64,000 nt of DNA, taken from positions 2,170,001-2,234,000 of the forward strand of contig NC_014414.1 of assembly GCF_000152825.2 (NCBI RefSeq), read 5' to 3'. The position numbers and the translations under genes are program-made. The notes under the pieces are model-generated. The model did not search any database, was not told the origin of the DNA, and saw only the letters and a program-made list of their open reading frames with translations. The stretch comes from Parvularcula bermudensis HTCC2503. Lineage in GTDB: Bacteria > Pseudomonadota > Alphaproteobacteria > Caulobacterales > Parvularculaceae. Every line of letters starts with the position of its first letter. Position 1 is the stretch's first letter. Below are positions 1 through 64,000 of the stretch, piece by piece.

Positions 1-684
1 CACGGTCAAAGCCGCTGGAACCTCGAAAACCGCTTTACCGGATGGGTCGATGTCGACCTGACCGAGAAGGGGGAGGCGGAGGCCCGTCGGGCAGGGGAGT
101 TGATGAAGGCGGAAACCTTCAAGCCCGTTCGTGCCTTTACGTCGGTTCAAACCAGGGCCATCCGAACCCTGAATATTGCATTGCATGCCCTCGACCGGCT
201 TTGGGTGCCGGTGACCAAGGATTATCGCCTTAATGAGCGGCATTATGGCGGGCTGACCGGGCTCGACAAGGCCGAGACGGCGGTCAAACACGGCGAGGAT
301 CAGGTAAAAATCTGGCGTCGGAGCTATGATACCCCGCCGCCGCCCCTCGATGATCCTTCGCCCTTTCCGTCTCTGACGGATGAACGCTATGCCGGTATCG
401 AGGTCCCCAAGACGGAGAGCCTGAAGCTCACCCTCGACCGCGTGGCTCCTTATTGGCAATCGACCATTGTGCCCGCCATTTCCGAGGGCGATTTGTTGAT
501 CGCCGCCCATGGCAATTCGCTCAGGGCGCTTGTCAAACTCCTTTTCGCCGTTGGCGACGATGAGATTACGTCGGTCGAGATTCCAACGGGCAATCCCCTC
601 TTGGTGGAGTTGAACAACCAGATGCGGGCCTCCTCGGCAAAATATTTGGATGACTCGCGCGCTCAGGCGTTGCCGAAGATTTGA
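1..684 (+). CDS. gpmA: 2,3-bisphosphoglycerate-dependent phosphoglycerate mutase, 5' end cut off by window
   Basis: Interconverts 3- and 2-phosphoglycerate in glycolysis/gluconeogenesis in the cytosol. The reading frame is open from base 1. The first visible residues, HGQSRWNLENRFTGW, follow the phosphohistidine of the RHG motif, so only about ten N-terminal residues are missing. Other family marks are the RAIRT helix, the LNERHYGGLTG segment with the catalytic Glu, and the second catalytic His in AAHGNSLR near the C-terminus. About 227 residues are visible, which fits the cofactor-dependent family. A weak hairpin without a T-run (712-729) follows the stop. The identity is clear; the true start lies outside the window. 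Confidence 0.95.
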   Translation, partial: HGQSRWNLENRFTGWVDVDLTEKGEAEARRAGELMKAETFKPVRAFTSVQTRAIRTLNIALHALDRLWVPVTKDYRLNERHYGGLTGLDKAETAVKHGEDQVKIWRRSYDTPPPPLDDPSPFPSLTDERYAGIEVPKTESLKLTLDRVAPYWQSTIVPAISEGDLLIAAHGNSLRALVKLLFAVGDDEITSVEIPTGNPLLVELNNQMRASSAKYLDDSRAQALPKI

Positions 685-911
685 GAAGAGTCAGCCGACA
701 CCCCGATCTAGGGGCAGCTTCGTCTGCCCTGGGCAAAGTGGCCCGATGGTTGAGGTCGCTCTCACGCCAAATGAGGAACTGAAGACTGGCCCCGATATGA
801 TAAAAACCCGAAGAGATCGCCGGGAATATGCGGCTGGTTTCTGAGGCAGATAATAAGTATCTAATAGTACAATACGGCAGCCAGGCTTAAACAGTTCCCC
901 TTGAGAGAAGA

Positions 912-1346
912 TTAGACAAAATATTGCAATCGTAATTGACCTCTGAATATTTTGCCATTATCACAATGAAATCCATACTTCATTCCGGGGATAAAATTTG
1001 TTGTGAAGCCCACAGGACCATCGCCAATTATACGTCCGTCAAATTGAGCAATTATGGGATCGCTGCCTGTGTTTATGGGAACGATACTCTGCTGGAAAAG
1101 GATATTATCGATTCCTCCTAGCCTTTTGACACTTACACTTAGGGTACCCATATTCGTTGTTAGACAGCCAAAACGATTATGAACAGTGAAGTATTCCACT
1201 TCACGGTCATTGTTATCACTATAATTAAGTTCGTATACGAGCCCAGGTACAAATACGCCTGGCGCATTTTCGTGTGAGCTAATTCCCTCAGGTGATGACA
1301 AAATTGTTGCTTGAACTACGGTGTCCCCCCACTGGTGCTTTGCCAC
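912..1346 (-). CDS. hypothetical protein in an AT-rich patch
   Basis: A 144-residue reading frame that I do not recognise. It begins with GTG directly after an in-frame TAA and has no convincing ribosome binding site, so the start is uncertain. There is no signal peptide, membrane segment or known motif. The sequence is rich in Asn, Gly, Ile and Phe and looks beta-rich. Base composition is clearly lower in GC than the surrounding genes, and codons ending in A/T are common, which suggests recent acquisition or a decaying remnant. The flanking stretches (685-911 and 1347-1573) hold no other supported gene. Confidence 0.4.
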   Translation of the reverse strand: MAKHQWGDTVVQATILSSPEGISSHENAPGVFVPGLVYELNYSDNNDREVEYFTVHNRFGCLTTNMGTLSVSVKRLGGIDNILFQQSIVPINTGSDPIIAQFDGRIIGDGPVGFTTNFIPGMKYGFHCDNGKIFRGQLRLQYFV

Positions 1347-1573
1347 TTAGGGTGAATGCTAAATCCGAAGCGCACAAGCTATAATTGCATGGCGCATAAT
1401 CATCGCTTGATTTTTCGGCGTGTGAGGATGGAGGCAGAGCCTACATCCATATCGAAGGGGCGTTCCAAGCCGTGTCCGTCATGGAAGAACGGCTATTGTG
1501 AGAGTTTCAACACTCGAGGCCCTTTTCGTGGGGGACATTATTGAGAGGCCAACTCACCGGGGAAGGGGAGGCC

Positions 1574-1828
1574 TTAATAGCACCGGAAGGTGCGATACTC
1601 CCACCCCGCGGCGGAGAGGGCCGGTTGCTGTGGCGCTGGCGTGGCTCTGACATACCCTTTGGCCCGGCACTGATTGGTCCCGGCCGCGTAGAGCTCAGAC
1701 TGATTGTAATTATCAGGGTCATATTGCACGGTGACCACCGCATTCGGGTCGTAAGTATAAGGGGGGACAGATCCGCATGTCCCCAAGACGGTGACCGGAA
1801 GGAAAGCCAGCAAGCTCTTTTTATTCAT
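1574..1828 (-). CDS. small secreted hypothetical protein
   Basis: 84 residues. The start MNKKSLLAFLPVTVLGTCG looks like a short signal peptide, and a Cys at the predicted cleavage point makes an imperfect lipobox. The mature part is rich in Tyr, Pro and Ala (about 65 residues) and ends in RTFRCY, so a second Cys sits near the C-terminus. The family is not recognised. It lies downstream of the hsp20 gene on the same strand, but a strong hairpin at 1936-1964 separates them, so it is probably transcribed on its own. Coding status is moderately supported by the signal peptide. Confidence 0.5.
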   Translation of the reverse strand: MNKKSLLAFLPVTVLGTCGSVPPYTYDPNAVVTVQYDPDNYNQSELYAAGTNQCRAKGYVRATPAPQQPALSAAGWEYRTFRCY

Positions 1829-1935
1829 GACCCCACGCCCGTACTGCTACCCGCAGCTGAGTGTGGTCGAGGGCGCGATCAGACGCAAGAGATCAAACGA
1901 GATCCCCCTTATCCGCCATAAGGATCAAGGGAAAT

Positions 1936-1964
1936 TGGGGGGAAGAGATTTCCTCTTCCCCCCA
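1936..1964 (-). terminator. strong hairpin after hsp20
   Basis: A 12-bp perfect stem (TGGGGGGAAGAG paired with CTCTTCCCCCCA) with a 5-nt loop lies 20 bp past the hsp20 stop codon. On the minus strand it is followed by AATTTC, not a long T-run, so termination is likely but not textbook. Confidence 0.6.
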
Positions 1965-1983
1965 CAAACACCCCTATGAATGA

Positions 1984-2451
1984 TTATGCGGCGTTCGAGG
2001 CGCTCAAGACGGCGGGCTGATCGCCACTGGTCTGACCGATCTCGATTTTACGCGGCTTTTTCGCTTCGGGAATTTCCAAGGCCAGAAGAACCGTCAGCAA
2101 CCCATTTTCCAATTGGGCGCCGCGGACGGTCAGATGCTCAGCGAGCCGGAACCGGCGGTCAAAATTGCGGCCGGCAATGCCTTGGTGAAGATATTCCCGG
2201 TCTTCGTCCTGATCGGAATCGCGCCGACCACTCACGCGCAATTCACGGTCAACTACCTCGATTTCGAGATCATCCTGGGAGAACCCTGCTACTGCGAGCG
2301 TGATCTCGTAGTCCGTTTCTGAGGTGCGGACGATATTGTAAGGGGGGTATCCACCGCTTTCGAGCTTGGTGGCATTATCCACCAAGTCGTTGAACAGCTT
2401 GTCAAAACCGACGGTGGAACGGAGAAATGGTGTCAAATCGTAGCTTCTCAT
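1984..2451 (-). CDS. small heat shock protein, Hsp20/IbpA family
   Basis: ATP-independent holdase chaperone that binds unfolding proteins in the cytosol. 155 residues. The N-terminus MRSYDLTPFLRSTVGFDKLF matches the IbpA/HspH pattern and fixes the start at 2451. A longer frame to 2478 exists but lacks the GAGG Shine-Dalgarno, which lies 5 nt before the chosen ATG. The alpha-crystallin domain spans roughly residues 35-135, with the conserved LAVAGF and LENGLL segments. An IxI-type tail is not obvious; the C-terminus is EIPEAKKPRKIEI followed by about 18 residues. Expression is probably heat-controlled through the leader described separately. Confidence 0.93.
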   Translation of the reverse strand: MRSYDLTPFLRSTVGFDKLFNDLVDNATKLESGGYPPYNIVRTSETDYEITLAVAGFSQDDLEIEVVDRELRVSGRRDSDQDEDREYLHQGIAGRNFDRRFRLAEHLTVRGAQLENGLLTVLLALEIPEAKKPRKIEIGQTSGDQPAVLSASNAA

Positions 2452-2540
2452 GTCATCCTCGTTGTGAGCAATAACCAACGATCTTCCCTCCCATGCGGCG
2501 AGGGGGATCGGTCAGACCATAATAGTCCTGACAGGGCGCA
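2452..2540 (-). promoter_or_regulatory. putative ROSE-type RNA thermometer in hsp20 leader
   Basis: The minus-strand leader can fold into successive hairpins. The last (2456-2471) pairs TTGCTC with GAGGA around an ACAAC loop and sequesters the Shine-Dalgarno. This is the UUGCU/AGGA arrangement with an unpaired or non-canonical G opposite G that defines ROSE elements of alphaproteobacterial small heat shock genes. Upstream hairpins include CGATC..CCCTC paired with GAGGG..GATCG (2479-2510). The assignment rests on motif, position and gene identity; no folding energy was computed. Confidence 0.55.
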
Positions 2541-2649
2541 TGTGTGGATAAGTCCTGGGATTTCAAGAGTGGCTGATCTCGGCTTCCGACGAAAACGCCT
2601 TCATTCACCGGCAGAGGCAAGCTAGGAAGGCAGGAGAGGAGAGTCCCCC

Positions 2650-3555
2650 ATGCGATCATATCTATTGCCCAGTCTGTTACTACTCACAGTCGCTGCTTGC
2701 GGCGGTGAACCGGAAAATGTGGGGGGCACTGATCTTGGACCTTCTGAAGTCAATGAAAATCGGGCGGCGAGTGAAGACCGCACGACATCTAGCGGCCTGA
2801 CCCTTACGGCGGCTATCGATCATCCGGCGCGGGACCCCGACGATCGCGCCAGAGACCGCTTCCGGCATCCGGTTGAGACCTTGGAATTCTTCACCGTTGT
2901 GCCCGACACGACGATCATGGAGATCTGGCCCGGGGGAGGGTGGTATAGCGACATTCTCGTCCCGTATATCAGTGAGAACGGGGGTACCTATATCGCGGCG
3001 CTCTCCGCCGCCGGTGATCGCGCCGAAAAGGCCGAGGCTTTTCGGAACGACTATCCTGACCATACGGTCGAGGTGACAGTCTTTGGCAAGGATACAGGCC
3101 CCCTGGCCACGGCCAGTTCGGTCGACCAGATCCTGACCTTTCGAAACGCCCATAACTGGGTCGATGGCGGCTATGCGGAGAAAGCCTTCGCAGACTTCTT
3201 CGACGCCCTGAAACCCGGCGGGACGTTGGGACTGGTGGATCATCGTCTGCCCAGCGAGGCGGATCCAGCACAGGAACAGGGGACTGGATATCTCAAAGAA
3301 GAGACCGTCATCGATTTGGCGGAGGCGGCCGGTTTCACGCTGATCGCGCGCTCGAACATCAACGCCAATCCTCTCGATACGGCGGACCATCCCTTCGGTG
3401 TCTGGACCTTGCCGCCGGTCAGCCGGACCGAGGCCAGGGACGGGAGTGTGCCTGAGGGGTTCGATCCCCAAATCTATCTGGCCATCGGTGAGAGTGACCG
3501 GATGACGATCCTGTTCGCAAAGCCGATTACGGCCGATGGACCGCTTCTCGAATAG
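2650..3555 (+). CDS. exported methyltransferase-fold lipoprotein
   Basis: 301 residues. MRSYLLPSLLLLTVAAC is a lipoprotein signal peptide with lipobox VAAC (Cys17), followed by an acidic, Ser/Thr-rich linker. The rest resembles class I SAM-dependent methyltransferases: a glycine-rich motif I (MEIWPGGGWYSDIL, about residues 90-103), a later acidic strand, and ALKPGGTLGLVDH. A Rossmann methyltransferase fold outside the cytoplasm is odd because SAM is cytosolic; related exported proteins annotated as putative methyltransferases are known, with unclear function. The stop overlaps the GTG start of the next gene by one base, so it heads a coupled three-gene unit with an SCP2 protein and a lipase-like hydrolase. 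Confidence 0.8.
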   Translation: MRSYLLPSLLLLTVAACGGEPENVGGTDLGPSEVNENRAASEDRTTSSGLTLTAAIDHPARDPDDRARDRFRHPVETLEFFTVVPDTTIMEIWPGGGWYSDILVPYISENGGTYIAALSAAGDRAEKAEAFRNDYPDHTVEVTVFGKDTGPLATASSVDQILTFRNAHNWVDGGYAEKAFADFFDALKPGGTLGLVDHRLPSEADPAQEQGTGYLKEETVIDLAEAAGFTLIARSNINANPLDTADHPFGVWTLPPVSRTEARDGSVPEGFDPQIYLAIGESDRMTILFAKPITADGPLLE

Positions 3556-3869
3556 TGGTCGACGAAGATATCATCGACGCCGCGCATACTTTTTTCATTA
3601 GCTCCTTCGAAGGCGTCATTCGGATCGAAGTTCTTGATGCGACCTTCGCCCTATGGATCGATGGTCGGGGGACAGGTATGCCGTTAATCTCGCGTGATCC
3701 GCCTGCCGATCTTCAGTCCCATTTCTGTTTATGGCGGGTTGATTATATCGACCTGATGCCGATCCTGCGGGAAGGCGCCCGGCGGCTGGAGGCGAGTTTC
3801 ATTACCGGTCGCCTGGCGATCAGCGGCGATATGGGCGTTATGGCCCGGCTGGAGATCGGCGATGGGTGA
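3555..3869 (+). CDS. SCP2 sterol-binding domain protein
   Basis: 104 residues, essentially a single SCP2 domain. The C-terminal signature runs ASFITGRLAISGDMGVMARL, matching the family pattern of a leu/lys-rich helix followed by GKxxxxGD. Such domains hold a hydrophobic ligand such as a fatty acid or acyl-CoA. The GTG start overlaps the previous stop by one base (TAGTG), and the end overlaps the next ATG by 8 bp, indicating translational coupling. There is no signal peptide, so it acts in the cytosol. The ligand cannot be inferred from sequence. Confidence 0.8.
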   Translation: MVDEDIIDAAHTFFISSFEGVIRIEVLDATFALWIDGRGTGMPLISRDPPADLQSHFCLWRVDYIDLMPILREGARRLEASFITGRLAISGDMGVMARLEIGDG

Positions 3870-4796
3870 CGCCCCGCTGATCACGGTTCCTCACAATCCG
3901 CTGCCTGAGGGATTGTCGGCTTTTTTCGTGTCTTCCTATGATGGGGCCACCCTCCGTCTCGCCACGCTGAACGGGCCTTCCGGTCCGTCGGCGCCGGGAC
4001 GGCGGGGGGCGATCCTGGTTCATCCGGGGTGGGCGGAATATATCGAAAAATATGGGGAGGTCGCGGAGGAATTGCACCACCGCGGGTTCGATGTGCTGCT
4101 TCTTGATCCCAGGGGACAAGGCCTGTCCCAACGAGTGAGCCCAGGGGACGACCGGGCTCTCATCGATAATTTCGATAAATTTACTGAGGATTTTTCCGTC
4201 GCGGTCGCGGAGATGACGGCGCGATATGCCCCGCCCTACCACGTCCTTGCCCATTCCATGGGGGGATTGATCACCCTTCTGAGTTTATTGAAGCCATCAC
4301 CAATTGCCGTGGAGAAGGTCATACTCAGTGCGCCCCTGACGCGTCTGTTTTCCGGCGATCTTACGCGCGGTGTGACGCGTGGACTTGTCTCAACAATCTG
4401 TCGGCTCGGCTTTGGACGCCGGCCCCTTGCGGGGCGGTCTGATCAAGCCATGAATTTCGAGATCAATCGGTTGACCCATGACCCGATCCGCCACGAGCGA
4501 TTCCGCCAACTCCTCCTGGCGCGCCCCGATACAGCCGCAGGTCCCCCCCGCTTTGCGTGGGTGAGAAGCGCGTTCCGTGCGATGGATACCCTGACACCGG
4601 CGGCGCTTAATCGGGCCCTCCGCCATCCCATCCTCGTGGCCTCGGCCGATGCCGATGTGACCGTCGATCCGCGCCATCATCGCGAATTGGCCGTGACGGT
4701 TCCCAATTGGCATCTCGTCCGTATTCCGCATTCCCGTCACGAAATCCTGATGGAGAAGGACGTCTTTCGAACACAGTTCTGGCGCGCCTTTGACGA

Positions 4797-6310
<1,514 letters not shown>

Positions 6311-6338
6311 TCATAACGGCGATAGAAGAGCTTTCACC

Positions 6339-7820
6339 ATGATTCCGCTGGTGTCACCCGATCAAATGCAGAATGTCGACCAGCGCACCATCGCCGCCGG
6401 TACCGACGGCTTTGTCTTGATGCGGCGGGCAGGGGCTGCAATTGCCGCTGTTCTACGCGGTCGATGGAGCGCAAGGCCGGTCCTTGTCCTCACCGGCCCT
6501 GGCCAGAATGGCGGGGATGGCTGGATCGTGGCGGATCTGTTGGCGCGGGCAGGATGGCCCGTCACCGTCGCAACGAACTGGGCCCCCTCCACCCTGAAAG
6601 GCGATGCGCACAGGGCCGCGGCGAGGGCGGGGCTCTCGCCGATTTCTCTCACCGAGGCGCTGTCCCGACCGCATACGCTTGTGGTCGATGCGCTGTTCGG
6701 AGCGGGGCTGAGCCGTCCGATTAAAGGGCCACCCGCGGCGATCATCAATGCGGTGAAAGAATGGGGAGCGGCCGTTATCGCCGCCGATCTGCCGTCTGGC
6801 CTTGATGGCCGCACCGGGCAAATCCATGGAGACGCGTTGACGGCCTCGGCCACGGTGACCTTCGGGGCGGCAAAACCCGGCCATTTTATCGGGGAGGGCC
6901 TCTCGCTTTGCGGTGATCTGCATATCGCCGATATCGGGCTCGACCTCCGCTCAGATGATGCGGCGGCGATCCTCAACCATCCAGAGGCGTGGCGCCAAGA
7001 CCTGCCCTGGCCGCCCCGCGCCGCCCATAAATACGACCGGGGCGGCGTGCTTGTCCTCGCCGGCCCCCGTCACCAGACCGGCGCCGCCCGCTTATGCGCC
7101 GAGGCCGCCGCCCGGGCAGGGGCGGGGGCGGTGACTCTTGCGTGTCGGCCGTCGGCTGCGGATATCATCGCGGGACACGAGACCGCTGCCCTCCTTGCGA
7201 TCTTGAGAGAAGATGACGACCTCGCCGCCCTCTGTCGCAGCAAGCGGGTGAAAGCGGTGGCGATCGGCCCGGGCCTTGGCATGGATGAGGCGGCGCGCAG
7301 CGCCCTCAGGACCATCCTTACCGCCCAGATTCCGGCGGTTCTCGATGCCGATGCCCTCACCTTGATAGCCCGCGACCGGTCCCTGCGGGAGCGGTTGGGC
7401 TGCCACCATGTGCTGACGCCTCATGAGGGGGAATTTTCTCGCCTGTTTCCCGATTGGGAGGGGGATGCCCTCTCCCGGTGTGCGAAAGCCGCCGATGAGC
7501 TCGGCACCACCCTCCTGCTGAAGGGGGCCGCTACCGTCATCGCAACCCCCGGCGCCCGCCCGGTGATCAATGCCCATGCAAGCCCAGTCCTCGCCACCGC
7601 CGGCTCGGGGGATGTCCTCACGGGGATCATTGCCGGGCTGATCGCGCAAGATATGCCGCCCCATAATGCCGCCTGTGCCGGGGCATGGCTGCATGGCGAG
7701 GGGGGATTGGCGGCGGACCCGGGGCTCACCGCGGAAGACCTACCGGCGGAGGTCGGGGCGGCAATGGCGGCGGCCTCTCAGGCGCGCCCACAGCGGGCGC
7801 GGCGGCTCGGTCAACGCTGA
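6339..7820 (+). CDS. nnr: bifunctional NAD(P)H-hydrate epimerase / ADP-dependent NAD(P)H-hydrate dehydratase
   Basis: Repairs hydrated NADH and NADPH. 493 residues in two domains. The N-terminal YjeF epimerase (about 1-210) shows GPGQNGGDGWIVADLL and DALFGAGLSRPI, with AADLPSGLDGRTG. The C-terminal ribokinase-like dehydratase (about 220-480) shows AVAIGPGLG, DADALT, LTPHEGEFSRL, LLKGAATVI and the catalytic GSGDVLTGIIAG. The fused layout is the common bacterial form. It is divergent from glnB with about 90 bp between the starts; nearness of PII and this enzyme is frequent in alphaproteobacteria. Confidence 0.95.
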   Translation: MIPLVSPDQMQNVDQRTIAAGTDGFVLMRRAGAAIAAVLRGRWSARPVLVLTGPGQNGGDGWIVADLLARAGWPVTVATNWAPSTLKGDAHRAAARAGLSPISLTEALSRPHTLVVDALFGAGLSRPIKGPPAAIINAVKEWGAAVIAADLPSGLDGRTGQIHGDALTASATVTFGAAKPGHFIGEGLSLCGDLHIADIGLDLRSDDAAAILNHPEAWRQDLPWPPRAAHKYDRGGVLVLAGPRHQTGAARLCAEAAARAGAGAVTLACRPSAADIIAGHETAALLAILREDDDLAALCRSKRVKAVAIGPGLGMDEAARSALRTILTAQIPAVLDADALTLIARDRSLRERLGCHHVLTPHEGEFSRLFPDWEGDALSRCAKAADELGTTLLLKGAATVIATPGARPVINAHASPVLATAGSGDVLTGIIAGLIAQDMPPHNAACAGAWLHGEGGLAADPGLTAEDLPAEVGAAMAAASQARPQRARRLGQR

Positions 7821-7913
7821 AGGGCCGCCATGTCGAGCCGCGCTGGGCAGGGAGCTACCAAGGCAAAGAGCCTCTTTCCCTCAGCGGCGGCGCCCGCTAT
7901 GGGCCAGGGCTTC

Positions 7914-7998
7914 GCGGATGTGGCGGAACTGGTAGACGCGCTGGATTTAGGTTCCAGTGCCGCAAGGCGTGGAGGTTCGAGTCCTCTCATCCGCACCA
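7914..7998 (+). tRNA. tRNA-Leu (UAG anticodon)
   Basis: An 85-nt cloverleaf with a 7-bp acceptor stem (GCGGATG/CATCCGC), D-arm GGTAGAC, anticodon stem CTGGA/TCCAG around TTTAGGT, a long class II variable arm, T-arm GGTTCGAGTCC and encoded CCA. An IS630-type element begins 62 bp downstream. The tRNA is intact, and its 3' end is not repeated nearby. Confidence 0.97.
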
Positions 7999-8059
7999 AA
8001 TTCCTTGCGCACCCGCCTCCGGCTGGTTGAACGTTCGGGCGGTTCGGGGCAGTCCTCTA

Positions 8060-9114
8060 GAGCGTTTTCCGACCGTCTGGAATCGTTCGGGGATTCACAC
8101 GTCTGACGGATTGTGATTCACGCTTGGTGCTGGGCGGAGGCCAGCACCTATGGCGAAGGCTCTATCGGTTGATTTGCGATCTCGTGTCGTGCGGTCGGTG
8201 ACCGAAGACGGACTGTCCTGCCACCGGGCAGCTGACCGGTTTGGTGTCTCAGTGTCGAGCGCGATCCGCTGGGTTCAGGCGTTCCGAGAGCGGGGCAACG
8301 TGGCGCCGAAGCCGCAGGGTGGCGACCAGCGGTCACGGCGGATCGAAGCGCTGGCGGATGAGATCCTCGCCTATCTGGAAGCCCACAAGGACGTGACGCT
8401 TGAAGACATGGCCGCCTGGATCGAGGCCGAGCATGGCGAGCGCTTCGCGGTCTCGACGGTGCATCGTTTCTTCCAGCGGCACGGGATCAGCTTCAAAAAA
8501 AACGGCACACGCCGCCGAACAGGACCGGCCGGACGTGAAGAAGCGGCGGCAGGCCTGGTTCGACGCCCAAGCTGATCTCGACCCGGAGCGTCTTGTCTTC
8601 ATCGATGAAACCGGCGCGTCCACGAAGATGGCACGCCTCTATGGCCGGGCTCCACGGGGAGAGCGATGCAAATCACCGATCCCGCATGGCCACTGGAAGA
8701 CCACGACCTTCACCGGCGCCTTGCGATTGTCCGGGCTCGGTGCACCTATGGTACTAGATGGCCCGATGCATGGCGAAGCTTTCCTCGCCTATGTCGAGCA
8801 GGTCCTGACGCCGACGCTCCAGCCTGGCGACATCGTCATCATGGACAATCTGCCGGCACACAAACCAGCCGCGGTCCGGCAAGCTATCGAGGCCGTAGGC
8901 GCCAGCCTCCAGTTCCTCCCGCCGTACTCGCCGGACCTCAACCCGATCGAGATGGCCTTCTCGAAGCTGAAGGCTATCCTGAAAAAGGCGACCGCCCGGA
9001 CGATCGACGATCTGTGGCGGGTCATCGGAGAAAGCCTCGACGCCTTCACGCCGACTGAATGCAGAAACTTCTTCGCCGCAGCCGGATATGAACCGGAGTG
9101 ATCGGAATCTGCTC
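8060..9114 (+). mobile_element. IS630-family insertion sequence, 1055 bp, both ends intact
   Basis: Imperfect terminal inverted repeats bound the element. The left end reads GAGCGTTTTCCGACC (8060-) and the right end, reverse-complemented, GAGCAGATTCCGATC (ending 9114). TA dinucleotides flank both ends (8058-8059 and 9115-9116), the target duplication expected for IS630/Tc1-mariner elements. One transposase gene split across two frames fills the element. No passenger gene is present. Confidence 0.9.
8150..9101 (+). CDS. IS630-family transposase, two frames joined at an A-run
   Basis: DDE transposase. The first frame (8150-8575) encodes the N-terminal helix-turn-helix region ([19 protein letters not shown]) and a second winged-helix segment. 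The second frame (in use to 9101) encodes the catalytic core: first Asp in VFIDETGAS, second Asp in [10 protein letters not shown], Glu in [13 protein letters not shown]. The frames meet at eight A residues (8495-8502), where a +1 step, or a run of seven, would give a continuous protein. This is either programmed frameshifting, as proposed for some IS630 elements, or an inactivating A insertion. Sequence alone does not decide. Confidence 0.88.
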
Positions 9115-9255
9115 TAGGTTCACCCTTTCTCCTCTGACGGCGCGGGGCGCCTTTGAGGGGGCGGGCGAGGGGAGGTCTCTTGACGTCGCTCTTTGCTGCG
9201 CTGTCGCCTCAGTGCATCCATTGATGCGGAGAACGAGGGATCTCGGCCGGGGCGT

Positions 9256-11316
9256 CTATCTTCTTAGGCTGAGTTGCAAAGAGAGGCGCCGTTCATTTTC
9301 GGACCAAAGGGTCGGATAAAGAAGATCGACGGTTTCCAGTCTCGAAGGGTCGAGAAGGTTCTCGCCAAGGATCGTCAGAGAAACCTGAGGCGTAAGGGCA
9401 TGGGAGAGACGCAGATCAAGATCTGTGTAGTCCTCGGCAACCAGGCCACCGGTAGTCTCTCCGACCCAGCGAACCCATACGGAACCGTTGGTTTTCTCCG
9501 TAAACGAAAGATCTGTCTTAATCCCAATTTGAGCTTCTGGCCCTGCCCCCTGATTGTATTCTATCGAGCCGCTGCCCAACACCAAGGGGTCATAAGATTC
9601 GCTCCGTGAGAGATAGTTCCCGATCAAATTAACGGTCGCGCGGTCACTGGCCGTCCATTCTGCATGGAGTTCAACCCCTTTTGTCGTTTCGTCCCCGCCG
9701 GAGATGATATTGGTCGCGTTTAATGCCCGAACTGGAACCGGGCTCCCGCCCGGGCCGATGGGCGCGAAGACGAATGAAAATTCGCTCGTTTGGAACCCCA
9801 TCAAATCGGAGTATTCATTCCAAAACCCCGTAACATCGATGGTCAGTCGATCGGTCACCTGACGGCGATAACCGAGTTCTATAGCGATTAATTCCTCAGC
9901 GGAAAGATCACCGCCGCCTGTCAGGGTAGAATCCACGGGCACGGGAATCGCCGGCGGGTTCGCCGCCGTCGTAAAGGAGTTCTCGATTCCCCGTTCAAAT
10001 ATGCCCGGTGTTCGGATCGCGCGAGACAGGGCCGCCCAATAGCTCGACCTATCGGTCGTATAGATAGAGCGGACGCTCGGCTGAACTTCCCAGCCGGTAA
10101 ACTCGTTATGCTCGACCTTCGTTCCGAAGGAGACCCGCAATTTGCGATCGAACCCGAATACATCCCCCTGGATGAAGCCCGCATAAAGGGACCGGTTATT
10201 CGATGGCCCCTCGCTGACAACGCCGACAACCTGCGGATTGCTGTCAATATCATCGTTAATCTGACGATAGCTCATGCCCCAGATCGTCTCCCACCGGGCG
10301 TTCCAGGTAATGGAATGTGAAAAATCGAGATCGAAGGTGCGTGACTTCACAATCAAATTCGTCGCGTCTCTTTCAAGATCGGCGAAATACGACTGAAGGG
10401 TGATTTGGCCACCGCTCTCCGTCTTTCGACTCCACCTCGACAAGAAGTTGAACTCACGGTGTTCGGAATCGCTGATAGTCTCAATTTCACCAGGCGGCGC
10501 AATCAACGGATTATTGTACGTCGAGGACTGATCATACTCGGCAAAGACTCCATCGCCTTGGAGAGTAAACGAGTCCTCTTCGTTGGGTTCCCAATCGACG
10601 CGAAAGCCTAATTGTCCGCGAAGGGCGGCCTCGTTCACCGGTTCCTCCACGATGGAGGCAATCAACGGCGCCGATTTTTGTACGGTGGCCCACATCCTGG
10701 CGGCGGCATTTTCACTCAGACGCATGCCCTGACGCACATAGAGGCGCCCGAAATCCTCACCCGACTCGGTCAACCCGCCGCTCAACGTTGTGCTTTGCAA
10801 GAGGGTATCGACCGAATGTTTGCTGACAATATTGATCACGCCGTTGACGGCGTTGGCGCCGTAGAGCGTGGAACCCGGCCCCCTAATAACCTCGATCCGT
10901 TCGATATCTTCCACCGGCAATAATTGCGCGTCCCAAAAGACCCCGGACAGTGTCGGCTGATAAACCGCCCGACCGTCCACAAGGACGAGAAGTTTGTTTG
11001 CGTACCGCCAATTATACCCACGGATCGAAATCGCATAGGTTGAATCGTCGATCATCGCGACCTCAACCCCAGGGACGAGCCGCAGCACCTCAGGAATGGT
11101 CGTGGCCCCGCTTGTCCGGATGTCGTTTTCGGAAATCACGAAAATCGCAGCGGCGGTTCGGCTCACCGATTGGGGCTTCTTCGCCACCGAGGTCACCTCG
11201 ACGGCCATCAGTTCATCGAGCGACATCTCCGATAGGTCATCATCGGCCGCATGGGCGGCCGAAACCGTAAACGCGGTCGACAATAAGAGGCTACGAAGGA
11301 AGGTTAGGTGCACCAC
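9256..11316 (-). CDS. TonB-dependent outer-membrane receptor
   Basis: 686 residues. A signal peptide (cut near SAAHA) precedes LSEMSLDELMAVEVTSVAKK, an N-terminal segment typical of receptors in the siderophore/colicin-I group. The plug domain shows IRGYNWRYANKLLVLVDGRAVY and IERIEVIRGPGSTLYGANAVNGVINI; a beta-barrel follows to the C-terminus (LSLQLSLRR). The substrate is unknown. The start is a GTG with only a weak ribosome binding site, so it is the least certain part. The upstream 449 bp contain several inverted repeats, listed separately. Confidence 0.9.
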   Translation of the reverse strand: MVHLTFLRSLLLSTAFTVSAAHAADDDLSEMSLDELMAVEVTSVAKKPQSVSRTAAAIFVISENDIRTSGATTIPEVLRLVPGVEVAMIDDSTYAISIRGYNWRYANKLLVLVDGRAVYQPTLSGVFWDAQLLPVEDIERIEVIRGPGSTLYGANAVNGVINIVSKHSVDTLLQSTTLSGGLTESGEDFGRLYVRQGMRLSENAAARMWATVQKSAPLIASIVEEPVNEAALRGQLGFRVDWEPNEEDSFTLQGDGVFAEYDQSSTYNNPLIAPPGEIETISDSEHREFNFLSRWSRKTESGGQITLQSYFADLERDATNLIVKSRTFDLDFSHSITWNARWETIWGMSYRQINDDIDSNPQVVGVVSEGPSNNRSLYAGFIQGDVFGFDRKLRVSFGTKVEHNEFTGWEVQPSVRSIYTTDRSSYWAALSRAIRTPGIFERGIENSFTTAANPPAIPVPVDSTLTGGGDLSAEELIAIELGYRRQVTDRLTIDVTGFWNEYSDLMGFQTSEFSFVFAPIGPGGSPVPVRALNATNIISGGDETTKGVELHAEWTASDRATVNLIGNYLSRSESYDPLVLGSGSIEYNQGAGPEAQIGIKTDLSFTEKTNGSVWVRWVGETTGGLVAEDYTDLDLRLSHALTPQVSLTILGENLLDPSRLETVDLLYPTLWSENERRLSLQLSLRR

Positions 11317-11357
11317 TTCGGGTCACTCGCATTTTAGCTAATCGTTTTCGGGTTATG

Positions 11358-11379
11358 CCGCGTTGAGCTTAATACGCGG
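11358..11379 (-). promoter_or_regulatory. inverted repeat upstream of TonB receptor
   Basis: CCGCGT and ACGCGG form a perfect 6-bp inverted repeat with a 10-bp spacer, about 42 bp before the receptor start. The position fits an operator or a leader hairpin. It does not resemble a Fur box. Confidence 0.35.
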
Positions 11380-11629
11380 TGAAAGCCGACCAGATGTGAG
11401 CGGCCCGCCGTCGTTCCCGATACTAAGGCCCCAGGTCCGTTGCCTCACGCTAACGGCGAAAGGACATTGGCCCCAATGCGATGGGGGCGAGCAACCGACC
11501 TGTCGCTGGTTGGGGCCGCTACCTAGTTCGCGGAATATCCCCTCGCGTCCAATGAGGACAACGGCCGCAAGCCGGCATCGTTAGTCTATCCATGGCGAGA
11601 AGAGGGAGAGAAGGGGGAGAGGTGTTTCT

Positions 11630-11689
11630 TTCTTGTTTTGCCGCTTATCACTTTTGCCCCCTATCATTTTTGTCCCATGTCTTTGCCGT
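11630..11689 (+). repeat. degenerate 15-16 bp pyrimidine-rich tandem repeat
   Basis: About four units of the form TATCACTTTTGCCCCC / TATCATTTTTGTCCCA run up to 76 bp before the alcohol dehydrogenase start. They share period and composition with arrays at 12946, 16506 and 31344. Confidence 0.5.
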
Positions 11690-11765
11690 TAGGGGACACC
11701 CTGCCAAGTCTCGCAAGAGATGGCGCCGCTGATGTCTGGGCCCCGGCCAGAGAAAAGGATCGACG

Positions 11766-12899
11766 ATGAAGGTTTTTGGATACGGAACCGAAGCAGCGGA
11801 CAAGGACCTCGTTTCGGTCGTCTTTGAGCGCAAGGACCCGCGGGCGGGAGAAATTGCCTTCAAAGTGACCTATTGCGGTGTGTGTCACTCGGATCTTCAC
11901 CAGGTCAGAAACGACTGGAGGAACACAACCTATCCCTGTGTCCCGGGCCATGAAGTGGTGGGTGAGGTCACAGCTGTCGGTGACGGTGTCACCCGGTTCG
12001 CCGTCGGCGACGTCATCGGCGTTGGCTGTATGGTAAATAGCTGCCTTGACTGCGAAAAATGCGACGCCGGGGTCGAGAATTACTGCCAGGGACCGAAGGG
12101 CTTCACCGCGACCTATAACGGTCCTGCCAAGGCGCGAGGGGAGAATACCTATGGCGGCTATACCAGCCATTTTGTGGTTCGTGAGGAATTCGCCATCACC
12201 GTGCCCAACGGCTATGACCCCCGTTATGTCGGCCCGGTCCTCTGCGCAGGGATCACCGTCTATTCGCCGATGAAACATTGGGGGCTTGAGGCAGGAAAGA
12301 CCCTAGGTGTGGTCGGTGTCGGCGGCCTCGGCCATATGGCGATCAAACTGGGCAAGGCGCTCGGCGCCAGGGTCGTGGCCCTCACCCGCAGCGAAGGCAA
12401 AACGGATGAGATCCTGAAAATGGGCGCCGACGAGGTCGTGATCTCATCGGATAAAGAACAAATGAAGTCGGCCCGCCAAAGCCTTGACCTGATGATCAAC
12501 ACCATCCCCGTACCCCATGACATCAATCCCTATGTCGGCCTGATGAAGAGTGACTCGACCATTGTCATCGTCGGCAATTTGACAAATTTCGAAAACGTCG
12601 TTCCCGGGCCCCTCGTCTTCAATCGCATCGGCATTGCCGGCTCACTGATCGGCGGGATCAAGGAGACCCAAGAGGTGCTCGACCTGTGTGCAGAACACGA
12701 TATTACGCCGTCGATCAAAATGGTGAAGATGCAGGACATCAACGATGTTTTGTCGACCCTTGAGGAAGGGAATGACGGCGATTTCCGCCATGTGATCGAC
12801 ATGCAATCCCTCCATGAGGCGACCGATCACCTTGAGCGTACGGCCGCGACGATCCCCGACCCCTATCGCGGTGATGTGGTGAACCGGAGGGCGAGCTGA
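11766..12899 (+). CDS. zinc-dependent alcohol dehydrogenase (cinnamyl-alcohol/YahK type)
   Basis: NAD(P)-dependent medium-chain dehydrogenase that interconverts alcohols and aldehydes. 377 residues. Catalytic zinc ligands are Cys37 or Cys40 in CGVCHSDLH and the His in PGHEVVGEV. The structural zinc site is the four-Cys CLDCEKCDAGVENYC. The cofactor loop is VGVGGLGHMAIKLGKALGA. The pattern GFTATYNG and the overall spacing match the CAD subgroup, which usually prefers NADP. The C-terminus extends some 25 residues beyond typical members. The start is ATG after AAAGGATCGACG. Confidence 0.93.
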   Translation: MKVFGYGTEAADKDLVSVVFERKDPRAGEIAFKVTYCGVCHSDLHQVRNDWRNTTYPCVPGHEVVGEVTAVGDGVTRFAVGDVIGVGCMVNSCLDCEKCDAGVENYCQGPKGFTATYNGPAKARGENTYGGYTSHFVVREEFAITVPNGYDPRYVGPVLCAGITVYSPMKHWGLEAGKTLGVVGVGGLGHMAIKLGKALGARVVALTRSEGKTDEILKMGADEVVISSDKEQMKSARQSLDLMINTIPVPHDINPYVGLMKSDSTIVIVGNLTNFENVVPGPLVFNRIGIAGSLIGGIKETQEVLDLCAEHDITPSIKMVKMQDINDVLSTLEEGNDGDFRHVIDMQSLHEATDHLERTAATIPDPYRGDVVNRRAS

Positions 12900-12945
12900 C
12901 GCGGGCCTCGTCCGGCTGCCTGCTCGGTACGGGCGCGAGCCATCG

Positions 12946-13016
12946 AGACCACAAGGGGGGCAGACCACGGGGGCCAGACCAGGGGGCCAGATAGCGGGGG
13001 GCCAGATAGCGGGGGG
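12946..13016. repeat. degenerate 13-16 bp tandem repeat
   Basis: Five units beginning AGACCA or AGATAG, each followed by a G-run and GGCC, lie between the alcohol dehydrogenase stop and tRNA-Gly. The pyrimidine strand reads TATCTGGCCCCCCGC, resembling units of the other arrays in the window. A proline-rich frame on the minus strand is a by-product. Confidence 0.7.
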
Positions 13017-13118
13017 AGGCGTCCTTTGCCCGAAACCTGGACCAGCCCACAAAACCGGGGCTGTCGACAAAACAGGGCTTGCATCGCGCGCAATTTCGTC
13101 GCTTTTTGGGTCCCTCCT

Positions 13119-13192
13119 GCGGGTATAGCACAATGGTAGTGCAGCAGCCTTCCAAGCTGAGGATGCCGGTTCGATCCCGGCTACCCGCTCCA
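13119..13192 (+). tRNA. tRNA-Gly (UCC anticodon)
   Basis: A 74-nt cloverleaf: acceptor GCGGGTA/TACCCGC, D-arm AATGGTAGT, anticodon loop CTTCCAA, T-arm CCGGTTCGATCCCGG, discriminator T and encoded CCA. It closely resembles known bacterial tRNA-Gly(UCC). Confidence 0.97.
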
Positions 13193-13330
13193 GTCGTTCG
13201 CCTTGTCTGACGCGAAGGGGTGCTGACACGGCGCTTTGCGGCGAAATCAGCTCACGCCGTCTCCACCACCTTGCGGCCCGTCGCGCCCACCCCCAAAAGC
13301 GGGGAGACCTATTCTGCCGAAGGAGACCCC

Positions 13331-14278
13331 ATGGCCCTGCCTGATATCCTTGCCGACCGACTGCAATTGCCGGTGATTGGATCGCCGCTGTTCATCATTT
13401 CCAATCCCGATCTCGCCATCGCCCAATGCAAGGCGGGCATTGTCGGGGCGTTTCCCTCCCTCAATGCGCGTCCTTCGGGAACGCTTGAGGAATGGCTAAA
13501 GCGGATGAACGCCGAAGTGACCGAGGCGGATGCCCCTTACGCGGTCAACTTGATCGTCCACCGGTCGAATAACCGCCTCGAAGAAGACTTGGACCTTGTC
13601 GTCAAATATAAGGTCCCCATTGTGATCACCTCCCTCGGGGCTCGGCCGGAGGTCAACGAAGCGGTTCACAGCTATGGCGGGATTGTGTTTCACGACGTCA
13701 TCAATACGACCTTTGCGAAAAAGGCGATTGAAAAGGGCGCGGACGGATTGATCGCTGTCGCCGCGGGGGCGGGCGGTCACGCCGGCACCGTCTCGCCCTT
13801 TGCCCTGGTCCAGGAGATCAGAACCTTTTTCGATGGCCCGCTTGCCCTGTCGGGCTCCATTGCGACGGGCAGCTCCATCCTTGCTGCGCTCGCGATGGGG
13901 GCGGATCTTGCCTATATCGGATCGGCCTTTATCGCGACCGAGGAAGCCAACGCCGTCGCCGCCTATAAGCAAATGATCGCCGACAGCACTGCCGATGATA
14001 TTGTTTATTCAAACCTGTTTACCGGCGTACACGGCAATTACCTGAAGCCAAGCATTCGCGCGGCGGGGATGGATCCGGACGATCTGCCCGGGGCCGATCC
14101 CTCGAAAATGGATTTCGGGACCGGTGGCGACGAGGGCGGCTCCGATGCCAAGGCGTGGAAGGACATCTGGGGGGCAGGCCAGGGCATTGGGGCGATCGAT
14201 AGTGTTCAACCCGCCGCGGCCTTTATCGACCGCCTCAAGCGCCAATATGCCGATGCCCGCATCCGGCTCAGCACCTGA
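13331..14278 (+). CDS. nitronate monooxygenase-like FMN flavoprotein
   Basis: 315 residues with the 2-nitropropane dioxygenase/NMO TIM-barrel. It oxidises alkyl nitronates in characterised relatives; many family members have other or unknown roles. Visible marks are the N-terminal PVIGSPLFIISNPDLAIAQCKAGIVGAFP, the AVNLIVH strand, the AAGAGGHAG flavin loop and ALSGSIATG ... MGADLAYIGSAFIATEEA. The start at ATG 13331 is chosen because GGAG lies 5 nt before it and MALPDILADRL aligns with family N-termini; an upstream in-frame GTG-type extension from 13220 is rejected. It lies between tRNA-Gly and glcB. Confidence 0.9.
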   Translation: MALPDILADRLQLPVIGSPLFIISNPDLAIAQCKAGIVGAFPSLNARPSGTLEEWLKRMNAEVTEADAPYAVNLIVHRSNNRLEEDLDLVVKYKVPIVITSLGARPEVNEAVHSYGGIVFHDVINTTFAKKAIEKGADGLIAVAAGAGGHAGTVSPFALVQEIRTFFDGPLALSGSIATGSSILAALAMGADLAYIGSAFIATEEANAVAAYKQMIADSTADDIVYSNLFTGVHGNYLKPSIRAAGMDPDDLPGADPSKMDFGTGGDEGGSDAKAWKDIWGAGQGIGAIDSVQPAAAFIDRLKRQYADARIRLST

Positions 14279-14369
14279 GGAGGGACGGCAAGCGGTTTGA
14301 CGGCGGGACGGCTCGCCCCTACCCCTGCCGCGATATATATCACGCATTCTTAGTAAGACGGAGCATCTC

Positions 14370-16511
14370 ATGGCTGATAACCGGGTCGAACGGTCGGGCC
14401 TGTCGATTGAAGCGGGTCTCGCCGATTTTATCGAAAACGAAGTGTTGGCGCCGATGGGTCGCGATCAGGCGGCCTTTTGGGAGGGCGCGGCGAAGATCAT
14501 CGCTGATTTCACGCCGAAAAATCGGGCATTGCTGGCAAAGCGCGCCGAACTCCAGGCTAAAATCGACGACTATCACCGGGAGACCAAGGCCCCGGTCGAC
14601 CAAGCGAGCTATCAGGCGTTTCTCCGCGACATTGGCTATCTGGTCGACGACCCCGCCCCGTTTTCCGTTGATACTGAGAATGTTGATCCTGAACTTGCCA
14701 CCCTGGCCGGCCCGCAGCTTGTCGTTCCCGTCCTGAACGCCCGGTATGCGCTCAACGCCGCCAATGCGCGGTGGGGCAGCCTCTATGACGCGTTTTACGG
14801 CACCGATGCGATCCCGTTCACGGGGTCGGAGCAAAAGGGATATGATCCCGAGCGGGGGAGCCGGGTCATCGCCCAGGCGAAGGCGTTTCTCGACAAAGCC
14901 GCCCCGCTTAATGACGGTATTCACAGCGAAGTGAAACGCTACTGCATTGAGGAGGGGAAACTTATCCCCACCCTGAGGGATCCCGGCCAGTTTGTCGGCT
15001 ATACCGGCGAGCCCGAGGCGCCCCAGACCCTTCTCCTCCGCCACCATGGTTTGCATATTGAGATCCGGATCGATGCGGATCATCCGATCGGCAAAACCGA
15101 CCCGGCGCATGTCGCGGATATCCATCTTGAATCGGCGCTCTCTTCGATCGTCGACCTCGAAGACTCCGTCGCGGCCGTCGATGGTGAGGATAAGACCCTT
15201 GCCTATCGGAACTGGCTGGGATTGATGCGCGGCGATCTCAAGGAGACCTTCGAGAAGGGGGGAGAAACCCGCACACGCGAACTGCAGGCGGACCGCGCCT
15301 ACACCGCCGCTTCGGGGGAGGGAGAGGTGACCGTCAAGGGTCGTTCACTCCTCCTTGTACGGAATGTTGGACACTTGATGACCAATCCCGCCGTGCAGCT
15401 GGCTGACGGGACCGATGTCCCTGAGGGCATTCTCGACGCTATCGTGACGAGCCTGTGCTCGATCGTCGATGTCGAAGGAAAGGGCCGTTTCCGCAATTCC
15501 GAAAAGGGCTCGGTCTATATCGTCAAACCGAAGATGCACGGGCCCGAGGAATGTGCGTTCACGAACGAGCTGTTTGATGCCGTCGAGGATCTTCACCAAT
15601 TGCCCCGACACACGTTGAAGGTCGGTGTGATGGACGAGGAACGTCGGACATCCGCGAACCTCGCCGCCTGTATCGAAGCTGTTCGTCATCGGATCGTCTT
15701 TATCAATACCGGGTTCCTCGATCGGACCGGGGACGAAATGCACACCTCCATGGAGGCCGGTCCGATGATTCGTAAGGCGGAGATGAAAGGCTCGTCCTGG
15801 ATTGATGCGTATGAGAAGCGCAATGTCGCGATCGGCCTTGCCTGTGGCCTGTCGGGCAAAGCCCAGATCGGCAAAGGCATGTGGGCGGCGCCGGATCGCA
15901 TGGCAGACATGCTCGAGCAAAAGATCGGCCACCCGAAGACCGGCGCCAATTGCGCCTGGGTTCCAAGTCCCACGGCGGCGACGCTCCACGCGCTCCACTA
16001 TCACGAGGTGGATGTCTTTGCCCGTCAGGACGAGGTGAAGGCCGCCGGGATCCCCTCCCTTGACGATCTTCTGACAATTCCCGTGGCGCGGGAGACGAAT
16101 TGGCCTGAGGAGGCGCTGCGCAACGAGATCGAAAACAACGTCCAGGGGATCCTTGGCTATGTTGTGCGCTGGATCGACCAAGGGGTTGGCTGTTCGAAGG
16201 TCCCCGACATCAACGATATCGGCCTGATGGAAGATCGAGCCACTTTGCGTATTTCCTCACAGCATGTGGCAAACTGGCTTCACCACGGCATCGTCTCGGC
16301 GGATATGGTCACCGCAGCGTTCGAGAAGATGGCGGAAAAGGTCGACGCGCAGAATGCCGGCGACCCGGCCTATGAACCGATGGCCCCGAATTTCGATGCG
16401 TCGATTGCGTATCAAGCGGCCAAGGCCCTGGTCTTTGAGGGGCGGGTCCAGCCGAGCGGCTATACCGAACCGCTGCTTCACCAATATCGGCTGAAGAAGA
16501 AATCTCAGTAA
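14370..16511 (+). CDS. glcB: malate synthase G
   Basis: Condenses glyoxylate with acetyl-CoA to malate, allowing growth on acetate or glycolate. 713 residues, close to the roughly 720 of the G isoform. Conserved segments include [55 protein letters not shown] (with the catalytic Arg region), HTSMEAGPM and the C-terminal [29 protein letters not shown] is 6 nt before ATG. Isocitrate lyase is not in the window. The stop codon lies inside a 15-bp tandem array. Confidence 0.97.
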
Positions 16512-16550
16512 AAGACGGGCCGGTAAAAAACGGGCCAGTAAAAGACGGAG
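16506..16550. repeat. 3 x 15-bp tandem repeat over the glcB stop codon
   Basis: Units CAGTAAAAGACGGGC, CGGTAAAAAACGGGC and CAGTAAAAGACGGAG are consecutive. The glcB stop codon (16509-16511) is inside the first unit. Confidence 0.85.
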
Positions 16551-16685
16551 AGGGGGAGGAGGTTTGTTTCGACAACTGTCGACAGACCCCCTGCCTCCTC
16601 CATCGTCTCCCGTGAACGAAAGCTCAGCGATGTCGCGCAAGTCGATGTCACCTGCCGCGATGTCACCAGCCCCGGGGAAAGGGGG

Positions 16686-17147
16686 TTAGGGACTGGGCAG
16701 CGGCCCTTTTTTCGCAACCTGGCGAAGGGTAAAGCTCGACTCGATTGAGGCGATGTTTTCGGTCCTGAGAAGTCCCTCAGACAGAAACTGCTCATAAGCG
16801 CTGAGGCTCGGTAGAACGACCTTGATGAAATAGTCGTATTTTCCGGTGACCAGGACGCATTCCATCACTTCGGGCCGCTCGGCGATACTTTTCTCAAAGG
16901 CCCGCAATGAGGCGTCGTCTTCCTTATCGAGCTTGACCAAAATGATCACCGAGACCGGCAGACCCAGGACTTCGAGATCGAGGTCCGACCGATAGCCGGT
17001 GATCACTTTCTCTTTCTCTAGCCGTCGCAGTCGTCGCAGACAGGGGGTCGGTGACAGGCCGACTTTCTCCGCCAGCTCCGCATTCGTGATTCGCGCATTT
17101 TCCTGAAGATGGGAAAGGATACGTCTATCGATCTGATCGAGTTTCAA
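16686..17147 (-). CDS. Lrp/AsnC family transcriptional regulator
   Basis: 153 residues. An N-terminal helix-turn-helix (DQIDRRILSHLQENARITNAELAEKVGLSPTPCLRRLRRLE, residues 3-45) precedes the RAM ligand-binding domain (VMECVLVTGKYDYFIKV, about 95-110, typical of leucine/asparagine sensors). Such proteins regulate amino acid metabolism as dimers to octamers. It is divergent from the Ppx/GppA gene, and the 166-bp spacer includes an AT-rich ATTATGCATTATTG element that could be an autoregulatory site. The target set is unknown. Confidence 0.93.
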   Translation of the reverse strand: MKLDQIDRRILSHLQENARITNAELAEKVGLSPTPCLRRLRRLEKEKVITGYRSDLDLEVLGLPVSVIILVKLDKEDDASLRAFEKSIAERPEVMECVLVTGKYDYFIKVVLPSLSAYEQFLSEGLLRTENIASIESSFTLRQVAKKGPLPSP

Positions 17148-17313
17148 ACCGGCCCTCGGGCGTTATTATGCATTATTGTTGTGTCCGTATTTCACAGGGA
17201 CGGCAACGCGAAAAGGTGTTTTTCGGCTAAATGACCTTTCTTTCTGAGCAGGGGAGGCTCTTAATCGGCGATTTCCTGCATATCAGGGGTCGTTGAACGG
17301 GGATTGAGGGTCA

Positions 17314-18255
17314 ATGCGGGTCGCCACACTTGATTTGGGCACCAATAATTGCCGCCTTGCCATCGCTGAGGGGTCGCCCCACGCGCCGGTCATACTCGAA
17401 CAGTTCTCGCAAATAACACGCTTGGGGGAGAGCCTTGTCCCTGACGGCCCGCTGTCTCCTCACGCAAAGGCGCGAACGCGGGCTGCTTTGTTGGAATGCG
17501 CGGCAATCGTCGAAAAATGGAAGGTCGTGCAGGCCCGGTGCGTTGCCACCGCCGCCTGTCGGATTTCAGCGGATGGCCTTGAATTCATCCGGGATATGCG
17601 CGCCGAGACGGGGTTGCCCCTCGAAATCATTACCGCAGAAGAAGAAGCGCGGCTGGCGGCGGCGGGGGCCGTGGACTTGCTGGGCGAGGACGCTGAGGGG
17701 GGGATGATCGTCGATATCGGTGGCGGGTCGACCGAACTTGTCTTTGTCGACCCCCATGCCCCCCTCGCCATGACCTATTGGACGTCGGTGCCGGTCGGTG
17801 TTGTCAGCCTGGCGGACCAGTTCCCGCATGATGTTTTTGACGGCGAACAGTACGAAACCATGGTTGCGGCCATCACAGAGAAGGTGGCCCCCTTCCTCCA
17901 GCACGCCGATCTTGTGGCCCATGCCCAGCCGGCACAGTGCCATCTGATCGGCATGTCGGGCACAAGCACGGCGCTGGCCAGTGTTCATCTGGGGTTGGCC
18001 CATTACACCCGCGACGCGGTCGACGGCCGCTGGCTGTCTCGCAATGAGGTCACCCGCCTGATCACCAGGCTCAGGTCGCAGGATTTGGCGCAGCGGGCGC
18101 GACATCCCGGAATTGGGAAAGACCGTGCCGATCTCATCGTCCCGGGAGGCGCGATCCTCGATTCGATCTTTCGGTCCTGGCCCGTTCCTCGGATGCGGGT
18201 GGGGGATCGCGGATTACGTGAGGGCATGCTGCGTTTGCTGCTTCACGATCAATAA
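17314..18255 (+). CDS. Ppx/GppA-family phosphatase
   Basis: 313 residues of the exopolyphosphatase/pppGpp phosphatase family, with the actin-like ATPase fold: DLGTNNCRLAIAEG at the N-terminus, TAACRISADG, the catalytic-Glu-bearing ITAEEEARLAAAGAV, DIGGGSTELVFV and GMSGTSTALASVHLGL. It is the short form, lacking the C-terminal HD domain of E. coli Ppx (513 residues). rlmE follows within 40 bp on the same strand, an arrangement I recall as common in alphaproteobacteria. The choice between polyphosphate and pppGpp as substrate is open. Confidence 0.92.
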   Translation: MRVATLDLGTNNCRLAIAEGSPHAPVILEQFSQITRLGESLVPDGPLSPHAKARTRAALLECAAIVEKWKVVQARCVATAACRISADGLEFIRDMRAETGLPLEIITAEEEARLAAAGAVDLLGEDAEGGMIVDIGGGSTELVFVDPHAPLAMTYWTSVPVGVVSLADQFPHDVFDGEQYETMVAAITEKVAPFLQHADLVAHAQPAQCHLIGMSGTSTALASVHLGLAHYTRDAVDGRWLSRNEVTRLITRLRSQDLAQRARHPGIGKDRADLIVPGGAILDSIFRSWPVPRMRVGDRGLREGMLRLLLHDQ

Positions 18256-18290
18256 CCTTGCGGCAGCGTGAATTTCCGCTATTCACCGCC

Positions 18291-19114
18291 ATGGCCGAGC
18301 GTCCTAAAAAACCGTCCAAGTCGCCGAAAAAGCCGTCCGCTGCGTCGCGGGCGCGCGGGAAGGGCGGCCAGCGGCAGACGGCCATGGGGGAGCTACCGCC
18401 AAAGCGGACCCTGTCTAAGGAAACCCGCGCCGAGGCGGACCAACTCGCCGCCAGAGAGCTGACCGAAAAGGTGAAGACGGCCAGGGGCCGCAAGATTTCC
18501 TCAAAGCTCTGGCTCGAACGTCAATTGAACGATCCCTATGTGGCCCGTGCCCGGGCGGAAGGGTTTCGCAGCCGCGCGGCCTATAAACTCCTCGAACTCG
18601 ACGAAAAATTCGGATTGTTGCGCCCCGGCGCGCGGGTCGTCGACCTTGGCGCCGCCCCCGGCGGGTGGTCGCAAGTGGCGGGGCGCGCTGTCCTGCCCGG
18701 CGGGCAGGTGGTCGGCATTGACTATCTCGATATGCCCCCCCTCGATGGGGTCACGCTGCTGAAGGCGGATTTTCTCGACGAAGACACCCCCGGACGTTTG
18801 CGCGCGGTTCTTGGGGGGCCGGCCCATCTTGTTTTATCGGATATGGCGGCCCCCACGACTGGCCACAAATCCACCGATCATTTAAGGATTGTGGCGCTGG
18901 CGGAAGCCGCGCTCGATTTTGCCGAAACAGTGCTGGCACCGGGCGGCGGTTATGTCGCGAAAGTGCTGCAAGGGGGGAGTGAGAAGTCGCTCCTTGACCG
19001 ACTGAAGGCAGATTTCACCGACGTCGCCCACGCCAAACCCAGTGCAAGCCGAGCGGAGTCTGCGGAAATGTACGTCGTCGCGACAGGCTATCGCAGCGCC
19101 AAAGGAAAGCCGTC

Positions 19115-19118
<4 letters not shown>
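18291..19118 (+). CDS. rlmE: 23S rRNA (uridine-2552-2'-O)-methyltransferase RlmE/FtsJ
   Basis: Methylates U2552 in the A-loop of 23S rRNA. 275 residues from ATG 18291; a TTG 33 bp upstream is possible but less likely. A basic Lys/Arg/Pro-rich N-terminal extension (about 60 residues) precedes the FtsJ core: FRSRAAYKLLELDEKF, VVDLGAAPGGWSQVA (SAM motif), LSDMAAPTTGHKSTDH and GGYVAKVLQGGSE. The catalytic K-D-K-E set is consistent with Lys in AAYKLLE, Asp in LSDMA, Lys in VAKVL and Glu in RAESAEMY. The stop overlaps the next start (ATGA). Confidence 0.94.
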
Positions 19119-21117
<1,999 letters not shown>

Positions 21118-21150
21118 GGACCAGGAGCCGCAGCGCACGAGGACGGAATA

Positions 21151-22440
21151 ATGCGTGACGCCGGGCGCATCGCCGCCGCGCTCGACGTCTTGGCGCAGTT
21201 CGAGGCGCGCCGCGTGCCGATCAAAGTGTGTTTGGCCGACTGGGCCCGCGGGGCCCGCTATGCGGGGGCAAAGGACCGCGCCTTTATCGGGGGGGTCGTC
21301 CATGATGCCCTCCGCTACCGAAGAAGTCTTGAGCTCGACACGCGCCCGCGTATCGGGATCGGGCGTGTCCTGATGACGCTATGGGGCTGGCCCGAGGCCC
21401 GGCTGGTCGAGGCCTTTGCCGAGACGCCGCATGGTCCCGGGGCGTTAAGCGCCGAGGAAATCGACGCCATCGCCGAAGGGGCAACCCTGGCCGCCCGAGA
21501 CGTTCGGCGGGACTGGCCTGAATTTGCCCTTCCCTTGCTCGAGCGGGTGAACGACAATCCGACGGCGGAGATTGAGGCCAATCGCGCCAGGGCGCCCGTG
21601 GATCTCAGAGTGAATACCTTAAGATCCGACCTGCCCCGCACGGAAAAGGCCCTGCGCGGTGAGGGGGCGGTGCCCGCCCCCCTTGCGGCCCTGGCCCTAA
21701 GATGCGCCGTCCCCGCCGCCGAGCGCCGGGGACCGGCGATCGAGATCACCCCTGCCTTTCAAAAAGGATGGGTCGAGATCCAGGACGAAGGCAGCCAGCT
21801 TGCCGCCCTCGCCATGGGCGACCTCGCCGGCGGTCAGATTCTCGATTTTTGCGCCGGGGCGGGCGGGAAAACCTTGGCCATGGCGGCTCACCTCGACAAT
21901 CGCGGTCAGGTCTTTGCCTATGACATCGACGCGCGGCGCTTAGCGCCCCTCTATGACCGAGCGCGGCGGGCGGGGGTGCGCAATGTGCAGGTTCTGTCCC
22001 CGACAAGTGACGCGGCGCGCCTTGGGGATCTCACGGGTAAAATGGATGGCGTTTTCGTCGACGCGCCTTGTTCCGGTGCTGGGACATGGCGGCGGCGCCC
22101 GGACACGAAGTGGCGTCTGACGCCCGACCAATTGGCGACACGGCAAGAGGAACAGGATCGGGTTCTCGACCAGGCAGAAGCCTTTGTCAGGCCCGGTGGT
22201 ATCCTTGTCTATGTCACCTGCTCGATCTTCGCCGAAGAGAATGAAGATCGGATCGCGGCCTTCCTCGATCGCCACCCGACCTATGATATCGAAGATCCAG
22301 GGGCGGCCATCACCGCCTCAGGGGGCGTCCATGCGGGCGCGGTATTGCCTCCCGCCGACGGGCGCGGTACGCTAAGGTTGAGCCCGGCAAAAACGGCCAC
22401 GGACGGCTTTGCCATTACCCGCCTGCGACGGCGCGGCTAA
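21151..22440 (+). CDS. rsmB: 16S rRNA (cytosine-967-C5)-methyltransferase RsmB-like
   Basis: 429 residues. An N-terminal NusB-like RNA-binding region (about 1-140) is followed by a class I RNA m5C methyltransferase domain. Visible motifs are QDEGSQLAAL, DFCAGAGGKTLAMAAHL (SAM), DAPCSGAGTWRRRPDTKW (motif IV Cys) and YVTCSIFAEENEDRI (catalytic Cys). GAGGA lies about 8 nt before ATG. It starts 33 bp after guaB on the same strand and is followed by a terminator at 22492. Its assignment within the RsmB/NSUN group is likely but not certain. Confidence 0.9.
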   Translation: MRDAGRIAAALDVLAQFEARRVPIKVCLADWARGARYAGAKDRAFIGGVVHDALRYRRSLELDTRPRIGIGRVLMTLWGWPEARLVEAFAETPHGPGALSAEEIDAIAEGATLAARDVRRDWPEFALPLLERVNDNPTAEIEANRARAPVDLRVNTLRSDLPRTEKALRGEGAVPAPLAALALRCAVPAAERRGPAIEITPAFQKGWVEIQDEGSQLAALAMGDLAGGQILDFCAGAGGKTLAMAAHLDNRGQVFAYDIDARRLAPLYDRARRAGVRNVQVLSPTSDAARLGDLTGKMDGVFVDAPCSGAGTWRRRPDTKWRLTPDQLATRQEEQDRVLDQAEAFVRPGGILVYVTCSIFAEENEDRIAAFLDRHPTYDIEDPGAAITASGGVHAGAVLPPADGRGTLRLSPAKTATDGFAITRLRRRG

Positions 22441-22491
22441 ATTCCGGGTTGGAAAAGCGTGAGAATGCCTCTAAGCCAGTGCTCATAGAGT

Positions 22492-22515
22492 TCGAACGGT
22501 GATGTTCGACTTTTT
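22492..22515 (+). terminator. rho-independent terminator after rsmB
   Basis: TCGAAC / GTTCGA, a 6-bp stem with a GGTGAT loop, is followed by CTTTTT. It is positioned 50 bp after the rsmB stop. Confidence 0.7.
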
Positions 22516-22703
22516 AAAATTCCTCATCTGATCTGATCATCGCCGCGACCGTGCTGCGGAAGAGCTTAGGCTGAGGATAGACGCCACCGAAGGGGGGCTC
22601 CCCGCTTCGATGGCGCAACTCCAGTACGGAGACCATGCAAGGCCCTGGCAGGATTGTTGTCATAAGGCCCCATGCGCAGTGAAGTGATGAAGAACGGAGT
22701 CCC

Positions 22704-23303
22704 ATGGCGCAAAATTCCAAACGCGGTCGCAATAGCAATCGTCGCCGACAGGGTGGAAACAACCCGAACCGATCATTTGATTCGACTGGTCCAGAGGTCA
22801 AGATTCGGGGTACAGCAACTCAAATTTACGATAAATATCAAGCTCTTGCCAGAGATGCCGCGTCCTCCGGGGACCGCATTCGCGCCGAAAGTTTGCTGCA
22901 ACATGCCGAGCATTATTTCCGCATGATGAAAGCGATGCAGACGGCCAGTGAAAAGGCGGAGGAGAACCGTCAAGCCAGCCAGGGCGATCGGAACGATCCC
23001 CAAGGCCATGACTCCCAGGGTCATGACGATTCTCAAACGGAAGACGAAGCGCCCACCGAGAAAAAGTCCCGCAGGAAAGAGAGCGATGAGACGTCCAATA
23101 AGGACGATCGCGATCAAGAGGGCGAGACTGCCGCTGAGTCCGATAGCGGAACGGACACCACCACCAATGGCGACCAAGAGGACCCAGCCCCGCGACGGCG
23201 GCGTCCCCGTCGTCGGCGCCAATCGGATGAGGCGAATGGCGACGAGACACCGCCAAAAGCCGATGAGACCCAGGACAACGACGAATCCGTTTCTGTCGCT
23301 TAA
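22704..23303 (+). CDS. DUF4167 domain protein, probable RNA-associated
   Basis: 199 residues. Residues 1-75 match the alphaproteobacterial DUF4167 pattern: a basic Asn/Arg-rich start (KRGRNSNRRRQGG), RSFDSTGPEVKIRGTA, and the helical AESLLQHAEHYFRMM. The remaining about 120 residues are low complexity, strongly acidic and polar (Asp, Glu, Gln, Thr), interrupted by the basic patch PRRRRPRRRR. The N-terminal basic segment suggests nucleic acid binding; the function is not established. It is preceded by a roughly 190-bp spacer after the rsmB terminator. Confidence 0.88.
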   Translation: MAQNSKRGRNSNRRRQGGNNPNRSFDSTGPEVKIRGTATQIYDKYQALARDAASSGDRIRAESLLQHAEHYFRMMKAMQTASEKAEENRQASQGDRNDPQGHDSQGHDDSQTEDEAPTEKKSRRKESDETSNKDDRDQEGETAAESDSGTDTTTNGDQEDPAPRRRRPRRRRQSDEANGDETPPKADETQDNDESVSVA

Positions 23304-23391
23304 GCGCATGTCGCGCCGATGAGAGAAGAGGAGCGGGTCTTGCTCCCCAGCGCAGAAAGCGGCAGCTTCCGGCGCCATAAGGAGAAGAATT

Positions 23392-24186
23392 ATGGTCGAT
23401 CTTTCGGGAACGCTGTTTGATTTGACGGGCAAGACGGCAATCGTTACCGGCGCCTCTCGCGGTATTGGCGAGGCCATTGCGCGCCGCCTCGCTCAGCACG
23501 GCGCCAATGTAACGATCTCCAGTCGGAAGATTGAGTCATGTGAAACTGTTGCGAGCAGCATTAACGAAGCCGAAGGGCGACAAGCAGCGCACGCGGTGGC
23601 GTGCAACATTTCCGACGAGGCGGCGCTCGAAAACCTCGTGAAGGAAACGAATGATGTGTTCGGACCAGTGGACATTCTGGTTTGCAACGCGGCGGTCAAT
23701 CCCGCCTTCGGCCCCTCAAAGGCCATTACCGATCAGCAGATCGATAAGATTTTTGATTGCAACATCAAAGCGAACCACAAATTGGCCCATCTCTGCCTGC
23801 CGCAGATGGAACAGCAGGGGGGCGGCGCCGTCGTCATCATCTCCTCCATCGCGGCGATGGTCGGCTCCTTGGGGATCGGGATGTATGGCGTCTCGAAGGC
23901 TGCCGACATGGCGATCGCCCGAAACCTCGCCGTTGAATACGGAAAGAAAAATATCCGTATCAATTGTATCAATCCGGGGATCGTGAAGACCTATTTCGCC
24001 GAAGCCCTCTGGAAAGACCCCAAGGTTGAGAAGGCGATGAGTGCAAGCATTCCCATGCGGCGCTTTGGGGAGCCCGATGAAATTGCCGGGGCCGCGGTAT
24101 TCCTGGCCAGCGAAGCCGCCCAGTGGATGAACGGACAATCCATCGTCATCGATGGAGGAACGGTCATCGGCGTCGGCAGCATGTAA
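23392..24186 (+). CDS. short-chain dehydrogenase/reductase
   Basis: 264-residue classical SDR. TGASRGIG at residues 19-26 binds NAD(P), NAAVNP is the strand-4 motif, the catalytic Ser is in VIISSIAAM, and Tyr-Lys is in MYGVSKAAD; the C-terminal part shows NCINPGIVKT. It resembles oxidoreductases of the FabG/DHRS4 group. The Arg after TGAS and the SSRK at the end of strand 2 suggest NADP. AAGGAG lies 7 nt before ATG. The substrate is unknown. queA follows 9 bp later. Confidence 0.92.
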   Translation: MVDLSGTLFDLTGKTAIVTGASRGIGEAIARRLAQHGANVTISSRKIESCETVASSINEAEGRQAAHAVACNISDEAALENLVKETNDVFGPVDILVCNAAVNPAFGPSKAITDQQIDKIFDCNIKANHKLAHLCLPQMEQQGGGAVVIISSIAAMVGSLGIGMYGVSKAADMAIARNLAVEYGKKNIRINCINPGIVKTYFAEALWKDPKVEKAMSASIPMRRFGEPDEIAGAAVFLASEAAQWMNGQSIVIDGGTVIGVGSM

Positions 24187-24195
24187 GCGCCTTGA

Positions 24196-25266
24196 ATGCG
24201 CGTCGATCTGTTCGATTACGATCTGCCCGAGGAGCAAATTGCCTTGGTCCCGCCGCCGGAGCGCGATGGGGCAAGGCTGCTCATCGTACCCCCGAATGGC
24301 CCCTTTGGCCATGATCTGATCGCCCATCTCGCCGAGCACTTTGGGCCCTCCGATGTCCTGATCCTCAATGACACCAAGGTCATTCCCGCAACCCTTGCCG
24401 GCATGCGTCCTGCACGCGATGTGGGCGGCGGCGATCCCGCAGGGGTCGGCATCGACATCACGCTGCTCAAATGCCTTGAGGAGCGAGACGACGGGGTGAG
24501 GTGGCAAGCCTTTGTGCGGCCGGCCAAACGGGTGCGGGCGGGCGATGACATCGAGATCGGACCTGTGACGGCGCGCGTGAAGCGCCGCGAGGGCGCCGAA
24601 GCGGTTCTCCATATCCCCCTGACGCCCAGCGCCTTTCAGTCGTTCCTCTACGATCATGGCACCATGCCCTTGCCCCCCTATATCGCGCGGAAGCGCGCCG
24701 TGGAGGTGAGCGATCAGGACCGTTATCAGACGGTTTTCGGCAAGCGGCCGGGATCGGTGGCCGCCCCAACGGCGGGCCTTCATTTCACGGATCGATTGCT
24801 CTCGGCGATTGCCGAACGGGGAGCGACGATCCTCAGGGTGACCCTCCATGTGGGGGCGGGGACGTTCCTGCCGATCACGGCGGCGGACTGCACAGATCAC
24901 CGTATGCATAGCGAATGGGGAGAAGTGTCTCCCCCGGTTGCAGAGCGCCTGCGCGCTGCGAAGGCAGGGGGAGAACGGATTACCTGCGTCGGCACGACAG
25001 CTTTGCGGATTGTGGAAACCGCCGCCCAATCGGGAGAGGTTCAAGCCTTTGCCGGGGAGACCGACATTTTCATCACCCCCGGCTTTTCGTTCCAATGTGC
25101 GGATCGGTTGCTCACCAATTTTCATCTGCCGCGATCGACCTTGCTGATGTTGGTCAGCGCTTTTTCCGGCCGGGAACGGATTCTCTCCGCCTATCGGGAG
25201 GCGATTAATGAGGGCTATCGCTTCTTCTCCTATGGCGATGCGTGCCTTCTCGAAAGGGTATCATGA
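24196..25266 (+). CDS. queA: S-adenosylmethionine:tRNA ribosyltransferase-isomerase
   Basis: Adds the epoxycyclopentanediol moiety to 7-aminomethyl-7-deazaguanine in tRNA, the penultimate step of queuosine synthesis. 356 residues with [12 protein letters not shown] at the start, [44 protein letters not shown] and [16 protein letters not shown], all family hallmarks. The stop overlaps the tgt start by 4 bp (ATGA), so the two queuosine enzymes are coupled. Confidence 0.97.
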
Positions 25267-26384
25267 CGACGTTCGGGTATACGCTCCACGCGACCAGCGG
25301 GGCCGCTCGACGCGGCACGGTCACGACGCCGCGGGGACTTATTCAGACCCCGGCCTTTATGCCGGTGGGCACGGCGGCGACGGTCAAGGCGATGCAGGTG
25401 CGGGACGTCGCGGCAACTGGTGCCGAAATCATCCTCGGCAATACCTACCATCTGATGCTGCGGCCCAGTGCCGAGCGCATTGCCCGCCTTGGGGGACTGC
25501 ATCGCTTTATGGGGTGGGAGGGACCGATCCTCACCGATTCAGGGGGCTTTCAGGTCATGTCATTGGCGAAACTACGTCGTCTGACCGAAAAGGCTGTGAC
25601 GTTTCAAAGTCATATTGACGGCTCCCGCCATGAGCTATCCCCGGAGCGGTCCATCGAGATCCAAAACCTTCTTGGGTCTGATATTCAGATGCAACTTGAT
25701 GAGTGCCCGCCCTTTCCCATCGCCGAGGACGCCTCCCTTGAGAGCCTTGAGCTGTCCCTCAGATGGGCAAAAAGGTCTAAGGCGGCGTTCGACCACCTCG
25801 CCGATGACGGTCGGGCCTTGTTCGGAATCGTTCAGGGGTCGGTCTATCCGGACCAGCGGAAACGATCGGCGGAGGGGCTGATGGAGATTGGCTTCCCCGG
25901 CTATTCGGTCGGCGGACTGGCGGTTGGGGAAGGGCAGGGCGCTATGTTTGAGACCCTGGAGGTGACGACACCCCTGCTGCCCAGGGACAAGCCCCGCTAT
26001 CTGATGGGGGTCGGCAAGCCCGACGATCTGGTGGGGGCCGTGGCCCGCGGGATCGATATGTTCGACTGCGTATTGCCCACCCGGTCGGGCCGTCATGGCC
26101 AGGCCTTTACCTGGGACGGACCGATCAATATCAAAAATGCGACCTATCAAGACGATCCCACGCCCCTCGATCCTGAGAGTGACTGCCCCGCCTCACGGGA
26201 CTATGCGAAGGCCTATCTCAACCACCTCTTCAGAGCGGGGGAATATCTCGCAGCCACCTTATTGTCGTGGCACAATCTGGCGTTCTACCAAGCCCTGATG
26301 CAGCGTATGCGAACGGCGATCGAGGACGACCGGTTCGAGGCATTCGCCGCGGATTTCCTCAATCGCTATCGGTCATCATCCTAG
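25263..26384 (+). CDS. tgt: queuine/preQ1 tRNA-ribosyltransferase, atypical zinc site
   Basis: Exchanges G34 for preQ1 in tRNAs with GUN anticodons. 373 residues from ATG 25263, set by the 4-bp overlap with queA. The catalytic Asp is in [12 protein letters not shown], the nucleophilic Asp in [12 protein letters not shown], and substrate-binding GGLAVGEG is present. The usual zinc ligands read CxCxxC before the AYLxHL helix. Here the segment is [20 protein letters not shown], so only the middle Cys and the His remain. I recall similar CPA variants in other alphaproteobacteria, so this is probably functional. Confidence 0.95.
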
Positions 26385-26582
26385 GGAAGCAATGCTTAGC
26401 TGCCGCAGGCCTGGGCTGGCGCTTTCGCCTATGTCCATCAGGGGGCGACGTCTCATCGCTGTGATCCCCGATCGAGGCATGGCCCAGAGGAAGCGTCATC
26501 AATCTTGCACAATAGAATAATAATGTAGAAAACTTGCCAGAGCACACGTTCGTTTTGGACCTCTCAGGGATGGGCGGAGACA

Positions 26583-27017
26583 ATGACAAAAGCGATATTC
26601 TTATCAGTAGGCCTCTTGTTTCTTGCGGCTTGCGGCGGTCCGAAAACATCTACGGGCGTTTCTTATGAGAACAAATCGAGTTCAGATATTCGATCAGGCT
26701 GCGCCGATATGTTGGAAGGCTATTCAAAGGCTATTCCTAACGAGGCAAAACGAAAGGCCGAAGAACGGCAGATCCGGCCCTGTTGCCGGGAGCTGGCCCA
26801 AAGCGCCAAGAAGCTGAGTGCGGAACAACGCGCTTATGCGTGGTATGACTTTCTGGTCGCTCAGAGCGGATCGATTTCCCCCAATCAATACGAGGCGGCC
26901 CTCGCTAAACGCGATGCGATCGGGGACGACTTCACGTCCGAGGAACGGAGGCCCGCCTTTCGCATGCGCTATACTGGCCTGACATGCATGTCGTCTCGCG
27001 CAAGAAAGAACCAATAA
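26583..27017 (+). CDS. small lipoprotein of unknown function
   Basis: 144 residues. A lipoprotein signal peptide ends at LAAC (Cys17). The mature part has no domain I recognise; it is helical, charged (Lys, Glu, Arg) and holds several Cys (SGCADM, RPCCREL, LTCMSS), so disulfides are possible in the periplasm. An AT-rich upstream region includes TTGCAC and could hold a promoter. It is convergent with a second Cys-containing lipoprotein gene, and a strong hairpin lies between them. Confidence 0.65.
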   Translation: MTKAIFLSVGLLFLAACGGPKTSTGVSYENKSSSDIRSGCADMLEGYSKAIPNEAKRKAEERQIRPCCRELAQSAKKLSAEQRAYAWYDFLVAQSGSISPNQYEAALAKRDAIGDDFTSEERRPAFRMRYTGLTCMSSRARKNQ

Positions 27018-27051
27018 ACCACATCGGTCACTGAATAGGGCACTACTGGTC

Positions 27052-27087
27052 GAGGACCGACGTCAACATATGTTGAGCGTCGTCCTC
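27052..27087. terminator. long hairpin between convergent lipoprotein genes
   Basis: GAGGACCGACGTCAACA pairs with TGTTGAGCGTCGTCCTC, with two single-base bulges and TCAACATATGTTGA at the tip. Neither side has a T-run; it may act as a bidirectional terminator or stabiliser. Confidence 0.45.
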
Positions 27088-27226
27088 CGATACCGCCCTC
27101 GCTGACCCAAAAAATCCCTGCGGCGCCTGTGTTACGCGCCCCTTGTCATTGTGTGCCTTCGCCCAAGACGATTGGGTGTGCCGCCGACATTTTTTGGCCC
27201 CTCGCTCGCAATGATGTCAGCGTGCC

Positions 27227-27559
27227 TCACAGCAAACATTTATCGATCGCCTGGGACCGTGCCTCACTACGTGTGCTCTTGGCAATTGCATTTGCGCGGT
27301 TGAAATCATCGACGGCATCCGCCGATCCCGAGTCGAGAAGGGCGAGATTGGCCTTGGCACTTTCAAGACCCGCCATTTCCGGCATGAAAGCGTTATAGCA
27401 TTGACAGTCTGCCTTGCTTTCAAAGCCCTGATCGGCCCATCCGCCGACATCTCGCGAGCACGTATTCACATAGGCCTTCTTCAGCGCCGATGGGCTTGAA
27501 TCCGACCCACAAGCGGAGACAAGCACCATGCAAATTGAAACGATCGCTGATCTATACAT
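27227..27559 (-). CDS. Cys-rich lipoprotein coupled to the carotenoid operon
   Basis: 110 residues from MYRSAIVSICMVLVSAC, a lipoprotein signal with Cys17. The start at 27559 is chosen for AGGAAGG 7 nt upstream and the signal peptide; the longer frame is rejected. The mature part holds further Cys residues (NTCSRD, DCQCYNAF, DKCLL), about five in all after Cys17. The family is not recognised. Its start lies 8 bp inside the end of crtZ on the same strand, so it is probably the last gene of the crt operon. Whether it has any role in pigment handling is unknown. Confidence 0.7.
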   Translation of the reverse strand: MYRSAIVSICMVLVSACGSDSSPSALKKAYVNTCSRDVGGWADQGFESKADCQCYNAFMPEMAGLESAKANLALLDSGSADAVDDFNRANAIAKSTRSEARSQAIDKCLL

Positions 27560-28106
27560 CTTGTACCTTCCTAAAGGGGGGAACACGGGGGTCTGACGAT
27601 GATGCCCCCTCCGCCGCAAGGGCGCGATGACGCTCCGCCCGAAACTGTCGTAGCTTTTCGCGTAAATGCCGGGGGTCAGGGGCGAGAACAAATCCAAAGC
27701 TGACATTGCCGCCTTGCGTCGTCACCGCGTGGTGCAGCTTGTGCGCTTGCACCAACCGGCGGAGATAGCCGCGCTTGGGCATGAAGTGCCAGGGCCAGCG
27801 CTGATGGACCAAACCATCATGCACAAAGGCATAGAGAAGACCGTAGAGCGTAATCCCAGCGGCGACATACCAGACCGGCGGCCAATAGAGATAGCCGACA
27901 ATAAACAGACCAAAGGCAAAGCTGCCGAACACAACGGCGAACAAGTCGTTCTTTTCAAACACCTTATCGTGGGGCTCGTGGTGATCGCGGTGCCAAGCCC
28001 ACCCCCACCCATGCATGATGTAGCGGTGGGCCCACCAGGCAAACCCCTCCATCAAGGCCGCCGATCCGAGAACAAGCGTGATTTTCTGCCAGAGTGCCAA
28101 GGTCAT
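27552..28106 (-). CDS. crtZ: beta-carotene hydroxylase
   Basis: Adds 3- and 3'-hydroxyls to beta-ionone rings. 184 residues, a membrane-embedded di-iron enzyme. The His motifs are HRYIMHG, HRDHHEPHDK, HDGLVHQRW and HKLHHA. Hydrophobic segments are near residues 5-25, 50-65 and 70-95. The start at 28106 is set by an ATGA overlap with crtW; a longer frame to 28163 is rejected. The C-terminus carries an approximately 30-residue polar tail (EGASSSDPRVPP). It acts with CrtW at the inner membrane. Confidence 0.95.
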   Translation of the reverse strand: MTLALWQKITLVLGSAALMEGFAWWAHRYIMHGWGWAWHRDHHEPHDKVFEKNDLFAVVFGSFAFGLFIVGYLYWPPVWYVAAGITLYGLLYAFVHDGLVHQRWPWHFMPKRGYLRRLVQAHKLHHAVTTQGGNVSFGFVLAPDPRHLREKLRQFRAERHRALAAEGASSSDPRVPPFRKVQDV

Positions 28107-28876
28107 GGCCCTGTCCTTTTTCTCCGGTCCCGTTCCCATCCCCCTCGCTGCGGCAGACGCCACCAGGGCTCATGGGGAAAGAGATGATGTTCGTGATGAT
28201 AGCCCCCAAAATGATAACACGTCACCAGGGACAGCATATAGGGGGACCGGACCGACCGGGCGCGATGATGATCCGCAAACCCCTGGCGCTCATGGCGGTG
28301 AGGCAGGAACGTCCCGAAATAGAAGAGCTGCCCCGCCGAGAGGAGGGCGGGCACCCCATAGAACAAAACGATATTGACCGGGTTCGCCCCAAGCACCAGC
28401 CAATAGGTGAACACCACGGCATTGACGGTCAAAAAGGGTCGCCACCCGAAATATCGCCGAAAGAACGCGCCGAACCAGGGTAACGGCCGGTCTGGGCTGT
28501 CCACGGAAAAATCCGGGTCCGCCGCCGTTCCCGGCGAACGATGATGCCGATGATGCGCCGCGGCCATGCGATCAAAATCAAAGCCGGCATAAAGCGTCAT
28601 GCACAAACGCCCCATGGCCCGATTGAACGCCGGACGGCCTGGCGCCAGCGACCCATGAATCGCATCGTGACTGATGATGAAGAGCCCTACGCTCAGCCAG
28701 CTTTGAAGAAGGATGATAACCGGCGCCAAGGCCAAGACGATCGGATCGAGCGGAGCGAAAAACACAAACCCGATATGCATAAAGACCCACGCCGCGATGA
28801 TCGCCCCGGCAAGGCTCAAGCCCCAAAGGGCCTGGCGTACAGGGATTGTGGTCTGAGGGCGGGGGGAAGCCGTCAC
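28103..28876 (-). CDS. crtW: beta-carotene ketolase, CrtW type
   Basis: Introduces 4-keto groups into beta-ionone rings, giving canthaxanthin and, with CrtZ, astaxanthin. The His boxes are HDAIHG, HHRHH and HHEHH, and the PWFGAFFRRYFGWR and GTFLPHRH segments match the family. I place the start at GTG 28876, which overlaps the crtB stop as GTGA and gives 257 residues, close to the usual 240-260. An in-frame ATG at 28957 would overlap crtB by 85 bp and add 27 residues; it cannot be excluded. The end overlaps crtZ by 4 bp. Confidence 0.93.
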   Translation of the reverse strand: MTASPRPQTTIPVRQALWGLSLAGAIIAAWVFMHIGFVFFAPLDPIVLALAPVIILLQSWLSVGLFIISHDAIHGSLAPGRPAFNRAMGRLCMTLYAGFDFDRMAAAHHRHHRSPGTAADPDFSVDSPDRPLPWFGAFFRRYFGWRPFLTVNAVVFTYWLVLGANPVNIVLFYGVPALLSAGQLFYFGTFLPHRHERQGFADHHRARSVRSPYMLSLVTCYHFGGYHHEHHLFPHEPWWRLPQRGGWERDRRKRTGP

Positions 28877-29838
28877 GTCGCCGGTCGGGTCCACAATTTC
28901 GGCCGCTCCGGTGGGGCGAGGAAGAACATCGATTTCGAGCCAGCCCCTTGGAGACATCCAAGGCCCGCCAGGGCCAATTTACGACGCCGACTGGTCCGGG
29001 CACGAACATCCCACGCCGCCCGGCCACGGGCGCGCACGACCCGCCCGATATCGCGGTAGACGCCGCGGGCCGCCGCCACCGCGAACCCTGCACGGATCGG
29101 CAAACGGCGAACGCCGGGCCCCGCAGAGCGATAATATTTATCGGCCTCGTCGAGCAGCGTTTGGGCCACTCGCCACACGCGCTCGCGATTGGCGGGATCG
29201 CGTACCACCGCAGGGGTCGGCACCAAGCCCTCACGCCACAAAAGGTCCGTTGGCAGATAAATTCGCTCTATATGCGCATCGTCGATGACGTCACGGCAGA
29301 TATTGGTCAGCTGGAAGGCAATCCCAAGGTCGGAGGCGCGGTTGAGCGTATTGTCGTCCTCCGGATCGACGCCCATGATGATCGCCATCATCACGCCGAC
29401 AACGCCAGCGACATGATAGCAATATTCGAGCAGCGCTTCGAGATCGTCATAGGCGCGCTGGTCGACATCCATCTCGAACCCTCGAAGCAGGGCGAGGGGG
29501 TGGACGGCCGGCATATCCGTCGCGGCCACCACTTCTCGCAAGGCTGCAAAGGGAAGGGCGGCAACATCCCGCCCTTCGATGGCGGCGAGGGTATTGCGGT
29601 GGAGATAGTCGAGGTCCTTTGCCCGCGGAATATGCGCCGCCGGATCATGGGGCGCGGCATCGAACCCGAGATTTTGGCCATCAATCACATCGTCGCAATA
29701 GCGGCACCAGCTATACAGCATCTGGGCATGACGCCTCATATTCGGGCGGAAGAGGAGCGACGCCAAGGCGAAGCTCTTCGATCCCTTGGAGATCGTCGCC
29801 TCGGCGTGCTCAGCTATGGTCTCAATATCGCTACTCAC
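28873..29838 (-). CDS. crtB: phytoene synthase
   Basis: Condenses two geranylgeranyl diphosphates to phytoene. 321 residues with the two Asp-rich substrate motifs YCDDVIDG (about residues 46-53) and NICRDVIDD (about 180-188), and the GFEMDV and CYHVAGVVGVMM helices of trans-isoprenyl synthases. It starts 4 bp after the crtI stop. The C-terminal about 20 residues (APPERPKLWTRPAT) are a disordered tail shared with the start of crtW in another frame. GGPP synthase (crtE) is not in the window. Confidence 0.95.
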   Translation of the reverse strand: MSSDIETIAEHAEATISKGSKSFALASLLFRPNMRRHAQMLYSWCRYCDDVIDGQNLGFDAAPHDPAAHIPRAKDLDYLHRNTLAAIEGRDVAALPFAALREVVAATDMPAVHPLALLRGFEMDVDQRAYDDLEALLEYCYHVAGVVGVMMAIIMGVDPEDDNTLNRASDLGIAFQLTNICRDVIDDAHIERIYLPTDLLWREGLVPTPAVVRDPANRERVWRVAQTLLDEADKYYRSAGPGVRRLPIRAGFAVAAARGVYRDIGRVVRARGRAAWDVRARTSRRRKLALAGLGCLQGAGSKSMFFLAPPERPKLWTRPAT

Positions 29839-29841
29839 CGT

Positions 29842-31377
29842 TTATGCCGCCTTTGGTCCCCTGTTTGAGCGCGAGAGCCCCATATCCTCGATCATCAACC
29901 CGGCGGTGGCCTTTGCCGACCCCACCACACCGGGAATACCGGCACCGGGATGGGTCCCTGCCCCCACGAAATACAGATTTCCGATTTTATCGTCTCGATT
30001 ATGAAGGCGGAAGTAGGCGGACTGCGTCAAAACCGGTTCGAGACTGAAGGCCGATCCGACATGGGCGTTCAACTTGTCTTTGAAATCCGCCGGGGTGAAG
30101 CGGTGGGTGACAGCGAGATTGTCGCGAAGGCCGGGCAAATAGCGCTCCTCAAGATAGGCAAGAATGCGCTCTTGATATTCCGGCCCGGTGACTGACCAAT
30201 CGATCCCGGCCTTTTCGAGGTTGGGCACAGGCGAGAGGACATAGAACGCATCGCATCCCGGCGGCGCGAGACCCGGATCGGTCGCCGTGGGCCGATGCAG
30301 ATAGAGCGAAAAATCGTTCGGTAATTGCGGCCCTGAAAAGATCTCGGCGATCAACTCACGATAACGTGGTCCGAACAGGATCGAGTGGTGGGCAATGTCG
30401 GGATACTGCTTTTTGGTCCCAAAATAGGTAACGAACAGGGAATTCGAAAACCGCTTTTGTTTCAGCCCCTTTGCCGCCTGCGGGCCGCGTTTTGAGCCGC
30501 CGAGCAGATTGTCATAGGTATGAACGATATCGGCATTCGAGGCGACGGCGTCGAATTGATGGGACCAGCCGCTTTCGGTCGTGACCTGAGTGATTCGGTC
30601 GTTTTGAACTTTGAGATCCGTCACCGGATCCTCAAGCCTCAGCGTCCCGCCAAGATCGGTGAACAGACGTCCAAGCCCCTCGATCAAGGCGCCGGTGCCG
30701 CCGCGCGGGAACCAGACCCCCCATTTGCGCTCAAGCGCGTGGATCAACGCATAGATCGACGAGGTTTTGTGCGGATCTCCCCCCACCAAAAGCGTGTGGA
30801 AGCTAAAAGCCTGGCGGAGTTGCTCGTCCTCGATGAAATCCGCCACCCGGCCATAGACCGACCGAAAGGCCTGGAGCGTCGTCAATTGGGGGGCTGCCTT
30901 GACCATCGACCAGAAATTCAAGAACGGCACGGCCCCGAGCTTTTCGTAGCCCTCTTTGAACACCGCTTCGGAATAGCGGTAGAATTTACGATAGCCCTCA
31001 ACGTCCTTGGGATTTTTCGCGCGGATTTGGGAGAGGAGATGCTCCTCATCCTTCGCATAATCGAAACTGTACCCATCCTCCCAATGGAGACGATAGAGGG
31101 GGTCAACATTGAGCAATTCGACATAATCGGAGAGGCGCCGCCCCGCCATCGCAAAGATTTCTTCGAGGGCGGAGGGGTCCGTCACCACGGTGGGGCCCGC
31201 ATCGAACGTATAGCCCTCAAGGGAGTAGACATAGGCCCGGCCGCCGAGTTTATCCCGCCCCTCAATAAGGGTGGTGGCGAGCCCGGCGGCTTGGAGACGA
31301 CACGCCAGCGCCAAGCCCCCAAATCCACCGCCGATGACACACGCCTCTTTCTGTCCGGCCTCTTTCTGTCCGGTCAT
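29842..31377 (-). CDS. crtI: phytoene desaturase (lycopene-forming)
   Basis: FAD enzyme that desaturates phytoene to lycopene. 511 residues. The dinucleotide-binding loop is GGGFGGLALACRLQAAG near the start, followed by GGRAYVYSLEGYTFDAGPTVVTDP. The C-terminal bacterial phytoene dehydrogenase signature reads NLYFVGAGTHPGAGIPGVVGSAK. Residues 3-11 (QKEAGQKEA) come from a 15-bp tandem duplication in the gene. The ATG overlaps the crtY stop by 4 bp. Confidence 0.96.
   Translation of the reverse strand: MTGQKEAGQKEACVIGGGFGGLALACRLQAAGLATTLIEGRDKLGGRAYVYSLEGYTFDAGPTVVTDPSALEEIFAMAGRRLSDYVELLNVDPLYRLHWEDGYSFDYAKDEEHLLSQIRAKNPKDVEGYRKFYRYSEAVFKEGYEKLGAVPFLNFWSMVKAAPQLTTLQAFRSVYGRVADFIEDEQLRQAFSFHTLLVGGDPHKTSSIYALIHALERKWGVWFPRGGTGALIEGLGRLFTDLGGTLRLEDPVTDLKVQNDRITQVTTESGWSHQFDAVASNADIVHTYDNLLGGSKRGPQAAKGLKQKRFSNSLFVTYFGTKKQYPDIAHHSILFGPRYRELIAEIFSGPQLPNDFSLYLHRPTATDPGLAPPGCDAFYVLSPVPNLEKAGIDWSVTGPEYQERILAYLEERYLPGLRDNLAVTHRFTPADFKDKLNAHVGSAFSLEPVLTQSAYFRLHNRDDKIGNLYFVGAGTHPGAGIPGVVGSAKATAGLMIEDMGLSRSNRGPKAA
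31344..31373. repeat. 2 x 15-bp tandem duplication in crtI start
   Basis: CCTCTTTCTGTCCGG is present twice in direct succession, encoding the repeated QKEAG at the CrtI N-terminus. It resembles the pyrimidine strand of the array at 16506. Confidence 0.9.
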
Positions 31378-32561
31378 CCCAAAATCCCTTCTCTCATCCC
31401 GGCGCTATGGCCAAGCGGCTGGGGGCGCAAGGCGGAGATCGCCCTCATCAGGGGGACAGGCGGCTTGCCCGCCAGCACCCTCAACTTGTCGCCCGTATTT
31501 GTCTCTCCCGCATAAAATCGCTCGATCAGGGGAATGGGCAACCGATAGAAGCGCTCTAAGACAATATACCGCTGGTCCGGCGCGGCGGCGCGGAACAACA
31601 GTCGATTGAGCAGGCGGTAGAAGCCGTGGGCGCTCCAGCGATCCCTGGCATAGTCCTCGACTATGGGTCTCACACGATCCGAGGTGAGGGGGGTGTCCCG
31701 GCCCAGGCGGTCGGCGAGGGTGGCCGCATCGGGAACGGAATAGCCGGTGACGGGATGGAACAGGCCGGCGGCAAGTCCAATGGGGACCGCCCCTGTCCGG
31801 CGCTCCGCCCAGAAAGCCTCGAAATCCCCTTCGAGCACAATCGGAAGAACGCCTTGCTCCCGCCGAGAGATCGTCGCGATCGTCCATCCCTTGCGCGCGG
31901 CATAATGGATAATTTCCGCCTCTAAATGCGATTCTGAGAGGTCAAAGCCGTCGGCGTAATAGGTGTCCTCGATCAACAGCTCGGTTTCGCTGAAGGGCAG
32001 GACATAGACAAAGCGGTAGCCGTCGGTCTGCGGTACGGTCGCATCCATGATGATCGGTTGGTTAAGGCCGTGGGGGGCAGCCAAGGTCACCTCAAGACCG
32101 AGGAATTTCTGGAACCCAAGACGCATATGCCGCACCCGTCCGGGTCCACGCCCATCAAAGACGCATGGCGCCGACAGCTCTCGACCGTCGGCGAGGATGA
32201 GACGATCCGCCGTCGCCTTTGTGACCTGTGCGCCGGTGATCACGTCAATCGAGGGGACCCCGGACAAAACGGCCGCCAAGCGCTGGGAGGTCATGGCGCA
32301 ATAGGGGGTGGGAAGGTCGCGGTCATGACCGGGGAACCGCACGGATTGTCCCGGCCATCGTTTCAGGATGAAGGGCTTGAGGCCCTCAAGGATCGCGGGC
32401 GCGATATCGGTTTCGTGGAAGCACCATGTATGGTTGCCGCCCACAGCGGCGCCTTGCTCGACCATACCGATATGGAGGGATGGGGTGCGTCGCGCCAACC
32501 GGTAGGCGGTCAGGCTGCTGGCAAGGCCCGCCCCGGCGAACAGCACGTCATAGGAAGTCAT
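31374..32561 (-). CDS. crtY: lycopene beta-cyclase, CrtY type
   Basis: Cyclises both ends of lycopene to beta-carotene. 395 residues from MTSYDVLFAGAGLASSLTAYRLA, a FAD-type nucleotide-binding start; GGNHTWCFH, VFDGRGPG and PFSETELLIEDTYY are CrtY marks, and GLFHPVTGYSVPDA is the flavin-proximal motif. The reading frame stays open for 650 bp upstream, but that part covers NDUFA12 on the other strand and is rejected. It is the first gene of the crt operon, coupled to crtI (ATGA overlap). The promoter should lie in the 96-bp spacer before NDUFA12. Confidence 0.95.
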   Translation of the reverse strand: MTSYDVLFAGAGLASSLTAYRLARRTPSLHIGMVEQGAAVGGNHTWCFHETDIAPAILEGLKPFILKRWPGQSVRFPGHDRDLPTPYCAMTSQRLAAVLSGVPSIDVITGAQVTKATADRLILADGRELSAPCVFDGRGPGRVRHMRLGFQKFLGLEVTLAAPHGLNQPIIMDATVPQTDGYRFVYVLPFSETELLIEDTYYADGFDLSESHLEAEIIHYAARKGWTIATISRREQGVLPIVLEGDFEAFWAERRTGAVPIGLAAGLFHPVTGYSVPDAATLADRLGRDTPLTSDRVRPIVEDYARDRWSAHGFYRLLNRLLFRAAAPDQRYIVLERFYRLPIPLIERFYAGETNTGDKLRVLAGKPPVPLMRAISALRPQPLGHSAGMREGILG

Positions 32562-32588
32562 AAGAGGGGTATGGGCCCAATTGCCGTC

Positions 32589-32606
32589 TTTCGCCAGAGA
32601 GCGAAA
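32589..32606. promoter_or_regulatory. inverted repeat in crtY/NDUFA12 spacer
   Basis: TTTCGC and GCGAAA form a perfect 6-bp inverted repeat with a 6-bp spacer in the 96-bp divergent region. It is a candidate operator for the carotenoid operon. It is not the TGT-N12-ACA motif of PpsR/CrtJ. Confidence 0.3.
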
Positions 32607-32657
32607 CCAAGGGCCGAAACGCTGGACACGCGGGGCGAGCCCGACGATAAGTCCGTT

Positions 32658-33077
32658 ATGCTGAGCTTCATCAAACGCCTCTTCATCTGGTGGCACGGTG
32701 CCACGTTCGGGACGTCCCTCCAAATCGCCAAATCGGGCGGGAAGCTGATCGGCAAGGACGATCAGGGAAACCGCTATTTCGAAGAAACCGGGGCGCCGTC
32801 CCATCCCGATGGGGGGGGGCGCCGCCGACGCTGGGTTGTTTATCACGGCGTGGCCGAGGCCAGCCGGGTGCCGCCGGACTGGTTTGGATGGCTCAACCAC
32901 ATTGTTGCCGAGCCCCCGACAATCGCCCCCTTGCCGGTGAAGAAGTTCGAGCAGCCCTATCTCCCCAATATGACCGGCACCCCTCTCGCCTATCGCCCCA
33001 AAGGCTCGCTGGCACGGGCGGGGGACCCGGTGGACGTGGACGATACTTATGAAGCGTGGTCGCCGGAAAACGCCTAA
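32658..33077 (+). CDS. NDUFA12-family complex I accessory subunit
   Basis: 139 residues homologous to mitochondrial NDUFA12 (B17.2), a peripheral-arm subunit of NADH:ubiquinone oxidoreductase in alphaproteobacteria. Visible marks are FIKRLFIWWHGATFGT, the GKDDQGNRYFE core, RRWVVYHGVAEASRVPPDWFGWLNH and KPNxTGTPxAYRP-like QPYLPNMTGTPLAYRPKGS. The start is ATG 32658; a longer upstream frame overlaps crtY and is rejected. The next gene, DUF2155, is also its neighbour in many alphaproteobacteria. The nuo operon is not in the window. Confidence 0.92.
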   Translation: MLSFIKRLFIWWHGATFGTSLQIAKSGGKLIGKDDQGNRYFEETGAPSHPDGGGRRRRWVVYHGVAEASRVPPDWFGWLNHIVAEPPTIAPLPVKKFEQPYLPNMTGTPLAYRPKGSLARAGDPVDVDDTYEAWSPENA

Positions 33078-33107
33078 ATCATCCGTCTGGGCGGAGGAGA
33101 AAGATCG

Positions 33108-33887
33108 ATGGGCATGAGGCGTGACGCCAGGGAAGGGGCTAAGGGACGGTCCATTGGGGGGAAGGTCACGGGATCGATGATCGGCCTCCTTTTCGGTGCC
33201 GCCTCGGCCCAATCCGTTCCCGATACGCCAACCATTCCCCTCAGTGCCGAAGAAGCGGCGGAAGGCGAGTATCAGCTCGGATGGGACGTGGTGCTGCCGC
33301 CGCCCTCGGACGACAACCAGGACGAGATCTCAGAACTCGATCGCCTGATGCGCTCCTCTTCCGGGGCGGGCTTTGGGGCCCTCACCTATAATGCCAAGAC
33401 CGACAATCCGCTGGAGCCGGTCGCGGTAACCTTGCGGGCGCTCGACAAGATCACCGCCACCTTTACCGATATCACCATTCCCTTGGGGGAAACCGCCGCC
33501 TTCGGCCCCCTCACCCTGCTGCCGCGCACCTGCGATCGGCGCCCCCCCGAAGAACCGCCTGAGACCACGGTCTTCCTCGAAGTCTATGCAGGGGACGGCG
33601 ATGTGCAGGGACAGCGGGCCCGGGATGCGCGGGCCGAGCGGGAGGCGATGCAAGTCGAGGCGCCTCGGTCGACACTCCAACTCCCCGGCACGCAAATGTC
33701 CTCGGGGGCTGAGGCAGACACGCCGCCATCCGCCCTCGCCCAGGAGAATGTGATCGACACAGAAGCCTTGGGAGAGGACGTATTCAAAGGGTGGATGTTC
33801 GCCTCCTCGCCGTCGCTCAACGCGATGGAGCACCCGGTCTACGATGTCTGGGTGATCGATTGTAAGATGGTCGACCCGCGGATTTGA
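33108..33887 (+). CDS. DUF2155 domain protein, exported
   Basis: 259 residues. An N-terminal signal-like segment (GSMIGLLFGAASAQS) precedes a Pro/Asp-rich stretch of about 60 residues and the DUF2155 core: VTLRALDKITATFTDI, GLxL-like FGPLTLLPRTCDRRPPEEPPE, then FKGWMFASSPSLNAMEHPVYDVWVIDCK. The core is split by a roughly 55-residue insertion rich in Gln, Arg and Ala (QGQRARDARAERE...). GGAGGAG is 6-8 nt before ATG. Its 3' end overlaps the convergent aat gene by 49 bp. The family's function is unknown. Confidence 0.88.
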   Translation: MGMRRDAREGAKGRSIGGKVTGSMIGLLFGAASAQSVPDTPTIPLSAEEAAEGEYQLGWDVVLPPPSDDNQDEISELDRLMRSSSGAGFGALTYNAKTDNPLEPVAVTLRALDKITATFTDITIPLGETAAFGPLTLLPRTCDRRPPEEPPETTVFLEVYAGDGDVQGQRARDARAEREAMQVEAPRSTLQLPGTQMSSGAEADTPPSALAQENVIDTEALGEDVFKGWMFASSPSLNAMEHPVYDVWVIDCKMVDPRI

Positions 33888-34507
33888 GCGGGCAGGGCGG
33901 TCATGTCGCCCTTCACGGCCAGCGCCTCGTTCAGCATATGCTGATATTCCTTTGCGACGATTTCCTGCGCGCCGAATTGGGTCAGATGATCGTTCTGAAA
34001 CTGCGCATCGAGGAGCCGGAACCCGCCCGCGAGGAGGCGCCCGACGAGATGCACCAGCGCCACCTTGCTGGCATCGGTCTCGGTCGAGAACATACTTTCA
34101 CCGAAAAACGCTCCCCCAATGGAGACCCCATAGAGGCCACCGACCAGTTGCCCGTCTCGCCAGCTTTCGATGGAGTGCGCATTCCCCTGAAGGTGGAGGC
34201 GATCATAGACGTCGAGGATCTGCCCATTGATCCAGGTCTGCTCCCGGTTTGTGCGGGGCGCGGCGCATCCGCGCATCACCTCGCGAAAGGCTGTATTCAG
34301 TCGTACCTCAAATCGGTCCTGCCGAACGACCTTGCGCAGGGATTTGGGGAGGTGAAATCCCTTTAGCGGAATCACCCCGCGAATATCCGGCCTGACCCAA
34401 AAAACCTCCTTTGCAAATCGATCTTCCGCCATCGGAAAATACCCGATGCGATAGGCCTGAAGGAGAAGATCTGTCGTCAGACGGCTGGGGGGTTGGGGTT
34501 TCGACAT
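33839..34507 (-). CDS. aat: leucyl/phenylalanyl-tRNA-protein transferase
   Basis: Transfers Leu or Phe from tRNA to N-terminal Arg/Lys of proteins, marking them for ClpAP. 222 residues: LLLQAYRIGYFPMAE, WVRPDIRGVIPL, SIESWRDGQLVGGLYGVSIGGAFFGESMFS and FRLLDAQFQNDHLTQFGA cover the characteristic signature. The start is ATG 34507 in TTCGACATTG context with a weak ribosome binding site. The neighbour DUF2155 gene converges on it with overlap, an arrangement that recurs in alphaproteobacteria. Confidence 0.95.
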   Translation of the reverse strand: MSKPQPPSRLTTDLLLQAYRIGYFPMAEDRFAKEVFWVRPDIRGVIPLKGFHLPKSLRKVVRQDRFEVRLNTAFREVMRGCAAPRTNREQTWINGQILDVYDRLHLQGNAHSIESWRDGQLVGGLYGVSIGGAFFGESMFSTETDASKVALVHLVGRLLAGGFRLLDAQFQNDHLTQFGAQEIVAKEYQHMLNEALAVKGDMTALPAQIRGSTILQSITQTS

Positions 34508-34614
34508 TGATCGAGTTTGCGCTGTTTTTCACCGAACGTCACGACGCTTTCACATGATTTTCAAGCGAAGGGGGCACCGATTGGCGTGAAGAAAATGCGA
34601 TAAAACAAAGGTCT

Positions 34615-34636
34615 AGTGGCGTTTCGCGGGGCCACT
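34615..34636 (-). terminator. hairpin downstream of M20 peptidase gene
   Basis: AGTGGC/GCCACT, a 6-bp stem, lies 15 bp past the peptidase stop on the minus strand, followed by AGACCTTTGTTTT. It may terminate the peptidase transcript. Confidence 0.4.
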
Positions 34637-34650
34637 TGATCAATAAGGCC

Positions 34651-35910
34651 CTAGGCAGTCATCAATTGCCTGAGGCGCGGTCCGTCGATCTCGCCGCTGG
34701 CCAGGCGGGCCAGTAATAACGCGGATAATCTCGCCCGTTCGACAAAGCTGTCCGCTTCGACGAACTCTTCATGGGAATGAATGCGGCCGCCGCGCACCCC
34801 GAGCGTATCGATATTGGGCACCCCCGCCGCAAACAAATTGTTTCCCTCACAGACCCCGCCTGAATCGATGAAACTGAGGGAGAGACCAAGAGCCCGACCC
34901 GTGCGATCCACAGCCTCGATCAGGGCGTCCTGCGCCGCATTCCGCGGCTTGGGGGGACGATAAAAACCGCCATGGAGGTGAGCGGAGATCCCGTCACGCT
35001 GATTGACCGTGTGGACGAGACGATCAATTTCCCCCTGGCACCAGGCGGCGGCCGCCCCGTCGGGGGCACGGCATCCGACCCGCAAGATAGCCAGGTCGGG
35101 CACGATATTCACCGGTGCGCCCCCTTCGATCGCCCCGACATTGACGGTCACGCCGTCATATCGTGCGTTCAGCGCCTCAAGCTCACAGGTTAGCCATGCC
35201 GCCGCTTCGAGGGCAGAGCGGCCCTCCGCCTTGGCGCGCCCGGCGTGAACGGCACGACCGCGTACCACGATGTCGATCACCGCCGACCCCTTTCGGGCCG
35301 CCGCAAGGGCGCCGCCTTCCAGCGCCGGCTCATAGGTCATGCCGAGATGCACCCCGCTCTGGGCGGCGGCGATTAAGGCATTGGCGCTGGCGAAGTTACC
35401 GATCTCCTCATCGGGGGTGATGACGATCTCATAGCCCAGACGATCCCGCAGCGGGCTCGCCTCGAAAGCAAGGAGCGCTTCGCGCATCAGCACGAGCCCC
35501 CCCTTCATGTCGGCAAGGCCAGGCCCGTTATAGACGCCGCCCCCAAGATCGGTGATCTCCGTGAAGGTCCCCGGGGGAAAGACGGTGTCATAATGCCCTG
35601 TGAAGACAACCCGCACCGGCGCATCGGTCCGCGCGGATACCCGCAATATCGGGCCAGTCTCGGTCGCCTCCGGCTCCCCATTGGCACCGATCAAATGGAA
35701 CGGATCGCCCGCGTCAAGCCGCACCTCCCCTTCGAGGGCGCTGAAGACATCCGCCAAAATCGGCGCAAAGCGCTCAAGGCCGTCGACATTGGTGCTGCCC
35801 GTATTGTGGCGGGCCCAGTCAATGGTCGTGGCCAGCATGGCCTCGCCTCGGTCATCCAGTTGAGCGAGAAGGTCGCGCTCCTCGGCCGTCAGAAGATCCA
35901 CTTCGGTCAT
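34651..35910 (-). CDS. M20-family metallopeptidase
   Basis: 419 residues of the M20 zinc peptidase family (glutamate carboxypeptidase/acetylornithine deacetylase fold). Metal ligands and catalytic residues can be read in TGHYDTVFP (His, Asp), GLADMKGG (bridging Asp), PDEEIGN (catalytic Glu-Glu), and HSHEEFVEADSF (His). The lid domain lies around residues 205-315 (RAVHAGRAKAEGRSALEAAA). The start at 35910 is chosen for AGAAGG 6 nt upstream. Unlike the argE gene nearby, it is monocistronic and probably cleaves a different acylated amino acid or peptide. Confidence 0.9.
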   Translation of the reverse strand: MTEVDLLTAEERDLLAQLDDRGEAMLATTIDWARHNTGSTNVDGLERFAPILADVFSALEGEVRLDAGDPFHLIGANGEPEATETGPILRVSARTDAPVRVVFTGHYDTVFPPGTFTEITDLGGGVYNGPGLADMKGGLVLMREALLAFEASPLRDRLGYEIVITPDEEIGNFASANALIAAAQSGVHLGMTYEPALEGGALAAARKGSAVIDIVVRGRAVHAGRAKAEGRSALEAAAWLTCELEALNARYDGVTVNVGAIEGGAPVNIVPDLAILRVGCRAPDGAAAAWCQGEIDRLVHTVNQRDGISAHLHGGFYRPPKPRNAAQDALIEAVDRTGRALGLSLSFIDSGGVCEGNNLFAAGVPNIDTLGVRGGRIHSHEEFVEADSFVERARLSALLLARLASGEIDGPRLRQLMTA

Positions 35911-35962
35911 TCTTTCCTTCTGCCCCTTTCCCTTTCCGGAGGCGAGCACCTACCTTCGATCT

Positions 35963-37438
35963 ATGGCCCTTTCCAATAGACCGGCGACCGATCGTCATTC
36001 GCTGTTTCAGGCGAATGTTCTCGCCCTGCGTTTCACTCAATTGCCCAACGCCCTGTGGCACCCGCAAGAGGCGGAGAGGGTGGGCCTCGACCCCCAGCTC
36101 ATCCATCTCAATCACGCGGCGCTGCCGGCGGTGGGACTGATGGCCGCGGCGGACCGCACGGCGCTGACCCGCCTTCTGGCCGGTCATGAGGCGTCCGCCC
36201 AGACTGACGCGCCCAGATCCTTTGCGACGGTCTATGCGGGCCATCAATTCGGCCATTTCGTCCCCCAGCTTGGCGATGGACGGGCGATCACCATCGCCGA
36301 AGGCGTGGGGCGCGACGGCCCCTTTGAGCTGCAATTGAAAGGGGCGGGGCGGACGCCCTTTTCCCGGTTCGGGGACGGCCGGGCGGTCCTGCGATCGGTC
36401 ATTCGGGAGTATCTCGCATCCGAACATATGGCGGCCCTCGGCGTGCCGACGACCCGCGCGCTCTCTATCGTGGCCAGTCATGAGGGAGTCCAGCGAGAGA
36501 CCCTTGAGCCGGGCGCCGTGATGGCGCGCTTTGCCCCGACCCATGTGCGCTTTGGCCATTTTGAGTACTTCCATCACCGGGGAGAGACTGCCCATGTCAA
36601 AGCCCTTGCGGATTGGGTCATTGGGGAATTCGACACCGACCTTGCGGATAGCGCCGACCCTTACGGCCAGTTCTTCGATCGGGTTGTTGAGCGGACCGCG
36701 CATCTATGCGCAAAATGGCAGGCGGTCGGCTTCGCCCATGGCGTGCTCAACACCGATAATATGTCGATCCTGGGGCTGACTATAGATTACGGTCCCTATG
36801 GTTTTCTCGACCGCTACGACCCGAACTTTATCTGCAATCACTCCGACCACCAGGGGCGATATGCCTTTGGGCGTCAGCCGGAGATCGTGTTCTGGAATCT
36901 CCGCGCGCTGGCTGTGGCCCTCTCCTCCCTGGTCCCGGTCGAGCGCCTGGTCCAAGGGCTCGAGCGCTTCGGTCCTCAATTCGACGAGGGATGGCGGGCG
37001 GCCTATGGCCCGAAATTCGGGATGGAGACAGCGCAGCCCGAGGATGGGCCGCTCCTGGTGGATTTCCTCACCGGATTGCGGACCCTTGGCGCGGATTATC
37101 CCACTAGTTTCCAGGCGCTGACCCGCTGGATTGAGGGCGAAGGGGAGCTGCCGCCCTTTGACGGCGCAGGGGAGTGGGGCGAGCGATGGCGGGAGAGGGG
37201 CCTCGACCCCGCACAGGCAGCAAAGGTCGCTGAGCGCGCCAACCCCGCGATTACCTTACGCAATTGGGTCGCCGAAACCGCGATTCGCGCTGTGGAGAGA
37301 GATCAAGACCTTGTCTTTTTCGATCGTCTTTTTAATGCGCTCACAGCACCTTTTGAGGAATTACCTGAAGTTCTTGCGCCTCTCGCCGGCCCACCGCCCC
37401 CCGAACTTGCCGGCCTCGCAGTGTCCTGCTCCTCATAA
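35963..37438 (+). CDS. selO: SelO/YdiU-family protein adenylyltransferase
   Basis: Pseudokinase-fold enzyme that AMPylates Ser/Thr/Tyr of target proteins under oxidative stress in characterised members. 491 residues. FATVYAGHQFGHFVPQLGDGRA and LQLKGAGRTPFSRFGDGRAVLRS hold the nucleotide-binding region; HGVLNTDNMSILGLTIDYGPYGFLD holds the catalytic/metal Asn and Asp. The C-terminus is SCSS, the Cys replacing the selenocysteine of animal SelO. It is transcribed away from the M20 gene with a 52-bp spacer. Confidence 0.95.
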   Translation: MALSNRPATDRHSLFQANVLALRFTQLPNALWHPQEAERVGLDPQLIHLNHAALPAVGLMAAADRTALTRLLAGHEASAQTDAPRSFATVYAGHQFGHFVPQLGDGRAITIAEGVGRDGPFELQLKGAGRTPFSRFGDGRAVLRSVIREYLASEHMAALGVPTTRALSIVASHEGVQRETLEPGAVMARFAPTHVRFGHFEYFHHRGETAHVKALADWVIGEFDTDLADSADPYGQFFDRVVERTAHLCAKWQAVGFAHGVLNTDNMSILGLTIDYGPYGFLDRYDPNFICNHSDHQGRYAFGRQPEIVFWNLRALAVALSSLVPVERLVQGLERFGPQFDEGWRAAYGPKFGMETAQPEDGPLLVDFLTGLRTLGADYPTSFQALTRWIEGEGELPPFDGAGEWGERWRERGLDPAQAAKVAERANPAITLRNWVAETAIRAVERDQDLVFFDRLFNALTAPFEELPEVLAPLAGPPPPELAGLAVSCSS

Positions 37439-37474
37439 GAAAGGCCCAGCGCATTGAGGACGCCGGGCCTTTCT
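37438..37474. terminator. bidirectional terminator between selO and argC
   Basis: AGAAAGGCCC pairs with GGGCCTTTCT (10 bp) and an inner GCG/CGC. The A/T tails on each side serve both convergent genes. The selO stop overlaps the first base. Confidence 0.75.
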
Positions 37475-37560
37475 CATGAGTAAAGGAGTGTTACACGGTG
37501 CCGATGCAAACGGCATACCGGCCCTTGGGGGGATCGCCGCCGCGCAAGGGGGGGAGGGGC

Positions 37561-38523
37561 TTATCCAGAAGGTGGAGGGACAGACAGTCCCAGCCCCTCA
37601 GGCAACCCCAGCGAAACGTTCAAGTTCTGGACGGCTTGGCTCGCCGCCCCCTTGAGGAGATTGTCGAGGGCACAAGAGAGCACGATGCGGTCGCCCTCGG
37701 CCGCGCAGACGGGAAGCGAGAGGTCCGCGCGAAGAGACCCTGCCACCGCGGCGGGCTCGGCCGGCGCCGCAATCAAGCGGATGAACGGCTCCTTCTCATA
37801 GGCCTCTTCGATCAGCTTACCCGGGTCCGCATGACCGACGATCCGTCCCGATACAAGCGCCACCAGCCCCCGGAAGAAGGGCATAACGACCGGCGTAAAA
37901 TGCACAGCCGTCTTCGCCCCGTGGGCGATCTCGGCTTCGTGTCCATGGTCCACCAGACCATAGGGTATGGCATTGTCCCGCAGGGCCTCAGGGTCGTTCT
38001 TCCGCGACGGCGTGGTCCCCGCCCCTGACCAGCCCGAAAGGCCGGTCACCGTCACCGGCCCCTGCCAGAGGGAGGCGAGGGGCGCGATCGCTAATTGCGC
38101 AGCGGTGGCATAGCAGCCGGGATTGGCGATCCGCTTTGCCCCGACAATCGCTGTTCGCCCGAGTTCGGGAAGGCCATAGGCCCATGCTGGGTCCGCCCGA
38201 TAATCGGCAGAGAGATCAATCAAGCAGGTCTGCGGTGACGTTTCCTCGATTGCCGCAACGAACGGAGCCGCCTTTCCATTGGGGAGCCCGAGAAAGGCGA
38301 CATCGACCGGACGCGCCGCCATCTCCTCAGGTCCCAGCGCTTCGCACACCAGGTCACTGATCGGCGTCGCCGCAAATTCAGTATAGACCTTGCCCAGCGC
38401 TTGGCCCGCCCATTCCCTTGAGCTTGCATAGACGACCTCAACCTCGGGGTGCCCCGCAAGAAGGCGCAAGAGCTCCCGCCCGACATAGCCCCGGGCCCCA
38501 ATAATCCCGACCGATACCGTCAT
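37561..38523 (-). CDS. argC: N-acetyl-gamma-glutamyl-phosphate reductase
   Basis: Reduces N-acetylglutamyl phosphate to the semialdehyde with NADPH. 320 residues. The nucleotide-binding start GIIGARGYVGRELLRLL, the catalytic Cys in NPGCYATAAQLA (about residue 136), LSGWSGAG, and HFTPVVMPFFRG are family marks. It is the last gene of the arg operon, and its ATG overlaps the stop of argBA by 4 bp. The bidirectional terminator follows about 87 bp downstream. Confidence 0.96.
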   Translation of the reverse strand: MTVSVGIIGARGYVGRELLRLLAGHPEVEVVYASSREWAGQALGKVYTEFAATPISDLVCEALGPEEMAARPVDVAFLGLPNGKAAPFVAAIEETSPQTCLIDLSADYRADPAWAYGLPELGRTAIVGAKRIANPGCYATAAQLAIAPLASLWQGPVTVTGLSGWSGAGTTPSRKNDPEALRDNAIPYGLVDHGHEAEIAHGAKTAVHFTPVVMPFFRGLVALVSGRIVGHADPGKLIEEAYEKEPFIRLIAAPAEPAAVAGSLRADLSLPVCAAEGDRIVLSCALDNLLKGAASQAVQNLNVSLGLPEGLGLSVPPPSG

Positions 38524-39839
38524 GAGGAGGCCTCGAACGCTTCGGGCCGACCGGCGATGGCGGCGACGGCGGGGGCAACGGTGTTAAGGTCAATCTCGCC
38601 TTGCCAGAAGACTTGCCACATGCCGCGGCGGACGCACCCATCGGCACGCTCACTGTAGAAGGCGTTGAAGCCATTCTGCGCTCTTGACCGCCAGAAGAGG
38701 AGGGGGAAATCCTCGCTCATCCGCCGCCACAGCGCATGGCTCAACCCCTCGCCCCTGGCCCCCCGGGACACGGCGAATTTGTCGAGAACAGCCATGCCCT
38801 CGACCTCAATGACCACGGCCGCGGCGCGCATATCCGCCGAGGCGTAGATCTTTGCGACCTGCAAATTATCGAGATAGCCGGGCTTGAGGGAACGGCCGAA
38901 GGCATCCTCGATCAGCGTTGAGAGCTTGGTGATGTCGAGGGTCTCAAAATGGGTATGCGCCGTGATGATCTCCCCCCGCCGGACCAAGGTCCCATCGCCC
39001 CCATGGGTGAACAGTTCACGGACGAGACCGCGGGGCGAGGTGATCGAGACCGACGTCGACCGGGGCAGCGGGTCGAGCAGCTTTTGGATTTCCTCGAGTT
39101 TCAGCTTCATGCCGGAATGCACGGTGCCATCCTTGACCAGACCGTCGAGCTCCGCATCGAGATTGATGGCGGGGATCCGCCGACCCTCTTGGTCGAGAAG
39201 GCCCCCGGTGCCGGTCACAAAGACGATCTTCAACGGTTCGAAATCGATCGCGAGGGCCCGCGCCACGGAATCTGCATTGATATTCAGTAGACGTCCTGTC
39301 CGGTCAATGCCCAGACTGCCAAGAATGGGGATCGCGCCCGAGGCAACGACGTCCTCAATCAGCGATTTGGCGATGCCCGTCGGCTCGCCCACCCGGCCAT
39401 AGGTCGCTTCGTCGATGGGATCGGCGGCGAGGGCCATGGGCGGGAGGGGCACGGCGCGCCCCCCGGCACGCCCAATGGCAGCCGCAAGGGCCGTCGAAAT
39501 CTCCATCACCGTCGTGCCCGCCAGCTCGGCAATCCGGTCATCGGTGACCCTCAGGCCATCGACCTTGCCGCGGTCGAGGCCCCGCGCCTTGACCTCCCGA
39601 TCGAGTTGCGGGCCGGCGCCGTGGACGACGATCGGCGTCAGGCCCACTGTGTTGATCAGGGAAAGCGCGGCCGCCAGCTCCTCATAGCCATATTCGAGGA
39701 CAGCCCCGCCGAGCTTGAAAATCGCAAAGCGGGTCTTCGCCGCCTCACCGAAGCGGTCGAGATAGGCCCGTACCTCTTTGCCGTTTTGCACATGACCGAG
39801 CAGCTCGGTCAGGGCCGATCTCAAGGAAGGTTCAGCCAT
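38520..39839 (-). CDS. argB: fused N-acetylglutamate kinase / N-acetylglutamate synthase
   Basis: One protein for the first two steps of arginine synthesis. 439 residues. Residues about 1-290 form the amino acid kinase domain (FKLGGAVLEYG, VVHGAGPQLDREV, LLNINADSVARA, GGLLDQEGRRIP). Residues about 295-430 form a GNAT domain (AAAVVIEVEG, acetyl-CoA loop SRGARGEGLSHALW, NAFYSERADGCVR). This matches the bifunctional NAGS-K group described in Xanthomonas and Maricaulis, related to vertebrate NAGS, not the separate argA/argB of E. coli. It overlaps argE upstream by 8 bp and argC downstream by 4 bp. Confidence 0.94.
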   Translation of the reverse strand: MAEPSLRSALTELLGHVQNGKEVRAYLDRFGEAAKTRFAIFKLGGAVLEYGYEELAAALSLINTVGLTPIVVHGAGPQLDREVKARGLDRGKVDGLRVTDDRIAELAGTTVMEISTALAAAIGRAGGRAVPLPPMALAADPIDEATYGRVGEPTGIAKSLIEDVVASGAIPILGSLGIDRTGRLLNINADSVARALAIDFEPLKIVFVTGTGGLLDQEGRRIPAINLDAELDGLVKDGTVHSGMKLKLEEIQKLLDPLPRSTSVSITSPRGLVRELFTHGGDGTLVRRGEIITAHTHFETLDITKLSTLIEDAFGRSLKPGYLDNLQVAKIYASADMRAAAVVIEVEGMAVLDKFAVSRGARGEGLSHALWRRMSEDFPLLFWRSRAQNGFNAFYSERADGCVRRGMWQVFWQGEIDLNTVAPAVAAIAGRPEAFEASS

Positions 39840-40890
39840 CGGTCAGGATCTTCAGATAGGCGTTATACGCCGTGGTCAGATGATCGTAGAGCACGAATTC
39901 ATCGGCGGTGTGCGCCTGGGCGATGTCCCCTGGCCCAAGAACGGCCACGGGCAGCCCTGCTTTGGAAAATAAGGCTGCCTCGGTCCAGAAATCCACCGGA
40001 CTGCCAACTTCGATGTCGAGCCCATAGAAATATTCGTTGAGCTCCACCTGACGGAACCGGGCCTCGGGATCCGCGGGGGGCAAGGCAGGCCCCCAAAAGC
40101 GCGTTGTATCCGTCTCAAGAGCCGCGCCGGCAAGCACCCGCAGCCGTTCGACCCGCGGATCCGGGTTCTCCCCCGGCATACACCGCAGGCCGAACTGTAT
40201 CTCGCAGGACGGCGCGATCATATTCGGTTTGATGCCGCCTTCGATGCGCCCAAAATTCAACCTGTCATCCTTGGCCCAGCTTTCGGTCAGGGCCTGGGTG
40301 ATAAAGCGCGCCGCCTCGTGAACCGCCGACAATCCCCCTTGGGACGCATGACCCGCCTCACCAGCGAGGGTGAGGGTGCCAGCGTAAATCCCCCGGTGAC
40401 GGGTCACCGCAATCGACTGGGTGGGTTCCCCGACAATGACCCTTTCATAGCGAGGGGAGGTCTCCAGGAAGCGCCGCACCGCGACACTCGACCCCGCTTC
40501 CTCATCGGTGGTAAAGAGAAACGCCGCCGGTGCATCGGTCTCTGCGGCGGCGGCGAGAAGGCACGCGGCCGCGCCTTTGATATCGCACGCCCCAAGGCCG
40601 ATGGCGCGATCATTTCCCCGCTCAAGGGTGAAGGGGTCCTTTGTCCAGGCATCGGTGGCCGGCACCGTATCGATATGGACGTTGAACAAGGTGTCGGTGG
40701 TTCCCCTTGTGGCAAGAAACCCAAGGCACCCTTCGCCCCCATCGTCGATCGATGTCTCAAAGCCCGGCAACGCCTCTCGCAGCGTCGCAAACAAAGACGA
40801 CTCCGGGTTCAAATTGCGCGGCGGGTTCTGCGTGTCATGGGCCACCAACTGCTCAAGATGGCCGAGAATTGATTGAAGAGGAGCCGTCAT
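39832..40890 (-). CDS. argE: N-acetylcitrulline/N-acetylornithine deacetylase
   Basis: 352 residues, M20 fold. The metal and catalytic residues are in NVHIDTVPAT, LGACDIKGAAACL, TTDEEAGSS and the C-terminal GPGDIAQAHTADEFV. It starts with an approximately 10-residue helix then LVAHDTQNPPR. Length, PPR start and PGDIAQAHTADEF resemble Xanthomonas acetylcitrulline deacetylase from memory. Placement between argG and the fused kinase/synthase, next to the acetylornithine-type carbamoyltransferase, supports acetylcitrulline as substrate. ATGA overlap with argG upstream, 8-bp overlap with argBA downstream. Confidence 0.88.
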   Translation of the reverse strand: MTAPLQSILGHLEQLVAHDTQNPPRNLNPESSLFATLREALPGFETSIDDGGEGCLGFLATRGTTDTLFNVHIDTVPATDAWTKDPFTLERGNDRAIGLGACDIKGAAACLLAAAAETDAPAAFLFTTDEEAGSSVAVRRFLETSPRYERVIVGEPTQSIAVTRHRGIYAGTLTLAGEAGHASQGGLSAVHEAARFITQALTESWAKDDRLNFGRIEGGIKPNMIAPSCEIQFGLRCMPGENPDPRVERLRVLAGAALETDTTRFWGPALPPADPEARFRQVELNEYFYGLDIEVGSPVDFWTEAALFSKAGLPVAVLGPGDIAQAHTADEFVLYDHLTTAYNAYLKILTDG

Positions 40891-42101
40891 GAGGTCACCT
40901 TTCTGCCGACCTCCGACCAGAGGGCGGAGGACTGGCCGGAGAGCTTTGTGAAGCCCTGGGCTTCCTCACCGCTCCACCCGGCCCGTTGCGCGTAAACCGC
41001 CGTATCGCTTTTGAGGATCATCGGCGAGTCGACCTCGACGGCATCGACCCGGCCGCCATGGGTTTCAACGGTCACCGCCCCGTGCACCCGCGCCTGGGTG
41101 GCGCTGATAAAGGCTTCGATTTCCGCGCGCAGGGGATCAAAATACCCGCCATCATAGACAAGATCGGCCCATTTCGCCGCCGCCACGGGCTTGAAGGCGT
41201 TCTGTTCGGCGGTCAGCACCGCGTGTTCCAGGGCCCGGTGCGCCGCCTCAAGGACGACAAGACCCGGCGCCTCGAAAGCAATACGCCCCTTAAGGCCCGG
41301 CAGCGTATCGCCGGTATAGGTCCCAAAGCCGACACCATAGGCGCCGAAATCATGATTGAGGCGGCTGAGCAATTCAGGGCCGCTGAGAACCTGCCCATTG
41401 AGGCTGATCGCCTTGCCCTGATCGAAGGCAATCACCGCGCTATGGGCGCTTCTGGGCCAGTCCGCAGGGGCGGCCGTCAGCGAGCGAGCAGCCTCGTCCG
41501 GCTTCTTCCACTCGTCGATTTCCCCACCGGAAAACGTCGTGCCCAGAAGGTTCTGGTTGATCGTATAGCGTTTCTGCGACGCCGGAACCGCGAACCCTGC
41601 GTCCTCGAGGACCCCCCGCTCATAATCACGGACATTCCCCACCGAGGCGGGGATATCGCGAATAGGGGCCAAGACCTCAAGGTCGCTGAGGGCTCTTGCA
41701 GAGCGGTCGAACCGCACCTGATCATTCCCCATACCGGTGCAGCCATGGGCGATGGCCCCGGCCCCCACCGATTTGGCGAGTTCGATCCCCGCTTCAACGA
41801 TCAAATAACGATCAGCACAAAGAAGAGGATAACGGCCCTGCCGCCACTCCCCCGCTTGGATGAGCGGCACGACAATGCCGTCCCACAAGCGCTGCGACGC
41901 CTCGATGTTATGGTGATCCACCGCCCCAAGCTCCTTGGCGCGGGCGGCCACTTCTTCGGGGCTCGCCTCGGCACTGCCGGGCCCTGCCGTGTCGACGAAA
42001 TAGGTAATCACTTCGTACCCAGCCTTTTTCAAGGCCAACACGCAATAGCTGGTATCAAGACCGCCCGAAAAGGCGAGGACAACTTTCTGGCTCATCGTCA
42101 A
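40887..42101 (-). CDS. argG: argininosuccinate synthase
   Basis: Joins citrulline and aspartate using ATP. 404 residues. The PP-loop LAFSGGLDTSYCVLAL lies at the start, with HGCTGMGNDQVRF and the citrulline-binding GIGGVG-like YGVGFGTYTGDTL region. The start could be ATG 42101 (overlaps the argF' stop as ATGA) or a second ATG 6 bp later; I take the first. The internal order argF'-argG-argE-argBA-argC is continuous with overlaps. Confidence 0.95.
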   Translation of the reverse strand: MTMSQKVVLAFSGGLDTSYCVLALKKAGYEVITYFVDTAGPGSAEASPEEVAARAKELGAVDHHNIEASQRLWDGIVVPLIQAGEWRQGRYPLLCADRYLIVEAGIELAKSVGAGAIAHGCTGMGNDQVRFDRSARALSDLEVLAPIRDIPASVGNVRDYERGVLEDAGFAVPASQKRYTINQNLLGTTFSGGEIDEWKKPDEAARSLTAAPADWPRSAHSAVIAFDQGKAISLNGQVLSGPELLSRLNHDFGAYGVGFGTYTGDTLPGLKGRIAFEAPGLVVLEAAHRALEHAVLTAEQNAFKPVAAAKWADLVYDGGYFDPLRAEIEAFISATQARVHGAVTVETHGGRVDAVEVDSPMILKSDTAVYAQRAGWSGEEAQGFTKLSGQSSALWSEVGRKVTS

Positions 42102-43093
42102 TTTCCCTTCAGCAAGCGCTGCAATACGGCTTTTTGGACCGGCAGGCGGTTGGCGGCTTCCTCGATGATCATGGATTGAGGGCTGTCTGCAACAGCATCG
42201 GTGACCTTCACATTCCGGCGAAGGGGCAGGCAGTGGCTGAACAGGGCATTGTTGGTGAGGGCCATTTTGTCCTCATCAACCCTGAAATGGCGATGCGCGT
42301 CTCGGATCGGCTTTTCTTCCTCCCAACGCCCGAAATAGGGCAAGGCGCCCCAGCTCTTGGCATATACCACATCGGCATCGCGATAGGCGGTTTGCGGATC
42401 GTGACTGATCGTCAAGGACCCACCGGACCGCTTCACATTCTCCTCGGACGCCGACATGAAACGGGGGTCGAGGAGATATTCCTCTGTCGGACAAAGCAAT
42501 GTCACGTCCATGCCGAACTTGGTGGCGATGAGGAGGCTTGAATTGGCGACGGCGGTGTTCAGCGGTTTGGGGTGATAGGTCCAGGTCAGGACGTATTTCT
42601 TCCCATCGGGGGCCCCAAGCCGATCCTTGACTGCCAGCATATGGGCCAGTTCCTGACACGGATGAACGATCGTTTCCATATTGACGATGGGCACGGTGGC
42701 GTATTCGGCGAAGGCATGGAGAAGGCGATCCTGCCGATCCACCGACCAGTCCTGAAACTTCGGAAAGCATCTGATGCAGATGACATCGACATAGGTGGAG
42801 AGCACCCGCGCCGCTTCCTTGACGTGCTCCTCCGCCCCTTGATCCATCATCGCCCCTGGCTCGACCTCAAGGGACCAGGTGCCGGCGGTATCGAGAACGA
42901 GAGCGTTCCCCCCCATTTCGATCATCGCCACCTGAAAAGAGGCACGGGTCCGAAGCGAGGGATTGAAGAAGATCAGCGCGGCAGTCTTGCCTTTCAGCGA
43001 CTGGTCCTTGAGGCCGCGCAGACGGTCAGCATCGACCAGGAGCTGTTCGAGATCCTCACGGGGCCAGTCTTCTGTCGTCAGAAAATGTTTCAT
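42098..43093 (-). CDS. argF': N-acetylornithine carbamoyltransferase (AOTCase)
   Basis: Carbamoylates N-acetylornithine to N-acetylcitrulline. 331 residues from [14 protein letters not shown], start chosen for AGGA 8 nt upstream; an ATG 33 bp further upstream is rejected. [12 protein letters not shown] replaces the STRTR motif of ordinary OTCase. [29 protein letters not shown], the long [17 protein letters not shown], and [16 protein letters not shown] closely match the Xanthomonas enzyme as I recall it. The residue aligned with its Glu92, which specifies acetyl- over succinyl-ornithine, is Glu here (GAEEHVKE). The Lys reported to be carboxylated there is kept in RRNVK. Confidence 0.9.
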
Positions 43094-43160
43094 CTTAATG
43101 TCCTGGGACGGGGAGGGCGCGGTCATCCGTCGACCGGCGCCGGAAAAGGGGGACGAGGGG

Positions 43161-43191
43161 CGACGCTCAGCGCACTCAACGCTCAGCGTCG
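43161..43191. promoter_or_regulatory. paired repeat in the argF'/argH divergent region
   Basis: ACGCTCAGCG occurs twice with a 16-bp period (43163-43172, 43179-43188), and the outer ends CGACGCT/AGCGTCG form an inverted repeat. It is a candidate operator for both arginine transcripts. It does not resemble an E. coli ArgR box. Confidence 0.4.
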
Positions 43192-43337
43192 CGGGAGTCG
43201 TCGCCGCAGGCGCGTCGGAAACAGTCTATGCCGAGCAGTGGTCACCTGCACAAAAGCGATCCTTGACAGAAAGCGTCTCTCTACACACGGGGAAAGGCCC
43301 AGCGTCAAGAGACCCCTTAGCCTTGGAGAGCGCGATC

Positions 43338-44747
43338 ATGGCCAGTGACCCAAAGACCCCCACCAACACCATGTGGGGCGGGCGCTTTTCGGTTCCCCCC
43401 GCCGAGATCATGGAAAAATTCAACGCCTCGATCGGTTTCGATCAAAAACTGGCGCGTCAGGACATCGAGGGGAGCAGGGCCCACGCCCGTATGCTCGCCC
43501 GCCAAGGGATTCTGTCAGAAGCGGACCGCGAGGCGATTCTGTCGGGCCTCGATCAGGTCGAAACGGAGATCGCCGAGGGACGCTTCGTCTTTTCTACTGC
43601 CCTCGAAGATATCCATATGAATGTCGAGGGTCGACTAAAAGAACTGATCGGGGAGGCGGCCGGGCGGCTCCACACCGGCCGCTCCCGCAATGACCAGGTC
43701 GCCACGGATATTCGGCTTTGGGTGCGCGAGAGCCTTGAGGCCATCGCCTCGGCCCTCCTCGGCTGGCAGGGGGCCCTTGTCGACTTGGCGGAGGCCCATG
43801 TCGACACGGTGATGCCGGGCTTCACCCACCTTCAGCCCGCCACCCCCGTCACCTTCGCCCATCACCTTCTCGCCTATGTCGAAATGGCGGATCGTGACCG
43901 GGGCCGCATTCTCGACGCCAAGGCCCGCGCCAATGAATGCCCTCTAGGCGCGGCGGCGCTCGCGGGCACTTCTCACCCCATCGACCGTGACCAGACCGCC
44001 AAGGCCCTCGGATTCGATCGCCCCATGGGCAATTCCATCGACGCGGTCTCGGCACGGGACTTTGCCCTTGAGGCCATGAACGCCGCCGCCCTGGCCGCGA
44101 TCACGATGAGCCGTTTCGCCGAGGAGGTCGTGATCTGGTCGACCCCGCAATTCGGCTTTGTCCGCTCCGCCGAAGCGTTCTCCACCGGATCCTCGATCAT
44201 GCCGCAAAAGCGTAATCCCGATGCCGCCGAATTGCTGCGTGGCAAGACGGGCCGCGTCATCGGCGCTTGGACCAGCCTCGCGATCACCATGAAGGGACTG
44301 CCGCTCGCCTATTCCAAGGACATGCAAGAGGATAAGGAGCCGCTGTTCGACGCCCTCGATACAGTGCGCGATTGCCTCGCCATCGCCGCGGGGCTGACCG
44401 AAAGCCTGGAGGTCTTCCCGGACGCCATGGCCCAGGCGGCGAGCCTCGGCCATACGACGGCGGTCGACCTTGCCGACTGGCTCGTCCGACACCTCAACCT
44501 TCCCTTCAGAGAGGCCCATCACGTCGTCGGTGCCCTCGTGTCTGTGGCGGACCGTGAGGGCGTCCAGCTCCATGAATTGAGCGATGAGACCCTGATGGCG
44601 GCCCATCCACGTCTCGACGGCTCGGTCAGGGCGCATCTCTCCCCCACAGCATCGGTGGCGGCGCGGGATCATTTCGGCGGCCCCGCCCCAGCGCAAAGCC
44701 GCGCCCGGATTGCCACCTGGAAGGAGCGACTGGCCTCGCCTCGTTAA
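43338..44747 (+). CDS. argH: argininosuccinate lyase
   Basis: Splits argininosuccinate into arginine and fumarate. 469 residues from [20 protein letters not shown]; the longer in-frame extension to 42963 runs over argF' and is rejected. [33 protein letters not shown], and the signature [19 protein letters not shown] are family marks. It is transcribed divergently from the five-gene arg operon with a 244-bp control region and converges with the tolC-like gene (15 bp gap). Confidence 0.96.
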
Positions 44748-44762
44748 GAGCGGCCCGCGCCT

Positions 44763-46160
44763 TTAGCGGATAATGGTCTCCAGGCGGTCAGGGTAGTCAA
44801 GGACTCCCATCGCGGCGTAGAGATCAAACAGCACCGTGTAATAATCATAGACGGCATTCACTTTGAACGCGGCGATCTCGGCATAAATTTCCGTGACGCG
44901 GACAAGATCGGTCAGGGTCTTGGTCCCCAGATTATATTCTCGCTCCGTCAGCGCCAATTGCCGCCGCACTTCTTCCTCAGCCCGCTGAAGTTCACGCACG
45001 GCCCGCCGCTGGGCCGTGGCCCGGCCAAGACTTGAGCGAACCGCATCCTCAAGGCTCCACCGCTCAAGGCGTGCCTCGGATTGCGCCTGTTTGAGCCGGG
45101 CAATCGCGCTTTGTTGCTGCGCCTTGAGCCGGCCGCCGGTGTAAAGGTCCTGGGTCAGGGAAAACCCGAGCCGGACATCCTCTTCGGCGGTGTCCGTGGT
45201 TTCCCCGAAGAAATCGACTTCGACGTCGCTGAAATGGACCGCAAAACCGTTGAGAGACAGGGTCGGCAGGGCGGCCCGCTTTGCCGCCTTCACCTCCGCT
45301 CTGGCGGCCTCAATGGCCGTTTCGGCCGACTGAAGATTAGGCGACCGGGAGGTGGCGAGCGAAACCGCCTCGTCCGCCGAAAGATCCAACACATCGTCGA
45401 TCCCGGGAAGCACGAAGTCGGGCACCGTCTGCGGATCAATACAGTCGATCGGCTGGTCGATCAGGACCGACAAGCGGGCGCGATTGGCCTCGGAGCGCGA
45501 TTCGGCGGTCACCAATTCGGACAATTGCCGGGCAAAGCGGGCGCGAATTTCACTTGCCGCGGTGATGGTGATCGCCCGCCGACGCAGGCGAAGGTCAGCG
45601 GCCTCCACGTCCTGGGAGATGATCCCTTCGGCGCTTTTGGAGATGGATTGAAGCGCCTGGGCGCGCGCAAATTCGATATAGGCCCGCGCCGCCCCCAGCG
45701 CGATGTCATTCATGGTGCCATCGACACCGATCGCCGCCGCTTCGGCTTTCAGGCGGGCCGCGTCGCTGGCGGCTCGACGGGCGCCGAAGCTGTAGAGTTC
45801 CTGATTGAGCTGGATCCCAATCTGATCGTCCCGCCGCCGATCGAGGGGCGGCGTGTCCCCCAAGCCGGTGGTCCCGAAGGCGGAAATCTGCGGGTAGTAG
45901 CGAGAGCGGGCGGCCTTCATTTCAGCCTCGGCAAAAAGCCGGTTCGCTTCGGCCCGATCGATCCGGGGATCGGCACTGACGGCGAGGGCAATCGCACTCG
46001 ATACGCCGAGACAATTGGCATTGAGCGGGGAGGGGGCCGATCCGATAGACGTCCGGGCATTGTCGTCGAAGCTGTCGGACACTGATTCGCCCGCCGCAAC
46101 ATTGACGGCAAATCCGGCGGCCGTTACCGCGAGGAGAGAAACCACAAAACGCCTAGGCAT
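44763..46160 (-). CDS. TolC-family outer-membrane efflux/secretion protein
   Basis: 465 residues. A signal peptide (MPRRFVVSLLAVTAAGFAVNVAAG) precedes two OEP repeats: LGVSSAIALAVSADPRIDRAEANRLFAEAEMKAARSRYYPQI and the second repeat ADEAVSLATSRSPNLQSAETAIEAA. It forms the outer-membrane channel of a type I system. It starts 1 bp after the HlyD stop, so it is translated with it. Long Ala/Glu/Arg-rich helices are predicted from the sequence. Confidence 0.93.
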   Translation of the reverse strand: MPRRFVVSLLAVTAAGFAVNVAAGESVSDSFDDNARTSIGSAPSPLNANCLGVSSAIALAVSADPRIDRAEANRLFAEAEMKAARSRYYPQISAFGTTGLGDTPPLDRRRDDQIGIQLNQELYSFGARRAASDAARLKAEAAAIGVDGTMNDIALGAARAYIEFARAQALQSISKSAEGIISQDVEAADLRLRRRAITITAASEIRARFARQLSELVTAESRSEANRARLSVLIDQPIDCIDPQTVPDFVLPGIDDVLDLSADEAVSLATSRSPNLQSAETAIEAARAEVKAAKRAALPTLSLNGFAVHFSDVEVDFFGETTDTAEEDVRLGFSLTQDLYTGGRLKAQQQSAIARLKQAQSEARLERWSLEDAVRSSLGRATAQRRAVRELQRAEEEVRRQLALTEREYNLGTKTLTDLVRVTEIYAEIAAFKVNAVYDYYTVLFDLYAAMGVLDYPDRLETIIR

Positions 46161-46161
46161 A

Positions 46162-47472
46162 TCAACTCATCCGTGTACCGCGCTGGAAGGTGGAGAAGAT
46201 CGGTTCCAGAACGTAGTCGAGGAAAGTTCTCGACGTTCCGGAGGCGATAAAAGTTTCGACCGGCATACCGGGGAGCAGATCAAAACGGGTTTTCGCTTCG
46301 ACGTCGGAGGCGTCCAGCCGCACCTCCGCTTCATAGTAAACCGCCCCAGTCGCCTCATCCTGTTTGAGGTCGGCGCTTACTTTCATCACTTCGCCCGCAA
46401 GATCAGGGACCAAGAACGATTTGTAGGCGGTCAGCTTGGCACGAACCTCCTGGCCAGGCTCCACCGCATCCCGGTCCGTCGGCATCACTCTGACGGAGGC
46501 GACAAGGTTATCCGTCACTGGAACGATTTCCATCAGCATACCGCCAGGGGACAGGACCCCGCCCACCGTGGAATATTCCAGGTTGAGAACGATACCGGAC
46601 TCAGGGGCCCGCACCACGGTCCGAGCCAGACGGTCATCAAGCGCAGAGAGCCGCTCGCGCGCCGCCAGATATAGGCCCTGGGCCTCGACGAGTTGACCGC
46701 CGATCCCCTCCTGAAAATCGGCCTCCGTCTGGGCCTTTTCCCTGGCGACGGTTTGAATACTTTCCCGCGCCTCACTCTGTTCACCGCGCAATCGTGAGTA
46801 GTCAGCCTCAAGCCGCGCCACTTCACGACGTATTGCTGACACATTACCGGCGGTCTCAAGGCGCTCCTCAAGTAATTGCTGGCGAAGGACCAGATCCTCC
46901 CGCGCCGCCTCAAGCGCCCGGCGGGTCGCAGCGAGTTGATTGGACAGCTCCCGCACCCGGCCCGAAAGGGTCGCTTCTTGCTGTGTCAGCAGATCGAGGC
47001 GCGCCTGTTGGGCGGCCCTTTGCTGGTTGAAGAGGGCAAGCTGACTGGCGACAATTTCGGTACGGACGGACTGACCGATCGCGAGATTATCGATGCGGCT
47101 GAAATTCGGGGTCGCCTCGCCGGTTTTCAACGCGGTGAGCCGGAGAACCGCCGCCAGATTGGCCGCCATTTCCTGAGCGATTTCGTCTCGGGCCGTTTCG
47201 GATTGCAGCGGTTCGAGGACCACGAGCACATCGCCCTCAACAACGGTTTCGCCCTCTCGGACATGCAGCTCACGGATGATACCGCCTTCGAGATGCTGAA
47301 CCTGTTTCCGGTCCGACTGCACGACCAACACACCGCTCGCCGTGACGCCCTCATCGAGTTTCGCAAGGGCGCTCCAAAGGAAGAAGCCGCCAAAGCCAAC
47401 GGCACAGACAATGGCCGAGATGCGGATTGACCGATCGGAGAGGGGGGAGGGGGAGAGGGAAGAGGCGCTCAT
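46162..47472 (-). CDS. HlyD/PrtE-family membrane fusion protein
   Basis: Periplasmic adaptor of a type I secretion system. 436 residues. A short cytosolic start, one membrane segment near residues 15-35, ASGVLVVQSDRKQVQHLEGGIIRELHVREG (biotinyl/lipoyl-like hairpin with the GGI motif), a long coiled coil (about 105-275) and a beta-barrel C-terminus (VRVMPTDRDAVEPGQEVRAKL). The start overlaps the ABC protein's stop (ATGA), and tolC follows directly. Confidence 0.93.
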   Translation of the reverse strand: MSASSLSPSPLSDRSIRISAIVCAVGFGGFFLWSALAKLDEGVTASGVLVVQSDRKQVQHLEGGIIRELHVREGETVVEGDVLVVLEPLQSETARDEIAQEMAANLAAVLRLTALKTGEATPNFSRIDNLAIGQSVRTEIVASQLALFNQQRAAQQARLDLLTQQEATLSGRVRELSNQLAATRRALEAAREDLVLRQQLLEERLETAGNVSAIRREVARLEADYSRLRGEQSEARESIQTVAREKAQTEADFQEGIGGQLVEAQGLYLAARERLSALDDRLARTVVRAPESGIVLNLEYSTVGGVLSPGGMLMEIVPVTDNLVASVRVMPTDRDAVEPGQEVRAKLTAYKSFLVPDLAGEVMKVSADLKQDEATGAVYYEAEVRLDASDVEAKTRFDLLPGMPVETFIASGTSRTFLDYVLEPIFSTFQRGTRMS

Positions 47473-49478
47473 TGACCAAGATCCTCTGACGGGCTGGCGG
47501 ACAGACGCGCGGGGGCCGTGCCGGTCGTGCCGCCGACGGCGTCTTTCGGCGCCGCATGCTCTCGACGGAGATCTGAGACCCGCCGCAAATATTGCTCGCG
47601 CGGCATGACGGCGACTTGTCGGTTCTGGATGATCATGACCTTGTCGGCGGCATTGATCAGCCTGACATCATGGGTCGCGATAATCGCCGTGAGGGGACGA
47701 TCGGTCTTGGGGTGCCGCGCCTGCTGGGCAAACCGTGCCATGAGATTGGCGGCCAATTGGGCATCGAGATGCGCCGTCGGCTCATCCAAGAGCAATAAGG
47801 CCGGATCGCCGAACATCGCCCGCGCCAGCCCGACCGCCTGGCGTTGACCCGCGGACAGGTGAATACCCCCTTCGCCGATCATCGTGTCATAGCCCTCGGC
47901 CAGGGTCAGGATCATATCATGGGCGCCTACGGTCTTGGCGGCGCTGTAAACTTTGTCGACATCGCAGGGCGCGAACCGGGAAATGTTTTCAAAGACCGTC
48001 CCGCTCAACAGCTCGACATGCTGCGGAAGATAGCCGATGAATCGCCCGCGATCGCGCGGATCCCAGGTGGCGATGTCGCGGCCGCCAAGCCGGGCGGTGC
48101 CGTGATGCGCCGGCCAGGCACCGGCGAGGGATTGCAACAGCGAGGTTTTGCCGGAGCCCGACGGCCCAAGAAGGGCGATGATTTCGCCGCGATCGAAATC
48201 GACGGAAACCTGCGGCAGGAGCGGTTGTTTCGCCCCCGGGATACCGACCGCGAACTCTTCAAGGGTCAGTTTCGGCGTCGGCCGCGGCATGGCCGTGACC
48301 TCGTCGCGCTCGAAACTCGCCGGCAGATCATGACTGTTATCGATCCAGGATTTGAGCTCCTGCCACGACTTGCGACCGAGCAGGACCTGCCGCCAGAGGG
48401 CGACGGTCTGATCGATCGGGGCAAGAGCCCGCCCCATAATGATCGACCCTGCAATGATCGTCCCTGGGGTTTCGACCCCACCGACCGCAAGGGCGGCCCC
48501 GGCGCCGAGAATGGCGATCTGAAGGATCTGCCGCAAAGAGCGGGTGGAGGAGGCGAGGTAGGTCGCCGCCCCGGTGGACTCAACATTGCCGTCCACCGCC
48601 GAGCGGCGCAGGGTTTGCCAACGACCGATCGCCCGATCGCTCATCCCCATGGAAACAATGGCCGCACGTTGACGGACGAGGTGAGAGAGATGGTTCTGCG
48701 CGCGCTGATCACGCTTTTGCGCATCCTCGACGGATTTGCGGCTGATCCGGTCTGACACCAGCGCCAGAACCAGCAGAAGAACCGCCCCCCCAAGCCCAAT
48801 CGACCCAAGGATGGGATTGATCGCAAAGAGGATCGCCAGAAACAACAGCGTGAAGGGCAGATCGAGAATCGGGGCGAGGGTGCTTTGCAACAACAGCCCT
48901 TGAATTTTCGCCAAATGGCCAACGGCCGTCAGGGTCTCTGAATTGGTCGCTTGCGCGTTTGTCAGCCCTCGTCTGAGCGTCAAGCCATCGACTTTTTCCC
49001 CCAGGAGCTGGCCGGCCCGGGTGAAGGTGCGGCGACGCCCGCCATCGGCGGCAATATAGATGAGAAGAAGAAAGACGGCGATCGCCGACAGGACGATCAG
49101 GGTCTCGATCGAGCCAGAGGTCAGCACCCGGTCATAGACCTGGAGCATGTAGAGCGGGCTCACCAAGAACAACAAATTCACGATGGTCGTGAACACCAGC
49201 GCTGTTGTCAGATAGGGACGCAAGGCGCGGACGATTTGCTCACTGGGCTTGAGATCGTCGGAGGGGTCGGAGGGGGCGGCCGCTGCTTTGGCAGGGGCCG
49301 CCTTCTTCTCGTCATCCGCAGGCCGGTCCGTGGCGCCCGCCACTTGCGGGGCCTCGGAAGGGGCCTCGCGCTCAGCCGATGACGGCGCCGAAGCGGCATC
49401 TAGCCCGCTCTCGGTTGATCTTTTTGGCGAAGCAGCAGACCGTGATTGCGGAATTTTGTTGTCGTCGGCCTCAGCCAT
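47469..49478 (-). CDS. type I secretion ABC transporter, PrtD-like
   Basis: 669 residues. A roughly 80-residue low-complexity N-terminus (Ala, Pro, Ser, Asp) with no C39 peptidase domain precedes a six-helix membrane domain (SPLYMLQVYDRVLTSGSIETL is typical of PrtD/HlyB-type exporters) and an ATPase. Walker A is LLGPSGSGKTSLL, the signature is LSAGQRQAVGLARAM, Walker B is LLLLDEPTAHLD and the switch His is in IIATHDVRL. It exports a C-terminal-signal protein directly to the medium. No RTX-type substrate is present in the window. A palindrome precedes the start. Confidence 0.93.
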   Translation of the reverse strand: MAEADDNKIPQSRSAASPKRSTESGLDAASAPSSAEREAPSEAPQVAGATDRPADDEKKAAPAKAAAAPSDPSDDLKPSEQIVRALRPYLTTALVFTTIVNLLFLVSPLYMLQVYDRVLTSGSIETLIVLSAIAVFLLLIYIAADGGRRRTFTRAGQLLGEKVDGLTLRRGLTNAQATNSETLTAVGHLAKIQGLLLQSTLAPILDLPFTLLFLAILFAINPILGSIGLGGAVLLLVLALVSDRISRKSVEDAQKRDQRAQNHLSHLVRQRAAIVSMGMSDRAIGRWQTLRRSAVDGNVESTGAATYLASSTRSLRQILQIAILGAGAALAVGGVETPGTIIAGSIIMGRALAPIDQTVALWRQVLLGRKSWQELKSWIDNSHDLPASFERDEVTAMPRPTPKLTLEEFAVGIPGAKQPLLPQVSVDFDRGEIIALLGPSGSGKTSLLQSLAGAWPAHHGTARLGGRDIATWDPRDRGRFIGYLPQHVELLSGTVFENISRFAPCDVDKVYSAAKTVGAHDMILTLAEGYDTMIGEGGIHLSAGQRQAVGLARAMFGDPALLLLDEPTAHLDAQLAANLMARFAQQARHPKTDRPLTAIIATHDVRLINAADKVMIIQNRQVAVMPREQYLRRVSDLRREHAAPKDAVGGTTGTAPARLSASPSEDLGQ

Positions 49479-49494
49479 TCACCACGCCCCAAAT

Positions 49495-49506
49495 CTACAG
49501 CTGTAG
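49495..49506. promoter_or_regulatory. 12-bp palindrome before the type I secretion operon
   Basis: CTACAGCTGTAG is a perfect palindrome 16-28 bp before the ATG of the ABC gene. The position fits an operator or an untranslated leader hairpin. I do not recognise the site. Confidence 0.4.
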
Positions 49507-49638
49507 TTTACCCTGTTTCAGAACAAGATTTCGTTACGATAGCCCTTGGGGGCTTCTCACGGCTCGAAGTCCGCATTGCAAGCCAAGGACCCACACCCGT
49601 CATTCGATTTTCTTGCCCGGCAAGGGAGAGGGAGCGCC

Positions 49639-52251
49639 TCAGAACCGTTTTCTGAGGGTGATCCCATAGGTTCGCGGCTCATTCGGATAGGCCGAAAAGG
49701 CGCCAGGCTGGAATGTTGTCGGGAAAGCTGATGTGTAGAATTCATCCTCGAACAAATTCTTGCCCCACAGAAGAGCTTCGAATCCATTGTCGGCGATCAC
49801 CCCGATCCCGGCATCGAGAACACTGACCTCCCGCGAAGCGACGTCCTCGGGGACGTTCGAGATCACCTGAACTTCACTTTCGTAGCGCCAGCCGGTCCGG
49901 GCGAAGACCTCGCCCCAGCCGGTGGGCACACCATAGCGCACCCCGAGATAGGAGGAGAATTCCGGCACACCCGGCACCCGTTCCCCCGACAGATCCCCAA
50001 CCCCATCGGGGGTTTCAGGGGTCACCGGCACCGGCGCATTCTCGAACTGATCGAACTTCGCATCGAGATAGGTCCCCGCCCAATTGATGGTGAGCCCTTC
50101 GAAGGGTTCGATGACGCTTTCGAGCTCGACCCCGAAGGTCGATTGCGACCCCGCATTGGTCAGGACAAAGCCCGCCCCTTGGAAGGTTTGCGACTGAAAG
50201 CCTTCGACGTCCTGATCGAAAATCGCGACATTGAGGCTGCCCCATCCCCAACGGGTCTTGAGCCCCGCCTCGAAGGTTTTGGTCTCTTCCGGCCCGGCAA
50301 ACCGCGTCCCAGCATACTGACCGCGGGCAACGCGGGTGGTGGAGGGCAACAGCCCGGCGGCATCGAGAGCGGCAATATCGGTGGAGAAGGGGCGGCTGTC
50401 AGGTGTCAGGTTCCAAGAACTCGCCTTAAAGCCCGTGGCAAAGGACGCATAGACGCTGGTCCGGTTTGACAGATCGTAGGAGGCCCGGATGGTGTAGGGG
50501 ACGTCATCGTCCTCGGTCTTATTGTTCTCAATGTCGTTCGGCAGATTGACGAAGGGGGCGATGGTCCCGGCCTGCAGCGTCGTCAACTGGAGGAGGGGAT
50601 TGACCGCCGCCAGGCCCACCGAGGCCGGCACCAGGGAATTGACCAGGGCAAAGCCAAGGGGGTTGGCGGTTTGGAACGCGGCGACCTCCGCCGGGCTTGC
50701 GACCCGCGGATTTCCATTGCCATCGACAAGGCCCTGAAGGCCCGCCACCAGCGCCCGCAAGGTGACGTCGCTGGCAATGGCGGGGTCGGTAAAGTCGAGG
50801 GCCCCGAAGGGATTATCCGAAACCCCCTGCAGGCTGACCTCTTTCTCATCGTTGTAGTAGCTGGCCCCCAGGGTCAGCGTAAGGCGATCGGTGACCGCAA
50901 TGTCCGCCTGCGCGAAGAAAGAATATTGCGTATTGTCCTGCTCCGCCCGGAACCGAATACCGTCCCCCGCGGCAAGCAGCGTGCCCTGATCGAACCCCGC
51001 AGCCGTCTCGACCTGATCGATAAAACTGGGGCCACCGGGCACGGAGGTATCCGCCGCGACCACATCGGCAAAGGCCCGCGTATCGTCCCCGAGGGTAATT
51101 AGCGTGTCCTCGGTCAGATCCTCGTTGAAATAGAAACCGCCCACAAGCCAATCGACAATGCCGTGGCTGCCTTCGAACCGCAGCTCTTGGGTGAAGGTTT
51201 CGGTAGAGAGGTCGCGGGTATTGTCCCGAAGTATTTCCGCGGAGGTGAAATCGCCCTCAAAGCTGATGAACTGATCGCTGGTGCGGAAAGCGGAGATCGA
51301 TGTGAGGGTAACAGCCGGCGTGACCTCGACCTCGGTGATGGCGGCGACCCCGCCATTCTTGATGTCGTTGACGGAGTCGGTGTCGTAATAGACATCGTAG
51401 TCGAACGCCCCCGGCTCCTGCTTTTCGCCGCCGATCGCGCGGATCACATCTCCTGAAGTGATCGTCGTGCCGCCGATGAGAGGCGTTTCTCCCGCATTGA
51501 AGACCGTACAGCAAATCTCGTCGAGGGCGTCGTAATCGCCCTGCAAGCGGATTTCGACGCGGTCTGTCGGTTCAAAGAGCAATTCGCCGCGGAGGCCAAA
51601 GCGGTCGCGGTCATTGATATCCGCGCCACCGGCCAAATTATCCGTATAGCCCTCACGCTGATTGACATTCCCCGCAAGGGAGAAGGCCATATTGTCGGTA
51701 ATCGGGCCGGAGATATAGGCCTTGGCGATCCGAGAGCCGAAATTCCCGACCGTGACCTCTCCGACGCCCTCTGGCTCAAAGCTCGGCTTTTTCGTCACAA
51801 AGCTGACGACACCCGCCGTCGCGTTTTTCCCAAACAGGGTGGATTGCGGACCACGGAGCACTTCGACGCGTTCAAGATTGAGGAAATCCCCGAGGGAGGA
51901 ACCGGCGCGAGACCGGAACACGCCATCGACATAAACGGCGACGGAGGGCTCAATCCCGGCATTGTTCCCGCCATTGCCGAAACCGCGAATGATGAAGGTC
52001 ACATTGTTCGAGCGTTCAAGCTGGGACACCCGCAGCGAGGGGACGATGTCTTCGAGGTCGGTAATATCCTCGACCTGGGTCTGTTGCAGAAAATCCTCTT
52101 GCACCACAGACACCGCGACCGGCACTTCTTGCAGCGTTTGCTCACGCTTGGTGGCGGTGACAACCACCACATCCTCCTCCTGCGCGGCGGCAAAGGCCGC
52201 GGTCAGGGCCACAACACCGGCGGTCGCCAAGAGACTCGATTTTCCCATCAT
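49639..52251 (-). CDS. TonB-dependent outer-membrane receptor
   Basis: 870 residues. A signal peptide ends near AAFAAAQEED, and VVVTATKREQTLQEVPVAVSVV is the TonB-box/plug start typical of sphingomonad-type receptors. Plug marks are FIIRGFGNGGNNAGIEPSVAVYVDGVF and LERVEVLRGPQSTLFGKNATAGVVSF. The barrel ends in the C-terminal YGITLRKRF with final aromatic residue. I take ATG 52251, followed at once by a second ATG, with GGGGAG 1-4 nt upstream; a GTG at 52260 is possible but lacks a ribosome binding site. The substrate is unknown. Confidence 0.92.
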   Translation of the reverse strand: MMGKSSLLATAGVVALTAAFAAAQEEDVVVVTATKREQTLQEVPVAVSVVQEDFLQQTQVEDITDLEDIVPSLRVSQLERSNNVTFIIRGFGNGGNNAGIEPSVAVYVDGVFRSRAGSSLGDFLNLERVEVLRGPQSTLFGKNATAGVVSFVTKKPSFEPEGVGEVTVGNFGSRIAKAYISGPITDNMAFSLAGNVNQREGYTDNLAGGADINDRDRFGLRGELLFEPTDRVEIRLQGDYDALDEICCTVFNAGETPLIGGTTITSGDVIRAIGGEKQEPGAFDYDVYYDTDSVNDIKNGGVAAITEVEVTPAVTLTSISAFRTSDQFISFEGDFTSAEILRDNTRDLSTETFTQELRFEGSHGIVDWLVGGFYFNEDLTEDTLITLGDDTRAFADVVAADTSVPGGPSFIDQVETAAGFDQGTLLAAGDGIRFRAEQDNTQYSFFAQADIAVTDRLTLTLGASYYNDEKEVSLQGVSDNPFGALDFTDPAIASDVTLRALVAGLQGLVDGNGNPRVASPAEVAAFQTANPLGFALVNSLVPASVGLAAVNPLLQLTTLQAGTIAPFVNLPNDIENNKTEDDDVPYTIRASYDLSNRTSVYASFATGFKASSWNLTPDSRPFSTDIAALDAAGLLPSTTRVARGQYAGTRFAGPEETKTFEAGLKTRWGWGSLNVAIFDQDVEGFQSQTFQGAGFVLTNAGSQSTFGVELESVIEPFEGLTINWAGTYLDAKFDQFENAPVPVTPETPDGVGDLSGERVPGVPEFSSYLGVRYGVPTGWGEVFARTGWRYESEVQVISNVPEDVASREVSVLDAGIGVIADNGFEALLWGKNLFEDEFYTSAFPTTFQPGAFSAYPNEPRTYGITLRKRF

Positions 52252-52344
52252 GCTCCCCACACACGTCTCAAAAGGACGCTTTCGCTACTCTACAATGCCG
52301 TAATGTTACGGAGCCTTTGAGGTGACCACAAGCGAAAACACTTA

Positions 52345-52379
52345 CTTAACCATGTTATTCACCGCTATTGATGGTTAAG
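52345..52379. promoter_or_regulatory. perfect inverted repeat upstream of TonB receptor
   Basis: CTTAACCAT and ATGGTTAAG pair over 9 bp with a 17-bp spacer about 94 bp before the receptor start. A second palindrome, CGATAG-CT-CTATCG, follows at 52382-52395. Together they look like an operator region. Confidence 0.5.
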
Positions 52380-52645
52380 GACGATAGCTCTATCGACTTG
52401 CCAAGTAATTGCCGTGCTGCACTGCGAAATAATGTCCTAGAATAGATCGCTTCTCGGCAGAATTTAGCTCAATCTTTTCAGCAAACGGCGGCGGCGCGTC
52501 GCCCGTGTTCGATGCGGCTCAGTCCGCACCGGTCCTCACGGGCGGGGCGGCACAATTTGATGGGGGGACAGCGGGGACCGGGGAGCACCCGGAGCGGCGA
52601 ATGGCGGACGTCACCGCCTTCGAGTGCCGTCACTCTTCCTGTCGC

Positions 52646-52659
52646 ACAATATATATTGT
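52646..52659. promoter_or_regulatory. AT-rich 14-bp palindrome
   Basis: ACAATATATATTGT is a perfect palindrome flanked by TGTCGC and GTCGCA. It is about 395 bp upstream of the receptor start and 85 bp past the end of the MBL gene. It may be a binding site for a dimeric regulator. Confidence 0.35.
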
Positions 52660-52744
52660 CGCAAATTGTCTATCTGTGTCGGTGAGGGGTCAGGCTTAGG
52701 CGTATCGCCTCAGGGCCAGCGCTATCCGGTGCCCGGCCCAGAGC

Positions 52745-53605
52745 TCAGTCTCCCTGTTGCGGGACCTCAATGCACAAGCCGTCATAAGCCGGCACGACAT
52801 TCTCCGGCAGCTCGGCGGCCAGCTCCTCATAATCGAGATCGATATGAAGGTTCGTCAGGACACCGCGGCTCGCATCGGCGCGGACGAGCCATTCAAGCGC
52901 CATGGCAAGATGGGCGTGGCTGGGGTGCGGTTCGCGCCGCAAGGCATCGACGACCCACACATCGACACCGGTGAAAAGCGCCATTGCCGTGTCCGGCACC
53001 CCATTGGTGTCCGGTGAATAGGCAATCCCGCCCTGGGCCTGCTCCGGCACCGATAGTTTATAGCCGAAGGCGGGCACCCGGCCATGGTCCAATAGAGCGG
53101 CTTCGACAACGATATCGCCACTCGGCCCCGAGACAGTCACGGGGGCGCCCGGCGCGATTCTGTGACTGTCCAGAATAGCGGGATAGCCGGTTTTGGCGCT
53201 CGATTGAAAACAATAGGCAAATCGCTGCATCAGGTTCGGCGCGGTTTGATCGCTGAAATGGACCGGAACGCGCTTGCCGTTCCGATACACAAGACCGCGC
53301 AGATCATCGATTCCGTGGGTCTGGTCCGCGTGGTCATGGGTGATGAACACCCCATCCAGATGATTGACGGCCGCGCCCAGTAATTGCTCCCGCAAATCAG
53401 GGCTCGTATCAATCAGAACCGTGGTGAGCTCCCCTTCCCAGCCATTCGTGTCATGGGCGCGCTGCACCAGCAAGGAGCATCGCCGCCGGCGGTTCTTTGG
53501 GTTCGACGGGTCGCACACCCCCCAATCGCCGCGGCCATCCGCCCCCCCCACCCGGGGTACCCCGCCGGAGGACCCGCATCCGAGGATCGTCGCCCGCACT
53601 CTCAC
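52745..53605 (-). CDS. MBL-fold hydrolase, PhnP-like
   Basis: 286 residues of the metallo-beta-lactamase fold (cyclic phosphodiesterase group). LGCGSSGGVPRVGG at the N-terminus and the metal site HDHADQTHGIDDLRGL are typical, and further ligands include the Asp in YSPDTNG and a C-terminal His. The start is GTG 53605, which overlaps the tatD stop as GTGA; the longer frame to 53773 is rejected. It ends the dac-tmk-holB-tatD-MBL cluster seen in many alphaproteobacteria. The substrate is unknown. Confidence 0.88.
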   Translation of the reverse strand: MRVRATILGCGSSGGVPRVGGADGRGDWGVCDPSNPKNRRRRCSLLVQRAHDTNGWEGELTTVLIDTSPDLREQLLGAAVNHLDGVFITHDHADQTHGIDDLRGLVYRNGKRVPVHFSDQTAPNLMQRFAYCFQSSAKTGYPAILDSHRIAPGAPVTVSGPSGDIVVEAALLDHGRVPAFGYKLSVPEQAQGGIAYSPDTNGVPDTAMALFTGVDVWVVDALRREPHPSHAHLAMALEWLVRADASRGVLTNLHIDLDYEELAAELPENVVPAYDGLCIEVPQQGD

Positions 53606-54384
53606 GACGGCCGCTGGGCTTTGGAAAACAGCCGAAAGAAATTGTCGGTCGTGGCCTCGCCCAGGATCTCCGGTTCGATGCCCTTCACCTCGGCCAGCTT
53701 CGCGGCCACCAGCGGCAGATAGGCGGGCTCGTTCCGGCGACCACGATGAGGGACGGGCGCGAGAAAGGGACAATCGGTTTCGATCAGCAGGCGATCCATC
53801 GGGATCATTTTCGCGACCTCCCTCACCTCATCAGCCTTCTTAAAGGTCACGATACCCGAAAAAGCGACATATCCCCCCATGGCGAGGGCCCGGCGGGCGA
53901 GGTCTTCGCCGCCGGTATAACAATGCAGCAGAATCGGAAAGGGGCGCTCCGCATAGGCCGCCTCGAGGGTCGCCGCCATCTCGTCATCCGCCTCCCGAGA
54001 ATGAATGATCAGGGGGAGACCGGTTTCCTGCGCCGCGACGATATGGGCATGAAAGACCGCCTGCTGACGGTCGCGGTCGGAATATTCATAGTGAAAATCG
54101 AGGCCGCATTCTCCGATGCCGATCACATCCGTCTCCGTCGCGAGGGATATCAGCCGCTCGGCGGTCAGATCCGCATAGTCCTTGGCATGGTGCGGATGCA
54201 CACCGATGCTCCGCCACAGCCAGGGCCGGGGGGCGACAATGGTCTTAAGCGCAGGGGTTGCGGCCAAGTGATCGGAAATGACCAACATACCCCGGACATC
54301 GGCCTCCCGCGCCCGGTCGAGCACCCCTTCGAGATCCTCCTCATAGCGGTCGCCATGGAGATTGACGTGACTATCGATGAACAT
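53602..54384 (-). CDS. tatD: TatD-family metal-dependent deoxyribonuclease
   Basis: 260 residues, TIM-barrel hydrolase. FIDSHVNLHG at the start (metal His in DSH), GVHPHHA, the Glu in IGIGECGLDFHYE, PLIIHSREAD, LHCYTGG and LLIETDCPFLAPVPHRG are family marks. The second metal His of the usual HxH is Asn here (SHVNLHG), a common variant seems unlikely, so this is worth note. The start at ATG 54384 with GGGGG upstream overlaps holB by 14 bp; an upstream ATG at 54402 overlaps more. Confidence 0.92.
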   Translation of the reverse strand: MFIDSHVNLHGDRYEEDLEGVLDRAREADVRGMLVISDHLAATPALKTIVAPRPWLWRSIGVHPHHAKDYADLTAERLISLATETDVIGIGECGLDFHYEYSDRDRQQAVFHAHIVAAQETGLPLIIHSREADDEMAATLEAAYAERPFPILLHCYTGGEDLARRALAMGGYVAFSGIVTFKKADEVREVAKMIPMDRLLIETDCPFLAPVPHRGRRNEPAYLPLVAAKLAEVKGIEPEILGEATTDNFFRLFSKAQRPS

Positions 54385-55366
54385 GGCCCCCCCGTAGCGC
54401 ATCCCTTAACGTCATGGCCATCGCCAAAGCGGTCTGCCCACGATCCGCATTGAGCGCTTCCCCTTGCGAGGTCAGGGTCACGAGACGGTCATAGCTTTCG
54501 AGCGCCCTTTGCGGATCGCTCAACCGATCGAAGGGCGGGTCAGGTCTCTCCCCCACGGCCAAGCGCCGCGTCGCGCCGGCAAGACGATCAAGAACAAGCA
54601 ACTCGGCATCTCGGCGAATTTCGGCGGCGTCCCGTGCGGCGAACTGTCCCGCCGTCGCCGTCAGATCGCGCCCTGTGGCGGCAGCGGCGATCAGCGAGTC
54701 GGCAAGTCCCCTCACTTCGCGCCCCTCGCCGCTGGCCCAATGAAGGGCCCGGCCGGGGCGGCCATCGCTGAGGGCGGCGGCAGCGCGCGCCTCGTCCGCG
54801 GGAATGGCGTGATGGGTCTCGAGCCATTGCGCGATCTCGCCTAAGGGGCTCGGTCCGAGATCCAAACGGCGGCACCGTGACCTGATCGTCGGCAAGAGCC
54901 GGCCTGGCGCCGACGCCAGGAGCAGCAGCGTCGCGCCCTGCGGCGGCTCTTCGAGGCTTTTGAGCAGCGCATTGGCGGCACTGGCATTCATCTCATCGGC
55001 CGCATCGATGACCACGACGCGACGTCCACTGACCGATGTCTGGTAAAACCGGGCGATCATTTCCCGGATGTCATTGACGAGAATCGTGCGGGGAAGTTTG
55101 CCGGTTTTTTCGTCCGGCCGTCGGGTCACGAGGAAGTAGTCAGGATGCGCCTCCTCGGCGATCTGACCGACAATCGCCGGATCGGCGGCGTCGATCGCCT
55201 TTGCGCCGGACAAAAGGGCGGCGGCGAGCCGATCGGCAAGGAGACGTTTGCCGATTTGCGGCGGCCCCGTCAGCAACCAGCCCCCAATCATCGCGCCCCG
55301 GCCAAGGGCCGTATCGACCGTCTCGATCAGCGCCGGCCGCACCAAAAGAGCTGAACTCGCGCTCAT
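54371..55366 (-). CDS. holB: DNA polymerase III subunit delta'
   Basis: Clamp-loader subunit. 331 residues. The Walker A-like loop is GGWLLTGPPQIGKRLLADRL (GPPQIGK), and later segments show VVVIDAADEMNASAANALLKSLEEPPQGATLLLLASAPGRLLPTIRSRC, the SRC motif of clamp loaders. The start at ATG 55366 overlaps the tmk stop by 4 bp (ATGA); the extension to 55381 is rejected. Confidence 0.94.
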   Translation of the reverse strand: MSASSALLVRPALIETVDTALGRGAMIGGWLLTGPPQIGKRLLADRLAAALLSGAKAIDAADPAIVGQIAEEAHPDYFLVTRRPDEKTGKLPRTILVNDIREMIARFYQTSVSGRRVVVIDAADEMNASAANALLKSLEEPPQGATLLLLASAPGRLLPTIRSRCRRLDLGPSPLGEIAQWLETHHAIPADEARAAAALSDGRPGRALHWASGEGREVRGLADSLIAAAATGRDLTATAGQFAARDAAEIRRDAELLVLDRLAGATRRLAVGERPDPPFDRLSDPQRALESYDRLVTLTSQGEALNADRGQTALAMAMTLRDALRGGHVHR

Positions 55367-55992
55367 GGGAGGGCCGCCCAATCGGGATAATGCGCCCGCA
55401 TCACCTCAAGAATGGCTGCGCTGACATCGTCTTGGGGCTGCGCTGCGTCGATACAATGCATGTTGGGGTCCTTGGCCGCGAGTTCGAGAAATCGGGCTCG
55501 CACCCCCTCATGGTAATCGAGGCGCCGCCCCTCGAACCGATCGGCCGTCGATCTCGCCTTCGCGCGCGCAAGACCTTCGGCCACAGGCAGGTCGAGAAGC
55601 AGAACGAGGTCTGGACGCCGGACGACGACGGCCGCTTCGAGCGCGGCAAGGGTCTCCGGCGCCACCCCGTCCCCCTGATAGGCCAGGGTCGAGGCCGCAA
55701 ACCGGTCACATAGGACGGTCTCCCCTCGCTGGAGGGCGGGCAGGATGAGCGTCTGCATATGCGCATCCCGCGCCGCATTCATCAACAAGGCTTCGGCCAG
55801 AGGGGACCACGTCGCCGCCGGGTTGAGCAACACGTCTCGCAAGGCTTCCCCCCCCGGGGTGCCCCCTGGCTCACGGGTCATCGTCACCGCCTCTCCGGCC
55901 GACCGTAACCGCTCGGCCAGAAGCGCGATCTGCGTTGACTTGCCGGCCCCCTCGGGCCCCTCAAAAGTGATGAAGCGACCGGGGAGAGTCAT
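55363..55992 (-). CDS. tmk: thymidylate kinase
   Basis: Phosphorylates dTMP to dTDP with ATP. 209 residues. The P-loop is FITFEGPEGAGKSTQ, the dTMP-binding DR-type motif is VLCDRFAASTLAYQG, and LLLDLPVAEGLARAKAR precedes a lid region (DRFEGRR). The start overlaps the dac stop by 4 bp. It is the typical member between dac and holB in this cluster. Confidence 0.96.
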   Translation of the reverse strand: MTLPGRFITFEGPEGAGKSTQIALLAERLRSAGEAVTMTREPGGTPGGEALRDVLLNPAATWSPLAEALLMNAARDAHMQTLILPALQRGETVLCDRFAASTLAYQGDGVAPETLAALEAAVVVRRPDLVLLLDLPVAEGLARAKARSTADRFEGRRLDYHEGVRARFLELAAKDPNMHCIDAAQPQDDVSAAILEVMRAHYPDWAALP

Positions 55993-57152
55993 GGCTGCGC
56001 CTCCGCGTCGGGCGGCGTGAACAAGGTGCGCAGGCCGATAGCCATTTTCGAGGCCATGCCCCGCTCCCGCACCCGCTCGGCCGCAAAAATCGGATAGTCC
56101 TGCGGCGGCTCGCCGGGCAGCGCGATTTGCAGAACACCGAGGCGGTCCCCCTCCTCGACCGGGGCCAGTACCGGCGATTCATAAAGCAATTTGGCGCTCG
56201 CCCCCCTTATGGCGCTGACATGCCGGGTCATCCGGATTGCCGTGCTCACCTCCAGGGGAACGGTCTCGCTCAGCCCGCCGAACACCTCAGCTTCGCCCAC
56301 GCGATCGCCGTCGGTGAAAAAGGTCACCGTGCTGTAGTCATTGAAGGCGGTATCGAGCAGGCGCCGCGCGGTGCTGGCCCGCGCCTCACTCGTCGGCAAC
56401 CCCGCCACAACGATATATCGGCGGACCCCGTCACGGCTGGCGCTTCCCACCACACCGAACCCGGCTTCTTCCGTATGCCCCGTCTTCATCCCGTCCGCCC
56501 CTTCGAGACCAAGGAGGGGATTACGGTTTCGTTGCGTGATATCAGACCACGTCATTTCCGGCAGGGAGAATAGATATCGATAGTCGGGATAGCTGTCCCA
56601 AATATGGCGGGCGAGCTTGGCGATATCGAGCGCCGTCATCCGCTGTTCGGGATCGGGGATGCCATGGGGATTGGCAAAATGAGACCCGGTCAGGCCCCAC
56701 CGCGCCGCTTTCCGGTTCATGATATCGGCGAAGGCCGCATCACTGCCGGCAATGTTCTCGGCGACGACGATCGCCGCGTCATTCCCCGACACAGTGATGA
56801 TCCCCTTGAGCAGCTCTTTGAGGGGAATCTCGGTGCCCACCAGGACGAACATTTTCGAGCCCCCGGTTCGCCAAGCGCGCTCCGAAACGCTGAAGGGCGT
56901 GTCGGCACTGAGCTCCCCGGTAGCGATCATGTCGAGGGCGACCGCGACCGTCATCAATTTCGACATCGAGGCGGGGGGGATCGGCGTTCGTGCGTTCTTC
57001 TCGAACAGGACGTCGCCGGTCTCGCCATCCATGATCAGCGCGGTCGGTGCATCGGTCGTTACCGATTGGGCCGAGACGGTCCCATGGGTCAGACCGACGA
57101 CGACCGATGCCAGGCAGAGAAGTCGCAAAATAGAAAGGAACAGGTCGCTCAC
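55989..57152 (-). CDS. dac: D-alanyl-D-alanine carboxypeptidase (PBP5/6 family)
   Basis: Trims the terminal D-Ala from peptidoglycan pentapeptides in the periplasm. 387 residues. A signal peptide (SILRLLCLASVVVGLTHGTVSA) is followed by the three active-site motifs: SMSK (SxxK, nucleophile Ser), SGN and KTG (KTGHTEEAGF). The start is a GTG with no strong ribosome binding site. rlpA lies upstream by 9 bp on the same strand, and tmk overlaps downstream. Confidence 0.94.
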   Translation of the reverse strand: MSDLFLSILRLLCLASVVVGLTHGTVSAQSVTTDAPTALIMDGETGDVLFEKNARTPIPPASMSKLMTVAVALDMIATGELSADTPFSVSERAWRTGGSKMFVLVGTEIPLKELLKGIITVSGNDAAIVVAENIAGSDAAFADIMNRKAARWGLTGSHFANPHGIPDPEQRMTALDIAKLARHIWDSYPDYRYLFSLPEMTWSDITQRNRNPLLGLEGADGMKTGHTEEAGFGVVGSASRDGVRRYIVVAGLPTSEARASTARRLLDTAFNDYSTVTFFTDGDRVGEAEVFGGLSETVPLEVSTAIRMTRHVSAIRGASAKLLYESPVLAPVEEGDRLGVLQIALPGEPPQDYPIFAAERVRERGMASKMAIGLRTLFTPPDAEAQP

Positions 57153-57161
57153 ATGGGGGGC

Positions 57162-58436
57162 TTAATCGACCTTAAGAGCCTCGACAATGTGGGCATCGTG
57201 GAAACCATGCGCTTTCGCTTCGGCGAGGGCGGCCTCGGCGGCAAAGGCATAATCATAGGGCCCCAACCGTAATTTATGGAGATCATCGTCGGCGGAGAGG
57301 CTGATCGGGATGATCGACTGAAAGGCGGCGGAGGCCCGGGCCGCATTTTCCGCGTCCGCATAGACCCCGACCTGCACGTAATAGGCTGGGGTGGCGGCGA
57401 CGTCGATCCCGACAGCTTCGGCCCCCACGGCTTCGGCTCCCACGGCTTCGGCTCCCACGGCTTCGACATCGAGCGCTGTGTGTGCGCGCGCTGCTGCCGC
57501 CATCGACACTCCTTGGTCGGTCGGGGCAGCCTCCGCTGCCCTTGCCGGCATGGCGTCTGCTGAGGAAAGGGCCGACGGTGGCGTCAGTCGCTCTCCTGAA
57601 TGGACGATGGCGATGGGCTCAAATGCCGGGAGAGGCCGATGCCGAGCACTGACCTCCATCGGCGCGGGGCTGATGGCTTCAGACGAGGCCAGCTCGTCTC
57701 CCCCATCGGCAAGACCTCTGCGCGGGGCCGCAACCGCCCTCACCGGCGCCGACCCAAATCGGGGCGCGGGGGTCATTTCCGGGGCTTTTTCTGCCGCCAA
57801 AGCTTCTCTGTTGAGGGCTTCGGCGCTGGACTCCTCGCCTGTAGCCGCGATGGGCAATAGGCTGGCAAGGCGCCCCACCGGCCCGCGGGGCGGCCGCAAG
57901 GCGGCGTAATTCTCTCGCTCGCCCAAGCGCACAATGGCATCGTCGAGACTGGCGGGACCGAGATACTCAACTCGCACGCGCGCCAAGCCCTTCTCCCGCG
58001 TACCAAGAACCTCGGCGGTCTTCTTCGACAGATCGATGATCCGATCGTCGGCATAGGGGCCCCGGTCGTTCAAGCGCACCACCACGGACCGGCGATTTTC
58101 GAGATTGGTGATTTTCACCAGGGAAGGCAGCGGCAAGGTCTTGTGAGCCGCCGTCAGCCGATCTTGATCGAACAACTCGCCATTGGCGGTCAATTTCCCG
58201 TGGAAATTCGGTCCGTACCAAGAGGCGATACCGGTACGGTCATAGGTCGGATCGACCTTGGGCACATACCGGACACCTTTGATGAAGTAGGGATTGCCCA
58301 CTTTGGCGTGAGGGTTGGGGACAACCGTTTTCCCCACGCTCTGACCGCCCCCTCCCCCGGGGCCGGTGGCGCAAGCGGCCATAGCCAGGAGCGAGAGCAA
58401 GGTGAACGCGGTTCTGAGGGTAATCCGACGCCCCAT
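57162..58436 (-). CDS. rlpA: RlpA-family septal lytic transglycosylase with SPOR domain
   Basis: 424 residues. A lipoprotein signal ends at AMAAC. The double-psi beta-barrel RlpA domain (about 60-165) shows TGIASWYGPNFHGKLTANGELFD and NDRGPYADDRIIDLSKKTAE. A long low-complexity Ala/Pro-rich linker includes EAVGA repeated four times, encoded by a 15-bp DNA repeat. The C-terminal SPOR domain (YYVQVGVYADAENAARA..LRLGPYDYA) binds denuded septal glycan. I take ATG 58436, with GGGAAG upstream; a GTG at 58448 is an alternative. Confidence 0.92.
   Translation of the reverse strand: MGRRITLRTAFTLLSLLAMAACATGPGGGGGQSVGKTVVPNPHAKVGNPYFIKGVRYVPKVDPTYDRTGIASWYGPNFHGKLTANGELFDQDRLTAAHKTLPLPSLVKITNLENRRSVVVRLNDRGPYADDRIIDLSKKTAEVLGTREKGLARVRVEYLGPASLDDAIVRLGERENYAALRPPRGPVGRLASLLPIAATGEESSAEALNREALAAEKAPEMTPAPRFGSAPVRAVAAPRRGLADGGDELASSEAISPAPMEVSARHRPLPAFEPIAIVHSGERLTPPSALSSADAMPARAAEAAPTDQGVSMAAAARAHTALDVEAVGAEAVGAEAVGAEAVGIDVAATPAYYVQVGVYADAENAARASAAFQSIIPISLSADDDLHKLRLGPYDYAFAAEAALAEAKAHGFHDAHIVEALKVD
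57412..57471. repeat. 4 x 15-bp tandem repeat in rlpA linker
   Basis: Units of ACGGCTTCGGCTCCC lie in succession and encode the EAVGA repeats, two units being identical. The period is the same as in the other arrays in the window. Confidence 0.9.
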
Positions 58437-58849
58437 AAGAATTTTCACTTCCCAACGTCCCTTCTTTACCCCCCCTTCTCAAGGTTTCAGCTTAAAGGCC
58501 CGTAAATCCCTTGCCATTTCGGCGACTCACGCGTCCAGCTTTTGGGTAATGGGCGCCCGCTTCCCGCAAGCCCAGGGCGTGAAGCGCAAACTCAGGGCGT
58601 GAAACGGGAGGCTGGCCGCCTCTCCCCTCAAGGCCCCCTCGACAGCGGTGGGGCCACGATATGCGGCATCCAGCTTGATCGCGGCCGAGGCGCGTCTATT
58701 GAGAGGGCGCTCGGCCCGCCTTCGACCGGGCCTGCGGTCAGTTTCCCAGGGGCCGTTGCCCAAAGTGCGAGGCTTAGTGTAGCCCCCATGGGCAAGACGC
58801 GATCGCCCAACGGCGGCGACGCCCGATCCTAGGCGGAGAAAGGGACATC
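58437..58849. other. 413-bp intergenic region between rlpA and icd
   Basis: The divergent genes rlpA and icd flank it. It carries a duplicated CAGGGCGTGAA (about 58567 and 58588) with 20-bp period and GC-rich short repeats. No gene, tRNA or riboswitch is supported. Confidence 0.45.
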
Positions 58850-60061
58850 ATGGACAAGATCAAGGTCGATAAACCAGTCGTTGAGCTCGACGGCGACGAG
58901 ATGACCCGGATCATTTGGCAGTTCATCAAGGACAAATTGATTCATCCCTATCTCGATATTGATCTGCATTATTACGATCTTGGCATCGAAGAGCGCGATC
59001 GAACCGAAGACCAAGTGACCGTCGATGCGGCAAATGCGATCAAGGAGCACGGCGTCGGGGTCAAATGCGCCACAATCACGCCGGACGAGGCGCGGGTTGA
59101 GGAATTCGGTCTTAAGGAGATGTGGCGAAGCCCGAACGGCACGATCCGCAATATCCTTGGCGGCGTTGTCTTCCGTGAGCCAATCATCATCTCGAACGTG
59201 CCCCGTCTCGTCCCCGGCTGGACCAAGCCCATCATTATCGGCCGTCACGCCTTCGGCGACCAATATCGGGCCACCGACATGCTGTTCCCCGGCAAGGGGA
59301 AACTGACCATGAAATGGGAAGGCGAAACCGGCGAAGTTCTCGAATATGACGTCTACGATGCGCCGGGATCGGGCATCTATATGGGGATGTATAACCTCGA
59401 CGACTCGATCAGGGACTTTGCCCGCGCCTGTTTCAATTACGGGCTTCAGCGTCAGTATCCTGTCTATCTATCGACGAAGAACACGATCCTGAAAAAGTAC
59501 GATGGACGGTTCAAGGATATCTTCGCCGAAGTCTTCGAAACCGAGTTCAAGGACAAGTTTGCGGCTTTCAACGGCACCTACGAACACCGCCTCATCGACG
59601 ACATGGTCGCTTCGTGCCTGAAATGGTCTGGCGGCTATGTTTGGGCCTGTAAGAATTATGACGGGGACGTGCAATCCGATACCGTGGCGCAGGGCTTTGG
59701 CTCCTTGGGGTTGATGACCTCGGTCCTTCTGACCCCTGACGGCAAAACCTGCGAGTCCGAAGCCGCCCACGGCACGGTGACCCGCCATTTCCGCGCCCAT
59801 CAGCGTGGAGAGGACACCTCGACGAACTCTATCGCATCGATCTACGCCTGGACCCGTGGCCTCGCACACCGGGCGAAACTCGACGATAACAAGAAGCTCG
59901 CCGACTTTGCGGCGACCTTAGAGAAAACCGTCGTCAAAACCGTCGAGAGCGGTCATATGACAAAGGATCTGGCATTGTTGATCGGGGCCCAGCAGGGCTG
60001 GCTGACCACCACCGGGTTCCTCGATAAGGTCGACGAGAACTTCCAAAAAGCCATGAGCTGA
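58850..60061 (+). CDS. icd: NADP-dependent isocitrate dehydrogenase
   Basis: Oxidative decarboxylation of isocitrate in the TCA cycle. 403 residues of the homodimeric type II family found in eukaryotes and alphaproteobacteria. Motifs include [15 protein letters not shown], the substrate site [71 protein letters not shown], and [11 protein letters not shown] with the NADP-binding His. AAAGGGA is 6 nt before ATG. Two hairpins follow the stop. Confidence 0.97.
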
Positions 60062-60112
60062 AGAAAACCTGGATCCGAACTTCTCCGGTTTTCTCGTTCG
60101 CTAACACCCGGT

Positions 60113-60138
60113 AGACCCTGCCCGTCGGCAGGGTCTTT
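60113..60138 (+). terminator. rho-independent terminator after icd
   Basis: AGACCCTGCC pairs with GGCAGGGTCT (10 bp perfect, CGTC loop) with TTT at the 3' edge. An additional hairpin AGAAAACC/GGTTTTCT lies at 60062-60094. Confidence 0.75.
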
Positions 60139-60190
60139 GCGTAGGGATCGTGGCGTTGTTCCTTCATTCATGGCGATAGACCGGACCTAG

Positions 60191-61132
60191 ATGACCGAAG
60201 CCCCTGTTTATCCGATCGAATTGCAGGCGGTGACAAAGCAATATGGCCGTCACATCGCGGTGGAAGAGCTGAGCTTCTGCGTCAAACCCGGCGAAATCTT
60301 CGGCTTTTTGGGACAGAACGGCGCCGGCAAGACGACCACCTTACGCATGATTATGGACATCATTGCCCCGAGTGCAGGCAAGGTCATGGTCATGGGGAAC
60401 GACCGGCCCCGCTTGGTCCGCAACCAGGTGGGCTATCTTCCCGAGGAGCGGGGGCTTTATCGGAAGATGAAGGCGCTCGATACAATCGCTTATTTTGCCC
60501 GTCTCAAAGGCGTCCCCCGGGGCGTGGCGCGGCGGCGCGCGGCGCAATTGCTTGACGACTATGGCCTCGGCGCTCAGGCCAAGTCGAAAATCGAAACCTT
60601 GTCGAAGGGAATGGCCCAGAAGATCCAGGTCCTTTCGACGATTGCGCATGACCCGGACATTCTCGTCTTCGATGAACCTTTTTCTGGGCTCGACCCCGTC
60701 AACCAGCAAGTTCTCGAGGATTTGATCACGACATTACGGGATCGAGGAAAAACGATCATTTTCTCTACCCATATTATGGAACACGCCGAACGGCTTTGCG
60801 ACCGTTTTCTTATGCTCCGTAAGGGAAGAAAGGTGTTCGAAGGGACTCTCGACGAAGCGCGCGCCCTTGAACCCTCAACGCTGATTTTACAGACGCCGGA
60901 CGACCCCCTTCCCTTGCTCGATGTCCCGGGGGTTGAGGACATCGTCGCGCGGGATCGTGGCCGTTACCGATTGGTGGTGCGTGAGGATACCGACAGACAG
61001 GCGATCCTCCGACGAGCCCTTGACCTCTCGATCCGCATTGAGTCCTTTGGTGAGGAAGAATTCTCGTTACACGATTTGTTTTTCCGGCTGGCCGCCGCAC
61101 CGACGGCGGTAAGTGAGGAGCCTCGCCCATGA
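60191..61132 (+). CDS. ABC transporter ATP-binding protein, NatA-like
   Basis: 313 residues. Walker A is LGQNGAGKTTTLRMIMDI, the Q-loop VGYLPEERGLYRKMKA, signature LSKGMAQKIQVLSTIAHD, Walker B LVFDEPFSGLDPVN, switch His in IIFSTHIMEHAERL. A DUF4162-like C-terminal extension (residues about 225-300) is present. It pairs with the downstream permease (ATGA overlap) as an ABC-2 exporter of the NatAB type; the substrate (sodium, peptide or drug) is unknown. Confidence 0.93.
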   Translation: MTEAPVYPIELQAVTKQYGRHIAVEELSFCVKPGEIFGFLGQNGAGKTTTLRMIMDIIAPSAGKVMVMGNDRPRLVRNQVGYLPEERGLYRKMKALDTIAYFARLKGVPRGVARRRAAQLLDDYGLGAQAKSKIETLSKGMAQKIQVLSTIAHDPDILVFDEPFSGLDPVNQQVLEDLITTLRDRGKTIIFSTHIMEHAERLCDRFLMLRKGRKVFEGTLDEARALEPSTLILQTPDDPLPLLDVPGVEDIVARDRGRYRLVVREDTDRQAILRRALDLSIRIESFGEEEFSLHDLFFRLAAAPTAVSEEPRP

Positions 61133-62628
61133 GTGCCGTGTTTCAGATCATCGTCCACGAATATCGAAAATACGTCCTTACCCGCGGCTTTTTACTATTC
61201 TTGCTGATTATTCCGTTGGCGGGCCTCTTCGGTCTGTTCGCCGCCGAGGTGAACGAACGCGGTGGTCCGACCCGGTATTTCGCTGTGATTGACGAAACCG
61301 GCGGCGCCGTCCTCGACCAAATCGATGACGCTCTTGAGAGAAATAATCGAACAAGAGAGCTTGCCGCCTTTGATCAATGGGCGGCAACGACCTTTCCCGA
61401 TCCCGCGCAAAGGGCCGCATTACCCGCCCCCTATGCCCCTGATGGATCCAACGGCAGAGCGCAGGCGTTTTTTGAGGAGGGCGGGATCGCCGCGGCGAAA
61501 GAAGCGCTTGCTTCCTATCTGCCTCAAGGCGCATCGCCCCTACCGGACCCTCGGCCGCGATTTGTCCGCGTCCCCCTGCCCCAGGACGCTCGCGCGCACT
61601 CCTCTCAATCCGCGCAGATCACGACCCTCTTGCCCTATCTCAATGAGAAGCGGACGCTTCCGAGTGGCGACCCCCTCTTTGCCGTTCTTGTGGTGCCCTC
61701 GGATTATCCGACGCGACGACAGGCCACCTACTGGACGAACAATATTCTCGCCTCGGATTTACGCACCTTCCTGACGGCGGAACTGACCCTTGCCGAGCAA
61801 CGACAAGCCTATCTGGCCGAAGGCGTTGCACAGGAACGCCTTTTTACCATCGAAGACATCTCCGTGACCGTGGACGAGATCATTGCCGAGGTCGATGGCG
61901 GGGCGGAGAACGCCGCCGCCAGGCTGCGGCGCGTCGTGCCGCTCTTCCTCGCCTATATTCTCTTCCTGCTGATCAGCAGCATTGGCGGCATGTTGTTGAC
62001 CAATACCGTGGAGGAAAAATCGAACAAGATTATCGAGGTCCTCTTGTCATCGGTCAGTGCCACCGAGTTGATGATCGGCAAGCTTGTCGGGCTCGCCCTC
62101 GTCGGCATGACCATCCCTCTTTTAATGGTGGGCCTGGGGGTGCTTGCAACCTTTCTTGGCGGGGCCGGCGCGGAGGGCAGTCTTGCCCTTTTGCTGCGTG
62201 AGGGGGTGTTCACCTCACCGGTTATCGGTCTCTTTTTCCTTTATTTCCTGCTCGGCTATTTGTTTTACGCCTCGATCTATCTTGCGGTCGGCGCGATGAG
62301 CGAGTCGATCCATGACGCCCAAAGTTTTGTGGTGCCCCTCACCCTTGCGCTGCTTCTGCCATTGCCGTTCTTAGGGATCATTTTACAGGAGCCGAATGGC
62401 GTCGTCGCTCGCCTTCTGACCTTTATTCCGATCTATACGCCCTATGCGGTGATGCTGCGGGTGACGGGGGATCCCCCCCTTTGGGAATTGGTCCTTGCCA
62501 CCCTCTTGCTCTTCCTGACGGTGAGTTATGTGCTGATCGTCATGGGCCGGATCTATCGCGGCAGCGTGCTTGCCTCCGGCGGTCCGCCCAGCTTCAGGCG
62601 CCTAAGAAGAGCCGCCGGAAACAGCTGA
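61129..62628 (+). CDS. ABC-2 family permease, NatB-like
   Basis: 499 residues. One N-terminal membrane segment (GFLLFLLIIPLAGLFGLFAAEV, about 22-43), a large extracytoplasmic domain (about 45-260), then about five membrane segments (LFLAYILFLLISSIGGMLLT and onward). IGGMLLTNTVEEKSNKIIEVLLSSVSATELMIGKLVG is the ABC-2 permease signature. It overlaps the ATPase gene by 4 bp and is the only permease of the pair. Confidence 0.92.
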   Translation: MSAVFQIIVHEYRKYVLTRGFLLFLLIIPLAGLFGLFAAEVNERGGPTRYFAVIDETGGAVLDQIDDALERNNRTRELAAFDQWAATTFPDPAQRAALPAPYAPDGSNGRAQAFFEEGGIAAAKEALASYLPQGASPLPDPRPRFVRVPLPQDARAHSSQSAQITTLLPYLNEKRTLPSGDPLFAVLVVPSDYPTRRQATYWTNNILASDLRTFLTAELTLAEQRQAYLAEGVAQERLFTIEDISVTVDEIIAEVDGGAENAAARLRRVVPLFLAYILFLLISSIGGMLLTNTVEEKSNKIIEVLLSSVSATELMIGKLVGLALVGMTIPLLMVGLGVLATFLGGAGAEGSLALLLREGVFTSPVIGLFFLYFLLGYLFYASIYLAVGAMSESIHDAQSFVVPLTLALLLPLPFLGIILQEPNGVVARLLTFIPIYTPYAVMLRVTGDPPLWELVLATLLLFLTVSYVLIVMGRIYRGSVLASGGPPSFRRLRRAAGNS

Positions 62629-62647
62629 GCCAGAGGCGCCTCGCTGA

Positions 62648-63214
62648 TTATTCTTCGAGCTCGGCATCCCAATAGAGATAATCGTGCCAGGTATGGTGCA
62701 AATAGTTCGGCGGAAAGGCCCGGCCCTTTTCATTCAGCTCGAACATATTGGGCTGGTAAGGGGGCTGGAAGGGCTCCATCCGCGCATCCCGCGGCAGCTT
62801 ATTGCCCTTTTTCAGATTGCACGGGCTGCAGGCCGTCACAATGTTCTGCCAGGTCGTCTTCCCGCCGCGAGAGCGGGGGATCAGATGGTCGAAGGTCAGA
62901 TTGTCGCGATCCTGCGTGCCGCAATACTGACAGGTAAACACGTCACGTAGAAACACGTTGAAGCGCGTAAAGGCCGGCTTTCGAGAGTGATTGACGTAGG
63001 TTTTGAGCGCGACAACGGAGGGAAGCCGCATGGTGACGGTGGGGCTGTTCACGGCCGTGTCGTATTCTGCGATGACATCGACCCGATCGAGAAACACGGC
63101 TTTTAACGTGTCCTGCCATGACCACAGGGAGAGGGGGAAGTAACTCAACGGCCGAAAATCGGCATTCAATACAAGAGCTGGACACCCGTCAGGAGCATGG
63201 CGAAGGGTCTGCAC
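62648..63214 (-). CDS. HNH endonuclease domain protein
   Basis: 188 residues with the zinc-finger HNH nuclease motif: CQYCGTQDRDNLTFDHLIPRSRGGKTTWQNIVTACSPCNLKKGN (about residues 94-138), including both CxxC pairs. Homologues with the same length are widespread in alphaproteobacteria; the role is unknown and it is probably a housekeeping or defence-related protein. The start is GTG with GAGGA 8 nt upstream. It converges with the ABC permease gene (20 bp). Confidence 0.9.
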   Translation of the reverse strand: MQTLRHAPDGCPALVLNADFRPLSYFPLSLWSWQDTLKAVFLDRVDVIAEYDTAVNSPTVTMRLPSVVALKTYVNHSRKPAFTRFNVFLRDVFTCQYCGTQDRDNLTFDHLIPRSRGGKTTWQNIVTACSPCNLKKGNKLPRDARMEPFQPPYQPNMFELNEKGRAFPPNYLHHTWHDYLYWDAELEE

Positions 63215-63249
63215 CGTTACATTCCTCTCTCGCAGAAAGCGGAGCCGAA

Positions 63250-63396
63250 ATGTCGATGCTGACGGCCTATTCGGCTCGTCGCATGGTGGCGGACCAAAGG
63301 GTCGCCCAACTTATGCTGGCTCATTTGCGTGAACCCAGCGGCTCCTTCATCAAAGGCAGCACACCGGTATCGGCGCGCTGCCTTATTCCTACCTGA
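63250..63396 (+). CDS. possible 48-residue protein
   Basis: A short frame MSMLTAYSARRMVADQR... with GGAG 5 nt before ATG lies in the spacer between the HNH gene and the desaturase gene. It is basic, Ser/Ala/Arg-rich and has no recognisable domain. Evidence is the ribosome binding site only. Confidence 0.2.
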   Translation: MSMLTAYSARRMVADQRVAQLMLAHLREPSGSFIKGSTPVSARCLIPT

Positions 63397-63400
63397 TTCT

Positions 63401-63422
63401 CCATGACAGTTTCTTGTCATGG
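63401..63422. promoter_or_regulatory. perfect inverted repeat upstream of desaturase
   Basis: CCATGACA and TGTCATGG pair over 8 bp with a GTTTCT spacer, 85 bp before the desaturase start. A candidate operator for the desaturase gene. Confidence 0.4.
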
Positions 63423-63506
63423 ATCCCCCTCATCGCCAAGAGATCCCCTCGGCCGGGCTTTCATCGAGACCGGTGATCTCTCAATTGTTTCATGGTAAGA
63501 GGAACA

Positions 63507-64000
63507 ATGACCACACCGCAACCTGTTGCCCGCGCTAAGCCGCTCGCAGTCTTTGGGGCCGAGCAGTGGGAGGGCCTGCGCCGCATTTCCTCCTGGAAAG
63601 GCCTCGCCCTTGTCGCCCATTGCTGGGGCGTGATCGCACTCAGCCTCACGGCCGTGGCGCTCTGGCCCCACCCCCTCATGGTGATCTTGGCGGTGATGAT
63701 CATCGGCACGCGACAATTGGGGCTGGCGATCCTGATGCACGAGGCCGCCCATGGTCTGCTGCACCCCGATCAGCGTGTGAATGATCGGGTGGGCGAATGG
63801 CTCTGCGCCGCCCCGGTGGGGGCGACCTTAAAGGGATACCGCGATTATCACCTCGCCCATCACCGATATACGCAGACCGATCATGATCCGGATAAGGATC
63901 TCTCCGCCCCGTTCCCCGTCACGGGGGCCAGCCTGCGACGGAAAATCATTCGTGATCTGACGGGCCAAACCTTCTTCAAGCAGCGGGTTGGACTTGTCCG
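63507..64000 (+). CDS. fatty acid desaturase, 3' end cut off by window
   Basis: 164 residues are visible. The membrane-bound di-iron desaturase marks are HEAAHGLL (first His box, about residue 78) and HLAHHRYTQTDHDPD (second box). Two membrane segments are visible near residues 30-50 and 56-75. AGAGGAAC is 4-7 nt before ATG. The third box lies beyond the window. It introduces a double bond into membrane acyl chains; the position cannot be stated. Confidence 0.9.
   Translation, partial: MTTPQPVARAKPLAVFGAEQWEGLRRISSWKGLALVAHCWGVIALSLTAVALWPHPLMVILAVMIIGTRQLGLAILMHEAAHGLLHPDQRVNDRVGEWLCAAPVGATLKGYRDYHLAHHRYTQTDHDPDKDLSAPFPVTGASLRRKIIRDLTGQTFFKQRVGLV

Follow-up and report, generated by a model that had tools for sequence, protein, structure and literature searches.

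A probable ROSE-type RNA thermometer in the hsp20 leader of Parvularcula bermudensis, and ROSE-type hairpins at rpoH in other Alphaproteobacteria

Passages of three reports (PMC3669281, PMC4166951, PMC13104619) define ROSE elements by a U(U/C)GCU sequence that pairs with the Shine–Dalgarno (SD) sequence in the 3′-proximal hairpin of a leader, and by an unpaired G facing the SD. They further describe leaders at least ∼60 nt long that form two to four stem-loops, a position before a small heat-shock gene, and temperature-dependent translation and melting. Passages of PMC3669281 and PMC4166951 give 'more than 40' published ROSE-type leaders from alpha- and gammaproteobacteria, so the element described here, in front of hsp20 of Parvularcula bermudensis HTCC2503, belongs to an already known class and is not a new one. 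A search of open-access papers found none naming both Parvularcula and a ROSE element. Outside small heat-shock genes, a ROSE element is described at Pseudomonas rhlA in part of PMC13104619.

The two-hairpin ROSE-like leader of Pseudomonas ibpA, as described in part of PMC3669281, resembles the P. bermudensis leader in its length of ∼60 nt, its stable first hairpin, its short SD-sensing hairpin and an AUG lying outside the stem. The two differ in that Pseudomonas belongs to another proteobacterial class and that the P. bermudensis leader gains a third hairpin if an RpoH-like promoter is used. Classical ROSE, as in Bradyrhizobium hspA ROSE1 (RF00435), has three to four hairpins according to a passage of PMC3669281, compared with three here, or two with the shorter leader, and the RF00435 model gives no match to our leader. 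The E. coli ibpA thermometer (ROSE_2, RF01832) shares gene type and principle, while RF01832 is without a match in the P. bermudensis genome. In fourU thermometers, too, a short U-rich stretch masks the SD, but no run of four U faces AGGA here, and both UUGCU and the bulged G are characteristic of ROSE.

The hsp20 leader and its predicted fold

The DNA analysed is a stretch of 64,000 nt of P. bermudensis (the window). On its minus strand, hsp20 (1984–2451) encodes a small heat-shock protein of the IbpA/HspA type with 155 aa (Pfam PF00011, E 1.5e-19), and no second HSP20 gene was found in the 2,902,643-base single-contig genome. Named relatives matched by Hsp20 include Parvularcula, Aquisalinus and Marinicaulis. 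Downstream of the gene, a consensus scan gives a probable intrinsic terminator with a 13-pair stem (1936–1964, minus strand). Because the divergent plus-strand open reading frame (ORF) starts only at 2650, the region from 2452 to 2649 appears to be intergenic.

The 3′ end of the leader reads ...GUUAUUGCUCACAACGAGGAUGAC-AUG, with the hsp20 start codon at 2451–2449 (minus strand). Immediately before it lies the putative thermosensing hairpin (2452–2475, minus strand), composed of GUUAUUGCUC (2475–2466), the loop ACAAC (2465–2461) and GAGGAUGAC (2460–2452). It is part of the minimum-energy structure, shows covariation among relatives and was recovered by RNAalifold from an alignment that excludes the window. 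Nine pairs join GUUAUU-G-CUC to GAG-GAUGAC, and G 2469 alone is unpaired. The anti-SD sequence, here UUGCU (2467–2471, minus strand), contains this G and pairs with the SD GAGGA (2456–2460, minus strand). The first-pass annotation had proposed a minus-strand hairpin TTGCTC-ACAAC-GAGGA covering the hsp20 SD, with a G opposite a G; the hairpin is where it was placed, and the G appears as a bulge in the energy models. The stem is longer than had been claimed, since beneath the SD/anti-SD core it continues with four further pairs (GUUA/UGAC) that were absent from that description.

Two promoters are predicted. A putative RpoH-type promoter (2536–2567, minus strand) consists of CTTGAAA (2567–2561), a gap of 14 nt and CACACATGCGC (2546–2536), the second box being weak (CACACAT). 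A [CG]TTG[AC] box located 100–139 nt 5′ of the start and followed, at the same constant 14-nt gap, by a C-rich second box is present in all ten genus loci listed; this pair looks like the RpoH promoters of Alphaproteobacteria. The pattern occurs at 19 listed places genome-wide versus 5 for its reverse, a difference that we did not count as evidence. A consensus scan alone gives an alternative sigma-70-like promoter, TCCACA-18-TATTAT (2519–2548, minus strand), with a start near 2512. A transcription start inside the hairpin region, raised earlier as an objection, would leave the leader too short; either predicted promoter would instead give a leader of ∼60–80 nt that includes the whole sensing hairpin and carries two or three stems.

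Folded from 2532, the leader forms three hairpins (2532–2511, 2510–2479 and 2475–2452), so that the multi-stem arrangement first suggested for it is borne out by two predicted hairpins 5′ of the ROSE hairpin. Hairpin I, GUCAG...CUGAC (2511–2532, minus strand), would be transcribed only from the RpoH-like promoter; hairpin II is formed by CGAUC.CCCUC...GAGGGAAGAUCG (2479–2510, minus strand). The fold reaches −30.7 kcal/mol, compared with −23.96 ± 3.15 for shuffled sequences (z −2.14; 4 of 200 shuffles as good). The minimum-energy structure differs when a few extra 5′ bases are included (95-nt leader). Of 122 alphaproteobacterial leaders folded with 85 nt, only 77 have core pairs whose probability in the energy models exceeds 0.5; within the family, 25 of 52 do. 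Truncation of the P. bermudensis leader at 2500, within hairpin II, lets a competing GUUG/CAAC helix lower pairing of the ROSE core at 37 °C from 0.89 to 0.51, which suggests that hairpin II shields the sensor from this misfolding, as computed for the P. bermudensis leader.

Computed mean openness of the SD is 0.05 at 25 °C, 0.18 at 42 °C and 0.39 at 55 °C. Over the range proposed at the outset, 25 to 42 °C, the model thus opens the SD only gradually, and melting is still incomplete at the upper end. If the unpaired G is removed in silico, the energy of the short hairpin fragment at 37 °C drops from −7.1 to −10.9 kcal/mol, a gain in stability of 3.8 kcal/mol. The effect points the same way in Pseudomonas: there, expression falls when the hairpin is made more stable by deleting single bases, as described in part of PMC3669281.

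On the evidence of its sequence and position, its predicted fold, its rarity against shuffles and, decisively, its conservation and covariation in relatives, we prefer, with a probability of roughly 0.91, to read the hsp20 leader as a ROSE-type RNA thermometer, most likely of the zipper type and controlling translation. The structural definition of ROSE, together with covariation in relatives, bears out the thermometer reading of the first-pass annotation: the U(U/C)GCU sequence pairs with the SD in the 3′-proximal hairpin, and a PF00011 gene follows. At growth temperature, the 3′-proximal hairpin would pair GAGGA with UUGCUC, so that ribosomes would bind poorly. The unpaired G and the U–G pairs would keep the stem weak enough to melt gradually on warming, allowing hsp20 to be translated, and the hairpin would re-form on cooling. 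One or two stable upstream hairpins may prevent the sensor from misfolding, and transcription, probably from the RpoH-type promoter, would provide a second heat input.

Conservation, chance and competing explanations

From the family, 60 genomes were drawn; Hsp20 matched 54 of them, at 55 places in all, and the 54 loci left after removal of one partial match include that of the window. In every one of these hsp20 loci T[TC]GCT precedes AG[GA]A (AGRA) at most 45 nt from the start, and the anti-SD U(U/C)GCU is thus kept in 54 of 54. Together with 92 other loci the set comprises 146 (two of 14 Rfam loci were without an Hsp20 match and were excluded), and 145 parse as the ROSE motif, the exception (L065) having TCGCT but AGGG. 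Among 122 distinct alphaproteobacterial leaders, the U/C–G/A pair is kept in every one (shuffles: mean 107.6, 0 of 2,000 as high), occurring as C–G in 65, as U–G in 30, as U–A in 27 and never as C–A. The two pairs below this variable pair are kept in 118 and 114 of the 122, versus 62.5 and 72.8 in shuffles, and their types change while pairing is kept; where the register was ambiguous the most-paired one was chosen, a slight bias toward pairing in these counts.

A MAFFT alignment of 34 leaders that excludes the window gave a similar picture. In it, 87.3% of the cells are paired versus 75.3%, and the covariation value is 0.437 versus 0.241, with none of 500 shuffles as high; versions of the structure slid along the alignment reach at most 60.9% paired, with lower covariation too. 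The count of double-change pairs in this alignment does not exceed chance (195 of 500 shuffles reach it). RNAalifold recovers the hairpin with the bulged G from it unprompted.

When the 90-nt leader was dinucleotide-shuffled, 1 of 20,000 versions passed a combined test for the motif and its pairs, defined after the motif had been seen; of the 102 window ATGs preceded by an SD-like sequence, 1 passed, namely that of hsp20 itself. Chance complementarity without function would find some comfort in the fact that SD hairpins are common. At 25 °C, hsp20 ranks only sixth among 26 window genes for a closed SD, so low SD accessibility is in itself unremarkable and does not discriminate. The shuffle test, the conservation and the covariation all counter such an origin; provided that the alignments are right, conservation already refutes it, and we give it hardly any credence. 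A two-state switch, in which UCGUUG would pair with CAACGA when hot and release most of the SD, is the lowest-energy state of the short fragment from 47 °C upwards, and truncating the leader at 2500, within hairpin II, brings the GUUG/CAAC helix to 0.41 at 37 °C. With hairpin II present, that helix stays at or below 0.12 at 42 °C, and the pairing is not evident by eye in congener leaders, which makes the switch highly improbable.

Heat control might also be purely transcriptional, through RpoH, the hairpin merely fixing a low rate of translation. In its favour are the RpoH-like boxes, whose spacing is the same in 10 of 10 genus loci, and the modest computed opening of the SD by 42 °C. A static hairpin, however, would not be expected to keep a weak point, the G in U(U/C)GCU facing the SD, in 145 of 146 loci, and the similarly built leaders of Pseudomonas ibpA have been proven to act as thermometers, as described in part of PMC3669281; we consider RpoH-only control improbable. 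The most serious competitor, still unlikely in our view, is that the leader mainly binds Hsp20/IbpA, which would repress its own translation and sense temperature indirectly through its titration by aggregates. In E. coli, IbpA represses its own translation via the 5′ UTR, and the authors expect the same in alphaproteobacteria from conserved residues, as stated in part of PMC10474464. Such feedback would be compatible with a thermometer; yet melting alone accounts for the bulged-G geometry, and IbpA feedback has no need of the same hairpin being found before rpoH (see below).

Across the genome, TTGCT..AGGA..ATG occurs at 15 listed places, and, of those other than the hsp20 leader, none of the seven that were inspected is a convincing second thermometer leader. 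The sequence TTGCTTGAGAAAGGATATATG lies just 5′ of an ORF in the same genome that, from its sequence, we take to be glyA-like (G000:C1:1407151–1407171; L153 352–372); this could be chance.

Detection of ROSE-type leaders by covariance models

The first-pass annotation had proposed a search with the ROSE family models of Rfam. Neither RF00435 (gathering threshold 45 bits) nor RF01832 (65 bits) matches anything in the window or the genome, even at E 10, which is the outcome that the annotation had named as speaking against its reading. A covariance model built from the window-free 34-leader alignment (R1), with no rpoH leader in its training set, does find the leader: in a search of the 2.9-Mb genome it ranks first (24.0 bits, E 0.005), and with filters off it is the top match within the window. 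The second-best match within the window (36185–36241, minus strand; 13.3 bits, E 0.17) is probably chance. The second place in the genome (17.0 bits, E 0.58; G000:C1:2037209–2037249, L158 1501–1541) ends at the start of an ORF that we take, from its sequence, to be homoserine-dehydrogenase-like, and we treated the match as chance. No rpoH gene is among the sub-threshold R1 places of this genome.

The Rfam negative says little, because at cut-off the Rfam ROSE models matched none of ten Bradyrhizobium/Rhodopseudomonas hsp20 loci and RF00435 passed its cut-off in none of 240 alphaproteobacterial genomes. At E≤0.01, RF00435 has matches in 14 of the 240. Its sub-threshold matches end at the hsp20 start in 5 of 26 family genomes, congeners included, with 36.3 bits (G038), 30.0 (G002), 28.6 (G014), 28.3 (G023) and 22.5 (G016). 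The RF00435 model, or its 45-bit threshold, looks too strict for Alphaproteobacteria. R1 gives matches at E≤0.05 in 97 of 230 alphaproteobacterial genomes, compared with 14 of 240 for RF00435, none over its cut-off. This suggests that the scarcity of annotated ROSE elements in Alphaproteobacteria, the hsp20 thermometer missed here among them, is largely a problem of model and threshold.

Among the R1 places listed, 99 were classified, leaving out the window and four hsp20 loci already in the sample. Eighty-three stand before HSP20 genes, five before a sigma factor of the rpoH type, and 11 before neither or could not be assigned, four of these being places where no ORF was found; the HSP20 profile used for this classification included 12 of the same proteins. 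One strong ROSE-type hairpin, with 31.4 bits, precedes a 61-aa ORF, MIQLNEAYRPADD... (G125:C1:57460–57495; L182/L260).

ROSE-type hairpins at rpoH

One of the five rpoH-type places was checked against NCBIfam and matched rpoH_proteo with 330.4 bits (cut-off 323.1). In the family to which that genome belongs, here the first family, 54 of 55 genomes gave a match, and the 30 best rpoH loci were examined (L261–L290). R1 matches at E≤0.005 in 27 of these, two more have E 0.08 and one has none; a ROSE-type hairpin at rpoH, or at a small ORF upstream of it, is thus present in 29 of the best 30 loci, two of them weak. In a second family, all 21 orthologues examined from one genus (Azospirillum-type, L291–L311) carry an R1 match, and nine other rpoH loci examined in that family gave none. 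DNA similarity identifies the genus as Azospirillum, nine of ten matched plasmid records being Azospirillum, six of the nine with a gene annotated rpoH; in A. lipoferum 4B the R1 match lies at the rpoH start. A third group, from another order, has the hairpin before rpoH in 3 of 3 genomes (L321–L323). Across 28 rpoH hairpins, 96.6% of the cells pair, versus at most 59.3% when the structure is slid. With few double changes, the covariation falls short of that for hsp20. Among the open-access papers listed by our searches, none was found to report ROSE at rpoH.

At 18 of the 29 first-family loci (L263–L272, L277, L278, L280, L282, L284, L285, L287, L288), the hairpin lies at the ATG of an ORF of 7–12 codons (nine codons in 13 of the 18), whose stop is 53–88 nt from the rpoH start; several of these ORFs end in PG-stop. 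The model pairs the rpoH SD with the end of the small ORF at a probability of at least 0.5 in 8 of the 18 loci and below this in the other ten. Shuffling the letters of the small ORF gives pairing as strong as that observed in anything from 0 to 43 of 60 trials, according to the locus. Where other loci have CCCGG/CCGGG (small-ORF end/rpoH SD), one has CCTGG/CCAGG.

In leaders of this kind, heat would start translation of the small ORF that bears the ROSE hairpin, and in part of the family the moving ribosome would break the pairing between the CCCGG at its end and the rpoH SD, CCGGGAG, so that rpoH would be triggered by coupling. We offer this thermometer-gated translational coupling as a hypothesis for part of the first family only, because pairing between the small ORF and the rpoH SD is predicted in only some of the loci and the shuffles are variable. 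More broadly, position, conservation and partial pair changes at rpoH incline us slightly towards the view that ROSE is a general heat-sensing module of Alphaproteobacteria that would control rpoH in several lineages, in one family through coupling to an upstream ORF. Since some Alphaproteobacteria bear a ROSE-type hairpin on rpoH itself or on the small ORF that precedes it, the rise of RpoH on heating in this class becomes directly testable.
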